Below, one piece after another: positions 1 through 64,000 of a stretch of DNA of 64,000 nt. This DNA is from Candidatus Venteria ishoeyi. Lineage in GTDB: Bacteria; Pseudomonadota; Gammaproteobacteria; Beggiatoales; Beggiatoaceae. Under the pieces are notes generated by a model. The model was not told the origin of the DNA and ran no database searches. It saw only the letters and a list, made by a program, of their open reading frames with translations. Each line of letters opens with the position of its first letter. Positions within the stretch are counted from its first letter, which is position 1. Both the position numbers and the translations under genes were made by a program. The DNA lies in the NCBI RefSeq assembly GCF_030378065.1, contig NZ_JAUCGJ010000001.1, positions 1 through 64,000 of the forward strand, read 5' to 3'.

Positions 1-39
1 GTACAGCGAACACTAAGTTCACATAATAACTTTGAGCGT

Positions 40-72
40 AGGACTGGCAGTCCTTTAAGGACTGCCAGTCCT
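40..72. terminator. Perfect inverted repeat downstream of leuA
   Basis: A 14-bp perfect inverted repeat (40-53 and 59-72, loop TTTAA) lies about 75 bp past the leuA stop. The flanking ATAATAACTT and AAGTTATTAT are also complementary, so the stem can extend beyond the core. It is likely a transcription terminator for leuA on the minus strand, possibly bidirectional. It resembles the other GACCTG/CAGGTC-type hairpins of the window. Confidence 0.55.
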
Positions 73-145
73 GAAGTTATTATTTATTTTTACCAGTTAC
101 TGTACTAGATATAGTCGATCTTACCCAACTATAAACTTGCAGCGA

Positions 146-1699
146 TCAAACATTATGCACTTGTGGATGGGTGCGAATCGCAGCATTCATCATCCGGTTC
201 AGAGCATTAATATAGGCCTTAACCGAAGCGATGACAATGTCGGTATCCGCACCTTGACCCGTGATGATATTCCCTGCTTTTTCCAGACGTACACTGACTT
301 CTCCCTGAGAATCCGTGCCATCAGTGACATTGTTAACAGAATATAATTGCAAGTGGCAGTTACTGCTCACAATCTGTTCAATGGCATTGTAGGCTGCATC
401 CACCGGTCCGCTACCTTCAGCTTGTGCATTTTTTTCTTCACCATTAACATTTAACACCACTTTGGCTGAGGGCATTTCCCCAGTTTCAGAAATCACCCGT
501 GAGGTGATTAATTCAATGGGTCCTTCATAATTGGTCAATGCGGTTTCACTGATCAAAGTCTGCAAATCATCATCATAGATTTCATGTTTTTTATCAGCCA
601 ATTCTTTAAATCGCGCGAAAGCTTTATTGAGTTCCGCATCGGACTCAAAATGATAATCCAACTCAGCAAGGCGCTGGGAAAATGCATTACGCCCGGAGTG
701 CTTACCCAACACCATGCGATTGGCATTCCAGCCGACATCTTCTGCGCGCATGATTTCATAAGTTTCACGGTGTTTAATGACGCCATCCTGATGGATGCCT
801 GATTCATGGGCAAAGGCATTGGCACCGACAATGGCTTTATTGGGCTGCACCGGGAAACCCGTGATACTGGAAACCAAACGTGAGCAGTTCAAGATTTGGG
901 TAGTATCCAAATGATTAACCTGACAGTCAAACAAATCCTGTCGGGTACGCACCGCCATGACAATTTCTTCCAAAGCCGCGTTACCCGCACGCTCCCCCAA
1001 ACCGTTGATAGTGCATTCCACCTGTCTGGCACCGTTGCTCACTGCCGCTAAGGAGTTGGCAACAGCCAGGCCTAAATCATTATGACAATGCACTGAAAAA
1101 ATGGCTTTGTCAGAATTGGGGATGCGCTCTATCAAGGAATGAATTAAGCTGCCAAAACGATCCGGGAGGTTGTAACCCACGGTATCCGGCACGTTAATGG
1201 TGCCAGCCCCAGCATCAATTGCCGCTTCAATCACCCGGCACAAGAAATCTAATTCTGAACGTCCGGCATCTTCTGGAGAAAACTCAACATCATCGGTATA
1301 ACGGCGGGCACGGGTTATGGCGTGTACTGCATGTTCTACCACCTGATCCGAACTCATGCGTAATTTTTTCTCCATGTGGATCGGAGAAGTCGCAATAAAG
1401 GTGTGAATCCGTGCGCTGTTAGCCGCTTTCAGGGCTTCACCGGCAGCGTCTATATCACGGTCTAAAGCCCGCGCCAAACCGCATACAGTGCTGTCTTTAA
1501 CTTGTGCTGCCACCGCCGCCACGGATTCAAAATCACCGGGACTGGCGGCAGGAAAACCCGCTTCAATCACATTGACCCGCAATTTTTCAAGGGCTTTGGC
1601 AATCCGGACTTTTTCTTCTTTATTCATGGACGCGCCAGGGCTTTGCTCGCCATCGCGCAAGGTGGTATCAAAAATGATCAGGGAATCTTTCTGGCTCAT
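146..1699 (-). CDS. leuA: 2-isopropylmalate synthase
   Basis: Condenses acetyl-CoA with 2-ketoisovalerate, the first committed step of leucine synthesis, in the cytoplasm. The 517-residue product has the HMGL-like TIM barrel with [15 protein letters not shown] near the N-terminus and the metal-binding [12 protein letters not shown] motif. The C-terminal part matches the leucine-sensing dimerisation (LeuA_dimer) domain, so feedback inhibition is expected. Length matches the long LeuA type. The ATG at 1699 was chosen because AGGAG lies 9 nt upstream; an in-frame TTG six codons earlier has no such site. No other leu or ilv gene is adjacent. Confidence 0.95.
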
Positions 1700-2124
1700 G
1701 AGAACATGCTCCTGCAAAAGTAGGTTTTTTTAAATAATTTGGGATGTGCGTAAGCCCCGCCGGGATAGCTGTTTATATGCCCATCAGGGCAGCAGCGGAT
1801 AAAGCAGCAGGAATGCCAGATGCAGACACACGCTTCCCATGCGCTGAGGATGCGCAAAGAAAAAGCCGGAAAACGTGTCATTTGAATTCATTGTGGTCAC
1901 TTTATTTCAGAAAATTCATACTTGTTTTTTATGATAAGGTTAATTTTTTCATTTGCCAACCCTTAATTTGCCACCCCTTAATTTTTTCCTTATCGCCTGG
2001 ATATTTCATGAAACAACCTCAATAAATTACAACGTATTGATATAATAAGGTTTTCAAATCATCTTTTAAAAAGCAAATTAGCAACAAATATTGTAAAATA
2101 AAAGCCTAAGCTGTGAAATGCTAA
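1700..2124. other. AT-rich intergenic region upstream of leuA
   Basis: No convincing gene is seen between the leuA start and the family A-like element at 2125. The stretch from about 1900 to 2120 is very AT-rich and probably holds the leuA promoter (minus strand). No leucine-codon-rich leader peptide with an attenuator could be recognised. Confidence 0.4.
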
Positions 2125-2231
2125 GAGGCTATCCGAGAACTCGGTTTTTTAGAAAATCAATTTTTTAACACATTGATAAATAATGGTTAAATTTAGCAAA
2201 ATAATTGATTTTGCCATTCTCGGACAGGCTC
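2125..2231. mobile_element. Family A-type palindromic element, divergent 107-bp copy
   Basis: The left end GAGGCTATCCGAGAAC (2125-2140) and the right end ATTCTCGGACAGGCTC (2216-2231) are near-perfect inverted repeats. They match the ends of the 159-bp elements at 5188 and 8189. The interior is unrelated to those two copies but is itself inverted-repeat-like (AAAATCAATTTTTT against AAAATAATTGATTTT). CTAA precedes the left end; no clear matching duplication follows the right end. Probably an old miniature inverted-repeat element; it carries no ORF. Confidence 0.6.
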
Positions 2232-2285
2232 GTGTTGGAGATGTTATCCATAAAACCATACGAAATATCAAGGAGCACATAAAAA

Positions 2286-4358
2286 ATGAAAAAAATCACA
2301 TTATTATTTTTAAGTTTTTATTTATTTCCTGTTTGGCTGAACGCTGCGCCAGCAACAAATACTGCCTATTTAATTCAACCAGCCAGTTTACGTACCCAAT
2401 TACCGGCAGATAGCATCGCCTATTTACGCATTCCCGCGCCTTTAGGTTTAATGTCCATGCCCAAAGGCAATGCGCTGGATAAGGCATTAGCCAGCGCAGC
2501 GCACCAACAACAACTGAAACAATTGGTTGAGAGCCTGGATAAGCAAACGCTGCTGCAAAGTGAGCCATTATTACGTTTGTTATTGACCCAGCTACGCTCA
2601 CCATTGGAAATGGTGGTATTGTTACCCCCGGCAGCACCACCAACCATGGCAAATATCCTGGCACGGATGCAAGTTAAGATCAGTTCAGTGGAAGAAGCTA
2701 ATCAGTTATTACAAGCCATTGTTGACCAGGAACCCGCTTTGCAATTAGCAGAAGCTTTTGATAAGCAAGGCCGTGCTTTACTGAAAACAGATAGTTTGCC
2801 GATATTATTACGCTACCAACCAAAACAACAATACTTATATGTATTATCTGGTGTCGCGGCAACCCCCACAGCTTTTGATGAAATATTGGCAACACTCAAA
2901 CCCATCACTGAACACCCCATGTATGCGTTAGAACAAGCAATTGACAGCAGTTATCAGGGCTTGTTTGTCTGGGTGGATATGCAACGGGTGTTGCCGATGG
3001 TTTCCGCATCCATGCCACCACAGGAACAGGCGCAATTACAACAAATGGGTTTATTAGAAACCAAAGCCATTGCGCTGGGTTATGGTTTCAGCAATCACAA
3101 AGGCCGCTTAAAACTATTAGTGGATGCGCCTAAAGCAGGCTTGCGTACACTGGTTCCCAAAATTAAAAATGAATTTGCCTTATACAGCGCAGGTAAACCC
3201 GGAGTGGTGGCAAGTCTGAATTTACCGCTGGCGCAATTGCAACAAAGTTTTGAACGCTTTGGCAAAGAAAACATGGCGCAATCTGGTGACTGGCAAGACT
3301 ATTTAGAATTCAAACAAGATTACCAGAAAAATATGGGTATTTCCCTGGAAGAAACTTTACAAGCCTTTGGTTCAGAAATGATTTTCTTTACTGATGAGGC
3401 TGGAGAGTTTATTGCCATTAAATTGGCCGATACCAAAAAATGGCAACAGTTGCTGGATATATTTGTCAAAAAAGGCAATGCCATATATCAAACACACCGT
3501 GCTCATGGTCAAACCTGGCACCATTTGCAAATACCCTCATTCTTTGAAATGATTGATGAACCACTGGATTCAGATATTAGCTGGCTGGCTGACATCAAAG
3601 GCCATAGTTACTGGGTGGAAGAAAATGGCTATTTGATTTTTGCCCAGGTACCGCAGGCTTTATATGATCGTCAGGCCAGCAGTGATCACGTATTACTCAA
3701 AGATTGGCTGGAACAGGAACAAAGACAAGAAATTGATCACAGTCTATTACTGCTGTCCACGCAGTTTGATAAAACACCACGTTATCTCTATTACTTTTAT
3801 TTGCAATTTTTGAATGTTATCGGTGATTTAACACACAGCCCGGTTGATTTGTTTACCTTGCCTTCAGCGCGGGAAGCCGGTCTGCCACAAGCAGGTAGCT
3901 ACGGCCTGCAATTCTCAATGAGTGATAATTTAATTGGTGCGGAACTGGTATTTGAAAATAATCCGCTGGAAATTATATTAGGTATGTATCAGGGCAATAC
4001 CATTGCTTTGGTTGGGGTGATGGCAGCAGTTGCCATACCGGCTTACAGTGACTATCTCAATCGTAGTAAAGTTGCTGAAGGCTTAGGCTTATTATATCGC
4101 TTAAAAACACCGGCAGAAGAATTTATGTTGGCAAAAAAATCCAATAAACTGCCCAGTGTAGAAGAAATCGGTGCTAAAACTTCCGGGAAATACGTCAGCC
4201 AGATTTATTTATTGGAAAATGGCAGTGGTTATGCTGCTGAGTTTTATGACAGTGCATTATCTGGACGTGTCATACTCAGCTATGATCCTGAGCAACAAAC
4301 CTGGGACTGTTTTGGTGACGATATGAAGCCTTCATTCCTGCCAAAATCCTGTAAATGA
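2286..4358 (+). CDS. Exported DUF3352-like protein with C-terminal pilin-like segment
   Basis: A 690-residue protein of unknown function. It starts with a Sec-type signal peptide (about residues 1-20, ending in LNAA). The following region (LPADSIAYLRIPAPLG) resembles the DUF3352 family, whose function is unknown. Near residue 570 it carries a hydrophobic stretch, VGVMAAVAIPAYSDYLNRS, closely resembling the N-terminal helix of type IV pilins (consensus ILAAIAIPAYQDY). A pilin-like C-terminal domain follows, with cysteines near the end (DCFGDD...KSCK). The prepilin peptidase site (G before FTLIE) is missing, so it is not a normal pilin. A short Cys-rich ORF overlaps its stop by 4 nt. Confidence 0.75.
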   Translation: MKKITLLFLSFYLFPVWLNAAPATNTAYLIQPASLRTQLPADSIAYLRIPAPLGLMSMPKGNALDKALASAAHQQQLKQLVESLDKQTLLQSEPLLRLLLTQLRSPLEMVVLLPPAAPPTMANILARMQVKISSVEEANQLLQAIVDQEPALQLAEAFDKQGRALLKTDSLPILLRYQPKQQYLYVLSGVAATPTAFDEILATLKPITEHPMYALEQAIDSSYQGLFVWVDMQRVLPMVSASMPPQEQAQLQQMGLLETKAIALGYGFSNHKGRLKLLVDAPKAGLRTLVPKIKNEFALYSAGKPGVVASLNLPLAQLQQSFERFGKENMAQSGDWQDYLEFKQDYQKNMGISLEETLQAFGSEMIFFTDEAGEFIAIKLADTKKWQQLLDIFVKKGNAIYQTHRAHGQTWHHLQIPSFFEMIDEPLDSDISWLADIKGHSYWVEENGYLIFAQVPQALYDRQASSDHVLLKDWLEQEQRQEIDHSLLLLSTQFDKTPRYLYYFYLQFLNVIGDLTHSPVDLFTLPSAREAGLPQAGSYGLQFSMSDNLIGAELVFENNPLEIILGMYQGNTIALVGVMAAVAIPAYSDYLNRSKVAEGLGLLYRLKTPAEEFMLAKKSNKLPSVEEIGAKTSGKYVSQIYLLENGSGYAAEFYDSALSGRVILSYDPEQQTWDCFGDDMKPSFLPKSCK

Positions 4359-4540
4359 GCAAGCAATTACAAGCACCTTCGCCACGCCCTGGAGAATGCG
4401 CGGCGGGGTGTGAAGTCCCTTGTAAGTCATGGCAACACTGCGCGACTCGCAAACATCCAAAAGTTAAGGGTAATCCCTGTACTTGCGGTATGCGGCAAAC
4501 TGATTGTATTTGTGGTAAACCCAAAAATGTTGCCACGTAA
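4355..4540 (+). CDS. Small cysteine-rich protein (putative)
   Basis: A 61-residue ORF whose ATG overlaps the upstream stop (ATGA), which suggests translational coupling. It contains eight cysteines in CxxxCxxxC and PCTCG/CICG patterns, so metal binding is possible, but no family was recognised. No separate ribosome-binding site stands out. An alternative ORF in another frame (about 4410-4676) overlaps it and looks less protein-like. Reality of the gene is uncertain. Confidence 0.4.
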   Translation: MSKQLQAPSPRPGECAAGCEVPCKSWQHCATRKHPKVKGNPCTCGMRQTDCICGKPKNVAT

Positions 4541-4658
4541 ATTCAGCATAAGCTTTATTCAGCACTTGCTGTATCGCCACCCTCAAGCCCTACGCACCCG
4601 CTATTCCCTGGGTGATTGCATGGTGTTAGATACCATTGAAAAAGGCTTGACGGCGTTA

Positions 4659-4709
4659 GGAGTGAGAATTTTATAACTTCAGAAACTGGGCTTATTTCAT
4701 TCTCACTCC
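4659..4709. mobile_element. Family B palindromic element, internally deleted copy
   Basis: Starts GGAGTGAGAATTTTATAAC and ends TTATTTCATTCTCACTCC, with the 3-bp direct repeat TTA on both sides (4656-4658 and 4710-4712). The ends match the 158-bp copies at 31423 and 34733, but almost the whole core is missing (51 bp remain). Confidence 0.7.
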
Positions 4710-4776
4710 TTAATGACAGGGGTTGTCAAATAAAGCAAACATAAGTACATCATCAATAATCTATGGAGTAAAGATC

Positions 4777-5175
4777 ATGTCATCAAAATCACAAGGCGGT
4801 GCCGGACGCTTTTTACTGGGTTTAGTGATGTTAATCATGGGCAGCTATTTGTTTCTTAACTCGATTCAGGTCATTAACCAGATGTCCTGGGGCATGAGTC
4901 TGTACTCTATGGGAAATTTTAAGGTCACGCCCGGACTAACCCTGGTGCCTTTTTTATTTGGTATTGGAATGATGTTTTATAACCCAAATAATGACTTAGG
5001 CTGGATTCTGGTCATTGCCACCATTATTATGATTTCTATTGGTGTAATCAGTAATTTGCAATTCAGAATGCACCGCATGAGTCTGTTTGAATTATTAATG
5101 ATCCTGGGTTTGGCGGTTGGCGGACTGGGTTTGCTGCTCAGCGGTATACGCGGTATGTCGCGTTCAGAGGAATAA
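4777..5175 (+). CDS. Small integral membrane protein of unknown function
   Basis: A 132-residue hydrophobic protein with about four predicted membrane segments (roughly residues 8-28, 48-65, 70-92 and 102-122) and a short charged tail. No known family was recognised. The ATG at 4777 is preceded by GGAG at 8 nt; an upstream in-frame ATG at 4723 lies in the edge of the family B element region and is less likely. It stands alone between two mobile elements. Confidence 0.65.
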   Translation: MSSKSQGGAGRFLLGLVMLIMGSYLFLNSIQVINQMSWGMSLYSMGNFKVTPGLTLVPFLFGIGMMFYNPNNDLGWILVIATIIMISIGVISNLQFRMHRMSLFELLMILGLAVGGLGLLLSGIRGMSRSEE

Positions 5176-5187
5176 AAATAAACCTAG

Positions 5188-5346
5188 GAGGCTGTCCGAG
5201 AACAGAGGCCGTAGCGAGGGAAGGCTGGTTTGAGGCAGATTTTTTCATTATTTGAGGCGAATATTGGGTATATTTAACGAAAATAAGGGAGAAATCTGAC
5301 CAAATCCAGCTTTTCCGCAGTAGGTCTTGTGTTTTCGGACAGCCTC
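5188..5346. mobile_element. Family A palindromic element, 159-bp copy 1
   Basis: Bounded by CTAG on both sides (5184-5187 and 5347-5350). Terminal inverted repeats are GAGGCTGTCCGAGAAC and GTTTTCGGACAGCCTC. Inner arms AGCTGG/GGCTGG...GGCAGATTT and AAATCTG...CCAGCT are also inverted, so the whole element can fold into one long hairpin. It has no ORF. It is the same length as the copy at 8189 and differs at about four positions by eye. A non-autonomous MITE mobilised by an IS5-like transposase is inferred from the 4-bp CTAG duplication. Confidence 0.8.
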
Positions 5347-5349
5347 CTA

Positions 5350-5372
5350 GAGACGTAGCAGTGCTACGTCTC
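5350..5372. terminator. Hairpin AGACGTAGCA-G-TGCTACGTCT
   Basis: A nearly loopless palindrome with 10-bp arms, directly after family A copy 1 and 9 bp beyond the epmB stop (minus strand). The same hairpin follows family A copy 2 at 8355. It may terminate epmB transcription or be a repeat in its own right. Confidence 0.5.
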
Positions 5373-5380
5373 TACACCTG

Positions 5381-6400
5381 TTAATACACGGGTGTTTTAT
5401 AAGCTTTCCCCGCTTCTTCCCGTACTAAACGCGGCACCAGATAACCTGGCAGGGCTTCACGCATGGCTTTCATTAAGCTTAATGCCCGGGATTCGGCGAC
5501 TTCAAAATGTGCTGCACCCTGCACCCTGTCTAATAAATGCAAATAATAGGGTAATACCTGTAACTCGCCTAAACGTGTATGCAGCGCAATTTGTGTTTCC
5601 GCTTGATCATTGACACCTTTTAATAAGACGGTTTGATTGAGCAAAGTACAATCTGCCTGACGCAGTTGCTGTAGTGCATTGGCACTGGTTTCATCCAGTT
5701 CATTGGCATGATTGCTGTGAATCACCATAAAAACCTGTAACCGACTCTCTTGTAAGCTGGATAACAAAGCATCGGTAATACGTGATGCCAATACCACGGG
5801 CAGGCGGGTGTGAATACGTAGGCGTTGAACATGTTTGATGGCAGATAAGGCTTGAATCCAGGCAGTTAAATGGGGGTCACTGAGCAATAAGGGATCGCCG
5901 CCGCTTAAAATCACTTCATGAATCTGTTTCTGAGCGCGGATTTGCGTTAGTTGCTGCTGCATTTCTGCATGACCGGTTTCCCCATAAGGATAACAGCGCC
6001 GAAAACAATAACGACAATGTAGTGCGCAAGCTCCTGTTACCAGCACCAGCATCCGGTGTTGATATTTCTGTAATAAAGCCGGACTTTGCCGTGCATTTAA
6101 GTCTCCCACGGGATCGGTATTAAAACCTGCTGCCCGGTTATTCTCCTCATCCAGCGGTAACACCTGGCGTAATAAGGGATCTGTGGGATCAGACTGGCGC
6201 ATTTTTGCAACATATTCCAGAGGAACTTTTAAGCTGAATGTATTTGCAATATCAATCGGTAATTGCGTAGCACTTAAGCCTAAATGTTCAAGTAAGGTTT
6301 CCGGATTGCGGATAGCTTGCTGCAAACTACGTTGCCAACTGGCTGAAGCGTTGTTGTGAGAAAGCCCTGAAGACGCTTGGGAAGGCAATAAAATATCCAT
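5381..6400 (-). CDS. epmB: EF-P beta-lysylation protein (lysine 2,3-aminomutase family)
   Basis: A radical-SAM, PLP-dependent enzyme that converts (S)-alpha-lysine to (R)-beta-lysine for modification of elongation factor P. The 339-residue length fits EpmB. It has the radical-SAM cluster motif CALHCRYC at C125, C129 and C132, followed by LSGGDPLL. It is divergently paired with efp, the gene for its substrate pathway, across a 77-bp intergenic region that must hold both promoters. EpmA, the ligase, is not in the window. Confidence 0.93.
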   Translation of the reverse strand: MDILLPSQASSGLSHNNASASWQRSLQQAIRNPETLLEHLGLSATQLPIDIANTFSLKVPLEYVAKMRQSDPTDPLLRQVLPLDEENNRAAGFNTDPVGDLNARQSPALLQKYQHRMLVLVTGACALHCRYCFRRCYPYGETGHAEMQQQLTQIRAQKQIHEVILSGGDPLLLSDPHLTAWIQALSAIKHVQRLRIHTRLPVVLASRITDALLSSLQESRLQVFMVIHSNHANELDETSANALQQLRQADCTLLNQTVLLKGVNDQAETQIALHTRLGELQVLPYYLHLLDRVQGAAHFEVAESRALSLMKAMREALPGYLVPRLVREEAGKAYKTPVY

Positions 6401-6477
6401 TTAAAAATTTTCCTGATTCAAACTGAGATTCTTTAGAGGTATCATAGGGGGTTTTATTTTTAACTCCAGGAATCAAT

Positions 6478-7050
6478 ATGGCAACTTATAGTACCAATGA
6501 ATTTAAATCCGGTCTGAAACTCATGATCGATAATGACCCGCAAACCATTGTTGAAAATGAGTTTGTCAAACCCGGTAAAGGACAGGCATTTAACCGGGTT
6601 AAGCTGCGCAATCTCAAAACCGGGCGCGTGGTAGAGCGCACCTTTAAATCCGGGGAAAGCGTGGAAGGCGCAGATGTCATGGATACTGAAATGCAGTATC
6701 TGTACGAAGATGGCGAATTTTGGTATTTCATGGTGCCCGACACCTTTGAACAGTATTCCGCTGACGCCACAGCAATGGGAGACTCTGCTAAATGGCTCAA
6801 AGGTCAGGAAGAATGTCTGGTTACGCTGTGGAATAACGTACCCTTATCCATTACCCCCCCTAATTTTGTGGTGTTAAAAGTGACCCAGACTGATCCCGGT
6901 CTGCGTGGTGATACCGCCAGTGGCGGCACCAAGCCTGCGACTATGGAAACCGGGGCGGTGATTAAAGTGCCTTTATTTTTAGATGAGGGTGAACTGATTA
7001 AGATTGATACCCGTACCGGAGCCTATGTTTCTCGCGCCAAAGAAGAATAG
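6478..7050 (+). CDS. efp: Translation elongation factor P
   Basis: Binds the ribosome between the P and E sites and relieves stalling at proline stretches. The 190-residue protein has the three-domain EF-P layout, with the modifiable lysine at K34 in the KPGKGQA loop. A lysine there, with epmB next door, predicts beta-lysylation. An AGGA ribosome-binding site lies before the ATG. Confidence 0.97.
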
Positions 7051-7077
7051 GTAAAAGATGCAATCTATCCCTACTCG

Positions 7078-7092
7078 CCCTATAATATAGGG
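7078..7092 (+). promoter_or_regulatory. Palindrome overlapping a -10-like box upstream of rpiA
   Basis: CCCTATAATATAGGG is a perfect 15-bp palindrome containing TATAAT, 59 bp before rpiA and 28 bp after efp. It could be the rpiA promoter with an overlapping operator, or a small efp stem-loop. No good -35 hexamer was identified. Confidence 0.35.
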
Positions 7093-7150
7093 ATTTAAAA
7101 ATTTGTATTAAAATTCAGCGCTTAATTAAGCTGATAAACAGGAAATTGAC

Positions 7151-7807
7151 ATGACACCTGATGACAAGAAAAAACAGGTCGCTTTAGCCGCCCTGGAAAC
7201 GGTTGAAATGGATACCATTATCGGTATTGGCACAGGCAGCACCGCAAATCATTTTATTGATGCTTTAGCGGGTATTAAACACAAAATTGAAGGCACGGTA
7301 GCCAGTTCCGAAGCCAGCGCAGAACGCCTGCGCTCACACGGCATTCCGGTACTGGAACTGAATAACGTCAATGAAATCTCGGTTTATGTTGATGGTGCTG
7401 ATGAATCCAATAAGCATATGCACCTGATCAAAGGTGGTGGCGGCGCTTTAACCCGTGAAAAAATTGTTGCCGCTGCCAGTAAGCGTTTTGTCTGCATTGC
7501 CGATGACAGTAAATTAGTTGATGTTTTAGGCAAGTTCCCATTGCCAGTTGAAGTGATTCCTATGGCGCGTAGCTATGTGGCACGGGAATTGGTTAAACTT
7601 GGCGGCAAACCCATCTGGCGTGACAATTTTGTAACGGACAATGGTAATGTTATTTTAGATGTACATAATCTGGAAATCACCGACCCCATTGCTTTGGAAA
7701 ATGAATTAAACGCTATTACCGGTGTGGTGACTAACGGTTTATTTGCACGTCGTGGTGCTGATATTTTGATGTTAGGCAGTGATAACGGTGTGAAGGTGAT
7801 CGAATAA
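7151..7807 (+). CDS. rpiA: Ribose-5-phosphate isomerase A
   Basis: Interconverts ribose 5-phosphate and ribulose 5-phosphate in the pentose phosphate pathway. The 218-residue length is typical. Family motifs are visible: [11 protein letters not shown], the YVDGADE acid cluster and [24 protein letters not shown] segment precedes the ATG. The next gene starts 1 nt after the stop. Confidence 0.96.
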
Positions 7808-7808
7808 A

Positions 7809-8117
7809 ATGTCAGAAGCCTGTGGTAATGAGCCATTCGCCCTGCAAGTGCTGGGTGACAGTATGGAACCTGAATTTAAGGATGGTCATATTATTGTGAT
7901 TGATCCGGAAGCAGTGGTAAAAAATGGCGCTTATGTGTTTGCAGTTCATGATAAAGAATATATTTTTCGGCAATTACAGATTGAAGGCGAAAATTATTAT
8001 TTGAAGCCGCTAAATGATAAATATCCCACATTGGAAATTTCAGGCCTGGATCAGGTGCAGGGCGTGATTATCCAGGGCGGCGGCGTGCGACGGCGGGATC
8101 GTAAAAAATATGAATAA
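7809..8117 (+). CDS. S24 (LexA/UmuD) peptidase-like protein without DNA-binding domain
   Basis: A 102-residue protein matching only the peptidase fold of LexA-type proteins: GDSMEPEF with the nucleophile position S18, then DGHIIV and GVIIQGGGVRRR. The helix-turn-helix half is absent. Aligned by eye to LexA, the general-base lysine position (EVTVKRL in LexA) reads EYIFRQL here, so R54 replaces it and self-cleavage may be lost. It starts 1 nt after rpiA, so the two are probably co-transcribed. Biological role unknown. Confidence 0.75.
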   Translation: MSEACGNEPFALQVLGDSMEPEFKDGHIIVIDPEAVVKNGAYVFAVHDKEYIFRQLQIEGENYYLKPLNDKYPTLEISGLDQVQGVIIQGGGVRRRDRKKYE

Positions 8118-8188
8118 GCTGTAATTGTCAAAACAAGCTTGCTGATGTACTACCCTATTATTTTGCCTTTACAGGGCTTATGCGCTAG

Positions 8189-8347
8189 GAGGCTGTCCGA
8201 GAACAGAGGCCGTAGCGAGGGAAAGCTGGTTTGAGGCAGATTTTTTCATTATTTGAGGCGAATATTGGGTATATTTAACGAAAATAAGGGAGAAATCTGA
8301 CCAAATCCAGCTTTTCCGCAGTAGGTCTTGTGTTCTCGGACGGTCTC
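8189..8347. mobile_element. Family A palindromic element, 159-bp copy 2
   Basis: CTAG flanks both ends (8185-8188 and 8348-8351). The sequence is almost identical to copy 1, with differences at one base in the left arm and about three near the right end (TTCTCGGACGGTCTC). Same orientation as copy 1. The near identity suggests recent mobility. It lies after the rpiA-S24 operon. Confidence 0.8.
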
Positions 8348-8354
8348 CTAGTAA

Positions 8355-8375
8355 AGACGTAGCAGTGCTACGTCT
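8355..8375. repeat. Second copy of the AGACGTAGCA/TGCTACGTCT hairpin
   Basis: Identical in its 21-bp core to the hairpin at 5351-5371 and again placed just outside the right end of a family A element (3 nt beyond CTAG here). The shared context suggests the two repeats were copied together or that the hairpin is a preferred target. The rest of the gap up to 8481 holds no gene. Confidence 0.55.
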
Positions 8376-8481
8376 CTATGATTGGCGGTCACATAGCGAA
8401 TAAAAGCGATCCCCCCTTACTTTGCTTTTTATCCTTAGCAAACAAATAATACGGGCACACTTCCGTAAACCGTAAACCATT

Positions 8482-9870
8482 TTACGGTTTTTTATCCAAT
8501 TGCAATTTTTTCAAACGATAGCGCAAGGTACTGAAAGTCAGGCCCAAGAGTTTAGCTGCCTGAGTTTTGTTCCAGCGGGTTTGTTCCAGGGCTTTGAGTA
8601 TGGTTTCTTTTTCAACATTATTCAGTAATGGATCCAGTGATGCATCACCTGTAGCCTGCTCATTGCTTGTCAACTGTTCCACATCAGAATGAATGACACA
8701 GGCGGTATAAAGCTCAGCTTCAGGCAGTTGTAAGTCTTCTGCCTCAATTTTATTGTCTTCACACAAGGTCATTGCCCGCTCAAGAATATTTTCCAATTCC
8801 CGGACATTGCCTGGAAAAGGATAGTTTAATAAGGCATCCATCGCGGCTGTGCTGAGGCTCGGCAAATGATTTTCCTGGTTATTGGTGTCTTGTAATGTCA
8901 GGCGCAAAAAAATATGTTCAATCAGGGCAGAAATATCATCCTGGCGTTCACGCAGGGGCGGCACATGCACTTCAATGACATTAATCCGGTAAAATAAATC
9001 CTGACGAAAATGCCCCTCTTGCACCAGTTTAACCAAATCTTTATGGGTTGCGCTGAGTATACGCACATCCACTGCAATTTCCTGTTGTGAGCCAACCGCA
9101 CGTACTTTTTTCTCCTGAATTGCACGCAGTAACTTAACCTGCATCCCCAGGGGTAAATCTGCAATCTCATCCAGAAACAAAGTGCCACCTTGCGCTGCCT
9201 GGAATAAGCCGGGTTTATCGGCTAAAGCCCCGGTAAAACTGCCTTTTTTATGCCCAAAAAATTCACTTTCCATTAATTCGCTGGGAATCGCGCCGCAGTT
9301 CACCGGAATAAATGCATTATCACAACGTGCTCCCTGGCTGTGAATCAGGCGCGCAACCAATTCCTTGCCAGTACCGGATTCGCCACTGATATAAGCGGGA
9401 GCCTGACTTCTTGCTAATTTGGCAATGGTCTTTTTCAAGCATTGTATGGGTTGTGAGTTACCTGTCAGCATTGGGGTGTCAGGTAAATTGTGACGTAAAT
9501 TCAATTTCAGCGCATTACTGGTGATATCCCGTAAACTTTTCAGGTTTACCGGTTTTGAGAGAAAGTCAAAAGCACCGGCTTTTAAGGCATTAATAGCGGT
9601 TTCCATACTGCCATAGGCAGTAATCACAGCGACCGGTATATGGGGGTGCTGTTGCTGAATATAACGCACTAATTCAATGCCATCACCATCGGGTAGTTTC
9701 ATGTCGGTAAAACACAGATGAATTTCCCGGTTTTGTAAACAGCGTTGTGCGGTTGCGAGGTCTGCGGCGGTTAAACATTCAACAGGTGGCACCATACGGG
9801 CCAGGCTCAGACTCAGGGTTTCCCGAATATCCGGTTCATCATCAACAATTAAACAGCAAGGGGTATTCAT
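8482..9870 (-). CDS. pilR: Sigma-54-dependent response regulator, PilR-like
   Basis: NtrC-type activator expected to switch on pilin gene transcription with RpoN. The 462 residues comprise a receiver domain with phospho-acceptor D56 in FTDMKLP, an AAA+ domain with Walker A GESGTGKE and the sigma-54 contact loop GSFTGA, and a C-terminal Fis-type helix-turn-helix (NKTQAAKLLG...). The start at 9870 (MNTPCCLIVDDEPD) places the receiver at the N-terminus; upstream in-frame codons run into pilS. It is 5 nt downstream of the kinase gene. rpoN is also in this window. Target genes are inferred by homology. Confidence 0.87.
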   Translation of the reverse strand: MNTPCCLIVDDEPDIRETLSLSLARMVPPVECLTAADLATAQRCLQNREIHLCFTDMKLPDGDGIELVRYIQQQHPHIPVAVITAYGSMETAINALKAGAFDFLSKPVNLKSLRDITSNALKLNLRHNLPDTPMLTGNSQPIQCLKKTIAKLARSQAPAYISGESGTGKELVARLIHSQGARCDNAFIPVNCGAIPSELMESEFFGHKKGSFTGALADKPGLFQAAQGGTLFLDEIADLPLGMQVKLLRAIQEKKVRAVGSQQEIAVDVRILSATHKDLVKLVQEGHFRQDLFYRINVIEVHVPPLRERQDDISALIEHIFLRLTLQDTNNQENHLPSLSTAAMDALLNYPFPGNVRELENILERAMTLCEDNKIEAEDLQLPEAELYTACVIHSDVEQLTSNEQATGDASLDPLLNNVEKETILKALEQTRWNKTQAAKLLGLTFSTLRYRLKKLQLDKKP

Positions 9871-9875
9871 GAATA

Positions 9876-11516
9876 TCAGTTTCCATGATTTGTTTGAAAG
9901 ACAACAAAATGGATGCGAAAACGACAACCTGTTTGACTGTTTTCGATCAGATCCAATACGCCGCGATTGACTGCGCATAATTCTCTTGCAAGATATAAAC
10001 CCAGTCCCGTACCGTGGGTTTCGGTGGTAAAAAATGGTTCAAAAACTTGTTTTAAAACAGATTCACTCATACCTCGTCCATTGTCCTGTATGTCGAGATA
10101 AATGCGTTTAGCTTCAGGATTTTTGCCGCAAGTAATCGATAATAAGGGTTGTTTTTGGCTATAGCGCAATCCATTTTCGCATAAATTCCATAGCACCTGG
10201 TGTAATTGTATGGGATCAAAATCAATATGCAGTGGCTCAGTGCTGATATTTAATAAAATATCAGCATCACTGAGCTGATTTTGTTCTTTAAATTCAATAA
10301 TAAAGTTTTCCAGCCAGCTATTGAGCAATAATTTCTGATTGTTACTTTCTTGCTGGCGACTCAGTTGCAGCACATTTTCAATAATCGTATTCACCCGCTG
10401 ACAATGTTTTAAGATCATGCTGGATAAATCTTTATCTGCCACGCTTAAACCCGGTGATTCTTCCAGTAATTGTCCCGCCTGACTGATGGCAGCCAGAGGG
10501 TTACGCACTTCATGCGCAATACTGGCAGTTAAACGGCCTAATGAAGCCAGTTTTAATTGCTGTGCGCGTTGTGTGGTCAGGGTGGCATCTTCCAGCAGAA
10601 TTAATGAGCTGACCGCACCTGCGCCATATAAGCGGGTGAAACTGGCAATCACTTCCACTTCTCCATGCTGTGGCTTAAATAATAAAGAAGCAGAGCGTCT
10701 GCCACGCCGCCAACTGCGCAGCGATTCTGCCAGTGAGGGCAATAACTCATTTAAGTTTTGTAACAGGGGGTTTGGAGCCAGCCCCAGCAAACGGATACTG
10801 GCTTCATTACATAGACGAACCTTACCCAGGGTATCTATCACCAAAATTCCGGTATGAATATGCTGCACAATCTGTTCATTTAATTGCGCCAGATGTTCAA
10901 CATGGATACCGCGTTGTCGCGCCAGGGCTTCCGTAGTACGAATGCGTTGGCTGAGGATATGCACCAGAAGTGCAGAGGTGAAAAAAACTGCGCCTAACAT
11001 GCCCGCCTGGGTATAACTGGTTTGCAGGAAAACATGATAAATACTGGCGTAGACTTCTTGCAGTAACACTGCAAGACTGGCAATAGCCGCAAAGAAAAAT
11101 GCGGTGCGCCCTTCTGTCAGCATACTGCAACCAGCAATGGTGACCACCAGTAATACCCCGACACCACTGGTCAGACCACCGCTGGCATACATCAATAAGG
11201 TAATCGTTAAAATATCCCAGATACCCTGTAATAATACCTGTGCATTAAAATTCCACCACTGTAAATGGATTAAAATTTCGCTGATAAGCGTAAACAGAAA
11301 ATAAACCGCAGCGACCACCAGATAAAGTTCAGGTTTATAACTGCCAAAAAAATTGGGCGCAACATTGGTGATATAGGTGGAAATAAACAAGGCCGACAGT
11401 ACCAGACGGTACACATTAAACAGGCGTAATAATTTCCATTCTTTATTCTGCAATGGTTTTTTTTCTGGTGGCGGTGTATCAATATACGGCGGAGACGTAA
11501 AAGAAATAAAACTCAC
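9876..11516 (-). CDS. pilS: PilS-like membrane sensor histidine kinase
   Basis: The 546-residue partner of the downstream regulator. About six hydrophobic segments lie in residues 30-190, then a PAS-like region (HIHTGILVIDTLGKV), a HisKA box SIAHEVRNPLAAI with H335, and an ATPase domain with WNLCENGLRYS, QDNGRGM and GTGLGL motifs intact. This is the PilS layout of type IV pilus regulation. It is first in a two-gene operon with pilR. Confidence 0.87.
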   Translation of the reverse strand: MSFISFTSPPYIDTPPPEKKPLQNKEWKLLRLFNVYRLVLSALFISTYITNVAPNFFGSYKPELYLVVAAVYFLFTLISEILIHLQWWNFNAQVLLQGIWDILTITLLMYASGGLTSGVGVLLVVTIAGCSMLTEGRTAFFFAAIASLAVLLQEVYASIYHVFLQTSYTQAGMLGAVFFTSALLVHILSQRIRTTEALARQRGIHVEHLAQLNEQIVQHIHTGILVIDTLGKVRLCNEASIRLLGLAPNPLLQNLNELLPSLAESLRSWRRGRRSASLLFKPQHGEVEVIASFTRLYGAGAVSSLILLEDATLTTQRAQQLKLASLGRLTASIAHEVRNPLAAISQAGQLLEESPGLSVADKDLSSMILKHCQRVNTIIENVLQLSRQQESNNQKLLLNSWLENFIIEFKEQNQLSDADILLNISTEPLHIDFDPIQLHQVLWNLCENGLRYSQKQPLLSITCGKNPEAKRIYLDIQDNGRGMSESVLKQVFEPFFTTETHGTGLGLYLARELCAVNRGVLDLIENSQTGCRFRIHFVVFQTNHGN

Positions 11517-11547
11517 GAAATGCTGAACTCCTGTTTTGTATTTTGCA

Positions 11548-13140
11548 TCATTCCTGATTTAATTCATCCACCCCAAACCAGGAAGCCCAGGCACGTAGCG
11601 CGGCATTTTTCAGGAGATTGTTTTCCATATCCAGATAGCGCAATGTAGCAGTGCCAGGCAGATTGCTGGGTAAGTTTCGCAGTTGGTTACTACTGAGATT
11701 CAGCCATTGTAAACGTGGCAGGATAAATAATTCTGCGGGTACCTGAGTCAGTTGATTGTTACTTAAATCCAGACGTTGCAGGTGATTTAACTGATTAAGG
11801 CACAAAGGATAAGTATGGAGCATATTGCCGTTGGCTTCCAGGGTATGCAGGTTTTGCAGTTCAGCCAGACTGGCAGGTAATTCACCCAGCTCATTATTAC
11901 TGAGATCCAAACGCTTGAGCAAGGGCAAGGCATCCAGACAATCAGGGATATGATATAACTCATTACCGGCTAAGATAAAGCGGCGTAAATCAGGCAGTTT
12001 GATGTTTTTTGGCAGATTATTAAGCAGGTTATAACCTAAATCCAGGTGTTGCAGGGTATCCAGTTGAAACAGTTCCAGCGGTAGTTGCGCCAGTTCATTG
12101 CCATTAAAATCCAAACGCAATATCTGCCTGAGTTGTTCTATGCCTGCTGGCAACTGAGATATGGCGTTGTAGCTGATGTCCAAACGTTGCAGCTTGGGAA
12201 AATGAAAAATATCCTGCGCTAATTCAGTAAACAGATTATGGCTGAGATCCAGTTCAATCAGCGCAGACAGCTTTGCAATGCCGGTTGGGAGTTCGCTCAG
12301 TTCATTATCGTATAAATCCAGCCAGCGCAATCGCGTTAAGGCGTAACAGGCAGCCGGGAGTTCTGTAATCAGATTATTACTGAGATCCAGGCGTTGCAGT
12401 TGTTGCAGTTGACTCAGGCTTGTGGGCAGGATTTTTAGTTGGTTATCGTAAACATCCAGGCGTAGCAGTGCTTGCAGATCACCGATATTATCAGGCAGTT
12501 CAACTAAACGGTTATTATTCAGATTCAGGCGCTCTAAACATGTTAATGTGGTGATTGAGGCAGGTAGTTTTTTCAGGCCATTTTCACGCAACATCAAGTG
12601 TGTTAAATGTTTAAGCTGCCCGATGGCTTCCGGTAAAATCCCCAGCTCATTTTCATCCAGATTTAAATATACCAGGGCAGGCAAGGCAAAAAAACTGTCT
12701 GCTAAATGTGTCAGAAAATTACTGTTAAGATCGAGTTTTTGCAAGGATTGTAATTGACTTATCTCTGCGGGTATTTCATCAATGGCATTTTGTCCCAGCA
12801 AGAGCTGTTGTAGTGATGATAGGCGAAACAACACACTTGGGCATTCACGTAACTCATTGGATAATAAATTCAGTGATTCCAGTTGCTGTAGCTGTTGAAA
12901 ATTGTCAGGGAGTTTTTTTAGATAATTATGACTGAGATTCAAGCTGCGCAAAGCGGGTAATTGACACACAACATCAGGTAATTCAAACAACATATTGCTG
13001 CTGAGATCAAGTTTTTCCAGATGTATCAGGCACGCCATTTCTTCAGGTAAGTCAATCAACTCCTGCCCCGCCAGATCCAGCTCAGTGCTTTGTTTTTGCT
13101 GTGCCTCTAAAATAGTTTGCAGTAATATTTTTTGATTCAT
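11548..13140 (-). CDS. Cytoplasmic leucine-rich-repeat protein
   Basis: A 530-residue protein made almost wholly of about twenty 23-residue leucine-rich repeats (pattern LxxLDLSxNxLxxLPxxIxxL). There is no signal peptide, membrane segment or attached catalytic domain, so it is probably a cytoplasmic binding protein with unknown partner. The ATG at 13140 overlaps the stop of the upstream epimerase gene (ATGA at 13137-13140), indicating coupled translation; the frame runs further upstream but that overlaps the epimerase gene. Confidence 0.85.
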   Translation of the reverse strand: MNQKILLQTILEAQQKQSTELDLAGQELIDLPEEMACLIHLEKLDLSSNMLFELPDVVCQLPALRSLNLSHNYLKKLPDNFQQLQQLESLNLLSNELRECPSVLFRLSSLQQLLLGQNAIDEIPAEISQLQSLQKLDLNSNFLTHLADSFFALPALVYLNLDENELGILPEAIGQLKHLTHLMLRENGLKKLPASITTLTCLERLNLNNNRLVELPDNIGDLQALLRLDVYDNQLKILPTSLSQLQQLQRLDLSNNLITELPAACYALTRLRWLDLYDNELSELPTGIAKLSALIELDLSHNLFTELAQDIFHFPKLQRLDISYNAISQLPAGIEQLRQILRLDFNGNELAQLPLELFQLDTLQHLDLGYNLLNNLPKNIKLPDLRRFILAGNELYHIPDCLDALPLLKRLDLSNNELGELPASLAELQNLHTLEANGNMLHTYPLCLNQLNHLQRLDLSNNQLTQVPAELFILPRLQWLNLSSNQLRNLPSNLPGTATLRYLDMENNLLKNAALRAWASWFGVDELNQE

Positions 13141-14030
13141 AATTCGGTATTTGCTATGCAGGCAGCCAGCCCAGCCTTCAGGTTGGGGTATTGGAGCTGT
13201 ATGCCCAATTGGGTGCACATTTTATGGTTAACAATACGTTTGGACTCTGCCAGATAACCCAGCATTTCCGGGCTGAGTTGGGTTTTTGCCAACTCAGCAC
13301 TGATAGATGGAGGACGGGATAAGCCTACAGCATCAGCAACCTGGTTAAAATAGTCTGTCATAGTCGTTGGTGTCCCGTCACAAATATTATAAATTTCTGA
13401 TTGTTTAGTGGCTTGTAACAGTACTGCCACACAGGCGCTGACCAAATCATCAACATGAATCCGGTTGCTGTAAGGTGCGATGCTTTCATCCAGAACAGGT
13501 AAGCCTTGTTGCAGCCGCTTGATGGGTAAACGCGCAGGGCCATAAATGCCGGGTACCCGGAAAATGCTAACCGGCACTTGTTGCTGCTGGCTCCATTGCT
13601 GTAGCTGCTGCTCAGCATCAACGCGCCGCCGCGCCCGATCAACACGGGGATTCAGTGGCTGCGTTTCATCAATCCAGTCCCCCTGACAATCGCCATAAGT
13701 ACCGGTTGTGCTAATCAATAAAATTTGTGATGGCAATGTACTTTGCTGTTGCAGTGCCTGTAAAAAATGTGCCATACGCGGGTCGGTTTGCCCCTGCCTG
13801 GGGGGTGGCGCAAAATAGGCAAGTACAAAGCGGGACAAGTCAATACCGGACAATGCCGCTGCTAAACTAGCTGGCACATCGAGATCGCCAACCAGGACTT
13901 GTATGCCCAGAGCTTGTAGCTGGGACTGACTTTGCTTCCGGTGGCTGAGCGCAATCACCTCACCATATTGCATCCATTGTTGTGCCAGTTTTTGTCCGAC
14001 ATAACCGCAGCCGATAATTAGTATATTCAT
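13137..14030 (-). CDS. NAD(P)-dependent epimerase/SDR family protein (YeeZ-like)
   Basis: A 297-residue extended short-chain dehydrogenase/reductase-like protein. The nucleotide-binding motif IIGCGYVGQKL (G7, G9, G12) is at the N-terminus. Later segments include STTGTYGDCQG, FRVPGIYGPARLP and NRIHVDDL, as in nucleotide-sugar epimerase relatives such as YeeZ. The YxxxK catalytic pair is not evident, so activity is uncertain. Its start overlaps the lipoprotein gene stop by 4 nt and its stop overlaps the LRR gene start by 4 nt, giving a three-gene coupled operon. Confidence 0.8.
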   Translation of the reverse strand: MNILIIGCGYVGQKLAQQWMQYGEVIALSHRKQSQSQLQALGIQVLVGDLDVPASLAAALSGIDLSRFVLAYFAPPPRQGQTDPRMAHFLQALQQQSTLPSQILLISTTGTYGDCQGDWIDETQPLNPRVDRARRRVDAEQQLQQWSQQQQVPVSIFRVPGIYGPARLPIKRLQQGLPVLDESIAPYSNRIHVDDLVSACVAVLLQATKQSEIYNICDGTPTTMTDYFNQVADAVGLSRPPSISAELAKTQLSPEMLGYLAESKRIVNHKMCTQLGIQLQYPNLKAGLAACIANTEL

Positions 14031-14497
14031 GGTTCAAGCATTTCAACACCGCCAAAACGAAAACTGTAAACGGCTTCATAGCGGTTCAGCGTATTGCTCA
14101 GTTCTTTATCACGCCGTGCATTACTATCCAGACGACGCACCAACACCGTATAAAACAAGCCGGATTCCAGTTTCTTGGCAGGTCGCAAGGCCTGCGCACC
14201 CGGTGGTATTTCACCATAACGGATAGGTGACTGGATACTGTTATCTGTTGTTGCGCTGAGCGTCCATATCAGGTTCTCGCCAGATAAGGTATTATCATCT
14301 TCCTCGTATTTCCCCTGGTAAACCCGCACTAACTGCGCCCCCTGCGGTTGCCATTGAATCAGCGGCATACCCTCGCGCTGCACCTGAATCAGTGGTTGCA
14401 AATCCTCATTATAAGGATTGACTGCAATGCAGCCATTTAATAAGAGCAACAGACCTGACAACAACAAATATTGCCTTAATTTAAACATAACGCTCAT
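14027..14497 (-). CDS. Putative lipoprotein, function unknown
   Basis: A 156-residue protein with a signal peptide and lipobox LLNGC (acylated C23 from the first ATG), so probably anchored to a membrane. The mature part is beta-rich in appearance (LVRVYQGKYEEDDN, FYTVLVRRLDSNAR) and not recognised. AAGGA stands just before the first ATG; an ATG three codons later is also possible. First gene of the coupled lipoprotein-epimerase-LRR cluster. Confidence 0.7.
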   Translation of the reverse strand: MSVMFKLRQYLLLSGLLLLLNGCIAVNPYNEDLQPLIQVQREGMPLIQWQPQGAQLVRVYQGKYEEDDNTLSGENLIWTLSATTDNSIQSPIRYGEIPPGAQALRPAKKLESGLFYTVLVRRLDSNARRDKELSNTLNRYEAVYSFRFGGVEMLEP

Positions 14498-14517
14498 TTA
14501 TCCTTTATAAAATATTT

Positions 14518-14997
14518 TTATGGTATAAAAATACCGGTTTCTTTTAATTGATTTTTCCATTGATTGTAATCCAATACCTTTATCCCTTGTCTTTCCGCTA
14601 AAGACAATGCTTTTTTGTCACGGCTGAAAAAGATCAATTTTTCAAAATGATATTCTATAGCATCGCTCTGACAAGCTTTTTTAATTTGCATCAGCGCATC
14701 TGCTTCTCCTGCATCCTGTGCTTTATTGCCAATAAGTAAGCTGATTTCATGTTGAGCAATGGTGATTGGGCAAATTTCCACATGATATTTTTTTTGTAGG
14801 GAATCCAGACGTTTTTCTAGTTTTTTAGTGTATTTATACGATAAAAACTCTTTTTTAACGGTTTCAGGAATCCAACAATGGGAATATTCTACTAATAAAC
14901 GGCTGAAAACACGATGAAATAAGGCTTTATCAGTGTTATAAAATTCTTCAACAAGATGAATCAGAATATTAGTATCCAGAATCAATAATGCTCTCAT
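14518..14997 (-). CDS. PIN-domain ribonuclease-like protein
   Basis: A 159-residue PIN-fold protein. The acidic metal-binding set is visible: D8 in LDTN, E50 in VKKEF, E98/D100 in GEADA and D127 in FFSRDKKA. Such domains are mostly Mg-dependent RNases, many of them toxins. The start overlaps by 4 nt (ATGA) the end of a membrane-anchored partner gene instead of a DNA-binding antitoxin gene. Function in a toxin-antitoxin or defence pair is inference. Confidence 0.75.
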   Translation of the reverse strand: MRALLILDTNILIHLVEEFYNTDKALFHRVFSRLLVEYSHCWIPETVKKEFLSYKYTKKLEKRLDSLQKKYHVEICPITIAQHEISLLIGNKAQDAGEADALMQIKKACQSDAIEYHFEKLIFFSRDKKALSLAERQGIKVLDYNQWKNQLKETGIFIP

Positions 14998-15470
14998 TTT
15001 TTATTTATTGAAGAAAATAAGATGATGCCTGCTATTAATAAACCACCTGCAATTAACAATTTCATATCATCATTTTGGGGTGGCTGTCTATCTTGTACTG
15101 GCTGTAATCTTTTGGCAAAGTTTTGTGCCATCACTGCTAAATTATCCAGGTTGCCTTTGGTATAATGAATAGACTCAGTAGCGGATAGTAATCCCTTAAA
15201 ATCAGGTGGTATCAAACAAACCGGCTTAATACCTTTTTGAATCAATGTCTGCATTTCAAATTTACTCTTTTCATCTATTATTAAAGCATCACACGCAATA
15301 AACAAGGCTGCTTGCGTTTGTTGTAATTGTTGGGATATTTGCTCCTCATTGCGTCCAAAATGCTTGGCAAGTACCTGTATACTTTGTCCTTCTCCAGCAG
15401 CCAGTGCCTGCACTCTGACTGCAATATCAGCGGCAGTAAAATCATCTTTAGGATAAAAAATAGTTAGCAT
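14994..15470 (-). CDS. Tail-anchored protein coupled to a PIN nuclease
   Basis: A 158-residue protein. Residues 1-120 look like a small alpha/beta fold: a hydrophobic strand (AALFIACDALIIDE), a helix, then a strand (GIKPVCLIPP), somewhat like TIR- or SLOG-type nucleotide-sensing folds. No family can be assigned. The C-terminus has one membrane segment (about residues 136-154, LLIAGGLLIAGIILFSSI) and two lysines, like a tail anchor. The 4-nt overlap with the PIN gene implies co-expression. Confidence 0.65.
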   Translation of the reverse strand: MLTIFYPKDDFTAADIAVRVQALAAGEGQSIQVLAKHFGRNEEQISQQLQQTQAALFIACDALIIDEKSKFEMQTLIQKGIKPVCLIPPDFKGLLSATESIHYTKGNLDNLAVMAQNFAKRLQPVQDRQPPQNDDMKLLIAGGLLIAGIILFSSINKK

Positions 15471-15500
15471 GGTTTCGTTTCCTGTAATGCAGATGAAGAG

Positions 15501-15558
15501 GAATTATAACGATTTTAGTCAGGATTTCACGAAATCCTGTCAAAAACCGTTATAATTT
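15501..15558. repeat. Long imperfect palindrome between divergent genes
   Basis: Two 28-nt arms (15501-15528 and 15531-15558) pair almost completely around the centre GGATTTCACGAAATCC, with only a few mismatches. It sits between the minus-strand PIN operon start and the plus-strand kinase fusion gene, so it may be a MITE-like repeat, an operator or both. No other copy was seen here. Confidence 0.5.
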
Positions 15559-15621
15559 CAGCAAAACACCCTACCCGTCAAGTCTTAATCCTTGGTAATA
15601 GAGACCAGCCTGGAACCCTGT

Positions 15622-18600
15622 ATGCAAATTGAATTAATGCATCTTATCGCATTGGTTATCGGTATTTTATTCTTTTCTACCTGGTTAACCTGGCGATTTG
15701 CCACAATTGCCTGTCAGCAACAGCTCAATAAACAAATTAATCAAGGGGTTAAGGAAAACCAGAACTTACAAGATCGTATTACCCATAATGCCTTGATAAA
15801 TGGCATTGCCCGTTATCTGCTGACCCAGCAGATGGGTGAGGCCTTAAATTTTACCATCGCCAAAATCGGCAAAACACTGGCAGTCGATAGGTGTTATATC
15901 CTGACTTATTATGATCGCCAGCGCCGCTTTAAGTTGACCCATGAATGGTGTGCATCCGGTGTGCAATCTTTTTTACAGGAACTCAAAAACCTGCCACTGA
16001 GTATTGATGATTATAAACATGCACACCAGGCTTTATTACAGGGCGAGGCATTCAGTTGTCAACAAGTCAGCCTGTTGCCGGAAGCGGCCAGCAAACTGCG
16101 CACGATGCTGGAAGTGCAATCCGTGCAATCTTTTTTACTGGTGCCGATGATGATGCCAGATGGCCCGGTGGGGTGTATTGGTATTGATGCAACGCAACAG
16201 GAGCGTCGTTGGAGTCAGGAAGACATTGAAACCTTAAGTCGTATCGGTGAACTTTTGGCAGTTGCAAAAACCCGGCAAAAAATGGAGCAGGCACTGCGGG
16301 AAAATGAATTTCGCTTAAAAGAAGCGCAGCGTATTGGTCAGACTGGGCATTTTTATTGGAATATTCACACGGAAAAGGGTTATTGGTCTGAACAGGTTTA
16401 CCATATTTGTGGTTTACCGCTGGATTTTGAAAAAAATCCCTTACTCAAAGTTTTACATTTCCAGGATAATCAGATTTTACAAAAGTCCGTACTGGAAGCC
16501 ATTACCCAACGCCGCACGGTCGATTGTGAAGTGCGCTTGCATCCACCCGATAAAAGTCTGCGTTATGCCGGTTTATACCTGGAGGTACAATATGATGGCA
16601 AACAAAACCCGGTCACGATTGCTGGCACGATACAGGATTTAACCGCCTCCCGTCAGGCAGAAATGGATTTGCGCCTTGCCCGTGATGAAGCCGCCCGCGC
16701 CAATCGTTTTAAAAGTGAATTTATTACCAATATGAGCCATGATATTCGTATGCCCATGCATACGATTATCGGTATGACGCACCTGGCGCTGCACAGCCAT
16801 TTAAGCAACCAGCAAGCCGATTATCTCAATAAGATTCAGCAATCGGCTTACCATTTACTGAATATTTTTAACAATCTGATCGACTTTTCCCAGACTGAAA
16901 CCCAAACCCTTAAGCTGGAGCATATTGACTTTCGGCTGGATGATATGTTGAATAATCTTGCGCAATTATTGTTGCCGATTGTCACTAAAAAACAAATCCA
17001 GTTACAATTCTCCTGCACTGAAAATGTACCACGTTCACTCAATGGTGATCCCTTGCGACTGGGACAAATTTTATTAAACCTGATTGACACATTGTTAAAA
17101 TTTACACCACATCAGGAAAAAATACAGATTAGCACCCAATTAAAACAAGCTGATGAGCAACAGATTGTTTTGCAGTTTATTATTAAAAATAAAATCATAG
17201 ATAGCAAACTCAAGCCCTTGAAATCCTTGTTTGATTTATTTCTCTCCAGTCAGATGCAGTCGGGTGAACACATGACGGGCGCAGGCTTGAGTATGATTTT
17301 AAGTCGACGTTTAATTGAAATGATGGGGGGAGAAACACAAGCGCCAACGCAGCAGGAAACTGCATTTTGTTTTTCAATTGTCCTGCAACGGGCACAACAA
17401 AAATTGGATAAAACACAAATCACAGCGAACTTTAATGAAAAGCTGCCTCAACACCCGCATGTGCAGTCACATACTTATTCAGATTTGGATTTGTCGCTGG
17501 AACACTGTTTTGAAATGGAACCGGATACCAATGGCAGCTTGCATGAATTACAAGATGACTGGCAACTTAAGGCCATTACCGGTGCGCATGTCTTACTGGT
17601 TGAAGATAACCGGGTAAATGAACAGGTTGCCAGAGAGCTATTGGAAATTGCTGGACTGAAAGTGAAATCAGTCAACAATGGGCCGGAAGCCTTGCGCGCC
17701 ATTGCAGAAATTCCGTTTCATCTGGTGCTGATGGATATTGGTCTGCCGGATATGGATGGTTATGAAATCACCATGCGTATTCGGCATGATACCCGCTTCC
17801 AGCACCTGCCGATTATTGCAACCACTGCTTATGCCTTGCCTGAAGACATTGAAAAGTGCCTGGCTTGTGGCATGAATGATCATCTGGCAAAACCCATCAG
17901 GCCGAAAGCACTGAAACATATTCTGGTGCGCTGGATTCCTCCACTGCATGTATTAGCGCACTGTAAACAGTTCAATGATCCCGCGCATTCCATTCCCTTA
18001 CCACCGCAATTACCCGGTATTAACTTGCAAATGGCATTAGAGGAAATGCCGGGAGAGTCACAAACACTTTGTCATTTATTACAACAGTTTTACCAGAATC
18101 ATTATGCTTATCTGGAGCGTCTGGAATCTGCAATTTTATGGCATGACAAACCCGCCATACAAACCATGACCCAGCAACTGGAAGCACTGACGACAAAAAT
18201 TGGTGCACAGGATTTACAGCAAGCTGCCAGAGCCTTGCAACAACACAGTCAGCAGACAAGTCAAGCAATCTCATTGGAAGATGTGCAGTGGCAGACATTC
18301 GCAAATACTTTCCACACAGTTTTCAAATCATTGCGCATCCTGCTGTTTTCTAATCACAATGGCCTGAAGCAAACCGATTTGCCGCAATTACTGTCTGAAC
18401 GCCGACATTTACATGTGGTTGCTGGCGTGGTGTACAACCCTCAGCAACAAATACTCTTAGCCCGTCGTCACCATCATCAGGAGCAAGGGGGATTATGGGA
18501 GTTTCCCGGTGGTAAACGTGAAACCGGAGAAGCCCCTTTTTCCGCCCTGCAACGGGAATTTCAGGAAGAAATTGGTATTCACATCAAACAAGCCAGACCT

Positions 18601-19353
18601 TTAATTCGGATTTTCCATGATTATCCTGAAAAATCTATTTTATTGGATGTCTGGCAGGTTGAAGCCTGGAAAGGTACGGCGCAAGGATTGGAAGCACAGG
18701 AAATCAAATGGGTGGCACCCACGCAATTACATTATTTTAATTTCCCTGCCGCCAATCAACCGATATTACGCGCCATAGAATTACCGGATCGTTATCTCAT
18801 TACCCCTGAACCTGACAGTCTTTATAATATAGAACGCTTTATGCAGCATCTGGAAAACTCGCTGAAATCCGGTGTGCGCTTGGTGCAACTGCGCAGTAAA
18901 TACTTATCCGCCACAGATTATCAACAATACGCGGAGCGGGTTTTTGAGTGTTGTCAGACTTATCAGGCTAAGTTATTACTCAACCAGATACTAGTGGAAA
19001 AAGATGCCGTTCCTGCGCATGGTCTGCACTTGAATGGTCAGCAATTACAACAATGTGACAGCCGCCCTATACCTGAGAGCCAATATTTATCTGTTTCCTG
19101 TCATAAACTGGAAGATATTTATAAAGCCAACCAACTCAATGCGGACTGTCTGTTATTATCCCCCGTCAAGGCTACCGCTTCACATCCTGATGCCAGTCCG
19201 ATTGGCTGGTTGCATTTTATGAAATGGGTGGAAGCCGCACATTGCCCGGTATATGCCTTAGGGGGTATGCAAACTAAACACATCCCCATTGCCTGGGCTC
19301 ATGGCGGACAGGGCATTGCTGCAATTCGGGGGCTTTGGAATGGCGAAGCTTAA
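15622..19353 (+). CDS. Fusion: degenerate hybrid histidine kinase - Nudix hydrolase - ThiE-like domain
   Basis: A 1243-residue protein. Order: N-terminal membrane helix (about 5-28), GAF (50-215), PAS-like (230-345), HisKA with H373 in NMSHDIRMPM, an ATPase region (about 430-590), a receiver with D705 in LMDIGLP, an HPt-like segment (790-880), a MutT-type Nudix domain (930-1050; G964, E970, R978, E979, E982, E983 all present) and a ThiE/TenI barrel (1055-1240). The ATPase N-box reads NLIDTLLKFT and no DxGxG motif is visible; the HPt histidine position is Q851. Signalling output is therefore doubtful. Nudix-ThiE fusions are known in gammaproteobacteria; fusion to a kinase looks unusual. The ATG at 15622 was preferred to a TTG at 15592. 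Confidence 0.85.
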   Translation: MQIELMHLIALVIGILFFSTWLTWRFATIACQQQLNKQINQGVKENQNLQDRITHNALINGIARYLLTQQMGEALNFTIAKIGKTLAVDRCYILTYYDRQRRFKLTHEWCASGVQSFLQELKNLPLSIDDYKHAHQALLQGEAFSCQQVSLLPEAASKLRTMLEVQSVQSFLLVPMMMPDGPVGCIGIDATQQERRWSQEDIETLSRIGELLAVAKTRQKMEQALRENEFRLKEAQRIGQTGHFYWNIHTEKGYWSEQVYHICGLPLDFEKNPLLKVLHFQDNQILQKSVLEAITQRRTVDCEVRLHPPDKSLRYAGLYLEVQYDGKQNPVTIAGTIQDLTASRQAEMDLRLARDEAARANRFKSEFITNMSHDIRMPMHTIIGMTHLALHSHLSNQQADYLNKIQQSAYHLLNIFNNLIDFSQTETQTLKLEHIDFRLDDMLNNLAQLLLPIVTKKQIQLQFSCTENVPRSLNGDPLRLGQILLNLIDTLLKFTPHQEKIQISTQLKQADEQQIVLQFIIKNKIIDSKLKPLKSLFDLFLSSQMQSGEHMTGAGLSMILSRRLIEMMGGETQAPTQQETAFCFSIVLQRAQQKLDKTQITANFNEKLPQHPHVQSHTYSDLDLSLEHCFEMEPDTNGSLHELQDDWQLKAITGAHVLLVEDNRVNEQVARELLEIAGLKVKSVNNGPEALRAIAEIPFHLVLMDIGLPDMDGYEITMRIRHDTRFQHLPIIATTAYALPEDIEKCLACGMNDHLAKPIRPKALKHILVRWIPPLHVLAHCKQFNDPAHSIPLPPQLPGINLQMALEEMPGESQTLCHLLQQFYQNHYAYLERLESAILWHDKPAIQTMTQQLEALTTKIGAQDLQQAARALQQHSQQTSQAISLEDVQWQTFANTFHTVFKSLRILLFSNHNGLKQTDLPQLLSERRHLHVVAGVVYNPQQQILLARRHHHQEQGGLWEFPGGKRETGEAPFSALQREFQEEIGIHIKQARPLIRIFHDYPEKSILLDVWQVEAWKGTAQGLEAQEIKWVAPTQLHYFNFPAANQPILRAIELPDRYLITPEPDSLYNIERFMQHLENSLKSGVRLVQLRSKYLSATDYQQYAERVFECCQTYQAKLLLNQILVEKDAVPAHGLHLNGQQLQQCDSRPIPESQYLSVSCHKLEDIYKANQLNADCLLLSPVKATASHPDASPIGWLHFMKWVEAAHCPVYALGGMQTKHIPIAWAHGGQGIAAIRGLWNGEA

Positions 19354-19366
19354 AAAAGGAAACAAG

Positions 19367-20461
19367 ATGTTGCAAATAAAAACTCAAAAATTACTGACGC
19401 ATATTTTATACCTGGCTTTATTGTTGATGTTCCCGATAGAGAATCAGGCACAGGTCAATTTTGAACAACCAGCACATTTTAAGCTGCTGCATTCCTGTCC
19501 GGCATTTAACTCAATCCGCAAACAGAGTGGCGCGGTTAATTTGAAAGTGGGGCAAACCTATGCAGCTTATGCTGAAAACAAAGCCTCAGGCGCAACGCAT
19601 GTCTATATTGATGTCAAGGGAAAACGTAAATGGTTATCTCTGGATTGTGGTGAGTATCTGAAGCAAAAACCAATATTGAGCCAACGCCCAAATACCAGGA
19701 TACCTGCTGGTACTGACTGCCTGCCTTTTTTTGATAACAAAGATAACTTTATCAAAACAGGTGTTGGTGGCAGAGTGGATATGACGCCCCCTGCACCAAA
19801 AATTGAGGCTTTTGGCAAAGCACTGAATCAGGTTTGTGGTACAGCAGGCAAAAAAACCAGTAGGGCAGAATTTAAGCGTTTATTACAAGCGCATCCTCAG
19901 GTATTAACTGAGCTGATGGTTTATACGGGTGGAAAGGTATTTGCCGGACGCGCAGTACATCAGGACAGCAAGACTTATCTGGATGATTTGACGGAGGCCT
20001 GGTATACCGTCCATGCTTTTGATCATATATTTTGTGGCGAGCCAAAATCTGGCAAGGCGATTGGTGGCTTGCATTATCATGGGCGCTACCAACAATTACA
20101 GGCCAACGGCGAAGCCTGCCGCCTACCCAATTTTAAACGCAATGAAGTGATACCCGGCAGTGTTTATACGATGGGCGTGCGCATGAAACGCGCTGATGGC
20201 GGTTGGGCACAGTTTCCAATCAAAGGCTATGGCCTGACTTTGAGTGCCAGGGATATACTAAAACTGGTTACTCGCGCTTTTGTGGACAATCCCACGAACA
20301 GTCGTAACAGCACTGCTTGCATGCTGGCAATAAAAGATGGCGATATTAATTATAAAACCGTGTTTGTGCGCAGAGCTACGGGCATACGTACATTTTTCCC
20401 CGATGCCACGCCAGATTTCAGGCGTAATTCAGCCTGTAAAACACCGTTGATTTTAGAGTGA
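19367..20461 (+). CDS. Exported EndoU-like nuclease domain protein
   Basis: A 364-residue protein with a signal peptide (residues 1-29, ending NQAQ). The C-terminal half resembles the bacterial EndoU fold: HAFDHIFCGE with H220, then GGLHYHGRY with H236/H238, and conserved lysines further on (K281, K286), as expected for the His-His-Lys site of EndoU-type RNases. EndoU is known as a toxin tip, but this is a stand-alone exported protein and no immunity gene was recognised next to it. AAGGA lies before the ATG, 13 nt after the fusion gene stop. Role is inference. Confidence 0.7.
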   Translation: MLQIKTQKLLTHILYLALLLMFPIENQAQVNFEQPAHFKLLHSCPAFNSIRKQSGAVNLKVGQTYAAYAENKASGATHVYIDVKGKRKWLSLDCGEYLKQKPILSQRPNTRIPAGTDCLPFFDNKDNFIKTGVGGRVDMTPPAPKIEAFGKALNQVCGTAGKKTSRAEFKRLLQAHPQVLTELMVYTGGKVFAGRAVHQDSKTYLDDLTEAWYTVHAFDHIFCGEPKSGKAIGGLHYHGRYQQLQANGEACRLPNFKRNEVIPGSVYTMGVRMKRADGGWAQFPIKGYGLTLSARDILKLVTRAFVDNPTNSRNSTACMLAIKDGDINYKTVFVRRATGIRTFFPDATPDFRRNSACKTPLILE

Positions 20462-20486
20462 AAATACAAATAAGGCTTAAAAAATC

Positions 20487-23400
20487 TTATTTCAAATAAT
20501 CCACTCCCATTCCCCGACTGCGTTCATGGTGATAAAACTGGTACTTCAAACGGCTTTCCAAACCATGACAATCCATACAAAAGGTTTTATTAACATCAGA
20601 TTGGCGTAAAAAGCTGTTATTTATATCACCGTTTAGATCCTTGGTAATGGCGCTGAGTTGATGTAGCGTTTTGGAGGATTCTCCATCCCAATGATGCGGC
20701 GCGTGGCAGGTGATGCAGGCAATACGTCCAAAGCGGCTGATTTTTTCCTGTTCATCCAGCAGGGGCAGTATTTTCGGATCTGAGCGCAAGACAAGATCCT
20801 GATAAGGGTGGCTGAATAACTTAATCGTTTTAGTTTCAGCACTTTGTTTGTCGCTGTGACAACTCAGGCAGAGTTTATCGCGCATCAGCAGTGAATCCCC
20901 GCCCTCTATTTTCGGTTCAAAGTGCTTACCGATGTAAAGAAATGGCCATTCAGGCGAAGCTTGATGGAGGCTGTGACAAGTACCGCAGGCTCCGGCCTGG
21001 GCGGGTTTTTGTTCCAACTGATTAAGGCTGTCGCTGGCGGTGACTTTGAGGTGATGATCCGAGGCTAATACTGCTTGTTGTTGAGGGTGACAGGCGGCGC
21101 AGAGTTGGCCCTGGTGATGATCTTCAACCAGTGCCGGGGTATTCTTTTTGCCTTGATGAGTGGCGTGGCAGCTATTGCAATCCACGCGCTTAATTTTTTT
21201 ACCTGCCAGGGTGACTTCTTCATCCAAAGTCATGTTCACAGGATGAATGCCCTGGGTTTTGGCTGTTTCCTTATCCTTGGCATATTGGCGTTCATGGCAG
21301 GTTTGGCACAGGCTTTGTTGATCCTTGACTGCGCTGGTGAGCAAAGCACTGTCTGCCAGACTTTGATGGGGCTGGTGGCAGGTGTCGCAAGTCAATTGAG
21401 TGATTTTTTGTTCACCCAGTTGGACGGGTTTGTCCAATGCTAACTCCGCTGGATGCTGGCCTTTGCGGCGCGCCTGTTTGGCATCAGCATTGGTTTGTTG
21501 TTGATGGCAAGACTGGCAAAGCTTGGGGCTGGGCATGATTAATAAGCGGGTATCCGCTTTGCCGCCGTGGGCTTGATGACAGGAGCTGCAAATAAGTTCC
21601 TTATCTTTACCCAGACGTGCGCCTTGTTGTTCCAGTTCAGCAGGCAGTCCGGTGTATAAATCAGGATTCTGGGTGTAATTTTTATCCCCCACAGTGGGCG
21701 GTTTTTGCAGGCGTATACCTATGGGATGATTCAAACCGTGCTGGTTTTGTTTGGCCTTAGTATTGGTTTGTTGTTGATGACAAGACAAACAAAGTTGGGT
21801 TTCGGGAGCGACTAATGAACGGGTGTCAACTTCACCCCTGTGGAGTTGATGGCAGGAGCTGCAAATAAGTTCCTTATCTTTACCCAGACGTGCGCCTTGT
21901 TGTTCCAGTTCAGCAGGCAGGCCGGTGTATAAATCAGGATTCTGGGTGTAATTTTTATCCCCCGCAGTGGGCGGTTTTTGCAGGCGTATGCCTACAGGAT
22001 GATTCAAACTGTGCTGGTTTTGTTTGGCCTTAGCATTGGTTTGTTGTTGATGACAAGACAAACAAAGTTGGGTTTCGGGAGCGACTAATAAGCGGGTATC
22101 AACTTCGCCGCCGTGAATTTGATGACAGGTCGCACAAATGAGTTGTTTTTTCTCTCCCAGACGTGCGTTCTGTTGGCTGAGTTCAGTGGGCAGACCTGTG
22201 TATAAGTCAGGGTTTTGGGTATAATTTTTATCCCCCGCTGTGGGCGGTTTTTGCAGGTGTATGCCTACGGGATGATTCAAACCCTGCTGGCTATTATCAT
22301 CATAGTCTTTATGACATTGATGACACAAAGAACCGTCCTTATTGGCAACCCGCATCCAGGCATTTTCATGGCCTTCATGTACTGCCAATACATCTTCATG
22401 AATGGCGTGGGGGGTATGGCAACTGCCGCAGTAAAGTGTATCGCCATCATCAGTTTTTAGCTGTGGAAAGGCCTTGGGTAATGGTGCTTCTCTGGGTTTG
22501 TCCGCTGGCGATGAATGCGGATGCTGCTCACCGTGACCAATACGGGCGCGTGAGTCGATCACCGCGCCATGATGACAGCTATAACACATTGCTTCTGTAG
22601 CTACAGGTAACACGGGTTGCGGTTTGGAAAAAGTATAGTTCTGCGACCAGGATAAGTGACAGGTCAGGCAGTTTTTACGCGATAACTTGGCTTTAGCATT
22701 TGTTGGGATTACTGGATTTTTGCCAATCTGTACATCATCCAGACTGAGAATAACCACCTGATTGCGGCGGGCTTCAACGACATACAGCCTGCCTTGTTGA
22801 TATTGCAGGCCGACAGGACTGTCGAACAGAATGTTCTGGCCTTGCGAATCTTGCAACCAGCCTTGAAACTGGCGTTGTACAAATACAGCGACCTGACCGG
22901 TGTAACTGTCGCTGACAAACAAACGCGCATTGTCATCAAGCGTAATGCCATTGGGACGAATGAGTCCACCCTCTGCAAGACCAAAGCGACTGATAAGGCC
23001 AAAACCATGTCCCAGCAGGTTAAAGAGTTTAACGCGGCTGTTGAGCACATCCACGGCATAAATATAGTCGTCTTTATCCAGAGCGAGCATAAAGGGGAAG
23101 TTAAAATCTGCTTTGCCTTCACCGCGCTGCCCCCAGCAGGTTTTGGTTTTGCCGCTTTGACTGTTGGTACGACATAGACGATGGTGGCGGCGATCACTCC
23201 AGATGATTTGCTGATCTTTGACTAGCAGGGCTACAGGCTGCGCTGCAACTTGTTCAAGCATGGGCAAGTGGATATGGCGCTGGAATCTCCCTTGCAGATC
23301 AAAAATACTCAGGCGATGATTACCGGTATCGGCAATGTAGATTAGCTGGTCACTGATGTGAATATCCATCGCCAACCGCAACTGGCCTTCTTTGCTGCCA

Positions 23401-23627
23401 GGGCTGCCAAATTGAAAAAGCCGTTTTCCCTGGGCATCAAACACCACCACCCGACCTCGTACCCCATCAAGCACATAGGCTTGTCCCTGCTTATCAAGGG
23501 CAATGGCGCTGGGCTGATCAAAATCAGTGCGCAGCCATGTGGTGGATGCAGGGAAAGCACTGACAAGCTGACTGAGAAGGAGAAATCCCAGGCACAAGCC
23601 AGTCAGGAGATATTTGGATACAGGCAT
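20487..23627 (-). CDS. Periplasmic/extracellular 18-haem cytochrome c with NHL propeller
   Basis: A 1046-residue exported electron carrier. Residues 1-25 form a signal peptide. Residues 30-300 are NHL-type repeats (DQPSAIALDKQGQAYVLDG, FNFPFMLALDKDDYIYAVD), predicted to form a beta-propeller. From about residue 320 to the end there are 18 CxxCH haem-binding motifs, mostly in the paired doubled-CXXCH arrangement. Three 91-residue tandem repeats occupy the middle. It lies 4 nt downstream of a tri-haem cytochrome gene, so both likely serve one redox chain. Donor and acceptor are unknown. Confidence 0.88.
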   Translation of the reverse strand: MPVSKYLLTGLCLGFLLLSQLVSAFPASTTWLRTDFDQPSAIALDKQGQAYVLDGVRGRVVVFDAQGKRLFQFGSPGSKEGQLRLAMDIHISDQLIYIADTGNHRLSIFDLQGRFQRHIHLPMLEQVAAQPVALLVKDQQIIWSDRRHHRLCRTNSQSGKTKTCWGQRGEGKADFNFPFMLALDKDDYIYAVDVLNSRVKLFNLLGHGFGLISRFGLAEGGLIRPNGITLDDNARLFVSDSYTGQVAVFVQRQFQGWLQDSQGQNILFDSPVGLQYQQGRLYVVEARRNQVVILSLDDVQIGKNPVIPTNAKAKLSRKNCLTCHLSWSQNYTFSKPQPVLPVATEAMCYSCHHGAVIDSRARIGHGEQHPHSSPADKPREAPLPKAFPQLKTDDGDTLYCGSCHTPHAIHEDVLAVHEGHENAWMRVANKDGSLCHQCHKDYDDNSQQGLNHPVGIHLQKPPTAGDKNYTQNPDLYTGLPTELSQQNARLGEKKQLICATCHQIHGGEVDTRLLVAPETQLCLSCHQQQTNAKAKQNQHSLNHPVGIRLQKPPTAGDKNYTQNPDLYTGLPAELEQQGARLGKDKELICSSCHQLHRGEVDTRSLVAPETQLCLSCHQQQTNTKAKQNQHGLNHPIGIRLQKPPTVGDKNYTQNPDLYTGLPAELEQQGARLGKDKELICSSCHQAHGGKADTRLLIMPSPKLCQSCHQQQTNADAKQARRKGQHPAELALDKPVQLGEQKITQLTCDTCHQPHQSLADSALLTSAVKDQQSLCQTCHERQYAKDKETAKTQGIHPVNMTLDEEVTLAGKKIKRVDCNSCHATHQGKKNTPALVEDHHQGQLCAACHPQQQAVLASDHHLKVTASDSLNQLEQKPAQAGACGTCHSLHQASPEWPFLYIGKHFEPKIEGGDSLLMRDKLCLSCHSDKQSAETKTIKLFSHPYQDLVLRSDPKILPLLDEQEKISRFGRIACITCHAPHHWDGESSKTLHQLSAITKDLNGDINNSFLRQSDVNKTFCMDCHGLESRLKYQFYHHERSRGMGVDYLK
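21461..22279 (-). repeat. Three tandem 273-bp repeats inside the multihaem gene
   Basis: Period 273 bp (91 residues), measured from identical words such as AATAAGTTCC at 21591 and 21864 and GATGACAGG at 21575 and 22121. Each unit begins NHPVG/NHPIG, includes KNYTQNPDLYTGLP and carries two haem motifs. Units are highly similar at DNA level, implying recent duplication and possible copy-number variation. Confidence 0.85.
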
Positions 23628-23631
23628 GAGA

Positions 23632-24456
23632 TCAGTTCAATAAGTCAATTAAGCGAATTAAGGGCGTAGGCTGTTTGTTATCCTCGTTTTGCGCTAAAAA
23701 CCGGGCAATGGAATTATGGGTGATGGCTTGTTGTTGATCGACACTGGCTCCAAGTTGCTTGAGATTGAGAATTTTTTGCTCCGAGTCATGACAACTGCGA
23801 CAAGCAAGACCTTTTTCCTCCAAAGGGGTATGAATCCTGGCTTTAAGGGGGGCTTGCTCAGCGATAGGCATTTGTTGCCAATGGTCGGCTATTTTTTTAA
23901 ACAAGGCATGATCAGTTTTTAAGCTCACAGCCTGCTGCTGATAAAACGGGCGTATGATCCCTGTTTTTGACGGGAATTGCGCCTGGGTCTGGTTCAGCAA
24001 GTCTCCTGATTTTACATCCACCCACTGCTGCTCCAGGGTATAAGCTTCCGGCCTGAAATGGCAGGTTTCACAACTGATATAAGTCGTGTGCATATTTAAA
24101 AAACTGCGTACTTGCAGGTTTTCTCCATGCGGTAAATCATCATGACACAGACCACAAAAATGTTCTGTTTTTTGTACGGGTGATACCTGTTGATGAAAAC
24201 GCGGTAAATCAACAGATATATTTTCGACCGTTTGCGACTCCTGCAATTGCTGCTCGGTTTTGTGGCGCAATTTAGGGCTTAATTGCACCTGCGCTATAGC
24301 TTGAGCGTAAAGGCTTTCGGCTTGAACCACAGTGACAGGCATAAAACCCAGCAGAATGAATATTAAATATATTGTGATAGTTGGTGTTGGTATCTTATTG
24401 TTAAGCACGGGGGGAACCTGATAAAAAAATAAAACAAACCCCAAAGAGGTACCCAT
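23632..24456 (-). CDS. Tri-haem c-type cytochrome, exported
   Basis: A protein of up to 274 residues with three haem motifs: CGLCHDD, CETCHF and CRSCHD. A hydrophobic signal segment (ITIYLIFILLGFMP...VVQA) precedes them. The ATG at 24456 lacks a clear ribosome-binding site; a GTG at 24408 has AGG at 7 nt and would give a more standard signal peptide, so the start is uncertain. It is the first gene of a two-gene operon with the 18-haem cytochrome, 4 nt apart. Confidence 0.8.
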   Translation of the reverse strand: MGTSLGFVLFFYQVPPVLNNKIPTPTITIYLIFILLGFMPVTVVQAESLYAQAIAQVQLSPKLRHKTEQQLQESQTVENISVDLPRFHQQVSPVQKTEHFCGLCHDDLPHGENLQVRSFLNMHTTYISCETCHFRPEAYTLEQQWVDVKSGDLLNQTQAQFPSKTGIIRPFYQQQAVSLKTDHALFKKIADHWQQMPIAEQAPLKARIHTPLEEKGLACRSCHDSEQKILNLKQLGASVDQQQAITHNSIARFLAQNEDNKQPTPLIRLIDLLN

Positions 24457-24502
24457 ACCAGTTGGGGGGGATTAATCAATTTCAATTGATTTTAATAACA
24501 GA

Positions 24503-24800
24503 ATGACTCCCTTCATTTTCCACAGGAGTTATTCAGTCATGAAAACGTTGCTGCATTACCTAACCAGCTAGACCTTGATGCCAATATTGCATTACTACGC
24601 CTGGAAGGCCAGGTATCCATCAGCGGTATTTCTGAAATTCTACAGATACAAGGTTATAAACATAACTCAACTGACATGGTCAGTGAGCACCTTAAACACT
24701 TAGCCAAACATCTGCCTTCTACTTTGAACACAGGGCAAGCACATCGTGTATTTTACCTGAGCGATGAAATATTTGCTTTAGACTATCCCATTCTAATCAC
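24503..24800 (+). pseudogene. Transposase-like gene fragment
   Basis: An open stretch without start codon reads HFPQELFSHENVAALPNQ, LEGQVSISGISEIL and HRVFYLSDEIFALDYPILI before breaking off. This resembles part of an IS transposase (DUF6399-like by memory, not verified). It stops abruptly where the hsdR relic begins, suggesting a deletion junction near 24800. Confidence 0.5.
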
Positions 24801-24802
24801 GA

Positions 24803-25149
24803 TAACAATAATGCAGTCGAATTGATCCACAGGCGGCGGCTGGTCGTTGATAAAAATACGTTTAACCATTGCCTGCACCGTAAACCAGATGCCGGATTGT
24901 TCTGCCTGGGGGATTTTACCCGCGACATTGGTATTTTCTCATTCCCACGCGCCTTGTGTGGTTTGCTCATCAAATGGAATGCCTGTTAATGCGGCGAGGA
25001 GGCTGTCCGAGGTGTTGTGCTATGGCTTCACCGAGTTGGCGTAATTTGATGAGGGTGGTGTTAGGGACGCTGGAAAATGCGCGTTCAGCCGCCATTGCCA
25101 GCTCGACAAACAACGGATCATGTTCTGCCAGAAAGTGAAAGTTGCTTAC
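24803..25149 (-). pseudogene. hsdR: Type I restriction enzyme R subunit remnant
   Basis: Minus-strand fragments match HsdR. The 5' part reads SNFHFLAEHDPLFVELAM, AERAFSS and TTLIKLRQLGEAIAQHL, typical of the N-terminal DUF4145-like region. After a 13-bp insertion at 24999-25011, LTGIPFDEQTTQ resumes in another frame. A second block, SGIWFTVQAMVKRIF and VDQFDCIIV, comes from the central helicase part, so several hundred codons are missing between them. The initiator ATG is replaced by GTA at 25147-25149. Clearly non-functional; no hsdM or hsdS is nearby. Confidence 0.75.
24999..25011. mobile_element. 13-bp family A footprint within the hsdR relic
   Basis: GAGGCTGTCCGAG equals the first 13 bases of the family A left end. 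Removing exactly these bases restores the HsdR reading frame (AQHLAAL). The insert can also be read as 9 element bases plus a duplicated CGAG. It looks like an imprecise excision scar. Confidence 0.6.
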
Positions 25150-25213
25150 AGGCTCAGGTGATGTTATCAGCCCGAATCCCTCCAGGTGAAAACGGCTTGC
25201 AACTTATGGACTA
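25150..25213. other. Short gap between the hsdR relic and the hpf terminator
   Basis: The minus-strand GGAGGGA near 25175 may be the old hsdR ribosome-binding site. Nothing else was seen before the hpf terminator. Confidence 0.3.
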
Positions 25214-25264
25214 CAAAAAAATAAACCCTGCATAGTAGCCTGAATCCAGGCACCATGCAGGGTT
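25214..25264 (-). terminator. Rho-independent terminator of hpf
   Basis: Arms AACCCTGCAT and ATGCAGGGTT (25224-25264) with an inner CCTG...CAGG pairing, followed on the minus strand by TTTTTTT (about 25214-25221). It lies about 25 bp beyond the hpf stop. Confidence 0.75.
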
Positions 25265-25288
25265 ATTATCGCAGGTGATTAAACCGTA

Positions 25289-25621
25289 TTATTCAACAAT
25301 GCCCTGAGATTTCAAGGCCGCGTCAGTACGGTGATGGTCCTGGATTTTTTCCTTATGTTTCTTAATCTGGCGATCCAATTTGTCAGTTAAGGCATCAATC
25401 GCTGCATACATGTCTTCATGGCTTGCATCGGCAAACAAGTTGCCGCCACCGCTGACATGCAGGGTTGCTTCGGCTTTCTGGTCGAGTTTTTCAACAGTCA
25501 GAACAACGTGTACATTGGTAACGTGATCAAAATGTCGTTCAAGGCGTTTCATTTTGTCAGAGACATAACTACGTAATGCCGGTGTGACATCGATATGGTG
25601 ACCAGTCAGATTGAGTTGCAT
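25289..25621 (-). CDS. hpf: Ribosome hibernation promoting factor
   Basis: A 110-residue short-form HPF/RaiA-family protein that binds the 30S decoding region and promotes inactive 100S or 70S ribosomes in stationary phase. The family fold is visible: MQLNLTGHHIDVTPALR, VLTVEKLDQKAEATL, then ASHEDMYAAIDALTDKLDRQ and a basic tail. AAGGAG stands 9 nt before the ATG. It follows rpoN as in enterobacteria, but ptsN and rapZ, which usually come next, are absent here. Confidence 0.93.
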   Translation of the reverse strand: MQLNLTGHHIDVTPALRSYVSDKMKRLERHFDHVTNVHVVLTVEKLDQKAEATLHVSGGGNLFADASHEDMYAAIDALTDKLDRQIKKHKEKIQDHHRTDAALKSQGIVE

Positions 25622-25643
25622 GATGCTGCTCCTTAAGTTTAAG

Positions 25644-25664
25644 CCATCTGATTTATTCAGATGG
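25644..25664. terminator. Stem-loop between rpoN and hpf
   Basis: CCATCTGA and TCAGATGG form a small hairpin in the 97-bp rpoN-hpf gap. No long T run follows, so it may attenuate or process the mRNA more than end it. Confidence 0.35.
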
Positions 25665-25718
25665 GTTCTTCATTTAATTTCCTGATTCATACCCATCAGG
25701 CATGGGACTTTCTTTCCA

Positions 25719-27215
25719 TTATACCAGGCATTTGCGCTCATTAGAGGGCGGTATAACCATTGCCTCCCGGTATTTGGCAACAGTTCTTCTGGCAACTTTA
25801 ATTCCCTGTTCAGAGAGTATGGTTGCAATTTTGTTATCACTCAGTGGCTTAGCCGTATTTTCTGCGGCAATCAGCTTTTTAATTAATGCACGAATTGCCG
25901 TGGAAGAGCATTCTCCTCCCGTGCTGGTACTGACGTGACTGGAGAAAAAATACTTCAGTTCAAAAATACCACGGGGAGTGTGAATATATTTCTGGGTGGT
26001 GACCCTGGAGATAGTCGATTCGTGCATCTCCAGTTCCGTGGCAATGTCGTGTAATACCAGTGGTTTCATGGCTTCTTCGCCATAATCGAGAAATCCACTC
26101 TGGCGCTCGACAATGCTTAAAGTGACTTTTAATAGGGTTTCATGGCGGCTGCGCAGACTTTTAATGAACCAGCGGGCTTCCTGCAAGTGTTCTTTGAGCT
26201 TGTCTGAATCGTCACGCGATTTAAGATGGGAGATTTGCTGTGCGTACAGTGAGTTGACGCGTAATTTTGGCGCAACATCGGGGTTCAGTTCAACCTGCCA
26301 GCGTCCTTTGACTTTTTTGACAAAAACATCCGGCACCACATAAGGTGTTTTGCTGCTTTCAATCTGGTTACCCGGACGCGGATTGAGGGTCTGGATTAAT
26401 TCAAGCACCGCTTGTAGTTCCTCACGGTTTAATTTCATTTTCCTCATTAACTGAGTATAGTCCCGCGCAGCCATAACATCCAGATATTGTGTTAATAAGA
26501 TGCGTGCTTGTGTCATCCAGGGGGTATTTTCATCCAGTTGTCGCAGTTGTAACAGCAAACATTCGCCTAAATCCCGCGCCCCGATGCCAGTGGGATCAAA
26601 GTGTTGTATCCGTAATAAGACAGTACGCACCTCATCTTCTGTCACTTCCGGGTTATCCAGGCTTTCAACGATGCTTTCCAGTGAGGTTTGCAAAAAACCC
26701 TGCTCATCAATGGCATCAATAATCATCATCGCAATGACGCGATCAACATCGGTAAAAGGGGTTAGCTCCAGTTGCCAGGAAAGATGATCATGCAAAGTCT
26801 CCGTGCTGCTGTTGTAATCCAGAAAATCACGCGGTTCACTTTCTGAGCTTTTAGCACCACTTGCCGTATTAGGACTGTTGCTGCTGATATAGTCCTGAAT
26901 ATGATTCAGGCCGGTGTCGTAAGTATCTTCCCAGTTGCTGTCAACGGGTAGTTCTTCAGGCAGGTTTTCAGTTTTTTCCAGGTTAACTTCAGCTTCGCTG
27001 TTATTAATTGTTGGCTCAGAGGTTTCTTCCTCTTTATTGCCTTCTTCGTTATCAAAGCCCTCATCCACTGTTTCCAGCATGATATTTTTATCCAGCGTCT
27101 GCTGAATTTCCAGTTGCAGATCCAGCGTAGACAATTGCAACAGGCGGATCGCCTGTTGTAACTGTGGGGTCATTGTCAGTTGCTGTCCTAAACGCAGTTG
27201 TAAGCTCTGCTTCAT
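25719..27215 (-). CDS. rpoN: RNA polymerase sigma-54 factor
   Basis: Recognises -24/-12 promoters and needs AAA+ activators such as the PilR encoded in this window. The 498-residue protein starts with the glutamine-rich activator-interacting region I ([19 protein letters not shown]). A very acidic region II follows, then the core-binding domain, a helix-turn-helix and the RpoN box [10 protein letters not shown] near the C-terminus. It lies between lptB (48 nt upstream) and hpf. Confidence 0.97.
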
Positions 27216-27263
27216 ATTATTTTTTTATATCTCAGTTAAAAAACGAGGATTTTATGCTCGTTC

Positions 27264-27989
27264 CTAAAGGCTGAAATCATGTCCTAAATAGACATTTTTA
27301 ACCTGTTCATTTTGTAAAATGGTATTGGGTGCGCCTTCGGCAATGATAGTGCCTTCATTAACAATATAGGCGCGTTCGCAAATTCCCAGTGTTTCACGCA
27401 CATTATGATCGGTAATCAACACACCGATATCCAGACTGCGCAAATGTGTAATAATATTTTGTATATCAATCACTGACAAAGGATCAATGCCAGCAAAAGG
27501 CTCATCAAGCAAAATAAAACGCGGATTTGCCGCTAAAGCCCTGGCAATTTCAACGCGCCTGCGCTCACCACCGGATAAGCTCATGCCCATGCTTTTGCGT
27601 AAGTGCGTGATACCTAGTTCTTTAAGCAGACCTTCGAGACGTTGCTGGCGCTGTTTTTTACGCATTCCCGCCTGTAATTCCAGAATTGCCAGGATATTAT
27701 CTTCCACGCTGAGCTTGCGAAATACGGAAGGCTCTTGTGGCAGATACCCTAAACCAAGCTGCGCCCGCTTATGCATAGGGTAACGGCTAATGTCTGTTGA
27801 GTTGAGAAAAATACGTCCCTGATCGCTGGCAATCAGTCCTACCACCATATAAAAACTGGTGGTTTTTCCCGCACCGTTTGGCCCCAGCAAACCAACCACT
27901 TCGCCACTATGCACATGCAGATTGACTTCCTTAACAACACTGCGTCCACGATAGCTTTTAGCCAGTTGTTTTGCTTGTAATACGCTCAC
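27264..27989 (-). CDS. lptB: LPS export ABC transporter ATPase
   Basis: The cytoplasmic ATPase of LptB2FGC, which extracts LPS from the inner membrane. At 241 residues it has Walker [11 protein letters not shown]-loop PQEPS, ABC signature [15 protein letters not shown] and Walker [13 protein letters not shown]. Its start overlaps the lptA stop by 4 nt. Confidence 0.97.
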
Positions 27990-28528
27990 TGTTTTGGTTC
28001 TTTACTATCCGTTGCTGATTTTTTTTGTGGTTTACTCACCGGTTCAATGACCATATTCACCCGGCCCTGGGCAGTAATCTGACCATTTTTCGCATCGTAT
28101 ACAATATGTTCCCCAGTGACGGTATCTTTGTCTTTCCATACTTTGGCATTGCCTTCCAAGTGTAACATATCCCGGCTTGCCTCATAGCGCATCTGCCTGG
28201 CATTGGCTTTGACCTCTTCGCCATTATCCAGTAATTGTCGAAAATAAACCGGCTCATCTTTTGAACTCAGCGTTTTAGCAACAATTTTGTGGATATTTTT
28301 ATTTTTACCATAAAATAACGTCACCTGCGCTGCTTTTAAATGCAGGCTACCCTGTTTGATATCAACATTGCCCAGATAGACGGTTTCGCCTTTTGCATTA
28401 TCTAAGGTCGCTTTATCTGCGCCAATTTTTAAGGGTTGTTCCGGATCCGTTGACAATGCCATTAATCCGGCAGGGAAACAACACCAGCACACAACGATAA
28501 GCCATTTATTCATTTTCTTCATTTTCAT
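27986..28528 (-). CDS. lptA: LPS transport periplasmic bridge protein
   Basis: LptA polymerises between inner and outer membrane to carry LPS. About 180 residues, with a signal peptide ([19 protein letters not shown]) and the OstA beta-jellyroll pattern ([35 protein letters not shown]). Three ATGs cluster at 28528, 28522 and 28513; the first overlaps the lptC end. Translation is coupled to lptB (ATGA). Confidence 0.93.
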
Positions 28529-29066
28529 AAATACCTGTGACTTGAGAAAATAATTCCATTTGTTGCGTTTTCAACCATGCCCGCATACCCATGCTGTGCG
28601 TTGTGCCTTGTGGTGTGTGAATTTCAGCACTGTTATCAGTTTCTACAAATTCTTCTGCGGGTTTAATACGTAAGTTCTGCGTTTTTATATGCAATTGTAA
28701 ATAGCCGCTCAAGTCGTATTGCCAAATCTGCACCTGTCCCTGTAATTCAATAATCTGCGCATCAGTGCTGACCCGGCCTTGTAGCGCGCGTACATACCAG
28801 CGCGGTTTGTTTTCCTGGTAAAATACCAGATAAGGCTGCACCAGTTCTGTATCGATTTGCGGATAATGCTTCAGCATCTGGGCTTGAAGCTGATAATCGA
28901 TTTGCCCGTTTAAGTTGGTTGCCGTAGAGATAAAATCCACCATGGCATAATCCGGTACATAATCAATTTCCAGCTTAGCGTGAACCGTGTTGGTTTTTTC
29001 CAATGTTTTTAATAACCAGAAAGAGGCGGCAGCGCAAAGTATTAAAGCCAGTAACAATTTGGGCAT
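28506..29066 (-). CDS. lptC: LPS export system protein LptC
   Basis: Bitopic inner-membrane component that passes LPS from LptB2FG to LptA. The 186-residue form starts with [19 protein letters not shown], a single membrane anchor, followed by a jellyroll domain. The ATG at 29066 was chosen because it places the anchor at the N-terminus and lies 14 nt after kdsC; the frame extends upstream into kdsC. Its end overlaps lptA. Confidence 0.9.
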   Translation of the reverse strand: MPKLLLALILCAAASFWLLKTLEKTNTVHAKLEIDYVPDYAMVDFISTATNLNGQIDYQLQAQMLKHYPQIDTELVQPYLVFYQENKPRWYVRALQGRVSTDAQIIELQGQVQIWQYDLSGYLQLHIKTQNLRIKPAEEFVETDNSAEIHTPQGTTHSMGMRAWLKTQQMELFSQVTGIYENEENE

Positions 29067-29080
29067 TGGCAGAAAACTGA

Positions 29081-29614
29081 TTAATGATGCACGGGCATAA
29101 ATTGTTGTACCTGCGCATCCCAGGTTTTCTGCGCCTGCATAATTAACTCGCACACATCACGCGCAGCACCATGGCCACCATTTTTTTCCGTTACCCAATG
29201 CGCCTGCCCCAGTACCAATGGGTGCGCATCGGCTACTGCGATGGCTAAGCCCACTTTTTGCATAACCGGCAAATCAATCACATCATCCCCCACATAAGCC
29301 ACCTGCTCAGCTGCCAAGCCCGCTTCCTGACAGATTTGTTCAAAGGCTGGTAATTTTTCAATCTGGCCTTGCCGTACATATTTAATTTTCAGTGATTCCA
29401 TCCGAAATTTGACGACATTAGAAGTGCGCGCGGTAATAATACCGACATCAATGCCACTGCGCTGTAACATGACCATACCCAAACCATCACGGGCATAAAA
29501 TGCTTTGTATTCTTCACCATTATCACCCACAAAAAGTGTACCATCAGTGAGGACACCATCAACATCAAACAAAACCAGGCGAATTTGCGCGGCTTTTTCC
29601 AGAATTTCACGCAT
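29081..29614 (-). CDS. kdsC: 3-deoxy-D-manno-octulosonate 8-phosphate phosphatase
   Basis: A HAD-family phosphatase making free KDO for the LPS inner core. The 177-residue length fits. Motif I is FDVDGVLTDG; motif III and IV elements include KIKYVRQGQIEKLPAF and YVGDDVIDLPVM. First gene of kdsC-lptC-lptA-lptB-rpoN-hpf; kdsD, often upstream, is replaced by the divergent thiD. Confidence 0.95.
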   Translation of the reverse strand: MREILEKAAQIRLVLFDVDGVLTDGTLFVGDNGEEYKAFYARDGLGMVMLQRSGIDVGIITARTSNVVKFRMESLKIKYVRQGQIEKLPAFEQICQEAGLAAEQVAYVGDDVIDLPVMQKVGLAIAVADAHPLVLGQAHWVTEKNGGHGAARDVCELIMQAQKTWDAQVQQFMPVHH

Positions 29615-29689
29615 GATTGCTTATTACCTTCATGAAACAGTGAGAAAAACTTTAGTATACCGCAGCCCTGATTACACGGGAAATAAAAC

Positions 29690-30532
29690 ATGACAAAAAC
29701 ATTCAAGAATATCCATTCCAAACTGCAAAAGCCCAAACCTGTGGTGTTAGTGATAGCCGGTCACGATCCCTGTGGTGGCGCGGGTATACAGGCAGATATT
29801 GAAGCCTTGGCAGCCACCGCCTGCCATGCTGCAACGGTGATTACCTGTCTTACCGTGCAAGACTCTGTCAATGTGCAGGCCATACAAGCGCAAAATGTTG
29901 CTTTATTTTCCGCACAAATTCAGGCGGTGATTAGCGATCTGCCGATTGCGGCAGTAAAAATCGGGCTGGTGGGTGACATGGACTTAGTACCAGCAATTGC
30001 AGCAGCACTGGATAATATTAAACAACGTTACCCGCAAGCTCCCATCATTTTTGATCCGGTATTAGCAGCAGGTGGCGGTACTGCCATGAGTCATGCGCAA
30101 TTGCACCAGGCTATGTGTGATGAGCTTTTACCCCGTACCGACGTATTAACCCCGAATACTGAAGAAATTCGACAACTCAGTGGAGAAACGGTTTTAACCG
30201 CAGCAGTGGCGCAGTTACTAAAACAAGGGTGCAAAGCCATTTTATTAACCGGCGGTCATGAAATTGAATACCAAAATCATGAGAAAAATATGGTTTATAA
30301 TCGTTTATATACGCAGCATGGTGAGATCAGTTGTCATGCCTGGTCACGTTTACCCGATACTTATCATGGTTCCGGTTGTACGCTGGCAGCCGCATTAGCA
30401 GGCTATCTGGCACAAGGTGAGCAATTGAAAGATGCAGCTTTGCATGCACAGGACTATACTTGGAATAGTCTATGTTATGCGCAGCAGATAGGTCATGGAC
30501 AATTATTTCCAGATCGTACACTGCGTTTGTAA
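29690..30532 (+). CDS. thiD: Hydroxymethylpyrimidine/phosphomethylpyrimidine kinase
   Basis: Phosphorylates HMP and HMP-P for thiamine synthesis. The 280-residue ribokinase-fold protein has AGHDPCGGAGIQADIEA, FDPVLAAGGG and the anion-hole motif TYHGSGCTLAAALAGYL. It starts divergently from kdsC across 75 bp, too short and without the conserved core for a TPP riboswitch. A ThiE-like domain is encoded within the 15.6-19.4 kb fusion gene, but no other thi gene is here. Confidence 0.92.
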   Translation: MTKTFKNIHSKLQKPKPVVLVIAGHDPCGGAGIQADIEALAATACHAATVITCLTVQDSVNVQAIQAQNVALFSAQIQAVISDLPIAAVKIGLVGDMDLVPAIAAALDNIKQRYPQAPIIFDPVLAAGGGTAMSHAQLHQAMCDELLPRTDVLTPNTEEIRQLSGETVLTAAVAQLLKQGCKAILLTGGHEIEYQNHEKNMVYNRLYTQHGEISCHAWSRLPDTYHGSGCTLAAALAGYLAQGEQLKDAALHAQDYTWNSLCYAQQIGHGQLFPDRTLRL

Positions 30533-30562
30533 AATATTAACTTATTAACAAAGAGGATAGCA

Positions 30563-31282
30563 ATGATGAATTCATTAAAAATCAGTCTTGCCGGTCTGTG
30601 CGCCAGTGCTTTGTATTTAACTCTGGCCAGCAGTCCGCTTAATCTGGGCATGACACAAACTGCCCTGGCTGCGCCACCGGCCTATAAACCACCGACAGTC
30701 GGCTCTCCCAGTCGTCGAGTGGGTGGGGGTACCCGTACCAAAGGTACACCGCCTATGATTACACTGTTGGCACCGCCAACCACGGCGTATACCCTGCAAA
30801 CGCAGCCCGTCATTTATTGGGCAATTTCCGAGTCAAAATATCCTATTGATATTCAGTTAATGGAAGCCAACCCAGATAGTATCGAAGCGATGCAGCCATT
30901 GCTGGAAAAGCAAATTAGCATTGACAATGCCGGGATTCAAAAACTGGATCTGAAAGCAATGGAAGTCACGCTAAAACCCAATGTGGAATATGAGCTGTTT
31001 ATTTCTGCCATTATGGATCCCGATAATCGCGGACAGGATGTCATCAGCAGCGCAATTTTGAAATCCGTGCCGAAAACTGGAAAAGTTGCAAGCTGCCTGC
31101 AACAAGCAGATAAGCAGACTGTCACTTATGAAAATTTAGCCACTTGTGGTATTTGGTACGATGCAATCGCTGAACTTTCTACGCAAATTCATACGCAAAA
31201 AGACAATACAAAATTGAAAGCAGCACGGCGTGCTTTAATGATGCAGGTGAAACTACCGGAAGTGGCGGAATTAGATAAATAA
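30563..31282 (+). CDS. DUF928 family exported protein, copy 1
   Basis: A 239-residue protein with a signal peptide (ending near TALAAPP), then the DUF928 hallmark SRRVGGGTR followed by a beta-rich region (TQPVIYWAISESKYPIDIQL) and a helical C-terminus (LATCGIWYDAIAEL). DUF928 is common in cyanobacteria and some sulfur bacteria; its function is unknown. GAGGATAGCA precedes two adjacent ATGs at 30563 and 30566. It lies 30 nt after thiD but is probably unrelated to it. Confidence 0.82.
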   Translation: MMNSLKISLAGLCASALYLTLASSPLNLGMTQTALAAPPAYKPPTVGSPSRRVGGGTRTKGTPPMITLLAPPTTAYTLQTQPVIYWAISESKYPIDIQLMEANPDSIEAMQPLLEKQISIDNAGIQKLDLKAMEVTLKPNVEYELFISAIMDPDNRGQDVISSAILKSVPKTGKVASCLQQADKQTVTYENLATCGIWYDAIAELSTQIHTQKDNTKLKAARRALMMQVKLPEVAELDK

Positions 31283-31291
31283 CTTGAGTTT

Positions 31292-31338
31292 GATGGAAGC
31301 TTCTTTTTGCGCTAACAGCGCAAAAAACTGCTTCCATC
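31292..31338 (+). terminator. Large hairpin after DUF928 copy 1
   Basis: Outer arms GATGGAAGC and GCTTCCATC enclose inner arms TTTTTGCGC and GCGCAAAAA. It starts 10 bp past the stop codon. A strong stem without a clear T tail; likely a transcript end or stabiliser. Confidence 0.6.
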
Positions 31339-31422
31339 TCATGCTAAGTTTCTGATAGCGTGTACTGAATTTGACTGGTTTTTATTAAAAAGCTTTATGT
31401 CGGGTTCAGGTTTTAACGCTTA

Positions 31423-31580
31423 GGAGTGAGGATAAAATAAATACAGAAACTGGGCGCAGAATTTTTATTCATTTTCAAGGTATGAAAACAGGCGCATAGC
31501 AAGCTATGTAACTGTTTTCGGAACGCAGAAAATGGAGAAAAAGACCAGCCAGGTTGCTGAAGTTATAAAATTCTCACTCC
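31423..31580 (+). mobile_element. Family B palindromic element, 158-bp copy 1
   Basis: Flanked by TTA on both sides (31420-31422 and 31581-31583). Ends are GGAGTGAGGATAAAATAAATAC and GTTATAAAATTCTCACTCC. The core holds a nested palindrome, AAAACAG...CATAGC-AA-GCTATG...CTGTTTT. It has no ORF. The same element lies in the opposite orientation at 34733 with identical length. The rest of the 31283-31637 gap holds only the hairpin above. Confidence 0.8.
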
Positions 31581-31637
31581 TTAGAATGCCGAAAGAAATC
31601 CAAACCCCCACACTTATAAAATTAAGGAATCGTTGAT

Positions 31638-32375
31638 ATGAATATAAAACAACTTGCGCTGAGTAGTGTATTTTTACTGACCTTGACCAACTTCTCCATA
31701 TTTGAATCAGCATCAACTGTCTGGGTATCCGCTGCCCATGCTGCTCAGGATTCTCTTATCAGTTTCAAACCACCGGTTACGGGTAAGCCAACCCGTCGGG
31801 TAGGGGGAGGGACGCGCTCAGCACAAAACAGTCCTGCTTTAGCGGTATTAACAACGGAACAAACCGGGCTGACAATCTCTTCTTCTCCCACATTGTATTG
31901 GGCCAGTAACCAGGTATCTTCACAGCCAGTAAAAATCAGCATTATCTACACCTTGCCTGAAAGCAAAGACATGATGCAACCCGTATTTGAAGCCGATATC
32001 ACAATGGGTAAAACGGGTATTCAAGCCTTGCCATTAAGTCATAATGCCATTGAATTACAAACCGATATTGAATATCAATGGTCGGTCAGCGTGAAAAATC
32101 CAGGGATGGAAGGTACCGAGCAAACATTAATCAGTCGCGGCACGATTAAACGTGTTGCGCCCTCAGCAAGTTTACAACAGTTATTACAAACAGCGAAACC
32201 CAGAGACTTACCTGAAATTTATGCAGATCATGGTTTATGGTATGACGCATTTGCCGCAGTCAGTCAGTTAATTGCGGAACATCCTGACGATCCTGCATTG
32301 CGGGAAATGCGCGCCTCTTTGCTGTCACAAGTGGGCTTAAAACAATTTGTGCAATTAACGCAACAAACGGGGTAA
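31638..32375 (+). CDS. DUF928 family exported protein, copy 2
   Basis: A 245-residue paralogue of the gene at 30563, sharing the layout signal peptide, TRRVGGGTRSAQ motif, SSPTLYWASN and HGLWYDAFAAVSQLI. Similarity is clear but moderate, so the duplication is old. The two copies are separated by a family B element. AAGGA precedes the ATG. Function unknown. Confidence 0.82.
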   Translation: MNIKQLALSSVFLLTLTNFSIFESASTVWVSAAHAAQDSLISFKPPVTGKPTRRVGGGTRSAQNSPALAVLTTEQTGLTISSSPTLYWASNQVSSQPVKISIIYTLPESKDMMQPVFEADITMGKTGIQALPLSHNAIELQTDIEYQWSVSVKNPGMEGTEQTLISRGTIKRVAPSASLQQLLQTAKPRDLPEIYADHGLWYDAFAAVSQLIAEHPDDPALREMRASLLSQVGLKQFVQLTQQTG

Positions 32376-32425
32376 ATAGCCACCCGCTTGAAGCGGGGTC
32401 AGAAAGCTTGTTTTGACGGAAGGGC

Positions 32426-32458
32426 AGACCTGACAGGTTTTTAAAGCCTGTCAGGTCT
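32426..32458. terminator. Bidirectional hairpin between convergent genes
   Basis: Perfect arms AGACCTGACAGG and CCTGTCAGGTCT with loop TTTTTAAAG. It separates DUF928 copy 2 (plus) from the DedA gene (minus) and can serve both. Confidence 0.65.
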
Positions 32459-32488
32459 TTAGGCAGTGTTCTAAAAGCAATTTTCCTT

Positions 32489-34636
32489 TTATAACCTGCT
32501 ATCATTTTTTTCCACTTCCACTGGCTTTGTCATTAATAACACCTGACCATTCCAGTTTTTGTTGTTACTCATTTCCAAATGTTGCCTTTTATACAGGGTA
32601 AACCCTTCAACAAAATCTTGAAAAAGTAGTAATGGTTGTAGATAGTATTCTTGAGTACTAAGCAAGCTGACAATGCCCAGGGAATTCTTAGGTTTCTGAC
32701 AAGTAATATTACCCATCCAGATTTGTTGCTGATTTCCTAAATAGGTATCACTGCGCCATAAACGCAAGACCAGTTGCGCGCTGGCGCTGGATGGTGGCTT
32801 TAATTCAGGGTTTAAAAAACGCATATCATGCTGCGCTCCTTGTGGTATTGCAGCAGCATCACTCGCTTCCGGTGGAATTTCCCCCATCACATAGACCAGC
32901 TTAAATGCCTCATAACGACTGTCATGAATTTGGGGTAATACGGGTAGCTTAGTCAATACCGGTTCACTGGACAAGGTATGCAATAAGCTTTTGGCATTAA
33001 CCGGGATGGGATCGCGCCAGCCCTGGCTTAATAAATGCTGGCGTAAAACGTCTAAATCTCCGGCCCATTGCAAAGTTATCGGTTGTGGCGCATAACCACC
33101 CCAATTAACACGATAAGGCGTGAAAGCAGACCAGGCATCGTTCAGCCATTCCTGTTTGCTCAACTGATAGCTAGGCCATTCCTGTGTATAACGTTGCTGG
33201 TTTTCATGATAATTCAGCACCGCGCAAGCACCGCCCACCACAAATTGTGCGGCTAAAATCGAAATCACCAGCCCACGAAAGGGGAGCACGGAAGGATGAT
33301 GCTGACGATAAGCCAATCCCATCACGGTCACCCAAAACAAGCCCAGAGCCAGACCCAGCAATGCGTCGCTTAACCATTGCTGGGCCAGATACAGACGCGA
33401 TAAAATCAGCAACAACATCCAACTACTGGCAATGGCATAAGGTCTCCAGCGCAAATGCACAGGTAGACAACGCACCAATAAAACCGCGATAAAGCCGTAA
33501 ATAATGGTACTGAGCATGATCTGGCTTTCCAGAAAGCCATTGGCGGGAGTATCGGCTTCAGTCAATAAATGCAGTGAGGGTGAAGACAAGGGTAATATCT
33601 GATACAAAGCCCAGGCAGTGAGCAAACCAAAAAATAAACTGCCCAGCCAATAACCCACGCCATGCCAGTGACGTTTCCAGGCCAGCCAGCTTAATCCTGC
33701 CAGCACCACAGCCAGATTGCTGTAACCGCTGTTTAAGGCGTTAAAAATAATGGGAAAGGGATCGGCCCAAGGTACCCGCAGGTTTTTAAACAGATAATAG
33801 ACCTGGCTGTCTATTTCCAGTGGCGTACTGCCACTGAGATTAAACGCCAGCAGCGTCAGCAATAACCAGGTGGCGAGCAATAATACCAGTCCCATTTCCA
33901 GCATGGCAATAATATGCGGATGATTGGGATCTAAAATGCCACTGGTTAAGTTACGAAAAAAACGGTTTTTATGGCTCCAACGCAACAAAATATTGATAAA
34001 TTGGTTGGTATGCGGTACCAACAGACGATAACCCTGATGTATTATCCAGACGCTGAGCCAGATTAAGGCAGGCACGCCGACCACGAGCAGGGTTAAACGG
34101 GTGCCGACATCCATTAAAATGGTCAGGGAAGCGCCCAGTAAAACACCGGGAAAAATATGCGAAGGTGCCCAGATCAGGGTGGCAAAAAAATCCAGGGTAT
34201 GAAAGCGCAGAGGGTTCATCCCCACCATACCGACTGTAATGGGAATAAATGAGCGTGTTGCACCAATCAGGCGACCAAAAATGACACTTTTAGCGCCGTG
34301 GCGCTCAATCAACTGCTCGCCACGCTCCAGCCAGTCCGGGTGACGGGTAAAAGGCCAGATATTGCGGATTTTATCGTGATAATAATAACCCAGCCAGAAG
34401 CTGATGCCATCACCTAAAATGGTACCCAGCGCAGCCCAGAATAAGGTTGACCAAAGTTCCAGCGCGCCAAAGGCGATCAATACGCCAAAACCCAACATAA
34501 TCGGCGTGCCCAGAATAAACAGGCCAACGATAAATAAAGACTCTCCCAGGGCGATGGCAAAGACTAATAAACCTGCCCAGCCTGGGTGTGCATTGAGCCA
34601 ATGTAATGTATCGTTGATCAATTCGAGCAAAATCAA
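32489..34636 (-). CDS. DedA-PAP2-LssY_C multidomain membrane protein
   Basis: A 715-residue polytopic inner-membrane protein. Residues 1-200 are a DedA/VTT domain (FGRLIGATRSFIPITVGMVG). Residues about 230-480 are a PAP2 phosphatase-like bundle. Residues about 510-690 match the LssY C-terminal domain (WLNDAWSAFTPYRVNWGGY). In the PAP2 part the PSGH motif is replaced by FLESQIMLST and SRxxxxxHxxxD by SRLYLAQQWLSD, so both catalytic histidines appear to be Gln. Phosphatase activity is therefore doubtful; a lipid-handling role is inferred. The start codon appears to be TTG at 34636. Confidence 0.82.
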   Translation of the reverse strand: MILLELINDTLHWLNAHPGWAGLLVFAIALGESLFIVGLFILGTPIMLGFGVLIAFGALELWSTLFWAALGTILGDGISFWLGYYYHDKIRNIWPFTRHPDWLERGEQLIERHGAKSVIFGRLIGATRSFIPITVGMVGMNPLRFHTLDFFATLIWAPSHIFPGVLLGASLTILMDVGTRLTLLVVGVPALIWLSVWIIHQGYRLLVPHTNQFINILLRWSHKNRFFRNLTSGILDPNHPHIIAMLEMGLVLLLATWLLLTLLAFNLSGSTPLEIDSQVYYLFKNLRVPWADPFPIIFNALNSGYSNLAVVLAGLSWLAWKRHWHGVGYWLGSLFFGLLTAWALYQILPLSSPSLHLLTEADTPANGFLESQIMLSTIIYGFIAVLLVRCLPVHLRWRPYAIASSWMLLLILSRLYLAQQWLSDALLGLALGLFWVTVMGLAYRQHHPSVLPFRGLVISILAAQFVVGGACAVLNYHENQQRYTQEWPSYQLSKQEWLNDAWSAFTPYRVNWGGYAPQPITLQWAGDLDVLRQHLLSQGWRDPIPVNAKSLLHTLSSEPVLTKLPVLPQIHDSRYEAFKLVYVMGEIPPEASDAAAIPQGAQHDMRFLNPELKPPSSASAQLVLRLWRSDTYLGNQQQIWMGNITCQKPKNSLGIVSLLSTQEYYLQPLLLFQDFVEGFTLYKRQHLEMSNNKNWNGQVLLMTKPVEVEKNDSRL

Positions 34637-34647
34637 GCATCCATTTA

Positions 34648-34679
34648 AAAACCTGCCAGGTATTTGCCTGGCAGGTTTT
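34648..34679. terminator. Hairpin upstream of the DedA-PAP2 gene
   Basis: AAAACCTGCCAGG and CCTGGCAGGTTTT form a perfect 13-bp stem around TATTTG, 12 bp before the DedA-PAP2 start. It could end transcription entering from the thioredoxin side; the position also allows a 5'-leader structure. Confidence 0.5.
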
Positions 34680-34732
34680 TATAAAGCAAAATCAATCGGA
34701 TATATAAGTAAGTAATTATCTTCACCTACTTA

Positions 34733-34890
34733 GGAGTGAGAATTTTATAACTTCAGCAACTTGGCTGGTCTTTTCCTCCATTTTCTGCGTTGTAAAAACA
34801 GTTACATAGCTTGCTATGCGCCTGTTTTCACGCCTTGAAAATAAACAAAAATCCTGCGCCCGGTTTCTGTATTTATTTCATCCTCACTCC
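34733..34890 (-). mobile_element. Family B palindromic element, 158-bp copy 2 (inverted)
   Basis: TTA flanks at 34730-34732 and 34891-34893. It begins GGAGTGAGAATTTTATAAC and ends CATCCTCACTCC, and is nearly the reverse complement of the copy at 31423, including the core palindrome with CATAGCTTGCTATG. It lies just downstream of the thioredoxin stop. Confidence 0.8.
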
Positions 34891-34903
34891 TTAGACGATT
34901 GTA

Positions 34904-35272
34904 TTATGCAGATTCTTGCTGCTCTGCAATTTCCTTACGCACCAGTTCCATGTCCAGTGCCTGGACTTTAGCAATAACATCTTCCAGCGCCGGTGCAGGC
35001 AGACTGCCAGCCTGGGAGAAAATAATGATCTGCTCGCGGAAAATCATCAATGTGGGAATGGAACGGATCTGAAATTGTGCGGCCAGGGCTTGTTGCTCTT
35101 CGGTGTTAATTTTGCCAAAGGCAATATCTTGATGTTGCTCAGAAGCCGCTTCAAATATTGGTGCAAAAGAACGGCAGGGGCCACACCAGGTTGCCCAGAA
35201 ATCCAGCAATACGATATCGTTATTTTTTACGGTATCTTCAAAGTTAGTATCATTGATTTCAATGATTGGCAT
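34904..35272 (-). CDS. Thioredoxin
   Basis: A 122-residue cytoplasmic thioredoxin with the active site FWATWCGPCRSF, the cis-proline region RSIPTLMIF and a short C-terminal extension (about 15 residues beyond E. coli TrxA). Reduces disulfides in target proteins. It may be a paralogue and not the main TrxA; the nearby DsrC/TusE-like gene suggests a sulfur-relay link, which is inference. Confidence 0.92.
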   Translation of the reverse strand: MPIIEINDTNFEDTVKNNDIVLLDFWATWCGPCRSFAPIFEAASEQHQDIAFGKINTEEQQALAAQFQIRSIPTLMIFREQIIIFSQAGSLPAPALEDVIAKVQALDMELVRKEIAEQQESA

Positions 35273-35405
35273 TGTGTACTCCTAAAAGTAGGTAAGATCT
35301 ATCCATGTCCGGATCAAATGTTGAAGCCAGAGGATTATACAAGAATTTGCCAAGGTTTTGTGATGGAAATGATCCCATAAATTTCAGGCATTCAGGACAT
35401 AAAGC

Positions 35406-35681
35406 CTAAGATTTTTTGAGTTGATCGATAGCAACCGCATGACTGGTTTTGTGTTCATCGACATAATGCGGGCGCGCGGTGTTTTGAATACCCGCAGCTT
35501 CAGCCAGCTCCCGCTCACGCGCAGCGATCAGTCCCAAACACATGCGTATATCCGTTACTGTCTGCTCTGACAAAGGATGCACGACACCAGGCTTAGGTGC
35601 GGTATCACGGGCAACGCTACTTAAGACCTTACGCATAGTCACTAGAATTTGTTGTTCTTTGCTCAGGTTTTCAAAACTCAT
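35406..35681 (-). CDS. Small conserved cytoplasmic protein, function unknown
   Basis: A 91-residue, mainly helical, charged protein (MRKVLSSVARDTAPKPG, LSEQTVTDIRMCLGLIAARE). Well-formed codons and a position 133 bp upstream of the thioredoxin gene on the same strand suggest co-transcription. No family function can be stated. Confidence 0.75.
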   Translation of the reverse strand: MSFENLSKEQQILVTMRKVLSSVARDTAPKPGVVHPLSEQTVTDIRMCLGLIAARERELAEAAGIQNTARPHYVDEHKTSHAVAIDQLKKS

Positions 35682-35711
35682 TATTACATGCCTTTTAGCT
35701 AGCAGATTTTA

Positions 35712-35801
35712 GGAATGAGAATTTTATAACGCCTAAAAATAAACAATAATCCTGTGTCTCGGACTGCCTCCTAGTTTCAGACCTTATTTCATTCTCGTAC
35801 C
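35712..35801. mobile_element. Family B element, 90-bp deleted copy with nested family A end
   Basis: TTA flanks at 35709-35711 and 35802-35804; ends GGAATGAGAATTTTATAAC and CATTCTCGTACC. The interior AAAATAAACAATAATCCTG matches the family B core. It is followed at about 35754-35774 by GTGTCTCGGACTGCCTCCTAG, the right end of family A. So an A element once inserted into B and was mostly lost. Confidence 0.65.
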
Positions 35802-35964
35802 TTATCATGGTGATATTTGTCAAAATATCCAGTCTTGTTTTTAGATTTTCTATTGTGGCAGTAAGTAAAATCTGGATAGAAAATAAATAAAACGCTAAAA
35901 AAACACGGAAATTTCTGACTGTTGCCAACAATAAGATTAAAACTCAGGAAGGAGAAACACTAAA

Positions 35965-35999
35965 ACTAAAAAACAGGAGGAGAAATTTCCCTCCTCCTG
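35965..35999 (-). terminator. Rho-independent terminator of the DsrC/TusE-like gene
   Basis: On the minus strand CAGGAGGAG pairs with CTCCTCCTG (35974-35999) and is followed by TTTTTTAGTTTT. It lies about 45 bp after the stop. A classic intrinsic terminator, showing that this gene is a separate unit from the 91-residue gene. Confidence 0.8.
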
Positions 36000-36044
36000 C
36001 TTATATAGTAACCCGCCACCTAAAAAGCGCAGGTTTTAAGTTGT

Positions 36045-36383
36045 TTAACTACAACCTTTAGGACGGGGCAAACCAGCAATTTTATTAGCCGATTTAATCA
36101 GGCCATAAGGAAATAAAGCATAAATATATTTACTGCTGCTGCGATCTGCGCCATATTTCTTTTTCATAATTTTAGAAAATACACGGGGTTCTGCAACAGT
36201 GCCAAATTCTTCAAAATAATCCCGCGCCGTGTTAATAATGTCCCAATGCTCTGGCGTTAATGCTTCCAGCTTTTCATTTACGGCAATACCGTGAGCGACT
36301 TCTTCGCTCCATTCACCGAGTTCTTCCAGCCAGCCTGCTTCACTTAACGCAATAATTTTGCCATCACCAAGTTCTAATTGCAT
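36045..36383 (-). CDS. DsrC/TusE family sulfur relay protein
   Basis: A 112-residue sulfur-carrier family protein. It ends ANKIAGLPRPKGCS: the conserved penultimate cysteine (C111) is present, while the second DsrC cysteine, 11 residues earlier, is N100. True DsrC of dissimilatory sulfur metabolism has both; TusE of tRNA 2-thiolation has only the last one. So it is TusE-like or a regulatory DsrC paralogue. AAAGGA lies about 10 nt before the ATG at 36383. No dsrAB or tus genes adjoin it. Confidence 0.88.
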   Translation of the reverse strand: MQLELGDGKIIALSEAGWLEELGEWSEEVAHGIAVNEKLEALTPEHWDIINTARDYFEEFGTVAEPRVFSKIMKKKYGADRSSSKYIYALFPYGLIKSANKIAGLPRPKGCS

Positions 36384-36470
36384 GATCAATTTCCTTTATA
36401 ACATAAGTTAATAACATGCTTGAAGCATAAAATACCTTACTTTTTTAGTCAAGAATTATTTCAGGTTTTT

Positions 36471-36497
36471 TTGACTGACTTGAAAATCAAGTATAAT
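36471..36497 (+). promoter_or_regulatory. Sigma-70-like promoter for the permease-FHA-kinase operon
   Basis: TTGACT (36471-36476) and TATAAT (36492-36497) are 15 bp apart, slightly short of 17. A small palindrome, CTTGAAAATCAAG (about 36480-36492), lies between them and could be an operator. The predicted leader is about 40 nt. Confidence 0.5.
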
Positions 36498-36542
36498 TTT
36501 GACCTTTTGACTCTCAAGTTTAATGATCTAAAATTGGGCATT

Positions 36543-37502
36543 ATGTTTTCTTATTTCCTAAAAAATATTTTCCAGCGTTTGCTTTTGCTGTTTGTGGTTT
36601 CGATTCTGGCACATGCGGTTGTGCATCTTGCACCAGGACAACCCAGTGAAGTTGATCCACATAACCCACGGATGCAGGCTGAAGATATTCAGCGCATTCG
36701 CGATGCTTTTCACCTGGATGCGCCCTTACATTTGCAATATTATTACTGGATGTCTGATTTATTAAGTGGGGAATTAAAATCGTTTAAGGATAGCCAGCCG
36801 GTGTTACCCAAGATTCGTGAACGTTTTTTAAATTCTTTACCCTTGTTCATACTGGCAACCGTTTTGATATGGACCTTGTCGTTTCCAGTGGGTATTCATG
36901 CGGCATTGCACCGTGGCAGTCTATATGATCGCAGCAGCACCTTGATTGCCTGGTTATTGATTTCCATCCCCGGTTTTTTTCTCGCGTATTTATTGATTTT
37001 ATGGGTGGTTCAAACTGTTGCCCTGCCGGTATTAGGCATGCGTACTTTTGGCATGGAACAGGCAGGATTATGGGCGCAAAATATGGATAAGATTTGGCAT
37101 CTGACCTTACCAGCCCTGCTTTCAGCAGCGGCGGGCATTGCCGTATTATCACGTTATGTGCGCGCGCAGATGCTGGAAACCTTAAACCAGGATTATGTAC
37201 GCACGGCAAGAGCAAAAGGACTGGACGAACACGATGTGGTGTATCATCATGCTTTGCGTAATGCGCTGCTGCCTTTTATTACCATGTTTGGTTTGATGCT
37301 GCCCGGATTAATTGGGGGTTCGGTCATTATTGAACAGATTTTTGCCTGGCCGGGTATTGGTCGCCTCAGTTATGAGGCCATCATGGCGCGGGATTTTCCG
37401 GTGATTCTCACAATTAATTTTTTTGCTGCCGTATTGACACTGGCCGGTACGTTTTTATCCGATATGTTGTATGCACTCGCCGATCCCCGTATTCGATTAT
37501 AA
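36543..37502 (+). CDS. ABC transporter permease, DppB/OppB family (orphan)
   Basis: A 319-residue inner-membrane permease with about six membrane helices, the OppB N-terminal signature (RLLLLFVVSILAHAVVHLAPG) and the EAA loop DYVRTARAKGLDEHDVVY facing the ATPase. Such permeases import peptides, nickel or similar solutes together with a DppC-type partner, two ATPases and a binding protein; none is encoded here. The start at 36543 gives the family-typical N-terminus. It lies 12 nt before the FHA gene, so it is probably co-transcribed with it. Confidence 0.85.
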   Translation: MFSYFLKNIFQRLLLLFVVSILAHAVVHLAPGQPSEVDPHNPRMQAEDIQRIRDAFHLDAPLHLQYYYWMSDLLSGELKSFKDSQPVLPKIRERFLNSLPLFILATVLIWTLSFPVGIHAALHRGSLYDRSSTLIAWLLISIPGFFLAYLLILWVVQTVALPVLGMRTFGMEQAGLWAQNMDKIWHLTLPALLSAAAGIAVLSRYVRAQMLETLNQDYVRTARAKGLDEHDVVYHHALRNALLPFITMFGLMLPGLIGGSVIIEQIFAWPGIGRLSYEAIMARDFPVILTINFFAAVLTLAGTFLSDMLYALADPRIRL

Positions 37503-37514
37503 AGGAGTATTGCG

Positions 37515-38090
37515 ATGAGTGAATTTGTCCGCATCTGTCCAAAATGCCAACAACAGAACCCTGAGTACGAGCACGTCTGCCAGTCCTGTGGGCAATTTAT
37601 CGCAATGGAAATGGCAATTCAAAAACCGGAAGGGGATAAGGCAACGACTACGCCACCTGTCGCTGAAGAAACCCATACCACACCGCCCCCAATTTCTGAG
37701 CAAAAAACCCGCAACACAGCGGCAACACAGCGTTTTGATAAAAATGAAGTCGCGGCCATTTATTTGCAATTAAATAACAGCGAACAGGTGTTTACCGTCA
37801 AACATGGCTGGGTCATGGGGCAGGCACATGTACAGAATAAAGCGCAGATTCAAATTCCCGATGATATTTCTGGCAGTGAATATCTACACCGCCGTCATTG
37901 TCGTTTTATTTACCAGGATGGTAAATGGTATGTGCAGGCTTTAGATCAAAAACGCTTTCAGCGGGAATTTACCAATCCCACCCAGGTAAATCAGAAAACG
38001 CTGACACCGGGTAAGGCCGCACAAATTCAGGATGGCGATACGCTTATGCTCTCAGGGCTGGGTTTTGATGTACATTTTATCCGGGTTTAA
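37515..38090 (+). CDS. Zinc-ribbon and FHA-domain protein
   Basis: A 191-residue cytoplasmic protein. The N-terminus is a zinc ribbon (ICPKCQQQNPEYEHVCQSCG). After a Pro/Thr-rich linker with an ATQRF motif, residues about 85-190 resemble an FHA domain (SEYLHRRHCRF, IQDGDTLMLSGLGF), which binds phosphothreonine. AGGAG is placed before the ATG. The Ser/Thr kinase gene starts 2 nt after the stop, so it is a likely phospho-partner of that kinase. Confidence 0.8.
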   Translation: MSEFVRICPKCQQQNPEYEHVCQSCGQFIAMEMAIQKPEGDKATTTPPVAEETHTTPPPISEQKTRNTAATQRFDKNEVAAIYLQLNNSEQVFTVKHGWVMGQAHVQNKAQIQIPDDISGSEYLHRRHCRFIYQDGKWYVQALDQKRFQREFTNPTQVNQKTLTPGKAAQIQDGDTLMLSGLGFDVHFIRV

Positions 38091-38092
38091 CA

Positions 38093-40411
38093 ATGTCCGA
38101 TAAACCGGTAACGCAGCGTTATCAACAACCGGCAACACCACTCACCCAGCGTTATCCGGCAACCCAAGCTGTTACCCAACGTTATGTGCCAGAAGCTGAA
38201 GTGGCTGTACACGCAAAAACCCGCAAAGATTTACTGATTGCTCAGCGTTATGCGGTAAAAGACGGGCCGTTAGGTGCTTGCAGTGGTGAGGCAGAAGTGT
38301 ATTTATGTCAGGATAGAGTTGCTGCTCGGGAGGTTGCCGTTAAGTTATATCATGATCACGCCATGCCTAAAACCAGCATTATGGACACGCTTAAACAACT
38401 GCAACATCCTAATGTGGTGCGTTTATATGAATACGGTAAGTGGCAGGCGCGTTTTTATGAAGTGATGGAGTTTTGCGCAGGCGGGGTGATGGCAGACTTC
38501 ATGCCTTTGAGTGAAGAAGATATACGCGCTTATTTGCCAGGTATCCTGGATGGTTTATCCCATTGTCACCAGCAGGGCATTATTCACCGTGATATTAAAC
38601 CCAATAACCTGTTTTTTCTCACCCCGCAGCGGCAAACTGTGTTATTAGGTGATTTTGGCATCAGCTCTTATCTGGACAGGGGCAATCAAATTCGTATGAC
38701 CCAGTCCGCCAGCCATTTAACCCTGGATTATGCTGCGCCGGAACTGATTGACGGGCATGAAGTCAGCCCCAAAACCGATTATTATGGTTTAGGCATCACC
38801 CTGATGCACCTGCTTGCCGGGTATTCACCATTTCATGATAAAAGCCAGAATGATATTCTGGTCGCGCATCTACGCGGACGCCTGCCCATACCGGAAAAAC
38901 TGTCGCTGGATTTTCAGAACCTGTTGCGTGGTTTAACGCTGCCCAAACCCGAAGCGCGCTGGGCTTATGCAGAAGTCTTAGCCTGGCAGCGCGGCGAATG
39001 TGTGCCGCTGAATCTGGACAGCTATGCCACGACAACGGCGGAAGCGGTAACAACGCAACCTTATCCCGGTTATCCCCAAGCCAGCACGCCGCTGGAATTG
39101 GCGCAAAGCCTGGAATATTTTAAGGCTTATAATCAATTAATGCGCGGTGACATCCGCCGCTGGGTATTTGATCACGTCAGTCAAAGCATGGCCGAAGCCA
39201 TTGAAAAAATTGTAGTCGGCTATAGAGACAAACCTGAACAGGCTTTATGTAAACTGTATTACACCCTGGCACCACAAAGCCCTTTACAAATTGCAAGGCA
39301 CAAGCTGGAAAACCTGCGCCAATTCGCCGATTTATTAAATATTGCCTTGCAGGACAGGGAACAGGGGGCAGATACGGATTTAGTGCAGGCAATAGAATCA
39401 GCATTATGGCAAGAGCGCATAGAAACCTGGTTGCTTGCAGGAAAACATGCAGGCAACCGCAGCCAGGAACTGGTCGATAAGCTCAGTTCGCTGCGCAAAC
39501 GGCTGCAATATAAGCAGCCTGAAACCGCCTTGTTCGCGCTGCTGTATACCCTGGATCCAAAACGCCCGCTGGTGATTGTGCCAGGTGTGGAAATTCAACA
39601 ACCCAAGGACTTAAAAACCCTGTTTCAACAGCATAAAAAAGTCACAGAAAAATTCTTAAAAACCAGCCTGTATAATAAATATTTTGAAGAATGGTTACGG
39701 GCTGCGGCATTTCCCAACTGGCAACAAGATGTGGCTTTTATTGAAGAAACCCGCCGGATGTATCTGGATAAACCACAATTAGGTATTTATAGTTTATTGT
39801 GGCGTTATTATCCCGATCTACCCCTGCCCTTTGCAGGACATAAGGTTACACAGATTACTGAATTAGCTCACTTAATTGATGCATCCCATGAATCCAGGCA
39901 CGCGGGTTTGAAACTATTAAAAACAGGCTGGTTGCGCACCTGGCTGGTTGCTACGCAAAAGGTCAGTTCGGTGGCTAAGCTGGATCACGCTTTACTGGCC
40001 GTTGATGTCAGCCTGGAAAGTAAGCTGGAAGCCTTGTTACAGTTACTTGATCCCAATCTGGCACAGCCACAATTACAAGTAAAACCCACACATCTTAATT
40101 TTGGCTCCCTGTTTCATGATGAAATCAGCAGTGAGACGCTACAGATTAAAAATATCAGTCGCGGTTTTCTCAATGGGGAAATCACGCTGGAACACTATGG
40201 TGAAGGCATCACCCTGGATAAATACCTGATTGAAGGCAATCACCTGTGCTTTGAGATAACCCTGGAACCCTTGGCAAAACTCAGTCCCGGCGTACACCAA
40301 AATAACCTGCATATTCACAGCAATGGCGGTGAGCAAGTCATTCCAATCCGTTTTATTTTACGCAAAACACCGCAAGAACCGTTACCTTGGTGGCGCAAGA
40401 TTTTTTCCTGA
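38093..40411 (+). CDS. Hanks-type serine/threonine protein kinase with C-terminal Ig-like domain
   Basis: A 772-residue kinase without a membrane segment. The N-terminal tail carries three TQRY motifs (T7, T18, T28). The kinase domain (about 45-300) has the VAVK lysine, HRDIKPNN catalytic loop, DFG and an APE-like PEL, all intact. The middle is helical with repeats of the type LxKLYYTLAPQSPL / LFALLYTLDPKRPL. The C-terminus (about 660-755) resembles an MSP/HYDIN-like immunoglobulin fold (PTHLNFGSL...LQIKNISRG). It is the last gene of a permease-FHA-kinase operon. Substrates are unknown. Confidence 0.88.
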   Translation: MSDKPVTQRYQQPATPLTQRYPATQAVTQRYVPEAEVAVHAKTRKDLLIAQRYAVKDGPLGACSGEAEVYLCQDRVAAREVAVKLYHDHAMPKTSIMDTLKQLQHPNVVRLYEYGKWQARFYEVMEFCAGGVMADFMPLSEEDIRAYLPGILDGLSHCHQQGIIHRDIKPNNLFFLTPQRQTVLLGDFGISSYLDRGNQIRMTQSASHLTLDYAAPELIDGHEVSPKTDYYGLGITLMHLLAGYSPFHDKSQNDILVAHLRGRLPIPEKLSLDFQNLLRGLTLPKPEARWAYAEVLAWQRGECVPLNLDSYATTTAEAVTTQPYPGYPQASTPLELAQSLEYFKAYNQLMRGDIRRWVFDHVSQSMAEAIEKIVVGYRDKPEQALCKLYYTLAPQSPLQIARHKLENLRQFADLLNIALQDREQGADTDLVQAIESALWQERIETWLLAGKHAGNRSQELVDKLSSLRKRLQYKQPETALFALLYTLDPKRPLVIVPGVEIQQPKDLKTLFQQHKKVTEKFLKTSLYNKYFEEWLRAAAFPNWQQDVAFIEETRRMYLDKPQLGIYSLLWRYYPDLPLPFAGHKVTQITELAHLIDASHESRHAGLKLLKTGWLRTWLVATQKVSSVAKLDHALLAVDVSLESKLEALLQLLDPNLAQPQLQVKPTHLNFGSLFHDEISSETLQIKNISRGFLNGEITLEHYGEGITLDKYLIEGNHLCFEITLEPLAKLSPGVHQNNLHIHSNGGEQVIPIRFILRKTPQEPLPWWRKIFS

Positions 40412-40807
40412 AAATTTCCTGACCTTATGTAATAAAGGTGCAGGCAGGTAAGGTGTATAAGCACAGCACCATACACCGCATGAAATACCAACATGACGGA
40501 GGCGCTATCGCTTATCCACCTTACGAGTTATTTTCCCACGCACCCTTGGGAACCTGTGGCGGCGCGCCTGCGCCGCGTGTTGATTCGTGATGCAGGCGCG
40601 TGGGAGCGAGAAACGGATAACACCCCTTCGAAGGGGTGTTATCCGTGAGGTATCTGGAAATTATTTACCTGAAAAACTGAATTTATGACACCCATCAAAT
40701 TAATCAGATAAAAGACATAGCTATTTTTGCAAATTTTATATTTCTGCGTCTCTGCGGAAAAATTTGACGAATTAATGACCAAAGCCGGTGCTGGCATCGA
40801 ATTCAGG
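40412..40807. repeat. Intergenic cluster of palindromes
   Basis: This 396-bp gap holds no gene. GGTGTAT...ATACACC (40452-40477) is nested in a longer repeat pairing GTAAGGTG near 40448 with CACCTTAC ending near 40524. GCGGCGC-GCCT-GCGCCGC is at 40559-40576, and CGCGCCTGC pairs with GCAGGCGCG (40563-40600). CGGATAACACCCCTT-CG-AAGGGGTGTTATCCG is a perfect 32-bp palindrome at 40614-40645. The last may terminate the kinase operon or rnhB (minus). Confidence 0.6.
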
Positions 40808-41437
40808 TTAAATAAATTTTTTAACCGGTGCAAAACTGCGTCGGTGCCAGCGGGTTGCACCCAGTTTTTCCAGACCACTCAAATGTGCCTTGGTGCCATA
40901 ACCAGCATTGGTTTCCCAGCCATAACCGGGATTTTTTACCGCCAGGTGTCGCATCAGGCGATCACGCACCACCTTAGCAATAATCGAGGCGCAGGCAATA
41001 CTGTAGGATTTTTGATCACCGCCTATCACTGCGGTATGCACACCCAGATCATGTTTTTTAGTGTCGCGCCCATCAATCAAGGCATGATCCCAGGGTTGCA
41101 GGCGGGACATGGCGCGTTGCATGGCAAGATAGGTGGCGTTGAGGATATTGATACGATCAATTTCGGCAACGGAGGCTGCGCCGATTGCAAAAGCCAGCGC
41201 CTGTTGTTTGATATTGTCATAAATAGCCTCACGTTGTTTTAAACTGAGTTTTTTGGAATCGGTAACGCCTGCCAGTGGGATGGTGTCAGGTGGTAGCATG
41301 ACTGCTGCTGTAAGCACAGGGCCGCTGAGGCAGCCACGCCCCACTTCATCAACACCGATGACGCGCAATTGTCCGTTTGCCCATAATTCATTTTCCAGAA
41401 TTAAATCAGGCATTGCCAGTGATTGTTTTTTTTTCAT
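40808..41437 (-). CDS. rnhB: Ribonuclease HII
   Basis: Removes ribonucleotides from DNA and RNA-DNA hybrids. The 209-residue protein has VIGVDEVGRGCLSGPV with the first catalytic Asp-Glu pair, ALIDGRDT and CASIIAKVVRD. The first ATG is used, though another lies eight codons on. Divergent from the unknown gene at 41473. Confidence 0.95.
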   Translation of the reverse strand: MKKKQSLAMPDLILENELWANGQLRVIGVDEVGRGCLSGPVLTAAVMLPPDTIPLAGVTDSKKLSLKQREAIYDNIKQQALAFAIGAASVAEIDRINILNATYLAMQRAMSRLQPWDHALIDGRDTKKHDLGVHTAVIGGDQKSYSIACASIIAKVVRDRLMRHLAVKNPGYGWETNAGYGTKAHLSGLEKLGATRWHRRSFAPVKKFI

Positions 41438-41472
41438 ACAATAACAAATTTTTATATTACAGAATCTAAATC

Positions 41473-41994
41473 ATGTCTCAAGCGATACACCAAATGCAAG
41501 TTCGTTATATACCGGCAGAAGATCGTTTATTATTTCGGCTGAATACCCGCAACCAGGAGGAGTTTCGTTTCTGGTTAACCCGTCGTTACAGCATGGAGTT
41601 ATGGAAAGCGTTGCTACATATGCTTGATGGTGAGCAGGCACCTCAAATGCTCAGTCAAACGCCTCAAGCCAAACAAGCTGTGCGTGCATTTCAACATGAG
41701 CAGGTACTCAATCAGGCAGATATGGAAACGCCTTATAAAGAGCATGAAGAAAATATGTTTCCACTGGGGGAGGAGCCTGTGTTGCTGTCACGCATAAAAA
41801 TTAAAACCACGGACAAACAACGCCATATTTTATGTCTGCACCCTGCAACCGGCAAAGGTTTGGATTTGGCACTGGATGGCAACTTATTACATTCATTTTG
41901 CCATTTGTTATCTCAAGGTGCTTCCCAAACCAATTGGGGATTGCGTTTTAAGTTAGCGGAAACGGTCTCACCTGAAACCGCTGCGCCACACTAG
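41473..41994 (+). CDS. Conserved hypothetical protein
   Basis: A 173-residue soluble protein beginning MSQAIHQMQVRYIPAEDRLL, with a LFRLNTRNQEEFRFWLTRRY segment spread over its first 45 residues. No known domain was recognised. It converges on dksA so tightly that both stops share the palindrome CTAG (41991-41994). Confidence 0.75.
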   Translation: MSQAIHQMQVRYIPAEDRLLFRLNTRNQEEFRFWLTRRYSMELWKALLHMLDGEQAPQMLSQTPQAKQAVRAFQHEQVLNQADMETPYKEHEENMFPLGEEPVLLSRIKIKTTDKQRHILCLHPATGKGLDLALDGNLLHSFCHLLSQGASQTNWGLRFKLAETVSPETAAPH

Positions 41995-42410
41995 CCCATT
42001 TGTTTTTCACGGATTTCGTCCAGGGTTTTGCAATCAATACATTTTGTTGCCGTAGGTCGCGCCTCTAAACGGCGCAGACCAATTTCAACGCCACAGGATT
42101 GACAATAACCATATTCTTCATCATCGATTTGTTTGAGTGACTCATCGATTTTTTTCACCAGTTTACGTTCCCGATCCCGGGCGCGTAACTCCAGCGCAAA
42201 TTCTTCTTCTTGAGAAGCCCGATCATTGGGATCGGGGAAATGCGTGGCATCATCCTGCATATGATGTACCGTGCGTGCCACCTCATCGATTAATACCTGT
42301 CTCCAGGTCTCCAGCAGATGACGAAAATGCGCTTCTTGCGCTTCATTCATATATTCTTCATCCGCTGCAAGTTGATAAGGGGCTATTTTGTGTTTGAAAC
42401 TGTCAGGCAT
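41991..42410 (-). CDS. dksA: RNA polymerase-binding transcription factor DksA
   Basis: Works with ppGpp in the RNA polymerase secondary channel to adjust rRNA and amino-acid promoters. The 139-residue form has the coiled-coil tip residues in DPNDRASQEEE and a C4 zinc finger (YCQSCG...KCIDC). The ATG at 42410 follows AGGAG by about 10 nt; an upstream frame extension has no family similarity. Convergent overlap with the gene at 41473. Confidence 0.95.
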   Translation of the reverse strand: MPDSFKHKIAPYQLAADEEYMNEAQEAHFRHLLETWRQVLIDEVARTVHHMQDDATHFPDPNDRASQEEEFALELRARDRERKLVKKIDESLKQIDDEEYGYCQSCGVEIGLRRLEARPTATKCIDCKTLDEIREKQMG

Positions 42411-42695
42411 TATATTTTTGCTCCTGAAGGGCCAGTGTCCAATTGACCAGTATTTTTGTGAAATGCTTCCAAACCCGGATTTTAAAGGTAAATCTCCACT
42501 GGAGATAAGAAGCTTAAAAACAAGGGCGCAAACGTATACCATGAATATTTGCAAAGCTCAAGATTTTTATTGCTGCAAATTTGTATCCAAGGCATCCATT
42601 ATGAGATATTTTTGTTACTAGCACATCAATACAGCTATAGCGTATAATTTCAGTTTTTTACATTTTCAAAGTAAATATAACGGAATTGTTTCATT
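42411..42695. other. Divergent dksA/rlmN intergenic region
   Basis: Holds both promoters. GCGTATAAT (-10-like TATAAT at 42643-42648) lies about 48 bp before rlmN, without a good -35 at the right spacing. No further element was recognised. Confidence 0.3.
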
Positions 42696-43808
42696 GTGAA
42701 TACAGCAAGCCGACAAAATCTTTTTAGCCTGGACCGCCAGCGGCTGGAAGCTTTTTTTCAGGCGTTGGGGGAAAAACCCTTTCGCGCCAGCCAGGTATTG
42801 AAATGGATACATCAGCAAGGTATAACTGATTTTGAGCAGATGAGCAATATCAGTAAGAATCTGCGTCAACGGCTTGCTGCTAAAACAGATTTAATTACAC
42901 CGCAGGAAATTACTCATCATTATAGTGAAGATGGTACCCGCAAGTGGGTGTTGCAGGTCGATAGTGGCAATGCGATTGAAACCGTTTTTATTCCGGAAGA
43001 GGGTCGTAATACGCTGTGCATTTCCTCACAGGTCGGTTGTGCGCTGAATTGTAGCTTTTGCGCAACAGCGCAGCAGGGCTTTAATCGCAATCTCAGCGTT
43101 GCTGAAATCATCGGTCAATTATGGTTGGCTGAACACAGTTTGCGCCCGGAACTGGATATTAAACCCGGACAAAGGGTGATTAGTAATGTCGTACTCATGG
43201 GCATGGGTGAACCCTTATTAAATTTTGATGCGGTTGTTGCCGCGATGCGTTTAATGATGGATGACTTTGCTTATGGTCTGTCCTGGCGGCGCATTACTTT
43301 GAGTACGGCAGGCGTGATTCCGGCACTGGATCGCTTAAAGGAACAATGCCCGGTAAATCTTGCCGTCTCCCTGCACGCACCGGATGATAAATTACGCGAT
43401 CAACTGGTACCGCTGAACCAGAAATATCCCATTCATGATTTAATCGAAGCCTGTCAACGTTATCTCGAAGGGGAAAATCGTAAACGCATCACTTTTGAAT
43501 ATGTTTTACTCAAAGGCGTGAATGATTCTACGGCACAGGCGCGGGCCTTAGTGAATTTGTTGCGCGATGTGCCCGCTAAAGTCAACCTGATCCCTTTTAA
43601 TCCCTTTCCTGAATCAAAATACCAACGCTCTTCACAACAGACCGTTGATCGTTTCCGGGAGGTCTTAATGTCGGCAAACTTAATTACTGTCACCCGTAAA
43701 ACGCGTGGTGATGATATTGCCGCTGCCTGCGGTCAACTGGCAGGCAAGGTGCAGGATCGCAGTCGCAGGCAGACCCCAGTCATTCAGCCTTCAGATTTAA
43801 CAACATGA
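42696..43808 (+). CDS. rlmN: Dual-specificity RNA methyltransferase RlmN
   Basis: Radical-SAM enzyme methylating C2 of A2503 in 23S rRNA and A37 in some tRNAs. The 370-residue protein has the cluster motif [24 protein letters not shown] and the C-terminal region FRSS-like [14 protein letters not shown]. Start is GTG at 42696. The pilF start overlaps its end by 4 nt. Confidence 0.95.
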
Positions 43809-44608
43809 ATAAACGTCTTTTTTTATATCTGCTCCTCCCCCTGTCAGCACTACTACTGGTTGCTTGCGGCAATCAAAGACATCAACCTGCGCCACCTAAC
43901 CCTATTGTGCTGAATGAAAATGCAAAATATGACCCGAAATCAGCAGCGGAGTCCAATACTGAATTAGGCATTAACTATATGCGTCAGGGGCGTTATGCCG
44001 TCGCCCTGGATAAACTGAATAAAGCATTAGAGCAAGATTCAAAGAATCCTATGGCGCATACTGCAATGGCTTTGTTAAATGAACATCTGGGTAAAAAAAC
44101 AGAAGTCGAGCCGCATTATAAGAAGGCGCTGAGCCTGGAACCAGATAATTCAGCAACCCATAATAATTATGCGGCATTTCTGTGCAGCCAGGGCCGAATG
44201 GCGGAAGCTGAGACTCATTTTCAAACCGCATTAGCCAATCCGCTGTATAAAACCCCGGAACTGGCTTATACCAATGCCGGTTTATGCGCTGTACGTTTTA
44301 ATAAACGCAATAAAGCGATGGATTATTTCCGTAAAGCCTTGCAGCATAACCCCAATATTGCCCGCGCTTTATATCAAATGGCGGAATTATATGAAGAACA
44401 AGGCGCATTTACTGAAGCACAAGCTTATTATCGGCGTTATATTGCTATCGCGTCACAAACGCCGCAAAGTTTGTGGCTGGGGGTACGTATTGCTCGTGCC
44501 TTAAATGATAAAGATGCTGAAGCCAGTTACGCGCTGCAATTAAAATCTCGTTATCCCGAAGCTAACGAAACCTACCAATTAAAACAATCTGAACAGATTT
44601 ATTATTAA
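43805..44608 (+). CDS. pilF: Type IV pilus biogenesis/stability lipoprotein PilF (PilW)
   Basis: An outer-membrane pilotin that helps the PilQ secretin assemble. The 267-residue protein has a lipobox (LLLVACG, C21) and about six TPR motifs ([20 protein letters not shown]). It follows rlmN by ATGA overlap and precedes rodZ, the usual gammaproteobacterial order. With pilSR elsewhere in the window it supports type IV piliation. Confidence 0.92.
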
Positions 44609-44669
44609 GATAAAAGGTTCGATTATAATGACAAAACAAGCGACAAGAAACCCCCCGGAGGAGATAAAT

Positions 44670-45803
44670 ATGGGTAGTCCGCAACCTGAAGTGTCTGAGC
44701 AGATTCCCAATATTGCCATGAATCAGGACATGGAGCCAACACGCCAACCGGCGATGGAAAGCAATCATGACTTGGAACTGAATGAAACGAGTTCGTTGGG
44801 TGATTTACTCAGACGTTCACGGGAATCCATGCACTGGTCGATTGATGAAGTTGCAGAAAAGTTGTATCTGGAACCGCGTATTATTGAAGCACTGGAAATG
44901 GAAAATGAAAAAGTGCTGCCACCCGCTATTTTTGTGCAGGGTTATTTACGCAGTTATGCGCGTTTGCTGAACTTGCCTGCTGACAAGTTAGTGAAACATT
45001 ATAAAAATAACCCAAGCTCATCTGCACCGGATTTGGTACCTGACAACCGTTACCCTGCAAAAAATAAAAAAACCAGCGGTGGTCATGGCTGGTTTTATAA
45101 AACCATGACCCTGCTGATTATTGTTGGCACAATCTTACTGGTGGTTTGGCGTTATGTGGGTGAAAATCCGTTTAATCATAATTTTTTCAAATCACAGAAA
45201 TCTACAGAAACACCTGTAGCGGTATTGCCTGGAATGGCATTGCCACCCATTACACCCCCCGGTCAAATTACGCCTGCAACTGATGCGCTTGAATCCGAGG
45301 CTCAGTCTGCATTAGCCGATAATACGGAAACAACCGTCTTTACACCGCCATCGGAAGCTTCCGAGCCGCCCGTTGTTGAGGAAACCGAAACCAGCAACCC
45401 GGTGAGTGCGGTCGCAGCAGGCGCTGTTGAGGATGCCACAACGCTTGAAACTGCTGAAACAGAAGCCGTTGAAGATGCTGCTGAAGAAGCCATTGCAGAG
45501 AGTGAACAAGCAACGGAAGCCGTAGAAACTGAAACGCCCGCAGCCATTGATGGGCATAAAATGGAATTAAGTTTTACGGGTGATAGTTGGGTCAGCCTGG
45601 TTGATAGCAAGGGTAAGAAACTGATTTGGACCGTTTTAAGGGCGGGTGATAATAAAGTCATTAGCAATGGAACGCCGCCACTGACCTTAAAAGTCCGTCA
45701 TGGCAAATATGCAAAACTACGCTGGCAGAACAAAGATATTGACTTAACGCCGCATCAAGGTGGGGATGGTCGCACCAAAATCAGCTTATCCCTAACGCAG
45801 TAA
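44670..45803 (+). CDS. rodZ: Cytoskeletal/cell-shape protein RodZ-like
   Basis: A bitopic protein that links MreB to the membrane and maintains rod shape. The N-terminal Cro-type helix-turn-helix (LLRRSRESMHWSIDEVAEKL) is followed by a single membrane helix (TMTLLIIVGTILLVVW), an Ala/Glu-rich periplasmic linker and a C-terminal DUF4115 domain (LSFTGDSWVSLVD). GGAGGAG 7 nt before the ATG at 44670 supports that start (377 residues); an in-frame ATG at 44628 is possible. Confidence 0.9.
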   Translation: MGSPQPEVSEQIPNIAMNQDMEPTRQPAMESNHDLELNETSSLGDLLRRSRESMHWSIDEVAEKLYLEPRIIEALEMENEKVLPPAIFVQGYLRSYARLLNLPADKLVKHYKNNPSSSAPDLVPDNRYPAKNKKTSGGHGWFYKTMTLLIIVGTILLVVWRYVGENPFNHNFFKSQKSTETPVAVLPGMALPPITPPGQITPATDALESEAQSALADNTETTVFTPPSEASEPPVVEETETSNPVSAVAAGAVEDATTLETAETEAVEDAAEEAIAESEQATEAVETETPAAIDGHKMELSFTGDSWVSLVDSKGKKLIWTVLRAGDNKVISNGTPPLTLKVRHGKYAKLRWQNKDIDLTPHQGGDGRTKISLSLTQ

Positions 45804-45853
45804 GCCGTATGTTTTGCTGTTTATAGCAAATTCTGTTGATATAACAAAACCAG

Positions 45854-45928
45854 CCCCAACGGGGTGTAATCTATATAGCCAGGGGCAATGTCCCTGGATT
45901 GGATAATCACCGCATAAGCCCTAAGGGC
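45854..45928. repeat. Three successive small hairpins before ispG
   Basis: CCCC-AAC-GGGG (45854-45864), CCAGGG...CCCTGG (45879-45897) and GCCCTAAGGGC (45918-45928) occur in a row between rodZ and ispG. The arrangement resembles compound G/C-rich repeats scattered in many bacterial genomes. It could also act as a mRNA processing or attenuation structure. Confidence 0.5.
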
Positions 45929-45983
45929 AAAATAATAGGGTGGCAGTGATTTTTATTTTGCCCCTTCCCATTCAGGATAAATA

Positions 45984-47051
45984 ATGACGCAACACAGTCC
46001 GATTTCGCGCCGGGTTTCCCGGCAAATCCAGGTAGGCAATGTCGCTGTTGGTGGCGATGCGCCTATCAGTGTACAAAGCATGACAAATACCAATACTTGT
46101 GATGTCGCAGCAACCGTCGGACAAATTCAGGCGCTGCAAAAAGTGGGCGCGGATATTGTGCGGGTTTCAATTCCCGATATGGCGGCGGCTGAAGCCTTTG
46201 CGGAAATTCGTAAAGCCATTGATATGCCGCTGGTTGCCGATATTCATTTTGATTATAAAATTGCGCTGAAAGTCGCGGAATACGGTGTTGATTGCTTGCG
46301 CATCAACCCTGGCAATATTGGACGGGAAGAACGGGTGCGCGCGGTGATTGATTGCGCAAAAGATAAAAATATCCCGATTCGCATTGGCGTGAATGCTGGC
46401 TCGCTGGAAAAGGATTTACAGAAAAAATACCGTGAACCAACGCCCGAAGCTTTGGTGGAATCCGCCATGCGCCATATTGATATTCTCGATAGGCTGAATT
46501 TTCCTGATTTTAAGATCAGCCTTAAAGCCTCTGATGTGTTTATGACCGTTGCCGCCTACCGACAGCTTGCTGGTCAGATTGAGCAGCCTTTGCATTTAGG
46601 GATTACTGAAGCAGGCGGTTTGCGCTCCGGTTCCGTCAAATCCGCCATTGGCCTGGGTATGTTATTAGCAGAAGGCATTGGCGATACCATCCGGGTGTCA
46701 CTGGCTGCCGATCCGGTGGAAGAAATCAAAGTAGGCTTTGACATCTTAAAAAGCCTGCATTTACGCAAAAAAGGCATTAATCTGATTGCCTGTCCTTCCT
46801 GTTCAAGACAGAACTTTGATGTCATCAAAACCGTTAACGCGCTTGAAGAACGTCTGGAAGATATTGTCGAACCACTGGATGTTGCCGTGATTGGCTGCGT
46901 GGTAAACGGGCCGGGAGAAGCCAAAGAAGTACATGTTGGCGTAACGGGTGGTTCTCCGAATTTGCTGTATTTAGATGGAAAGCCTCACCACAAGGTCAGC
47001 AATGAAGCGCTGGTGGATGAGTTGGAACAGGCAATTCGGGACGCGCTATAG
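45984..47051 (+). CDS. ispG: 4-hydroxy-3-methylbut-2-enyl diphosphate synthase (GcpE)
   Basis: A 4Fe-4S enzyme of the MEP isoprenoid pathway, converting MEcPP to HMBPP. The 355-residue protein has [12 protein letters not shown] near the N-terminus and the cluster motifs CPSCSRQ and [10 protein letters not shown]. The rodZ-ispG order is typical of gammaproteobacteria. tyrA starts 2 nt after its stop. Confidence 0.97.
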
Positions 47052-47053
47052 TC

Positions 47054-47914
47054 ATGTTGTTCAAACGTTTGTGTATTATCGGGGTTGGTTTAATTGGCGG
47101 CTCGCTGGCGCGCGCGCTGCGTGATGCAAACGCCTGCGAAGAAGTTGTGGGCTGTGGTCGACAACTGGATAATTTAAACAAAGCGGTTGAACTGGGCGTG
47201 ATTGACCGCTATAGCACCGATATGGTCGAAGCCGTTAAAGATGCCGATATGGTGGTATTGGCGGTGCCTTTGGGTACGATGGCCAGCGCCATGCAGAAAA
47301 TTGCACCGGTTTTGCCTGATAATGCCATTATTACTGATGTTGGCAGCGCCAAAGGCAGCGTATTGCAGGATGCGCAACACTATCTGGGCAAGCATCAATC
47401 CCGTTTTGTGGCCGGACACCCGATTGCGGGTTCAGAACAACACGGCGTAATCGCCTCTGTCAGTAGTTTGTTTCAACAGCGTCGGGTAATCCTGACACCA
47501 ACGCCGGACACCGACACGCAGGCACTGGAAAGCGTGCGCCAGATGTGGGAAACCACCGGTGCTGAAGTGGTGGATATGAATGTACAACACCATGATGAGG
47601 TGTTGGCTGCCACCAGCCACTTACCACACATGCTGGCTTATGCCTTGGTTGATATGCTTGCGCATATGGAAACCCGGCGTGAGATTTTTCGTTTTGCCGC
47701 AGGCGGCTTTCGGGATTTTACCCGTATTGCTTCCAGCGATCCTAAAATGTGGCATGACATCTGTCTTTCCAATCGTGAAGAATTGGTCAATATGCTGGAG
47801 GCTTTTGGTCAGCAATTACACAATCTTACCCAGGCAATTCGGGAAAGTGACAGCGAAAAAATCAATACCCTGTTTTACAACGCAAAAACTGCCAGAGATG
47901 AATTTACCGATTAA
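47054..47914 (+). CDS. tyrA: Prephenate dehydrogenase
   Basis: NAD-dependent oxidative decarboxylation of prephenate to 4-hydroxyphenylpyruvate for tyrosine synthesis. The 286-residue monofunctional form has the Rossmann motif IIGVGLIGGSLARAL, PIAGSEQHGV and the HDEVLAATSHLPHML active-site stretch. No chorismate mutase domain. It is the first aromatic-pathway gene here; aroA follows only after argG and hsp20. Confidence 0.94.
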   Translation: MLFKRLCIIGVGLIGGSLARALRDANACEEVVGCGRQLDNLNKAVELGVIDRYSTDMVEAVKDADMVVLAVPLGTMASAMQKIAPVLPDNAIITDVGSAKGSVLQDAQHYLGKHQSRFVAGHPIAGSEQHGVIASVSSLFQQRRVILTPTPDTDTQALESVRQMWETTGAEVVDMNVQHHDEVLAATSHLPHMLAYALVDMLAHMETRREIFRFAAGGFRDFTRIASSDPKMWHDICLSNREELVNMLEAFGQQLHNLTQAIRESDSEKINTLFYNAKTARDEFTD

Positions 47915-48007
47915 CCCATCTTTAATATCCCTGTCTTCCATCGCGCAAAGCATGGCAAATACCTCACCCAAATTAAATTATACTCCCCCAGTCACCACTG
48001 GAAGCGA

Positions 48008-48064
48008 TATAATGCCTCATTTTTATGTGTAAATGCTGTTACGCACCCTGTTATTTTGCGTAAC
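48008..48064 (+). promoter_or_regulatory. Candidate argG promoter with inverted repeat
   Basis: A TATAAT hexamer (48008-48013) is followed by the inverted repeat GTTACGC-n13-GCGTAAC (48038-48064), 23 bp before argG. The repeat does not match the ArgR box; it may be an operator or leader stem. The -35 is weak. Confidence 0.35.
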
Positions 48065-48087
48065 GCCTGTTTGTAACGGAAACCATT

Positions 48088-49299
48088 ATGTCTGATATTA
48101 ATAAAGTGGTACTGGCTTATTCTGGCGGCTTGGATACCTCAATCATTTTAAAATGGCTGGAAGATCAATACCAGTGTGAAATCGTCACCTTTACCGCCGA
48201 TATTGGGCAGGGTGAAGAAGTCGAACCTGCGCGCGCTAAAGCCGAGGCTTTAGGCGTTAAAGAAATTTATATTGAAGACTTGTGCGAAGAATTCGTGCGC
48301 GATTATGTCTATCCCATGTTTCGCGCCAATGCGATTTATGAAGGCGAATATCTGCTGGGTACGTCCATCGCCCGCCCCTTGATTGCCAAACGTATGGTTG
48401 AAATCGTCAAGGAAACCGGTGCGGATGCCGTTTCTCATGGTGCAACTGGTAAAGGCAACGATCAAGTACGCTTTGAACTGGGCGCTTATGCCTTAAGCCC
48501 CGGTATTGAAGTGATTGCGCCGTGGCGTATCTGGGATATGAATTCACGGGAAGACTTGCTGGCCTATGCGGAAAAACATAATATTCCGGTAGAAATGAAA
48601 CGCGGCAAGCAATCGCCCTATTCCATGGATGCCAATCTGCTACATATTTCTTATGAAGGCGGCATTCTGGAAGATCCCTGGAATGAGCCGGATGAGGAAA
48701 TGTGGCGTTGGAGCGTATCACCACAGAATGCGCCGGATACCCCGCTGGAATTAACCCTGGATTACGTGCAGGGAGATATTGTTGCGATTGACGGGGAGAA
48801 AATGACCCCCGCGCAAGTGCTGCGGTATTTGAACAAAGTTGCTGGCGCGCATGGCGTTGGACGGCTGGACATGGTGGAAAACCGTTATGTCGGTATGAAA
48901 TCCCGTGGTTGTTACGAAACCCCCGGCGGCACGGTAATGTTAAAAGCCCATCGGGCAATGGAATCCCTGACCCTGGATCGGGAAGTCGCGCATCTAAAAG
49001 ATGATTTAATGGCGCGTTATGCCAAGTTGGTTTATAACGGTTATTGGTGGAGTCCTGAACGTCAGGCGCTGCAAACCCTGATTGATGAAACCCAGCAGGT
49101 GGTCAATGGTCAGGTGCGCCTGAAATTGTATAAGGGCAATATTATTATCATTGGTCGCCAATCGGCTGAAAATAGTCTGTTCAGCGAAGCCATTGCCACT
49201 TTTGAAGATGATGACGGCGCGTATAACCAGAAAGACGCGGAAGGCTTTATTAAATTAAATGCTTTGCGTTTGCGTATCGCGGCTTTATCCGGGCGCTAA
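48088..49299 (+). CDS. argG: Argininosuccinate synthase
   Basis: Joins citrulline and aspartate with ATP in arginine synthesis. The 403-residue product starts with the ATP-pyrophosphatase motif [13 protein letters not shown] and has [15 protein letters not shown] and [16 protein letters not shown] separate transcription unit with its own terminator, placed inside the aromatic/ribosomal supercluster. Confidence 0.97.
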
Positions 49300-49318
49300 G
49301 AAACCTCTTTCATTAACA

Positions 49319-49348
49319 GACCTTCCCGGTTTTAAAAACCGGGAAGGT
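49319..49348. terminator. Terminator hairpin after argG
   Basis: GACCTTCCCGGTTTT and AAAACCGGGAAGGTC form a perfect 15-bp stem, 20 bp past the argG stop. TCTAAAAATC follows, so the T tail is weak on the plus strand. Confidence 0.65.
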
Positions 49349-49554
49349 CTAAAAATCATCAAAATACAGCCCATTATTTGGCATCAAAAAAATTTAACGG
49401 GTTTGCTTGAAAAAACAAATAAGTTGATCTATATCTATAAGCAGAGGCAGGGGTCAGAGAGACACTGCTGATACCAGGTGGTTCTTGAACGCTGACAGGT
49501 TCACACAGAACACCTGAATATTTTTACATATTGCTTTTTTATGAGGATATGATC

Positions 49555-50001
49555 ATGATTGATTTCACCCCTTTATTCCGTACCGCCGTTGGTTTTGATC
49601 ACCTGGCTCCCATGTTGGAAGAAGCCAGTCGCGCTGATGTGGGTGGTTACCCCCCTTATAACATCGAGCTGACCGGCGAAGATCGTTATCGCATTACTTT
49701 GGCTGTTGCCGGTTTTTCTGAAGAAGAACTGGAACTGGAAGTCAAAGAACATGTATTGCGCATCTCAGGTAAAAGAACCGAAGATAAGGAAGTACCAGAA
49801 TTCCTGTATCAAGGTATTGCAACCCGTGCCTTTGAACGTCGTTATCAATTAGCGGAACACATCCGCATTGAAGGCGCTCAGTTAAAAGATGGCTTGTTGC
49901 ATATTAATTTAGTACGCGAAATTCCTGAAGCCATGAAACCGCGTAAAATTGCGATTCATACCGAGGAAGCGCATCCAGTGATTGAAAATAAAGCCGCATA
50001 A
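49555..50001 (+). CDS. Small heat-shock protein, Hsp20/IbpA type
   Basis: An ATP-independent holdase that binds unfolding proteins. The 148-residue protein has an alpha-crystallin domain (about 38-130: DRYRITLAVAGFSEEELELE, DGLLHINLVREIP) and the IbpA-like N-terminus MIDFTPLFRTAVGFD. GAGGAT 8 nt before the ATG at 49555 sets the start. A perfect sigma-32 promoter was not found; TTCTTGAACG near 49482 is a possible -35 only. Confidence 0.92.
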   Translation: MIDFTPLFRTAVGFDHLAPMLEEASRADVGGYPPYNIELTGEDRYRITLAVAGFSEEELELEVKEHVLRISGKRTEDKEVPEFLYQGIATRAFERRYQLAEHIRIEGAQLKDGLLHINLVREIPEAMKPRKIAIHTEEAHPVIENKAA

Positions 50002-50022
50002 GCACTTTATTTTTCACCGTAA

Positions 50023-50075
50023 TAGAAAGGAGGGTCTAGGAGCCTGTCAGGCTCCTGGTGTCCTCCTTTCTTTGT
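50023..50075. terminator. Two-tier hairpin after the hsp20 gene
   Basis: Outer arms AGAAAGGAGG and CCTCCTTTCT enclose AGGAGCCTG/CAGGCTCCT. TTTGTTTTT follows. A strong intrinsic terminator shared with the convergent DUF6868 gene. Confidence 0.75.
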
Positions 50076-50089
50076 TTTTATTGCTATGC

Positions 50090-50332
50090 TTAAATCAAAA
50101 AGCGTAATACCAGATAAGGCATAACATTAAAAATCAGTACCAGAATCTTAAACAAGGCGATACCGGCATAATGGATGGTGTTAAATTGTTCCTGGGATAA
50201 GGTGAACCAGCGGCTGTGCATCCGATAAACCCAATCACGGGCAAAGACGATAAACAAAAACCACCACAACAAAATCGCAATATTCAGTATCGCGCACCAA
50301 CCCAGTATTGTTTGTAACAATTCAATGTTCAT
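50090..50332 (-). CDS. DUF6868-like small membrane protein
   Basis: An 80-residue protein with two hydrophobic segments (about 8-30 and 56-78) separated by DWVYRMHSRWFTLSQEQFN, a conserved block of a small gammaproteobacterial membrane family (DUF6868 by recollection). Function unknown. Minus strand within an otherwise plus-strand cluster. Confidence 0.75.
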   Translation of the reverse strand: MNIELLQTILGWCAILNIAILLWWFLFIVFARDWVYRMHSRWFTLSQEQFNTIHYAGIALFKILVLIFNVMPYLVLRFLI

Positions 50333-50429
50333 AAGAAACTCCCGATGTTAGCGTGTTTCAATCAACATACAGCAAAAACTGCACACCAGCAACGGTCTGT
50401 TTTTTTGGAAAACCAAGTAAAAAATATTG

Positions 50430-50456
50430 ACAGAATCCGTTATAGACGGATTCTGT
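50430..50456. promoter_or_regulatory. Palindrome between DUF6868 gene and aroA
   Basis: ACAGAATCCG and CGGATTCTGT pair around TTATAGA, 63 bp upstream of aroA and in a divergent intergenic region. Could be an operator or part of the aroA leader. No family was recognised. Confidence 0.35.
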
Positions 50457-50519
50457 AATTGCCCATATAGTTGTTCCAGACTATAATTTGCGCCCCTTTA
50501 CTATTAAATAGATATACTC

Positions 50520-51839
50520 ATGAGCAATGATAGCAACCCCGTCCAGTTTGAACTGATGCCTGGTGGTCATTTAAACGGTCAACTGCGTGTGGCAGGTGAT
50601 AAATCCATTTCCCATCGCGCCATTATGTTAAGCGCGATTGCTGAAGGCGAAAGCAATATTACCGGTTTTCTGGAAGGCGAGGATACGCTGGCAACCCTGG
50701 CGGCGTTTCGCACAATGGGCGTGAACATCAGCGATCCCAAAGATGGCAAGGTAACGGTACAGGGCGTGGGGATGCATGGTCTGCAAGCACCGGATACGGC
50801 GCTGGACCTGGGCAACTCCGGCACCTCCATGCGTTTGTTATCAGGTTTGCTGGCAGGACAGGATTTTGCGGTGACTTTAACCGGGGATAAGTCATTATCC
50901 ACCCGCCCCATGCGCCGCGTGACCGATCCTTTGGCATTGATGGGCGCAACCATTGACAGCACGGAAAAAGGTACACCACCGTTGTGCATTCAGACAGGTA
51001 GCCAACTCAACAGCATCGCTTATACCCTGCCTATGGCCAGTGCCCAGGTGAAATCCTGCGTCTTGCTGGCGGGTTTGTACGCCAAAGGGGAAACCTGCGT
51101 CACGGAACCCGCACCCACCCGCGATCATACTGAGCGCATGTTGCAGGGTTTTGGTTATCAAGTCCAGCGTGAAGGCAGTCGGGTTTGCCTGCAAGGCGGT
51201 GGACGTTTATCCGGCATGGATATTGACGTGCCTGCCGATATTTCTTCAGCCACTTTTTTTATGGTGGGCGCTGCTATTGCTTCCGGCTCTGATGTGTCTC
51301 TTGAACACGTCGGTATCAATCCTACCCGCACTGGCGTAATTGAAATTTTACGTCTGATGGGGGCTGACATCAGCCTGCATAATGAACGTGAAGTGGGTGG
51401 CGAACCGGTGGCTGATATTCAAGTGCGCGCCAGTCAATTACGTGGCATTCAAATCCCGGAAGCACAAGTACCGCTGGCAATTGATGAGTTTCCCGCCATA
51501 TTTATCGCCGCTGCCTGCGCGGAAGGTGAAACAGTATTAACCGGTGCGGAAGAGTTGCGGGTGAAAGAAAGTGACCGCATTGCGGTGATGGCTGACGGTT
51601 TGACGGTACTGGGTATAGACTGCCAAGTAACGGATGATGGCATTATTATTCAGGGTGGTCAATTGCAGGGTGGCACGGTTAACAGTCACGGCGATCACCG
51701 CATTGCCATGTCTTTTGCAATGGCGGCATTGCGTGCCAAAGCCCCGATTAAAATTTTAGATTGTGCCAATGTCGCCACCTCTTTTCCTGATTTTGTCACA
51801 CTGGCAAAAACAGCCGGATTGGGTATACAAATCTCATGA
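50520..51839 (+). CDS. aroA: 3-phosphoshikimate 1-carboxyvinyltransferase (EPSP synthase)
   Basis: Shikimate-pathway enzyme adding enolpyruvate from PEP to shikimate 3-phosphate. The 439-residue product has LRVAGDKSISHRAIML, LDLGNSGTSMRLL, and RVKESDRI-like LRVKESDRIAVMADGL. The alanine/glycine near the PEP site (LLSGLLAGQDF) looks class II-like, which is tentative. The cmk start overlaps its stop by 4 nt. Confidence 0.96.
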   Translation: MSNDSNPVQFELMPGGHLNGQLRVAGDKSISHRAIMLSAIAEGESNITGFLEGEDTLATLAAFRTMGVNISDPKDGKVTVQGVGMHGLQAPDTALDLGNSGTSMRLLSGLLAGQDFAVTLTGDKSLSTRPMRRVTDPLALMGATIDSTEKGTPPLCIQTGSQLNSIAYTLPMASAQVKSCVLLAGLYAKGETCVTEPAPTRDHTERMLQGFGYQVQREGSRVCLQGGGRLSGMDIDVPADISSATFFMVGAAIASGSDVSLEHVGINPTRTGVIEILRLMGADISLHNEREVGGEPVADIQVRASQLRGIQIPEAQVPLAIDEFPAIFIAAACAEGETVLTGAEELRVKESDRIAVMADGLTVLGIDCQVTDDGIIIQGGQLQGGTVNSHGDHRIAMSFAMAALRAKAPIKILDCANVATSFPDFVTLAKTAGLGIQIS

Positions 51840-52513
51840 GTATTCCGGTAATCACCATAGACGGCCCCGGCGGTGTGGGTAAAGGCACCGCAGCACAAGC
51901 CGTGGCTGAACATTTAGGCTGGCATATTTTAGACAGCGGCGCATTGTATCGGGTGCTGGGGCAAGCTGCCGTGCATCATCAGGTGGCATTGGATGATGAG
52001 AGCAAACTCGCGCAATTAGCAGAAAATCTGAATGTGGAATTTATGCCTAATGCCAATCATCAGGGTTTGACGATTTGGCTGGATGGCGATAATGTCGATG
52101 CACAGGTGCGCAGTGATGCGGGTGGGCAACGTGCCTCTCAGGTTGCGGTTTTTCCTGCGGTGCGGGAAGCTTTACTGCATCGCCAGCATAAGTTTCGAGT
52201 CAATCCCGGTCTGGTTGCAGACGGGCGGGATATGGGTACGGTGGTGTTTCCCGATGCTCACTTAAAAATTTTTCTCACCGCCAGTCCTGAAGTACGCGCA
52301 AAAAGACGATATAAACAGTTGAAAGAGAAAGGAAACAATGTTAGTCTAGCGGCCCTTATTCAAGCACTGGCAGAACGGGATGAAAGGGACAGCTCGCGTG
52401 CGACTGCGCCATTGAAACCCGCTGATGATGCTTTGCAGATTGATACCGGCGCATTGGATATTAAAACCATGATTCAAACAATTTTGAATCACTGGTTTAA
52501 AATTTCTCCTTAG
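51836..52513 (+). CDS. cmk: Cytidylate kinase
   Basis: Phosphorylates CMP and dCMP. The 225-residue protein has the P-loop DGPGGVGKGTAAQAV, DSGALYRVLGQAAV and DGRDMGTVVFPDA, with the CMP-specific insert and RDERDSSR lid. Coupled to aroA by ATGA overlap; upstream of rpsA as in most gammaproteobacteria. Confidence 0.95.
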   Translation: MSIPVITIDGPGGVGKGTAAQAVAEHLGWHILDSGALYRVLGQAAVHHQVALDDESKLAQLAENLNVEFMPNANHQGLTIWLDGDNVDAQVRSDAGGQRASQVAVFPAVREALLHRQHKFRVNPGLVADGRDMGTVVFPDAHLKIFLTASPEVRAKRRYKQLKEKGNNVSLAALIQALAERDERDSSRATAPLKPADDALQIDTGALDIKTMIQTILNHWFKISP

Positions 52514-52524
52514 GGAGAAATTTT
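52499..52524 (+). terminator. Hairpin spanning the cmk stop codon
   Basis: AAAATTTCTCC and GGAGAAATTTT form an 11-bp stem around the stop codon and are followed by AATTTTGGGTTTTTT. Probably a partial terminator between cmk and rpsA. The AT-rich 52525-52697 leader of rpsA has no clear ribosome-binding site (only AGG 12 nt before the ATG), as is usual for S1 mRNA, which is read in an S1-dependent, autoregulated manner in E. coli. Confidence 0.5.
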
Positions 52525-52697
52525 AATTTTGGGTTTTTTAGATGATTAAATAATTAAGCTTATTTTTATAAGTATCTAAAAAACATTATTTTTACTCATA
52601 AAAAATTTTGTTAGAAATTTTTTATATAACTGAGACGATCTTTACGCTATCCCGGCTTAAAAATATTGGATAATCGTTAGATCTAGGTAATAGTGGA

Positions 52698-54365
52698 ATG
52701 AGCGAAAGCTTTGCTGAAATGTTTGAACAAAGCCAGGTTAACATGAATATGAAACCTGGCAGTATTGTTTCTGGTACTGTTGTTGATATCCGTTCGGATA
52801 TGGTGATTGTCAACGCCGGCTTAAAATCCGAAGGCATGATCCCGATTACCCAGTTCAAAAATGAAATGGGTGAAGTCGAAGTAACCGTAGGTGATGCTGT
52901 TGATGTGGCATTAGATGCCGTTGAAGATGGCTCTGGTGAAACCCGTCTGTCGCGAGAAAAAGCGAAACGTGCAGCGGCCTGGGCGGTACTGGAAAAAGCA
53001 TTTGAAGATGAAGAAACCGTCACCGGTATTATTACTGATAAGGTGAAAGGTGGTTTCACTGTAAATATGAAAGAAATCCGGGCCTTCCTTCCTGGTTCTC
53101 TGGTGGATGTGCGTCCTGTACGCGATACCACTTATCTGGAAGGCAAACCACTGGAATTTAAAGTTATTAAACTCGATCAGCGTCGTAACAACGTGGTTGT
53201 TTCCCGTCGCGCTGTGGTTGAACAAGAAAATAACGAAGAACGCGAAGCGCTGCTGGAAAGTATGCAAGAAGGCATGATCCTCAAAGGTGTGGTGAAAAAC
53301 CTGACCGATTACGGTGCCTTTGTTGACCTCGGCGGTGTCGATGGCCTGCTGCATATCACTGATATGGCATGGCGTCGGGTTAAACACCCCAGCGAAGTGG
53401 TTCAGGTTGGCGATGACATCAAAGTTAAAGTATTGAAGTTTGATCGTGAACGTACCCGTGTTTCTTTAGGTCTGAAACAAATGGGCGAAGATCCTTGGTT
53501 GGATATCGCACGTCGCTACCCAGAAAGTGCACGCCTCAAAGGTGTGGTTACTAACCTGGCTGATTATGGCTGCTTCGTGGAAATCGAAGAAGGCGTAGAA
53601 GGTTTGGTTCACGTTTCTGAAATGGATTGGACTAACAAAAATGTTCATCCTTCCAAACTGGTTCAGGTTGGTGATGAAGTTGAAGTGATGGTACTGGATA
53701 TTGACGAAGAACGTCGTCGTATTTCCTTAGGTATCAAACAATGTCATCCGAATCCTTGGGACGAGTTTGCTGCGACCCATAACAAGAGTGATCGCGTTTC
53801 CGGTAACATCAAATCCATTACTGACTTCGGTATCTTTATCGGTCTGGACGGTGGTATTGATGGTCTGGTTCACTTATCTGATATTTCCTGGAATGTACCG
53901 GGTGAAGAAGCCGTACGCAATTACAAACGCGGCGATGAAGTCGAAGCGGTTGTGTTGGCAGTTGATGCAGAACGTGAACGTATCTCCTTAGGCATTAAGC
54001 AACTGGATCAAGATCCTTTCATGAGCTACCTGGATGCACATCCTAAAGGCAGCCTGGTGAAAGGTGTTGTAACCGAAGCGGATGCTAAGGGTGGCGTTAT
54101 CAAGTTGGCAGACAGCGTTGAAGGCTATCTGCGTGTTTCTGAGCTTTCTCGCGAGCGTATCGAAGATGCGCGCAGCATTTTGAAAGAAGGTGAAGAAATT
54201 GAAGCGAAATTTATTGGTGTAGATCGTAAAAAACGTAGTATTTCTTTATCGATTAAAGCCAAGGATAGCGACGAAGAAAGCGCAGCGATTCAGGATTATG
54301 GTCAAAGTGCAACCAGCACTGCGGCAACACTTGGTGATTTGATCAAAGAACAAATGAGCAAATAA
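52698..54365 (+). CDS. rpsA: 30S ribosomal protein S1
   Basis: Binds mRNA at the 30S platform and helps initiation on structured or weak ribosome-binding sites. The 555-residue protein has six S1 domains: two N-terminal ribosome-binding ones and four canonical RNA-binding copies ([55 protein letters not shown] and a last one). Length equals the E. coli type. Followed by ihfB. Confidence 0.98.
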
Positions 54366-54398
54366 ACGCTTTTTGTTGTTAGATCAGTTATAGCTCCC

Positions 54399-54593
54399 TG
54401 GGCTTTATTGATAGTTTTTTAGCTAACTCACAAGAAATAACCTGCTCAGGTTGTGCAGGATTTTTGTTCGGCATCAAGGCATGAAAACCTGCGCATAGCT
54501 ATGTAATGGTTTTCATAAGGCCGATGCCGGATAAAAAGGCCAGTGAAATGGGAAGGTTTTTCGCTGGGAGTTAGCTTACATCAATAAAGCCCG
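54399..54593. repeat. 195-bp inverted-repeat element between rpsA and ihfB, with family B-like core
   Basis: Left arm (54399-54430: GGGCTTTATTGAT...TAGCTAACTC) pairs with right arm (54568-54593: GAGTTAGCTTACATCAATAAAGCCC). The interior, GGATTTTTGTTCGGCATCAAGGCATGAAAACC...GCGCATAGCTATGTAA, resembles the family B core at 31440-31550, although the terminal GGAGTGAG/TTA signature is absent. It is a degenerate or related element that could fold in the rpsA-ihfB transcript. Confidence 0.55.
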
Positions 54594-54614
54594 GTTTCAT
54601 TTTAGGATACTTTA

Positions 54615-54908
54615 ATGACGAAGTCTGAATTGATTGAAACCCTTGCTGCTAAACAAGTCCAGTTAACTTATAAAGATATCGACTCTTCCGTAAAGATGTT
54701 ACTGGAACACATGTCGGATGCACTGGAATCTGGAGAACGAATAGAAATTCGTGGTTTTGGCAGCTTTTCCCTGCACTATCGTCCACCACGGACGGGGCGC
54801 AACCCAAAAACGGGTGATCCGGTTTCCTTACCTGCTAAATATGTCCCACATTTCAAACCCGGTAAAGAATTACGTGACCGTGTTAATGCGGCAGCCGCTG
54901 CAAAATAA
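54615..54908 (+). CDS. ihfB: Integration host factor subunit beta
   Basis: DNA-bending nucleoid protein that pairs with IhfA; often assists sigma-54 promoters. At 97 residues it has the HU/IHF fold with the beta-arm [20 protein letters not shown] and proline. TAGGAT lies before the ATG. Order rpsA-ihfB-lapA is conserved in gammaproteobacteria. Confidence 0.96.
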
Positions 54909-54959
54909 CACCACTTGCATACAACGACCTGACAGGACATTTTTTAAAAGGAATACACA

Positions 54960-55256
54960 ATGCCCAGAATCCTGACTTGGCTGTTTTTCTTATTGATATT
55001 TCTGTCAGGGGTTATTTTTACGGTCTATAATCCCCACCCAGTGACGCTGAATTATATTATCGATACCATGCAAGTGCGCTTGGCGGTGTTATTGCTGGTG
55101 AGCTTATTAATCGGTTGTCTTTTAGGGATCTTATTTTCTGCTGCCTGGGTCTTAAAACTGCGTTATCAAAATCGCCGTCTGCGCAAAAATTATCAGCAGG
55201 CAAGTCGCGAAATCGAGCGCCTCAGCACACAACAGCCTGATATTGCCAAGCACTGA
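54960..55256 (+). CDS. lapA: Lipopolysaccharide assembly protein A
   Basis: A 98-residue inner-membrane protein with two membrane helices (about 3-22 and 40-65; DUF1049 family) and a basic coiled tail (RLRKNYQQASREIERL). Works with LapB in control of LPS synthesis via LpxC turnover. AAAAGGAA precedes the ATG; lapB starts 3 nt after the stop. Confidence 0.93.
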   Translation: MPRILTWLFFLLIFLSGVIFTVYNPHPVTLNYIIDTMQVRLAVLLLVSLLIGCLLGILFSAAWVLKLRYQNRRLRKNYQQASREIERLSTQQPDIAKH

Positions 55257-55259
55257 TTT

Positions 55260-56441
55260 ATGGATTTTTCCCTGTTGCTCTGGCTGTTACTGCCAGTAGC
55301 TGCTTTATCAGGGTGGCTGCTGGCTCAGCGGCATTATACGAAAAAGCAATCCGTCAGGGAGTATTTACCTTATCCTGACTATCTGCAAGGTCTCAGTTAT
55401 CTGTTTGATGAACAACATGATAAGGCCATTGAAGTCTTTATCCGCTTGCTGGAAGTCAATAACGATACAGTAGAAACCCATCTGGCTTTAGGTGTATTGT
55501 TTCGCCGCCGTGGCGAAATTGATCGTGCCACTCGCATCCATCAGAATCTGATGGAACGTAATAACCTTCATCCTTCGCAACATGCGCTGGCAATATTAGA
55601 ACTGGCGCATGACTACTTCAGCGCGGGTTTGTTAGACCGCGCTGAAGCCTTATTCTGGAAACTGGTTAAAAATCAGCAATATCGCGCAATCGCTTATCGC
55701 CAACTGCTGCAAATTTATCAGCAGGAACAAGACTGGCAGCAAGCGATTGATACCGCCAAAGCCTTTTCCCGTGATGAAACTATCAAACTGGATGCGGTTA
55801 TTGCGCAATATTATTGTGAACTGGCGCAACAAGCCTACCAAAAACAAGCACAGGAAACGGCATTAAGCCATATTCAACAGGCTTTAGACAGGGATAAGCA
55901 ATGTGTTCGCGCCAGTTTGCTTGAAGGTCGGATTTATTTGGAAATGCGACAGTTTCCTGCGGCTATTAGTGCCTTACAACGGGTTGAGCAACAAAATTCA
56001 AGATTTTTATCAGAAATTTTACAGCCACTGCAACAATGTTTTTGTGAAATAGAAAAGACTGAGCAATTTATTCAATATTTACAGGCAATACTCGAACGTT
56101 ATGCGGGTACCGATACTTTACACCTGTTAGCACAAATCACACTGCGCAGGGAAGGTAAACAAGCAACATTAGAGCTGATACATCAACATATTAATACGAC
56201 ACCCTCATTACAGGGGGTGGCTGATTTAATTCAGTTTGCGCTACCCGATGCCAAAGGGCATTTACATGACGGTTTGTTATTGCTGCAAAAAATCACCCAT
56301 ATCCTGCTGGAAAAACGTCCCTTATACCACTGTCGTGAATGTGGTTTCAGCAGCAAAACACTCTACTGGTATTGTCCTAGTTGTCAGCAATGGAACAGTA
56401 TTTATCCGATACAGGATGCAGAGTATCTGTATAAACATTAA
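55260..56441 (+). CDS. lapB: Lipopolysaccharide assembly protein B
   Basis: Adapts LpxC for FtsH proteolysis and so balances LPS and phospholipid. The 393-residue protein has an N-terminal membrane anchor (LLLWLLLPVAALSGWLLA), about nine TPRs and a C-terminal rubredoxin-like zinc knuckle (YHCRECGFSS...YWYCPSCQQW). Confidence 0.94.
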   Translation: MDFSLLLWLLLPVAALSGWLLAQRHYTKKQSVREYLPYPDYLQGLSYLFDEQHDKAIEVFIRLLEVNNDTVETHLALGVLFRRRGEIDRATRIHQNLMERNNLHPSQHALAILELAHDYFSAGLLDRAEALFWKLVKNQQYRAIAYRQLLQIYQQEQDWQQAIDTAKAFSRDETIKLDAVIAQYYCELAQQAYQKQAQETALSHIQQALDRDKQCVRASLLEGRIYLEMRQFPAAISALQRVEQQNSRFLSEILQPLQQCFCEIEKTEQFIQYLQAILERYAGTDTLHLLAQITLRREGKQATLELIHQHINTTPSLQGVADLIQFALPDAKGHLHDGLLLLQKITHILLEKRPLYHCRECGFSSKTLYWYCPSCQQWNSIYPIQDAEYLYKH

Positions 56442-56477
56442 AAAAATTACCCCAAAATTTATGTAACACCCGTACAT

Positions 56478-56873
56478 TCATAGTTGTCTGGCAAACCAAA
56501 ATCCCACGCCTGCTGCACCAATACATGTGACTAAACTTAACAATATATTTAAAAAAGCCCGTAAATAGTCATCATCCAGTAGTAAATGCAGGGTTTCCAG
56601 GGAAAAGGTGGAAAAAGTGGTGAAACTGCCTAAAAAGCCAATCAGAATAGCAGCGCGCCATTGTGGGCTGAATTCGGGGCCAAGCCGTTCAACTAAATAA
56701 ACCGCGAGAAATCCCATCAAAAAAGAACCGATGATATTCACAGCCAAAGTACCATAGGGAAAACCACGGCCCAGCCAGTGATAGATACTGGTTGACACCC
56801 AAAAGCGGGTAACCGCTCCCAGCGCGCCGCCACAAGCAATCACAAGTAGTTGGGGGAAAATCATATTTGACAT
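56478..56873 (-). CDS. crcB: Fluoride ion channel CrcB/Fluc
   Basis: A 131-residue four-helix membrane protein forming dual-topology homodimers that expel fluoride. Conserved GGALGAVTRFWVS and GFLGSFTTFSTFSLE (Phe-box and sodium site region) are visible. No fluoride riboswitch was recognised upstream. Convergent with lapB. Confidence 0.93.
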   Translation of the reverse strand: MSNMIFPQLLVIACGGALGAVTRFWVSTSIYHWLGRGFPYGTLAVNIIGSFLMGFLAVYLVERLGPEFSPQWRAAILIGFLGSFTTFSTFSLETLHLLLDDDYLRAFLNILLSLVTCIGAAGVGFWFARQL

Positions 56874-57216
56874 AAGTGCTTTACATAGACAAAATTTAGC
56901 ATTTAATGAGCTACTAACTTAGCTGAAATATAGATTTTCAGGTAAATAATTTCCCGACACCAATTGTCCCAGACATATTACCAGCCCTCAATTTGGAAAT
57001 TTAAGATCTGAAAATCTAAGTACCCAAGCATAATTACTATAACATTCCGTTCTTGAATTCATGAAGCTTTACACAGAATAAATGTTAATACACTACCTAC
57101 TTATAGCTAATATAATGTACTTCAGCAGCAAGCTTCTCAAGCTGTGGCATTATATCAGTCAACTCTTTACAGTATAAGCAATTATGCTGACTTCCCACCT
57201 ATTTAGGGCGTTTATT
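56874..57216. other. AT-rich divergent region before the secreted LRR gene
   Basis: No gene. A TATAAT-like hexamer at 57111-57116 could be a -10 box for the LRR gene; no clear -35. The crcB promoter is presumably also here. Confidence 0.3.
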
Positions 57217-59919
57217 ATGGATAATTACTTAAGGTATTTTTTTGGCCTTATTTTCGTATGTTTTATGACGGCAAGTCATGCGCAAAGCAACTGTCAAAAT
57301 ACAAATTTGACGGGCATAGCAACCCAGGAATGTGAAGCATTACTGTCCTTTTATCACAGTAGCAATGGTGAGCAGTGGCTGAAACAGGATAACTGGAACA
57401 CGACAGAAGCTTGTTCAAATTGGTATGGCCTGGAAGTGGAAGACGGTCATGTCATCAGTATTGAGTTGGAAGCTAATAACTTAACGGGTATTTTAACCCC
57501 GGATTTGGCGATGTTGCCGCAATTAAGTTATCTATCATTGTCGGAAAACCGTATTACCGGTACCATTCCACCAGAATTAGGTACTTTATCAGCATTATCC
57601 GGCTTATATCTGAGTGGAAACCAATTTGAAGGTGAATTTCCCCTTCAATTGACCGACTTGAGTCAGTTACTGTCATTGTATGTATCAGACAACCAATTAA
57701 CAGGTTTAATTCCTCCAGAATTAAGCACATTACCCAAATTGCGGTATTTACGCTTAAATAACAATCTGTTTCATGGGGAAATTCCCAAAGAACTCGCACA
57801 AATTCAGACATTAAAAACCTTAGCTTTATATGATAATTTATTAACAGGAAGTATCCCCAGAGAACTGGCACTACTGGAAAACCTTGAGTTTTTATTATTA
57901 TTTAACAACCGTTTAACGGGGGAAATTCCTGCTGAATTAGGTCAACTGAACAAGCTGCAATGGCTGGATCTAGAAGTGAATCAACTGTCCGGAGAGATTC
58001 CACCTGAACTGGGTAACTTATCCAGCCTGACACGTCTGGATCTCGATCATAATTTATTGGTTGGTACACTGCCGATAGAGTTGGCCAAGTTATCCAATTT
58101 AACCGATTTATATATTAAGAAAAATCAGTTAACCGGAATCCTGCCCCCTGAATATAGCCAAATGACCAAACTGAAAAAAATCTATTTACAAAGCAATGAC
58201 TTTACAGGGCCTTTACCCGAGCAATGGTCTAGTATGCAGGATTTATTATGGCTTAATTTATCCGATAATCATTTTACAGGCACAATTCCCCAGACATTCT
58301 CACAGTTAAGCAAACTGGAACGCTTATATCTGGCAAATAATCAATTAACCGGGATCTTGCCCGTTGAATTGATGCAGCTTACCGCACTGGAAGCTGAGAC
58401 TGGCTTTAATATTGCGCGTAATGCTTTATTCACCACTGATCCGCAATTACAGGATTTTATCACACAGAAAAGTACAACATGGTTATCCATGCAGGCCATC
58501 GCACCAAGCGATATAAGCGTATTGGGTGTTACGGGTAGTAGTGTTACACTGAGCTGGACAGCACCTAATAGCTACGCGCCTTATGATGGCTTTTATCGTA
58601 TTCAATATGCAACCGAACCGGGTGGCCCTTATCTGCTTAATGGTGGCAGCGTGACTAATAAACGCCAGACGACTCACACAATCAACAACCTGCTGCCAGA
58701 AACAAGCTATTATTTTGTACTTGAAACCTATACCCTGCCTAATGAGCCTCAGCGCAATACTATCATCAGCGCAAGTAGCAGCGAAGTCAATGCAACCACC
58801 CCCTCTCTGGCACAAATTGCAGGCAATTTTCATATTGCAGCTTTAACAGAGAACACCCTAATGCGTGATTTAAGTTTTCATGGCAATATGGGCGTTTTTG
58901 ACGTTAATAACGAAGGGGGCCTATTTAGCTTAAGTGTACAGCGTGAAGGTGACCTGACAGGCTCGGCAAGTATTGATTATTACTTTACTCCAGCTACTGC
59001 TGATGAAGGCGATGATTTTTTATCGCAAACAGAAGATGAAGAATACACGGCAACATTACTATTTGCTGCGGGAGAACAAGAAAAATCTGTACAAATTCAG
59101 ATTATTGATGATGGAGAAGCAGAAGAAAGCGAGTATTTCCGGTTTTTCCTGAGTAATCCCAGCACCGGAATGAAAGTCATTGATGATACACTGATTTTTC
59201 ATGTTCTGCCAAATGAACTGCGTCCGGAAATTGAAACTGAAGAAACTGAAATTACGATGTATCCGGGCCAACTGCGCTCACTTATATTCAATGGTGGTAC
59301 AGGTAAACGCTTGATACACCAGCCATCTGATCCGGACATACTGGAAACTAAAGACTATGATGGTGGTGATATTCTAAGCCTGATTGGCAAACAAGTGGGA
59401 AGTACGCAAATTATTCTGGAAGATGAAAACACCCCGCCAGAGCTTATACAATTAAATATTGTGGTTGCTATCCAACCACAAAAAATGTATGACCCAGGCA
59501 GACCCGATACAGTATTTAACTTTCCTAAAAACAAGGTTGATTTAATACAGCCCATGTATGTCCCTGATACAGATGATGCCCAGGAATCCTTACCCATACT
59601 TTTTGTTATCAAGCTAGGTGATCGCTTTTTAGGGGTTAAAAATATCGCCACTTGCCAAAGGGAAGCTGGATGTCCATCAGCTTATCAACTCAGTTATATT
59701 GATGATGATTTAGCCGGTCAGATGTTTTTTCATAAAAGAGTCTTACATGAAAGCCTGGATTTCAGTGAAGACTTATCCAATGTGAGCGGATTCGATTTAA
59801 ATAATCTGGATTTATCCAGTATTGATGAAAACTTATCTGTGGATGTATTTATGGGTTATGGAAAAGATAACAATGAAACATTGATATGGACTTGGTATCA
59901 GGTCAATATTCATGACTGA
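57217..59919 (+). CDS. Secreted LRR - fibronectin III - Calx-beta protein
   Basis: A 900-residue exported protein. Signal peptide (about 1-23, ending SHAQS); an LRR cap with CEALLSFYHSSNGEQWL and a Cys pair; about fourteen plant-receptor-like 24-residue repeats (NxLTGxIPxELxxLxxLxxLxL, to about residue 400); an FN3 domain (about 430-540: SSVTLSWTAPNS); a Calx-beta domain (about 560-660: DEGDDFL, DDGEAEESEYF); and an unrecognised acidic C-terminus. Likely a surface or extracellular adhesion or binding protein; no anchor was seen. The ATG at 57217 gives the best signal peptide. recB starts 2 nt after its stop. Confidence 0.85.
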   Translation: MDNYLRYFFGLIFVCFMTASHAQSNCQNTNLTGIATQECEALLSFYHSSNGEQWLKQDNWNTTEACSNWYGLEVEDGHVISIELEANNLTGILTPDLAMLPQLSYLSLSENRITGTIPPELGTLSALSGLYLSGNQFEGEFPLQLTDLSQLLSLYVSDNQLTGLIPPELSTLPKLRYLRLNNNLFHGEIPKELAQIQTLKTLALYDNLLTGSIPRELALLENLEFLLLFNNRLTGEIPAELGQLNKLQWLDLEVNQLSGEIPPELGNLSSLTRLDLDHNLLVGTLPIELAKLSNLTDLYIKKNQLTGILPPEYSQMTKLKKIYLQSNDFTGPLPEQWSSMQDLLWLNLSDNHFTGTIPQTFSQLSKLERLYLANNQLTGILPVELMQLTALEAETGFNIARNALFTTDPQLQDFITQKSTTWLSMQAIAPSDISVLGVTGSSVTLSWTAPNSYAPYDGFYRIQYATEPGGPYLLNGGSVTNKRQTTHTINNLLPETSYYFVLETYTLPNEPQRNTIISASSSEVNATTPSLAQIAGNFHIAALTENTLMRDLSFHGNMGVFDVNNEGGLFSLSVQREGDLTGSASIDYYFTPATADEGDDFLSQTEDEEYTATLLFAAGEQEKSVQIQIIDDGEAEESEYFRFFLSNPSTGMKVIDDTLIFHVLPNELRPEIETEETEITMYPGQLRSLIFNGGTGKRLIHQPSDPDILETKDYDGGDILSLIGKQVGSTQIILEDENTPPELIQLNIVVAIQPQKMYDPGRPDTVFNFPKNKVDLIQPMYVPDTDDAQESLPILFVIKLGDRFLGVKNIATCQREAGCPSAYQLSYIDDDLAGQMFFHKRVLHESLDFSEDLSNVSGFDLNNLDLSSIDENLSVDVFMGYGKDNNETLIWTWYQVNIHD

Positions 59920-59921
59920 TT

Positions 59922-62900
59922 ATGCAAACTTTTGATCCCGTTTACAGCCAGCTCAATGGCATTAATCTGATTGAAGCCAGCGCAGGCACCGGTAAGACTT
60001 ATACCATCGCCACCCTGGTGCTACGTTTATTGCTGGAACAGCATCTGGACATTCAGCAGATACTGGTGGTGACTTTTACCGAAAGCGCCACTGCCGAATT
60101 GCGTGACCGGGTGCGGCATAAAATTGTTGAAGCACTGGCACATTTAAATGCAGATTTTTATGGCAGCGAGAGTATCGCTGTCAAACCGGATGAGACCTTA
60201 TCTGCGATTCTGGCGCAGCAAAAGAATACCGCACTGTGTCGCAAACGCCTGGAAAAAGCCCTGCATCATTTTGATGAAGCCGCGATTTATACCATTCATG
60301 GCTTTTGTCAGCGCATGTTGCTGGAAAATGCCTTTGAAAGCGGCATTCTGTTTGGCACGGAATTACTTAAAGATCAAAGTGATTTGCTGGAAGAAATCGT
60401 GCTGGATTTCTGGCGTATTCATTTTTATCCTGATACTGATCCACAGTTTCTTGATTATTTGATGGGTCGGGGTTACGGCCCGGAAAAGCTGACAAAATTT
60501 TTGCGGGGCAAGCTCGGGCAGGCGTTCTTAAAACGCATTCCTGAATTAAACACTGAATCATCGACCGAGCTGCTGGATAAAGATGCAGAAGCAGATTTAT
60601 TACAGGCCTATATCACGGCTTTTGAAGAGATGCGCCAGAGTTGGCCAGTGGTGGAAGTTCAGGTCATGAAGCTGTTATTACAGCACCCGGATCTCAGTCG
60701 TAATAAATATCGGATAACCTCCCTGCAAAACTGGCAGGTGGCAATGCAGCAATTATGCGCTTTAGCGCATCCACCCATACAGGTTTTTGAAAAATTTGCC
60801 CAGTTTACGAATAACAAACTTCAGGAAGGTACTAAAAAAAATGGGCAAACACCGGAGCACGTATTTTTTGATTTATGCGATAGTGTGCTGGAAACCCGCG
60901 AGGCCTTGCTGGAAGCGTATACTCAGCGTGAGTTGTGGTTAAAGCATCAGTTATTTGATTATGCGGAAGCTGAGTTTAAAAAACGTAAACATGTGTTGCA
61001 CCAGCAAAGTTTTGATGATTTGCTGCAAAATTTGTATTTTGCATTAGTTGGTGAGCATGGTGCAGCCTTGGCGGAGGCAATACGCAAGCAGTATGCGGCG
61101 GCTTTGATCGATGAGTTCCAGGATACTGACCCGTTGCAATATGCCATTTTTCAGCATTTATTTCCGGCAGATGCGCAACAGGCACACAGTCTGTTTTTAA
61201 TCGGTGATCCCAAGCAGGCGATTTACAGTTTTCGTGGCGCGGATATTTTTACTTATTTAAGCGCAGCCAATGATGCGCATCAGCGTTATACACTGGATAC
61301 CAATTGGCGTTCTAAAGCTGCGTTGATTGCGGCGGTTAATCAATTATTTGGCAGGGAAAATCCATTCTTACTGGAGGAAATCCAGTTTCGCCCGGTGAAT
61401 GCGCCACAGTCTGCCTCGAAAAAATCTATTACCAAAAAGCCGTCTGCGGCAATGACGCTGTGGTTTACAGAACGTGTGGCAGCCCGACAAAAAGATAAAA
61501 AACCGATTGATAAAAAATGGGCCAAACGTTTTTTACCGGAACGGGTGGCGGGGGAAATCCTGCGTTTACTGAATGAATCCGATAATGGTGCGGAGGAAGC
61601 GGTGATGGCGGGGGACATTGCCGTGCTGGTGCGTAGTAATCAGCAGGCAATAGAAATGCAGGCAGCGTTGCAGCAGCACCGCATTCCCAGTGTCTTATAC
61701 AGTCGGGAAAGTCTGTTTGCCAGTCATGAAGTGGTTGAAATGCTGCATTTAATGGCGGCGATACTGGAACCCTGGCATGAACGACGTTTGCGCACGGCCT
61801 TAGCCACTGATTTGTTAGGCGTGGATGGGAACGCTCTGGAGGCTTTGGCGGATCAGGAAGCCGTGTGGGAGCGGTGGTTGTTTTCGTTTCAGCACTGGCA
61901 TGAGCGTTGGCATCAGCATGGTTTTATCCAGATGTTCCGCAACCTGTTACAGCAACAACACATCGCCGAGCGTTTGTTGCAATATCCCGATGGTGAGCGC
62001 CGCCTGACCAATTTACTGCATTTAAGCGAGGTGCTGCAACAAGCTTCAACGCAGCCGCAGCGCGGTATGCATCAGCTTTATCAATGGCTGACACAACAAA
62101 GCCAGCAACGCCCTGATGATGATGTCTATCAATTGCGGCTGGAAAGTGATGCGGCAGCAGTGAAGCTGGTGACAATTCATAAAAGTAAGGGGCTGGAATA
62201 TCCTGTCGTATTTGTACCGTTTGCCTGGGATGGGCTGTTGCGGGCGGGTAAAGATGAAATCTGCGTGTTTCATGACAGAGATAATGCACAACGGATGCTG
62301 GATTTAGGCTCGGAAGATTTGCAAGCACATCAAAATCAGGCCGAACATGAAGAACAGGCAGAAAATTTGCGCCTGCTTTATGTTGCCATCACCCGCGCCA
62401 AGCACCATTGTTATCTGGTTTGGGGCGCGTTTAAGGATGCTCAGACCTCTGCTTTGGGACATTTGCTGCATGGCAGTGACGCTAATATTATTCAGACCCC
62501 GGATACTGAGCTGCGCCAGGACTTAGACAGGTTGGCAGCAAATTCCCAAGGCTGTATTCAGGTAAACGATCTACCGCAAGCCAATGTCCAGGCAGCCAGT
62601 TATTATCCGGTTAATTTAGAACAGCAGCCAGTACTGGAAGCACGCCCGTTTTCGGGGAAAATACCACTGCCCTGGTCATTTGCCAGTTTTACGGCCCTGG
62701 TGGTAGCAGAAGGCCATACCCAGCAGAACAATGCCCAGGATAATAGTGAATATCAGGTTGATGAGCGCCTGCAACGCACCGGAGAAACAAGCAGCGGCAT
62801 TGCCACAGGCGAAACAAAGCAGGTTGACGGTAGTCTCAGCCTTGTAGAAGAAACAGGATGTGCTAACAGCCCACATCCGGCTTTCTTATTTCCAGCAGGT

Positions 62901-63632
62901 GCTAATGCCGGAAATTTTTTGCACGAACTGCTGGAGCACTTAAATTTTAACCGCTGGCAGGCAGATAATGACCCCGGTTTGTTTTTGCACCTACTACAAG
63001 CTTATGGCTTTGCTGAAGAACTGGAAGCCGCCTTATATCAGTGGCTTGATGCCATCTTAAATACACCACTGGAGCAAGCTGAAAACACAGCAGAAAACAG
63101 CGGGGAAACGCCATTAACATTAGCGCAATTAAATAACCAACAGCGTTTGAATGAATTGGAATTTTATTTTCCACTGGCAAAAATTAATACCCGGAGCTTA
63201 TATCATATCCTCCATCCTGTCTGGCAACAACACTGGTCAAAAACTTTTGCCATGCCGCCAGAATTTCCGCCGCTGGAAGGTTTTATGATGGGGTTTATTG
63301 ATCTGGTATTTGAGTGGCAGGGGCGGTTTTATCTGGTGGATTACAAATCCAACAGGCTGGGTGAAGATATTGCGGATTATCACCAGGATCGCTTACTTGC
63401 AGCCATGCAGGAAAAACATTATTTATTGCAATACCATATTTATACGGTTGCCCTGCACCGCTATCTGCAACAGCGTATTGCTGATTATCATTATGATACC
63501 CATTTTGGCGGGGTGTATTATCTATTCCTGCGCGGTATGCGACCTGATTTGGGCGCTGACTATGGCATATTTCAGGATCGCCCGGAGCTGGAGTTGATTG
63601 AGCAGTTAAGCGAATACTTTGCGCAAGAATGA
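59922..63632 (+). CDS. recB: Exodeoxyribonuclease V beta subunit
   Basis: The 3'-5' helicase and nuclease subunit of RecBCD, for double-strand-break repair and degradation of linear DNA. The 1236-residue protein has Walker A LIEASAGTGKTYTIATLV, UvrD-type motifs LFLIGDPKQAIYSFRGAD and VTIHKSKGLEYPVVFVPF, and the C-terminal nuclease site GFIDLVFEWQGRFYLVDYKS. All key motifs appear intact. recC and recD are not in the window; the upstream LRR gene only 2 nt away is an unusual neighbour. Confidence 0.96.
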   Translation: MQTFDPVYSQLNGINLIEASAGTGKTYTIATLVLRLLLEQHLDIQQILVVTFTESATAELRDRVRHKIVEALAHLNADFYGSESIAVKPDETLSAILAQQKNTALCRKRLEKALHHFDEAAIYTIHGFCQRMLLENAFESGILFGTELLKDQSDLLEEIVLDFWRIHFYPDTDPQFLDYLMGRGYGPEKLTKFLRGKLGQAFLKRIPELNTESSTELLDKDAEADLLQAYITAFEEMRQSWPVVEVQVMKLLLQHPDLSRNKYRITSLQNWQVAMQQLCALAHPPIQVFEKFAQFTNNKLQEGTKKNGQTPEHVFFDLCDSVLETREALLEAYTQRELWLKHQLFDYAEAEFKKRKHVLHQQSFDDLLQNLYFALVGEHGAALAEAIRKQYAAALIDEFQDTDPLQYAIFQHLFPADAQQAHSLFLIGDPKQAIYSFRGADIFTYLSAANDAHQRYTLDTNWRSKAALIAAVNQLFGRENPFLLEEIQFRPVNAPQSASKKSITKKPSAAMTLWFTERVAARQKDKKPIDKKWAKRFLPERVAGEILRLLNESDNGAEEAVMAGDIAVLVRSNQQAIEMQAALQQHRIPSVLYSRESLFASHEVVEMLHLMAAILEPWHERRLRTALATDLLGVDGNALEALADQEAVWERWLFSFQHWHERWHQHGFIQMFRNLLQQQHIAERLLQYPDGERRLTNLLHLSEVLQQASTQPQRGMHQLYQWLTQQSQQRPDDDVYQLRLESDAAAVKLVTIHKSKGLEYPVVFVPFAWDGLLRAGKDEICVFHDRDNAQRMLDLGSEDLQAHQNQAEHEEQAENLRLLYVAITRAKHHCYLVWGAFKDAQTSALGHLLHGSDANIIQTPDTELRQDLDRLAANSQGCIQVNDLPQANVQAASYYPVNLEQQPVLEARPFSGKIPLPWSFASFTALVVAEGHTQQNNAQDNSEYQVDERLQRTGETSSGIATGETKQVDGSLSLVEETGCANSPHPAFLFPAGANAGNFLHELLEHLNFNRWQADNDPGLFLHLLQAYGFAEELEAALYQWLDAILNTPLEQAENTAENSGETPLTLAQLNNQQRLNELEFYFPLAKINTRSLYHILHPVWQQHWSKTFAMPPEFPPLEGFMMGFIDLVFEWQGRFYLVDYKSNRLGEDIADYHQDRLLAAMQEKHYLLQYHIYTVALHRYLQQRIADYHYDTHFGGVYYLFLRGMRPDLGADYGIFQDRPELELIEQLSEYFAQE

Positions 63633-63639
63633 GAGGTAG

Positions 63640-63665
63640 GGTGGAATAGCACAGCATATTCCACC
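63640..63665. repeat. Hairpin after recB
   Basis: GGTGGAATA and TATTCCACC pair around GCACAGCA, 8 bp past the recB stop. The pattern GGTGnAT-AAGCACAGC-ATnCACC resembles the hairpin at 40452-40477. It is a repeat of wide type and a possible terminator. Confidence 0.5.
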
Positions 63666-63748
63666 ATTTCCCTTCGCTGCTGTTTTCCTGAGTTGACTTC
63701 CAGTATGATGTCAAAATCTATCGTATTTATGAGCAAAGGAGCAGGCAT

Positions 63749-64000
63749 ATGGTTCAGGTTAAAGTGCCACCATTAGCAGAGTCACTGACAGAAGCGGTGG
63801 TGATGGAATGGGTGAAGCAACCGGGAGACTGGGTCAAAGCCGATGAAAAACTGGTTGATCTGGAAACCGATAAAATTGTACTGGAAGTGGTAGCGCCACA
63901 AACCGGGCGTTTAAACAAAATCCTGAAACCTAAAGATACGGTGGTGGGTAGTGAAGAGGTGCTGGCAGAGATTATTGCCCAGGCACCGCCCACAGAGGCT
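63749..64000 (+). CDS. sucB: Dihydrolipoyl succinyltransferase (2-oxoglutarate dehydrogenase E2), 5' part
   Basis: The window ends after 84 codons. The visible N-terminus MVQVKVPPLAESLTEAVV is a lipoyl domain with the lipoylated lysine in LETDKIVLEV. The residue pattern fits OdhB/SucB better than pyruvate dehydrogenase E2, but a second lipoyl domain or other identity cannot be excluded. AAAGGAG stands before the ATG. sucA does not precede it; recB does. Confidence 0.85.
   Translation, partial: MVQVKVPPLAESLTEAVVMEWVKQPGDWVKADEKLVDLETDKIVLEVVAPQTGRLNKILKPKDTVVGSEEVLAEIIAQAPPTEA

What the first reader, a model, noticed from the sequence alone, without database searches (positions are those of the whole stretch)
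15622..19353. Sensor kinase fused to a Nudix-ThiE enzyme, with signalling sites apparently lost
One uninterrupted frame joins GAF-PAS-HisKA-ATPase-receiver-HPt to MutT-type Nudix and ThiE-like domains. The HisKA histidine, receiver aspartate and full Nudix box are intact, but the ATPase N-box reads NLIDTLLKFT, no DxGxG is visible and the HPt histidine is Gln. A sensor controlling nucleotide-pool sanitation or thiamine salvage without phosphotransfer would be new. Nudix-ThiE two-domain proteins are established; the kinase fusion is the novel part.
Basis: partly seen in the sequence, partly recalled or inferred. Interest (0 to 1): 0.68.

Follow-up and report, generated by a model that had tools for sequence, protein, structure and literature searches.

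The report
Dead sensor kinase fused to MutT
In one sulfur bacterium a sensor protein whose kinase machinery looks dead appears to have been joined, end to end, to the cell's only recognisable MutT-type enzyme; relatives keep the two as separate genes, so this looks like a recent and so far single gene fusion rather than a new signalling system.

Summary
The frame is there as sequenced: 15592/15622-19353 (+), GAF-PAS-HisKA-CA-REC-HPt-like-Nudix-ThiE-like, 1253/1243 aa. Strong orthologues of the kinase half turned up in two other genomes, both of one other genus of the family. In one, a Thiomargarita MAG, kinase and Nudix-ThiE are separate genes overlapping by 8 nt; in the other they lie on different contigs. 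So the fusion is a singleton, most simply derived from a neighbouring gene pair. No orthologue has a full DxGxG or GxGLGL (Thiomargarita keeps DxG); loss of the HPt His, the N-box Asn and the HisKA Thr is specific to the window. The kinase half works most like RetS, a known hybrid pseudokinase, without being a RetS member. The Nudix part is the genome's only hit over the MutT cut-off. The ThiE-like part lacks ThiE residues, as in its relatives, and a separate ThiE over cut-off exists, so thiamine salvage is not supported. A small indel error near 18313-18378 would make it two genes and cannot be excluded without reads. New variant of known parts; moderate-low interest.

The parts
15592..19353 (+). 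whole fused ORF, 1253 aa from TTG 15592 or 1243 aa from ATG 15622
15634..15714 (+). N-terminal hydrophobic stretch, likely one membrane helix (approximate limits, read by eye)
   Evidence: sequence itself; no predictor was run
15838..16266 (+). GAF domain (PF01590, 35.1 bits)
16381..16632 (+). PAS_3 domain (26.7 bits, cut-off 25.6)
16711..16902 (+). HisKA; H383 kept, HExxT motif is HDxxM
17044..17385 (+). degenerate HATPase_c (42.1 bits); N-box Asn is Thr, DxGxG absent, G2 box altered (GAGLSM)
17590..17922 (+). receiver domain (89.7 bits), active-site residues intact
18025..18348 (+). HPt-like helical region (approximate limits), phospho-His replaced by Gln 861; below Pfam cut-off
18340..18399 (+). 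junction linker; TTG 18379 and CTG 18391 are candidate relics of the old Nudix start
18415..18771 (+). MutT-type Nudix domain, full Nudix box at 18511-18579
18793..19332 (+). ThiE-like (TMP-TENI) domain without the ThiE acidic and Lys residues

Best explanation
A recent in-frame fusion of two neighbouring genes. The front half is a (probably membrane-anchored) hybrid sensor whose ATP-binding domain is degenerate, as it is in its two unfused orthologues, so it most likely cannot phosphorylate itself: a RetS-like pseudokinase. The back half is the ordinary PRK08999 Nudix-ThiE-like protein, here the genome's only hit over the MutT cut-off, and presumably still does nucleotide-pool sanitation. In this lineage the HPt His, the N-box Asn and the HisKA phosphatase Thr have also gone, leaving the HisKA His and the receiver Asp. 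The most likely remaining signalling role is through the receiver (accepting phosphate from a GacS/BarA-like kinase) or through HisKA docking to such a kinase, with the MutT part carried along as a tethered but constitutive enzyme. Shown: frame, homology, separate genes in relatives, motif states, one MutT-level hit. Inferred: direction and age of the fusion, enzyme activity, partner kinase, any signalling.
For: Frame open through the junction. In the Thiomargarita MAG the orthologous kinase gene ends 8 nt inside a separate Nudix-ThiE gene. Codon score of 18340-18378 in the fused frame is reached by 1.3% of stop-free wrong-frame stretches and 17% of right-frame ones. Full DxGxG and GxGLGL absent in all three orthologues, present in 28 of 28 other cores. 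HPt has most window-only change: 42 sites against 8 and 12, OR 2.15, p=0.009, one of 8 tests. Solved-structure search with HisKA-CA ranks GacS then RetS entries first (molecule names); Foldseek on a low-confidence model likewise. A GacS/BarA-like kinase with intact boxes lies on contig C64. One TIGR00586 hit over cut-off in the genome. RetS: degenerate HATPase lacking the G-boxes, unable to autophosphorylate, takes phosphate on REC2; T428A disables its phosphatase mechanism (PMC5992135, passages).
Against: Single instance; no reads, transcripts or proteins seen. A small indel near the junction would give two ordinary genes, with TTG 18379 as a possible start. Just upstream, 18280-18340 scores -1.1 in the fused frame against 3.2 in another frame, although protein alignment supports the fused frame there. 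HATPase_c passes Pfam's cut-off in all three orthologues (42.1, 28.7, 45.9 bits), and the Thiomargarita one keeps DxG and the Asn, so its inactivity is inferred. The HPt rate test is 0.07 after correction for 8 tests. The C64 kinase is below the BarA cut-off too (462 of 890). The window lost the RetS phosphatase residue, so only part of the RetS scheme could apply; no interaction was tested.
Confidence: 0.55

Rival explanations
1. Assembly or base-calling error: really two overlapping or abutting genes, a degenerate hybrid kinase ending at TGA 18365 or TAA 18351 and a Nudix-ThiE gene starting at TTG 18379 or nearby.
For: The pair in the Thiomargarita MAG is two genes overlapping by 8 nt; stops lie just after the kinase end in the other two frames (18351, 18365); TTG CCG at 18379 resembles the ATG CCT start of the relative; every other match listed lies in an open frame of 132-457 aa; 18280-18340 scores best in another frame.
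Against: 18340-18400 scores as coding in the fused frame only; no run longer than four T there; the gene lies 16-19 kb into a 177 kb contig; long intact frames across the window.
Confidence: 0.2
2. Dying kinase: the fused sensor half has no function left and is kept open only because the MutT part lies downstream in the same frame.
For: Window-specific loss of N-box Asn, HisKA Thr and HPt His; HPt change excess.
Against: Receiver active site, HisKA His and the PAS block around GYWSEQVYHICGL are intact; GAF and PAS show no window-specific excess.
Confidence: 0.15
3. Signal-gated MutT: the sensor or the receiver's phosphorylation state switches or places the Nudix activity.
For: Intact receiver and Nudix box with GAF and PAS in one chain; the only MutT-level Nudix of the genome is the fused one; in the second relative a different hybrid kinase lies 10 nt upstream of the Nudix-ThiE gene.
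Against: No direct evidence of coupling; the model of the REC-to-ThiE piece is too poor to show contacts (pTM 0.29); relatives have Nudix-ThiE without an attached sensor.
Confidence: 0.1

Closest known systems
RetS hybrid pseudokinase of Pseudomonas aeruginosa (PMC5992135; PDB 6dk7, 6dk8, 7n0e)
   Same: HisKA, HATPase region without full G-boxes, receiver with phospho-Asp; next after GacS among solved relatives by sequence
   Different: RetS has more than one receiver (REC2 named) and another sensor (recalled), keeps the phosphatase Thr, and is not known to me as fused to an enzyme
GacS/BarA unorthodox kinase
   Same: HisKA-CA-REC-HPt order in the orthologues; best NCBIfam kinase match and best PDB match
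   Different: 282.8 bits against a cut-off of 890; CA and HPt sites lost; GAF-PAS sensor
DivL pseudokinase of Caulobacter (PMC4211667; PDB 4q20)
   Same: kinase fold without kinase activity, PAS domains in front
   Different: DivL has Tyr for the His; here the His stays and the CA boxes are degenerate; no enzyme attached in the architecture described there
NF006530/PRK08999 Nudix family hydrolase (Nudix-ThiE-like)
   Same: C-terminal 314 aa, 391.3 bits, intact Nudix box
   Different: not attached to a kinase in any other match listed

Membership tests
NF006530 / PRK08999 Nudix-ThiE-like | score over curated cut-off (245) | tested here: met
   391.3 bits
MutT (TIGR00586) | score over cut-off 97.9 and complete Nudix box | tested here: met
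   105.2 bits, 109.7; box at 18511-18579
MutT (TIGR00586) | 8-oxo-dGTP hydrolysis | not testable with these tools
   needs an assay
ThiE (TIGR00693) | score over cut-off 145.1 | tested here: not met
   82.5 and 88.6 bits
ThiE (TIGR00693) | two Mg-binding Asp and the pyrophosphate-binding Lys (roles and numbering recalled) | tested here: not met
   alignment to ThiE structures; Q, Q and H at these places in the window; in 45 relatives Asp in 1 and 2 rows, Lys in 0
active histidine kinase | N-box Asn, DxGxG, GxGLGL | tested here: not met
   HATPase_c model itself still matches
HPt domain (PF01627) | score over 24.6 and phospho-His | tested here: not met
   12.7 bits; His is Gln
GacS/BarA (NF008318) | score over cut-off 890 | tested here: not met
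   282.8 bits
RetS-type pseudokinase | HATPase region without full G-boxes, receiver intact | tested here: met
   precedent
RetS-type pseudokinase | transmitter-phosphatase Thr four residues after the His | tested here: not met
   HDxxM in window; HEIRT in both orthologues
RetS-type pseudokinase | binding to and damping of a GacS-like kinase | not testable with these tools
   candidate partner on contig C64 only

The most novel reading that the evidence does not exclude
A receiver-gated MutT: a pseudokinase that, having lost ATP use, HPt relay and phosphatase residue, keeps only a sensor and a receiver that other kinases phosphorylate, and uses them to switch or place the cell's only MutT at the membrane, so that mutation avoidance becomes a direct output of two-component signalling.
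Probability: 0.1. Interest if true: 0.7.

Novelty: new variant of a known kind. Interest (0 to 1): 0.36.

Why it matters
If the fusion is real and made as one protein, a hybrid pseudokinase is physically tied to nucleotide-pool sanitation. I found no such pairing described, within narrow limits: full-text searches (26, 0 and 5 papers; passages read in three of the 26). It also gives a small natural series of decay: CA boxes degenerate in three orthologues, then phosphatase Thr, N-box Asn and HPt His lost only where the enzyme is fused. If not real, it remains a RetS-like sensor gene next to a MutT gene.

Tried and rejected
Thiamine salvage: rejected as a supported activity of this domain. Lineage-wide fusion: not supported; among matches listed and in the rows listed, only the window's genome has a long frame with kinase homology. 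The match table was cut, so many of its 281 genomes' rows were not seen. Open frames of 494-720 aa around Nudix-ThiE in six other genomes (L105-L110) show no similarity to the window kinase at E 1e-3, and each has a separate same-strand ORF of 404-797 aa in another frame ending 6-78 nt before the Nudix start, so I read the extensions as chance open frames; they were not searched for other domains. Two shorter ones (L111, L112; 436 and 418 aa) were fetched and show no kinase similarity either.

Orthologues elsewhere: the scan of genome contigs used two peptide patterns from the GAF-PAS part; 194 stretches matched, 4 encode relatives, 2 strong and 2 weak; it would miss relatives without those peptides. 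42 genomes of the order (the same 42 as the family, the window's own included): three over 500 bits, next 141.

Structure: HisKA-CA model pLDDT 61, pTM 0.49; REC-HPt-Nudix-ThiE model 59.7, pTM 0.29 (HPt-like helices 63-87 per ten-residue block, ThiE part mostly under 50). Used only for the order of elements. dN/dS not tried: about 40% protein identity, synonymous sites would be saturated (judgement). Promoter and terminator scan no better than shuffles.

Literature: passages of PMC4921024, PMC9503650 and PMC555942 show no histidine kinase-Nudix fusion. PMC9503650 does mention, in phage, a Nudix gene fused to a cREC domain, a relative of the receiver domain said never to occur with a histidine kinase. 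Searches returned no paper; two searches gave nothing used beyond PMC4921024.

Full report
Observation. Pfam places GAF, PAS_3, HisKA, HATPase_c, receiver, NUDIX and TMP-TENI in that order; NCBIfam assigns aa 937-1250 to the Nudix-ThiE family NF006530 at 391.3 bits. No second copy of the whole gene or of Nudix-ThiE was found in the genome. Added here: the HisKA motif HExxT reads HDxxM.

Relatives. Of 57 genomes (the window's own included) searched with the Nudix-ThiE part, 49 have a match at E <= 1e-25; every listed match other than the window's gene lies in an open frame of 132-457 aa, the shorter ones covering only one of the two domains. The full protein in 42 genomes of the family (own included) found two orthologues of the kinase half, both in one other genus (600.5 and 599.5 bits). 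A GAF-PAS profile in the 42 genomes of the order gave 565, 562 and 538 bits for these two and the window, next 141.

Gene order. In the Thiomargarita MAG the kinase gene (L062 6624-9410) overlaps the Nudix-ThiE gene (9403-10377) by 8 nt, in another frame. In BB31 the kinase gene lies between genes that I read as gmk and aroA (from the translations, not searched) on one contig; Nudix-ThiE is on another contig, 10 nt after a different 1683-aa hybrid kinase with canonical boxes. Of 29 relatives' loci (L010-L038) an upstream ORF with kinase similarity was found in 2, these two genomes; 4 had no upstream ORF of 100 aa listed.

Junction. The last kinase residues align to the orthologues up to about 18345; Nudix homology starts by 18400. 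The fused frame has no stop there; the others have TAA 18351, TGA 18365 and TGA 18396. The 13 codons 18340-18378 score 7.7 as coding, reached by 1.3% of 11,029 stop-free wrong-frame stretches and 17% of right-frame ones; a 10-codon core scores 4.1 (6.0% and 44%) (the right-frame set is the training set). Against this, the preceding 18280-18340 scores -1.1 in the fused frame and 3.2 in another, where protein alignment nevertheless supports the fused frame. The balance favours a translated linker but the stretch is short. The relative's start (ATG CCT GAG) aligns with CTG TCT GAA at 18391; TTG CCG at 18379 is another candidate relic. A small indel error cannot be excluded.

Kinase half. Of 32 distinct kinase cores aligned, 4 rows are the three orthologues (one a fragment). 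The other 28 all have the N-box Asn, DxGxG and GxGLGL or GxGIGL; this set was collected by similarity to a canonical core and to the window, so it is not a random sample. None of the orthologues has a full DxGxG (window KNKII, BB31 ENACH, Thiomargarita DEGIN, which keeps DxG) or GxGLGL (GAGLSM, GARLGL, SNLLSL). The Asn and HExxT are kept in both unfused orthologues and lost in the window. HPt passes Pfam in both (53.7, 50.4 bits) and fails in the window (12.7). HATPase_c passes Pfam in all three (42.1, 28.7, 45.9 bits) against 101.7 for the canonical kinase of BB31. Sites unique to window / Thiomargarita / BB31: GAF 33/23/18, PAS 20/14/11, HisKA 19/6/7, CA 26/13/20, REC 24/4/8, HPt 42/8/12, Nudix 24/8/16, ThiE 32/16/18; HPt is in excess (OR 2.15, p=0.009; 0.07 after correction for 8 tests), REC p=0.08, others p>0.15. 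The other two share a genus, so a longer window branch is expected throughout. A sequence search of solved structures ranks 7z8n (GacS) then RetS entries first, DivL lower (names); Foldseek on a low-confidence model agrees. [quoted passage not shown] DivL and an evolved ChrS pseudokinase are further precedents (PMC4211667, outline and passages; PMC9491836, abstract and outline). So a kinase without kinase activity is a known kind.

Enzyme half. The Nudix domain is complete and is the only TIGR00586 match over cut-off in this 98.8% complete assembly; two others score under 40 bits. The genome has seven Nudix matches in all, as do the two relatives. The ThiE-like domain has QLRxK, but at the two Asp and one Lys positions of ThiE (roles recalled) the window has Q, Q and H; in 45 relatives Asp occurs in 1 and 2 rows and Lys in none, and no row has all three. 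The genome carries a separate thiE over cut-off at 195.5 bits. The role of this domain in its family is unknown to me.

Judgement. Most likely a real, recent, single-lineage fusion of a RetS-like pseudokinase gene with its neighbour, a housekeeping MutT, with further decay of relay sites; next most likely a two-gene locus with a frame error. Gating of MutT by the sensor is the bold reading and is neither shown nor excluded.

Noticed in passing
L064 2430-8469 (BB31 contig): Nudix-ThiE gene starts 10 nt after a different 1683-aa hybrid kinase with canonical boxes: a second kinase/Nudix-ThiE neighbourhood in the related genus.
   Followed up: partly
window 19289-20461 (+): Protein with an EndoU-type nuclease domain (PF14436, 90.8 bits) directly downstream of the fusion.
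   Followed up: no
window 20487-23627 (-): 1046-aa multihaem cytochrome-like protein with NHL repeats and many CxxCH motifs; near-identical internal repeats seen in the translation.
   Followed up: no
window 11548-13218 (-) and 57184-59919 (+): Leucine-rich repeat proteins; the second also has fn3 and Calx-beta domains.
   Followed up: no
G000 contig C41 44183-44785 (L113): A stand-alone ThiE-like protein of the same TASHP type (38% identical to the fusion's domain), also below the thiE cut-off.
   Followed up: partly
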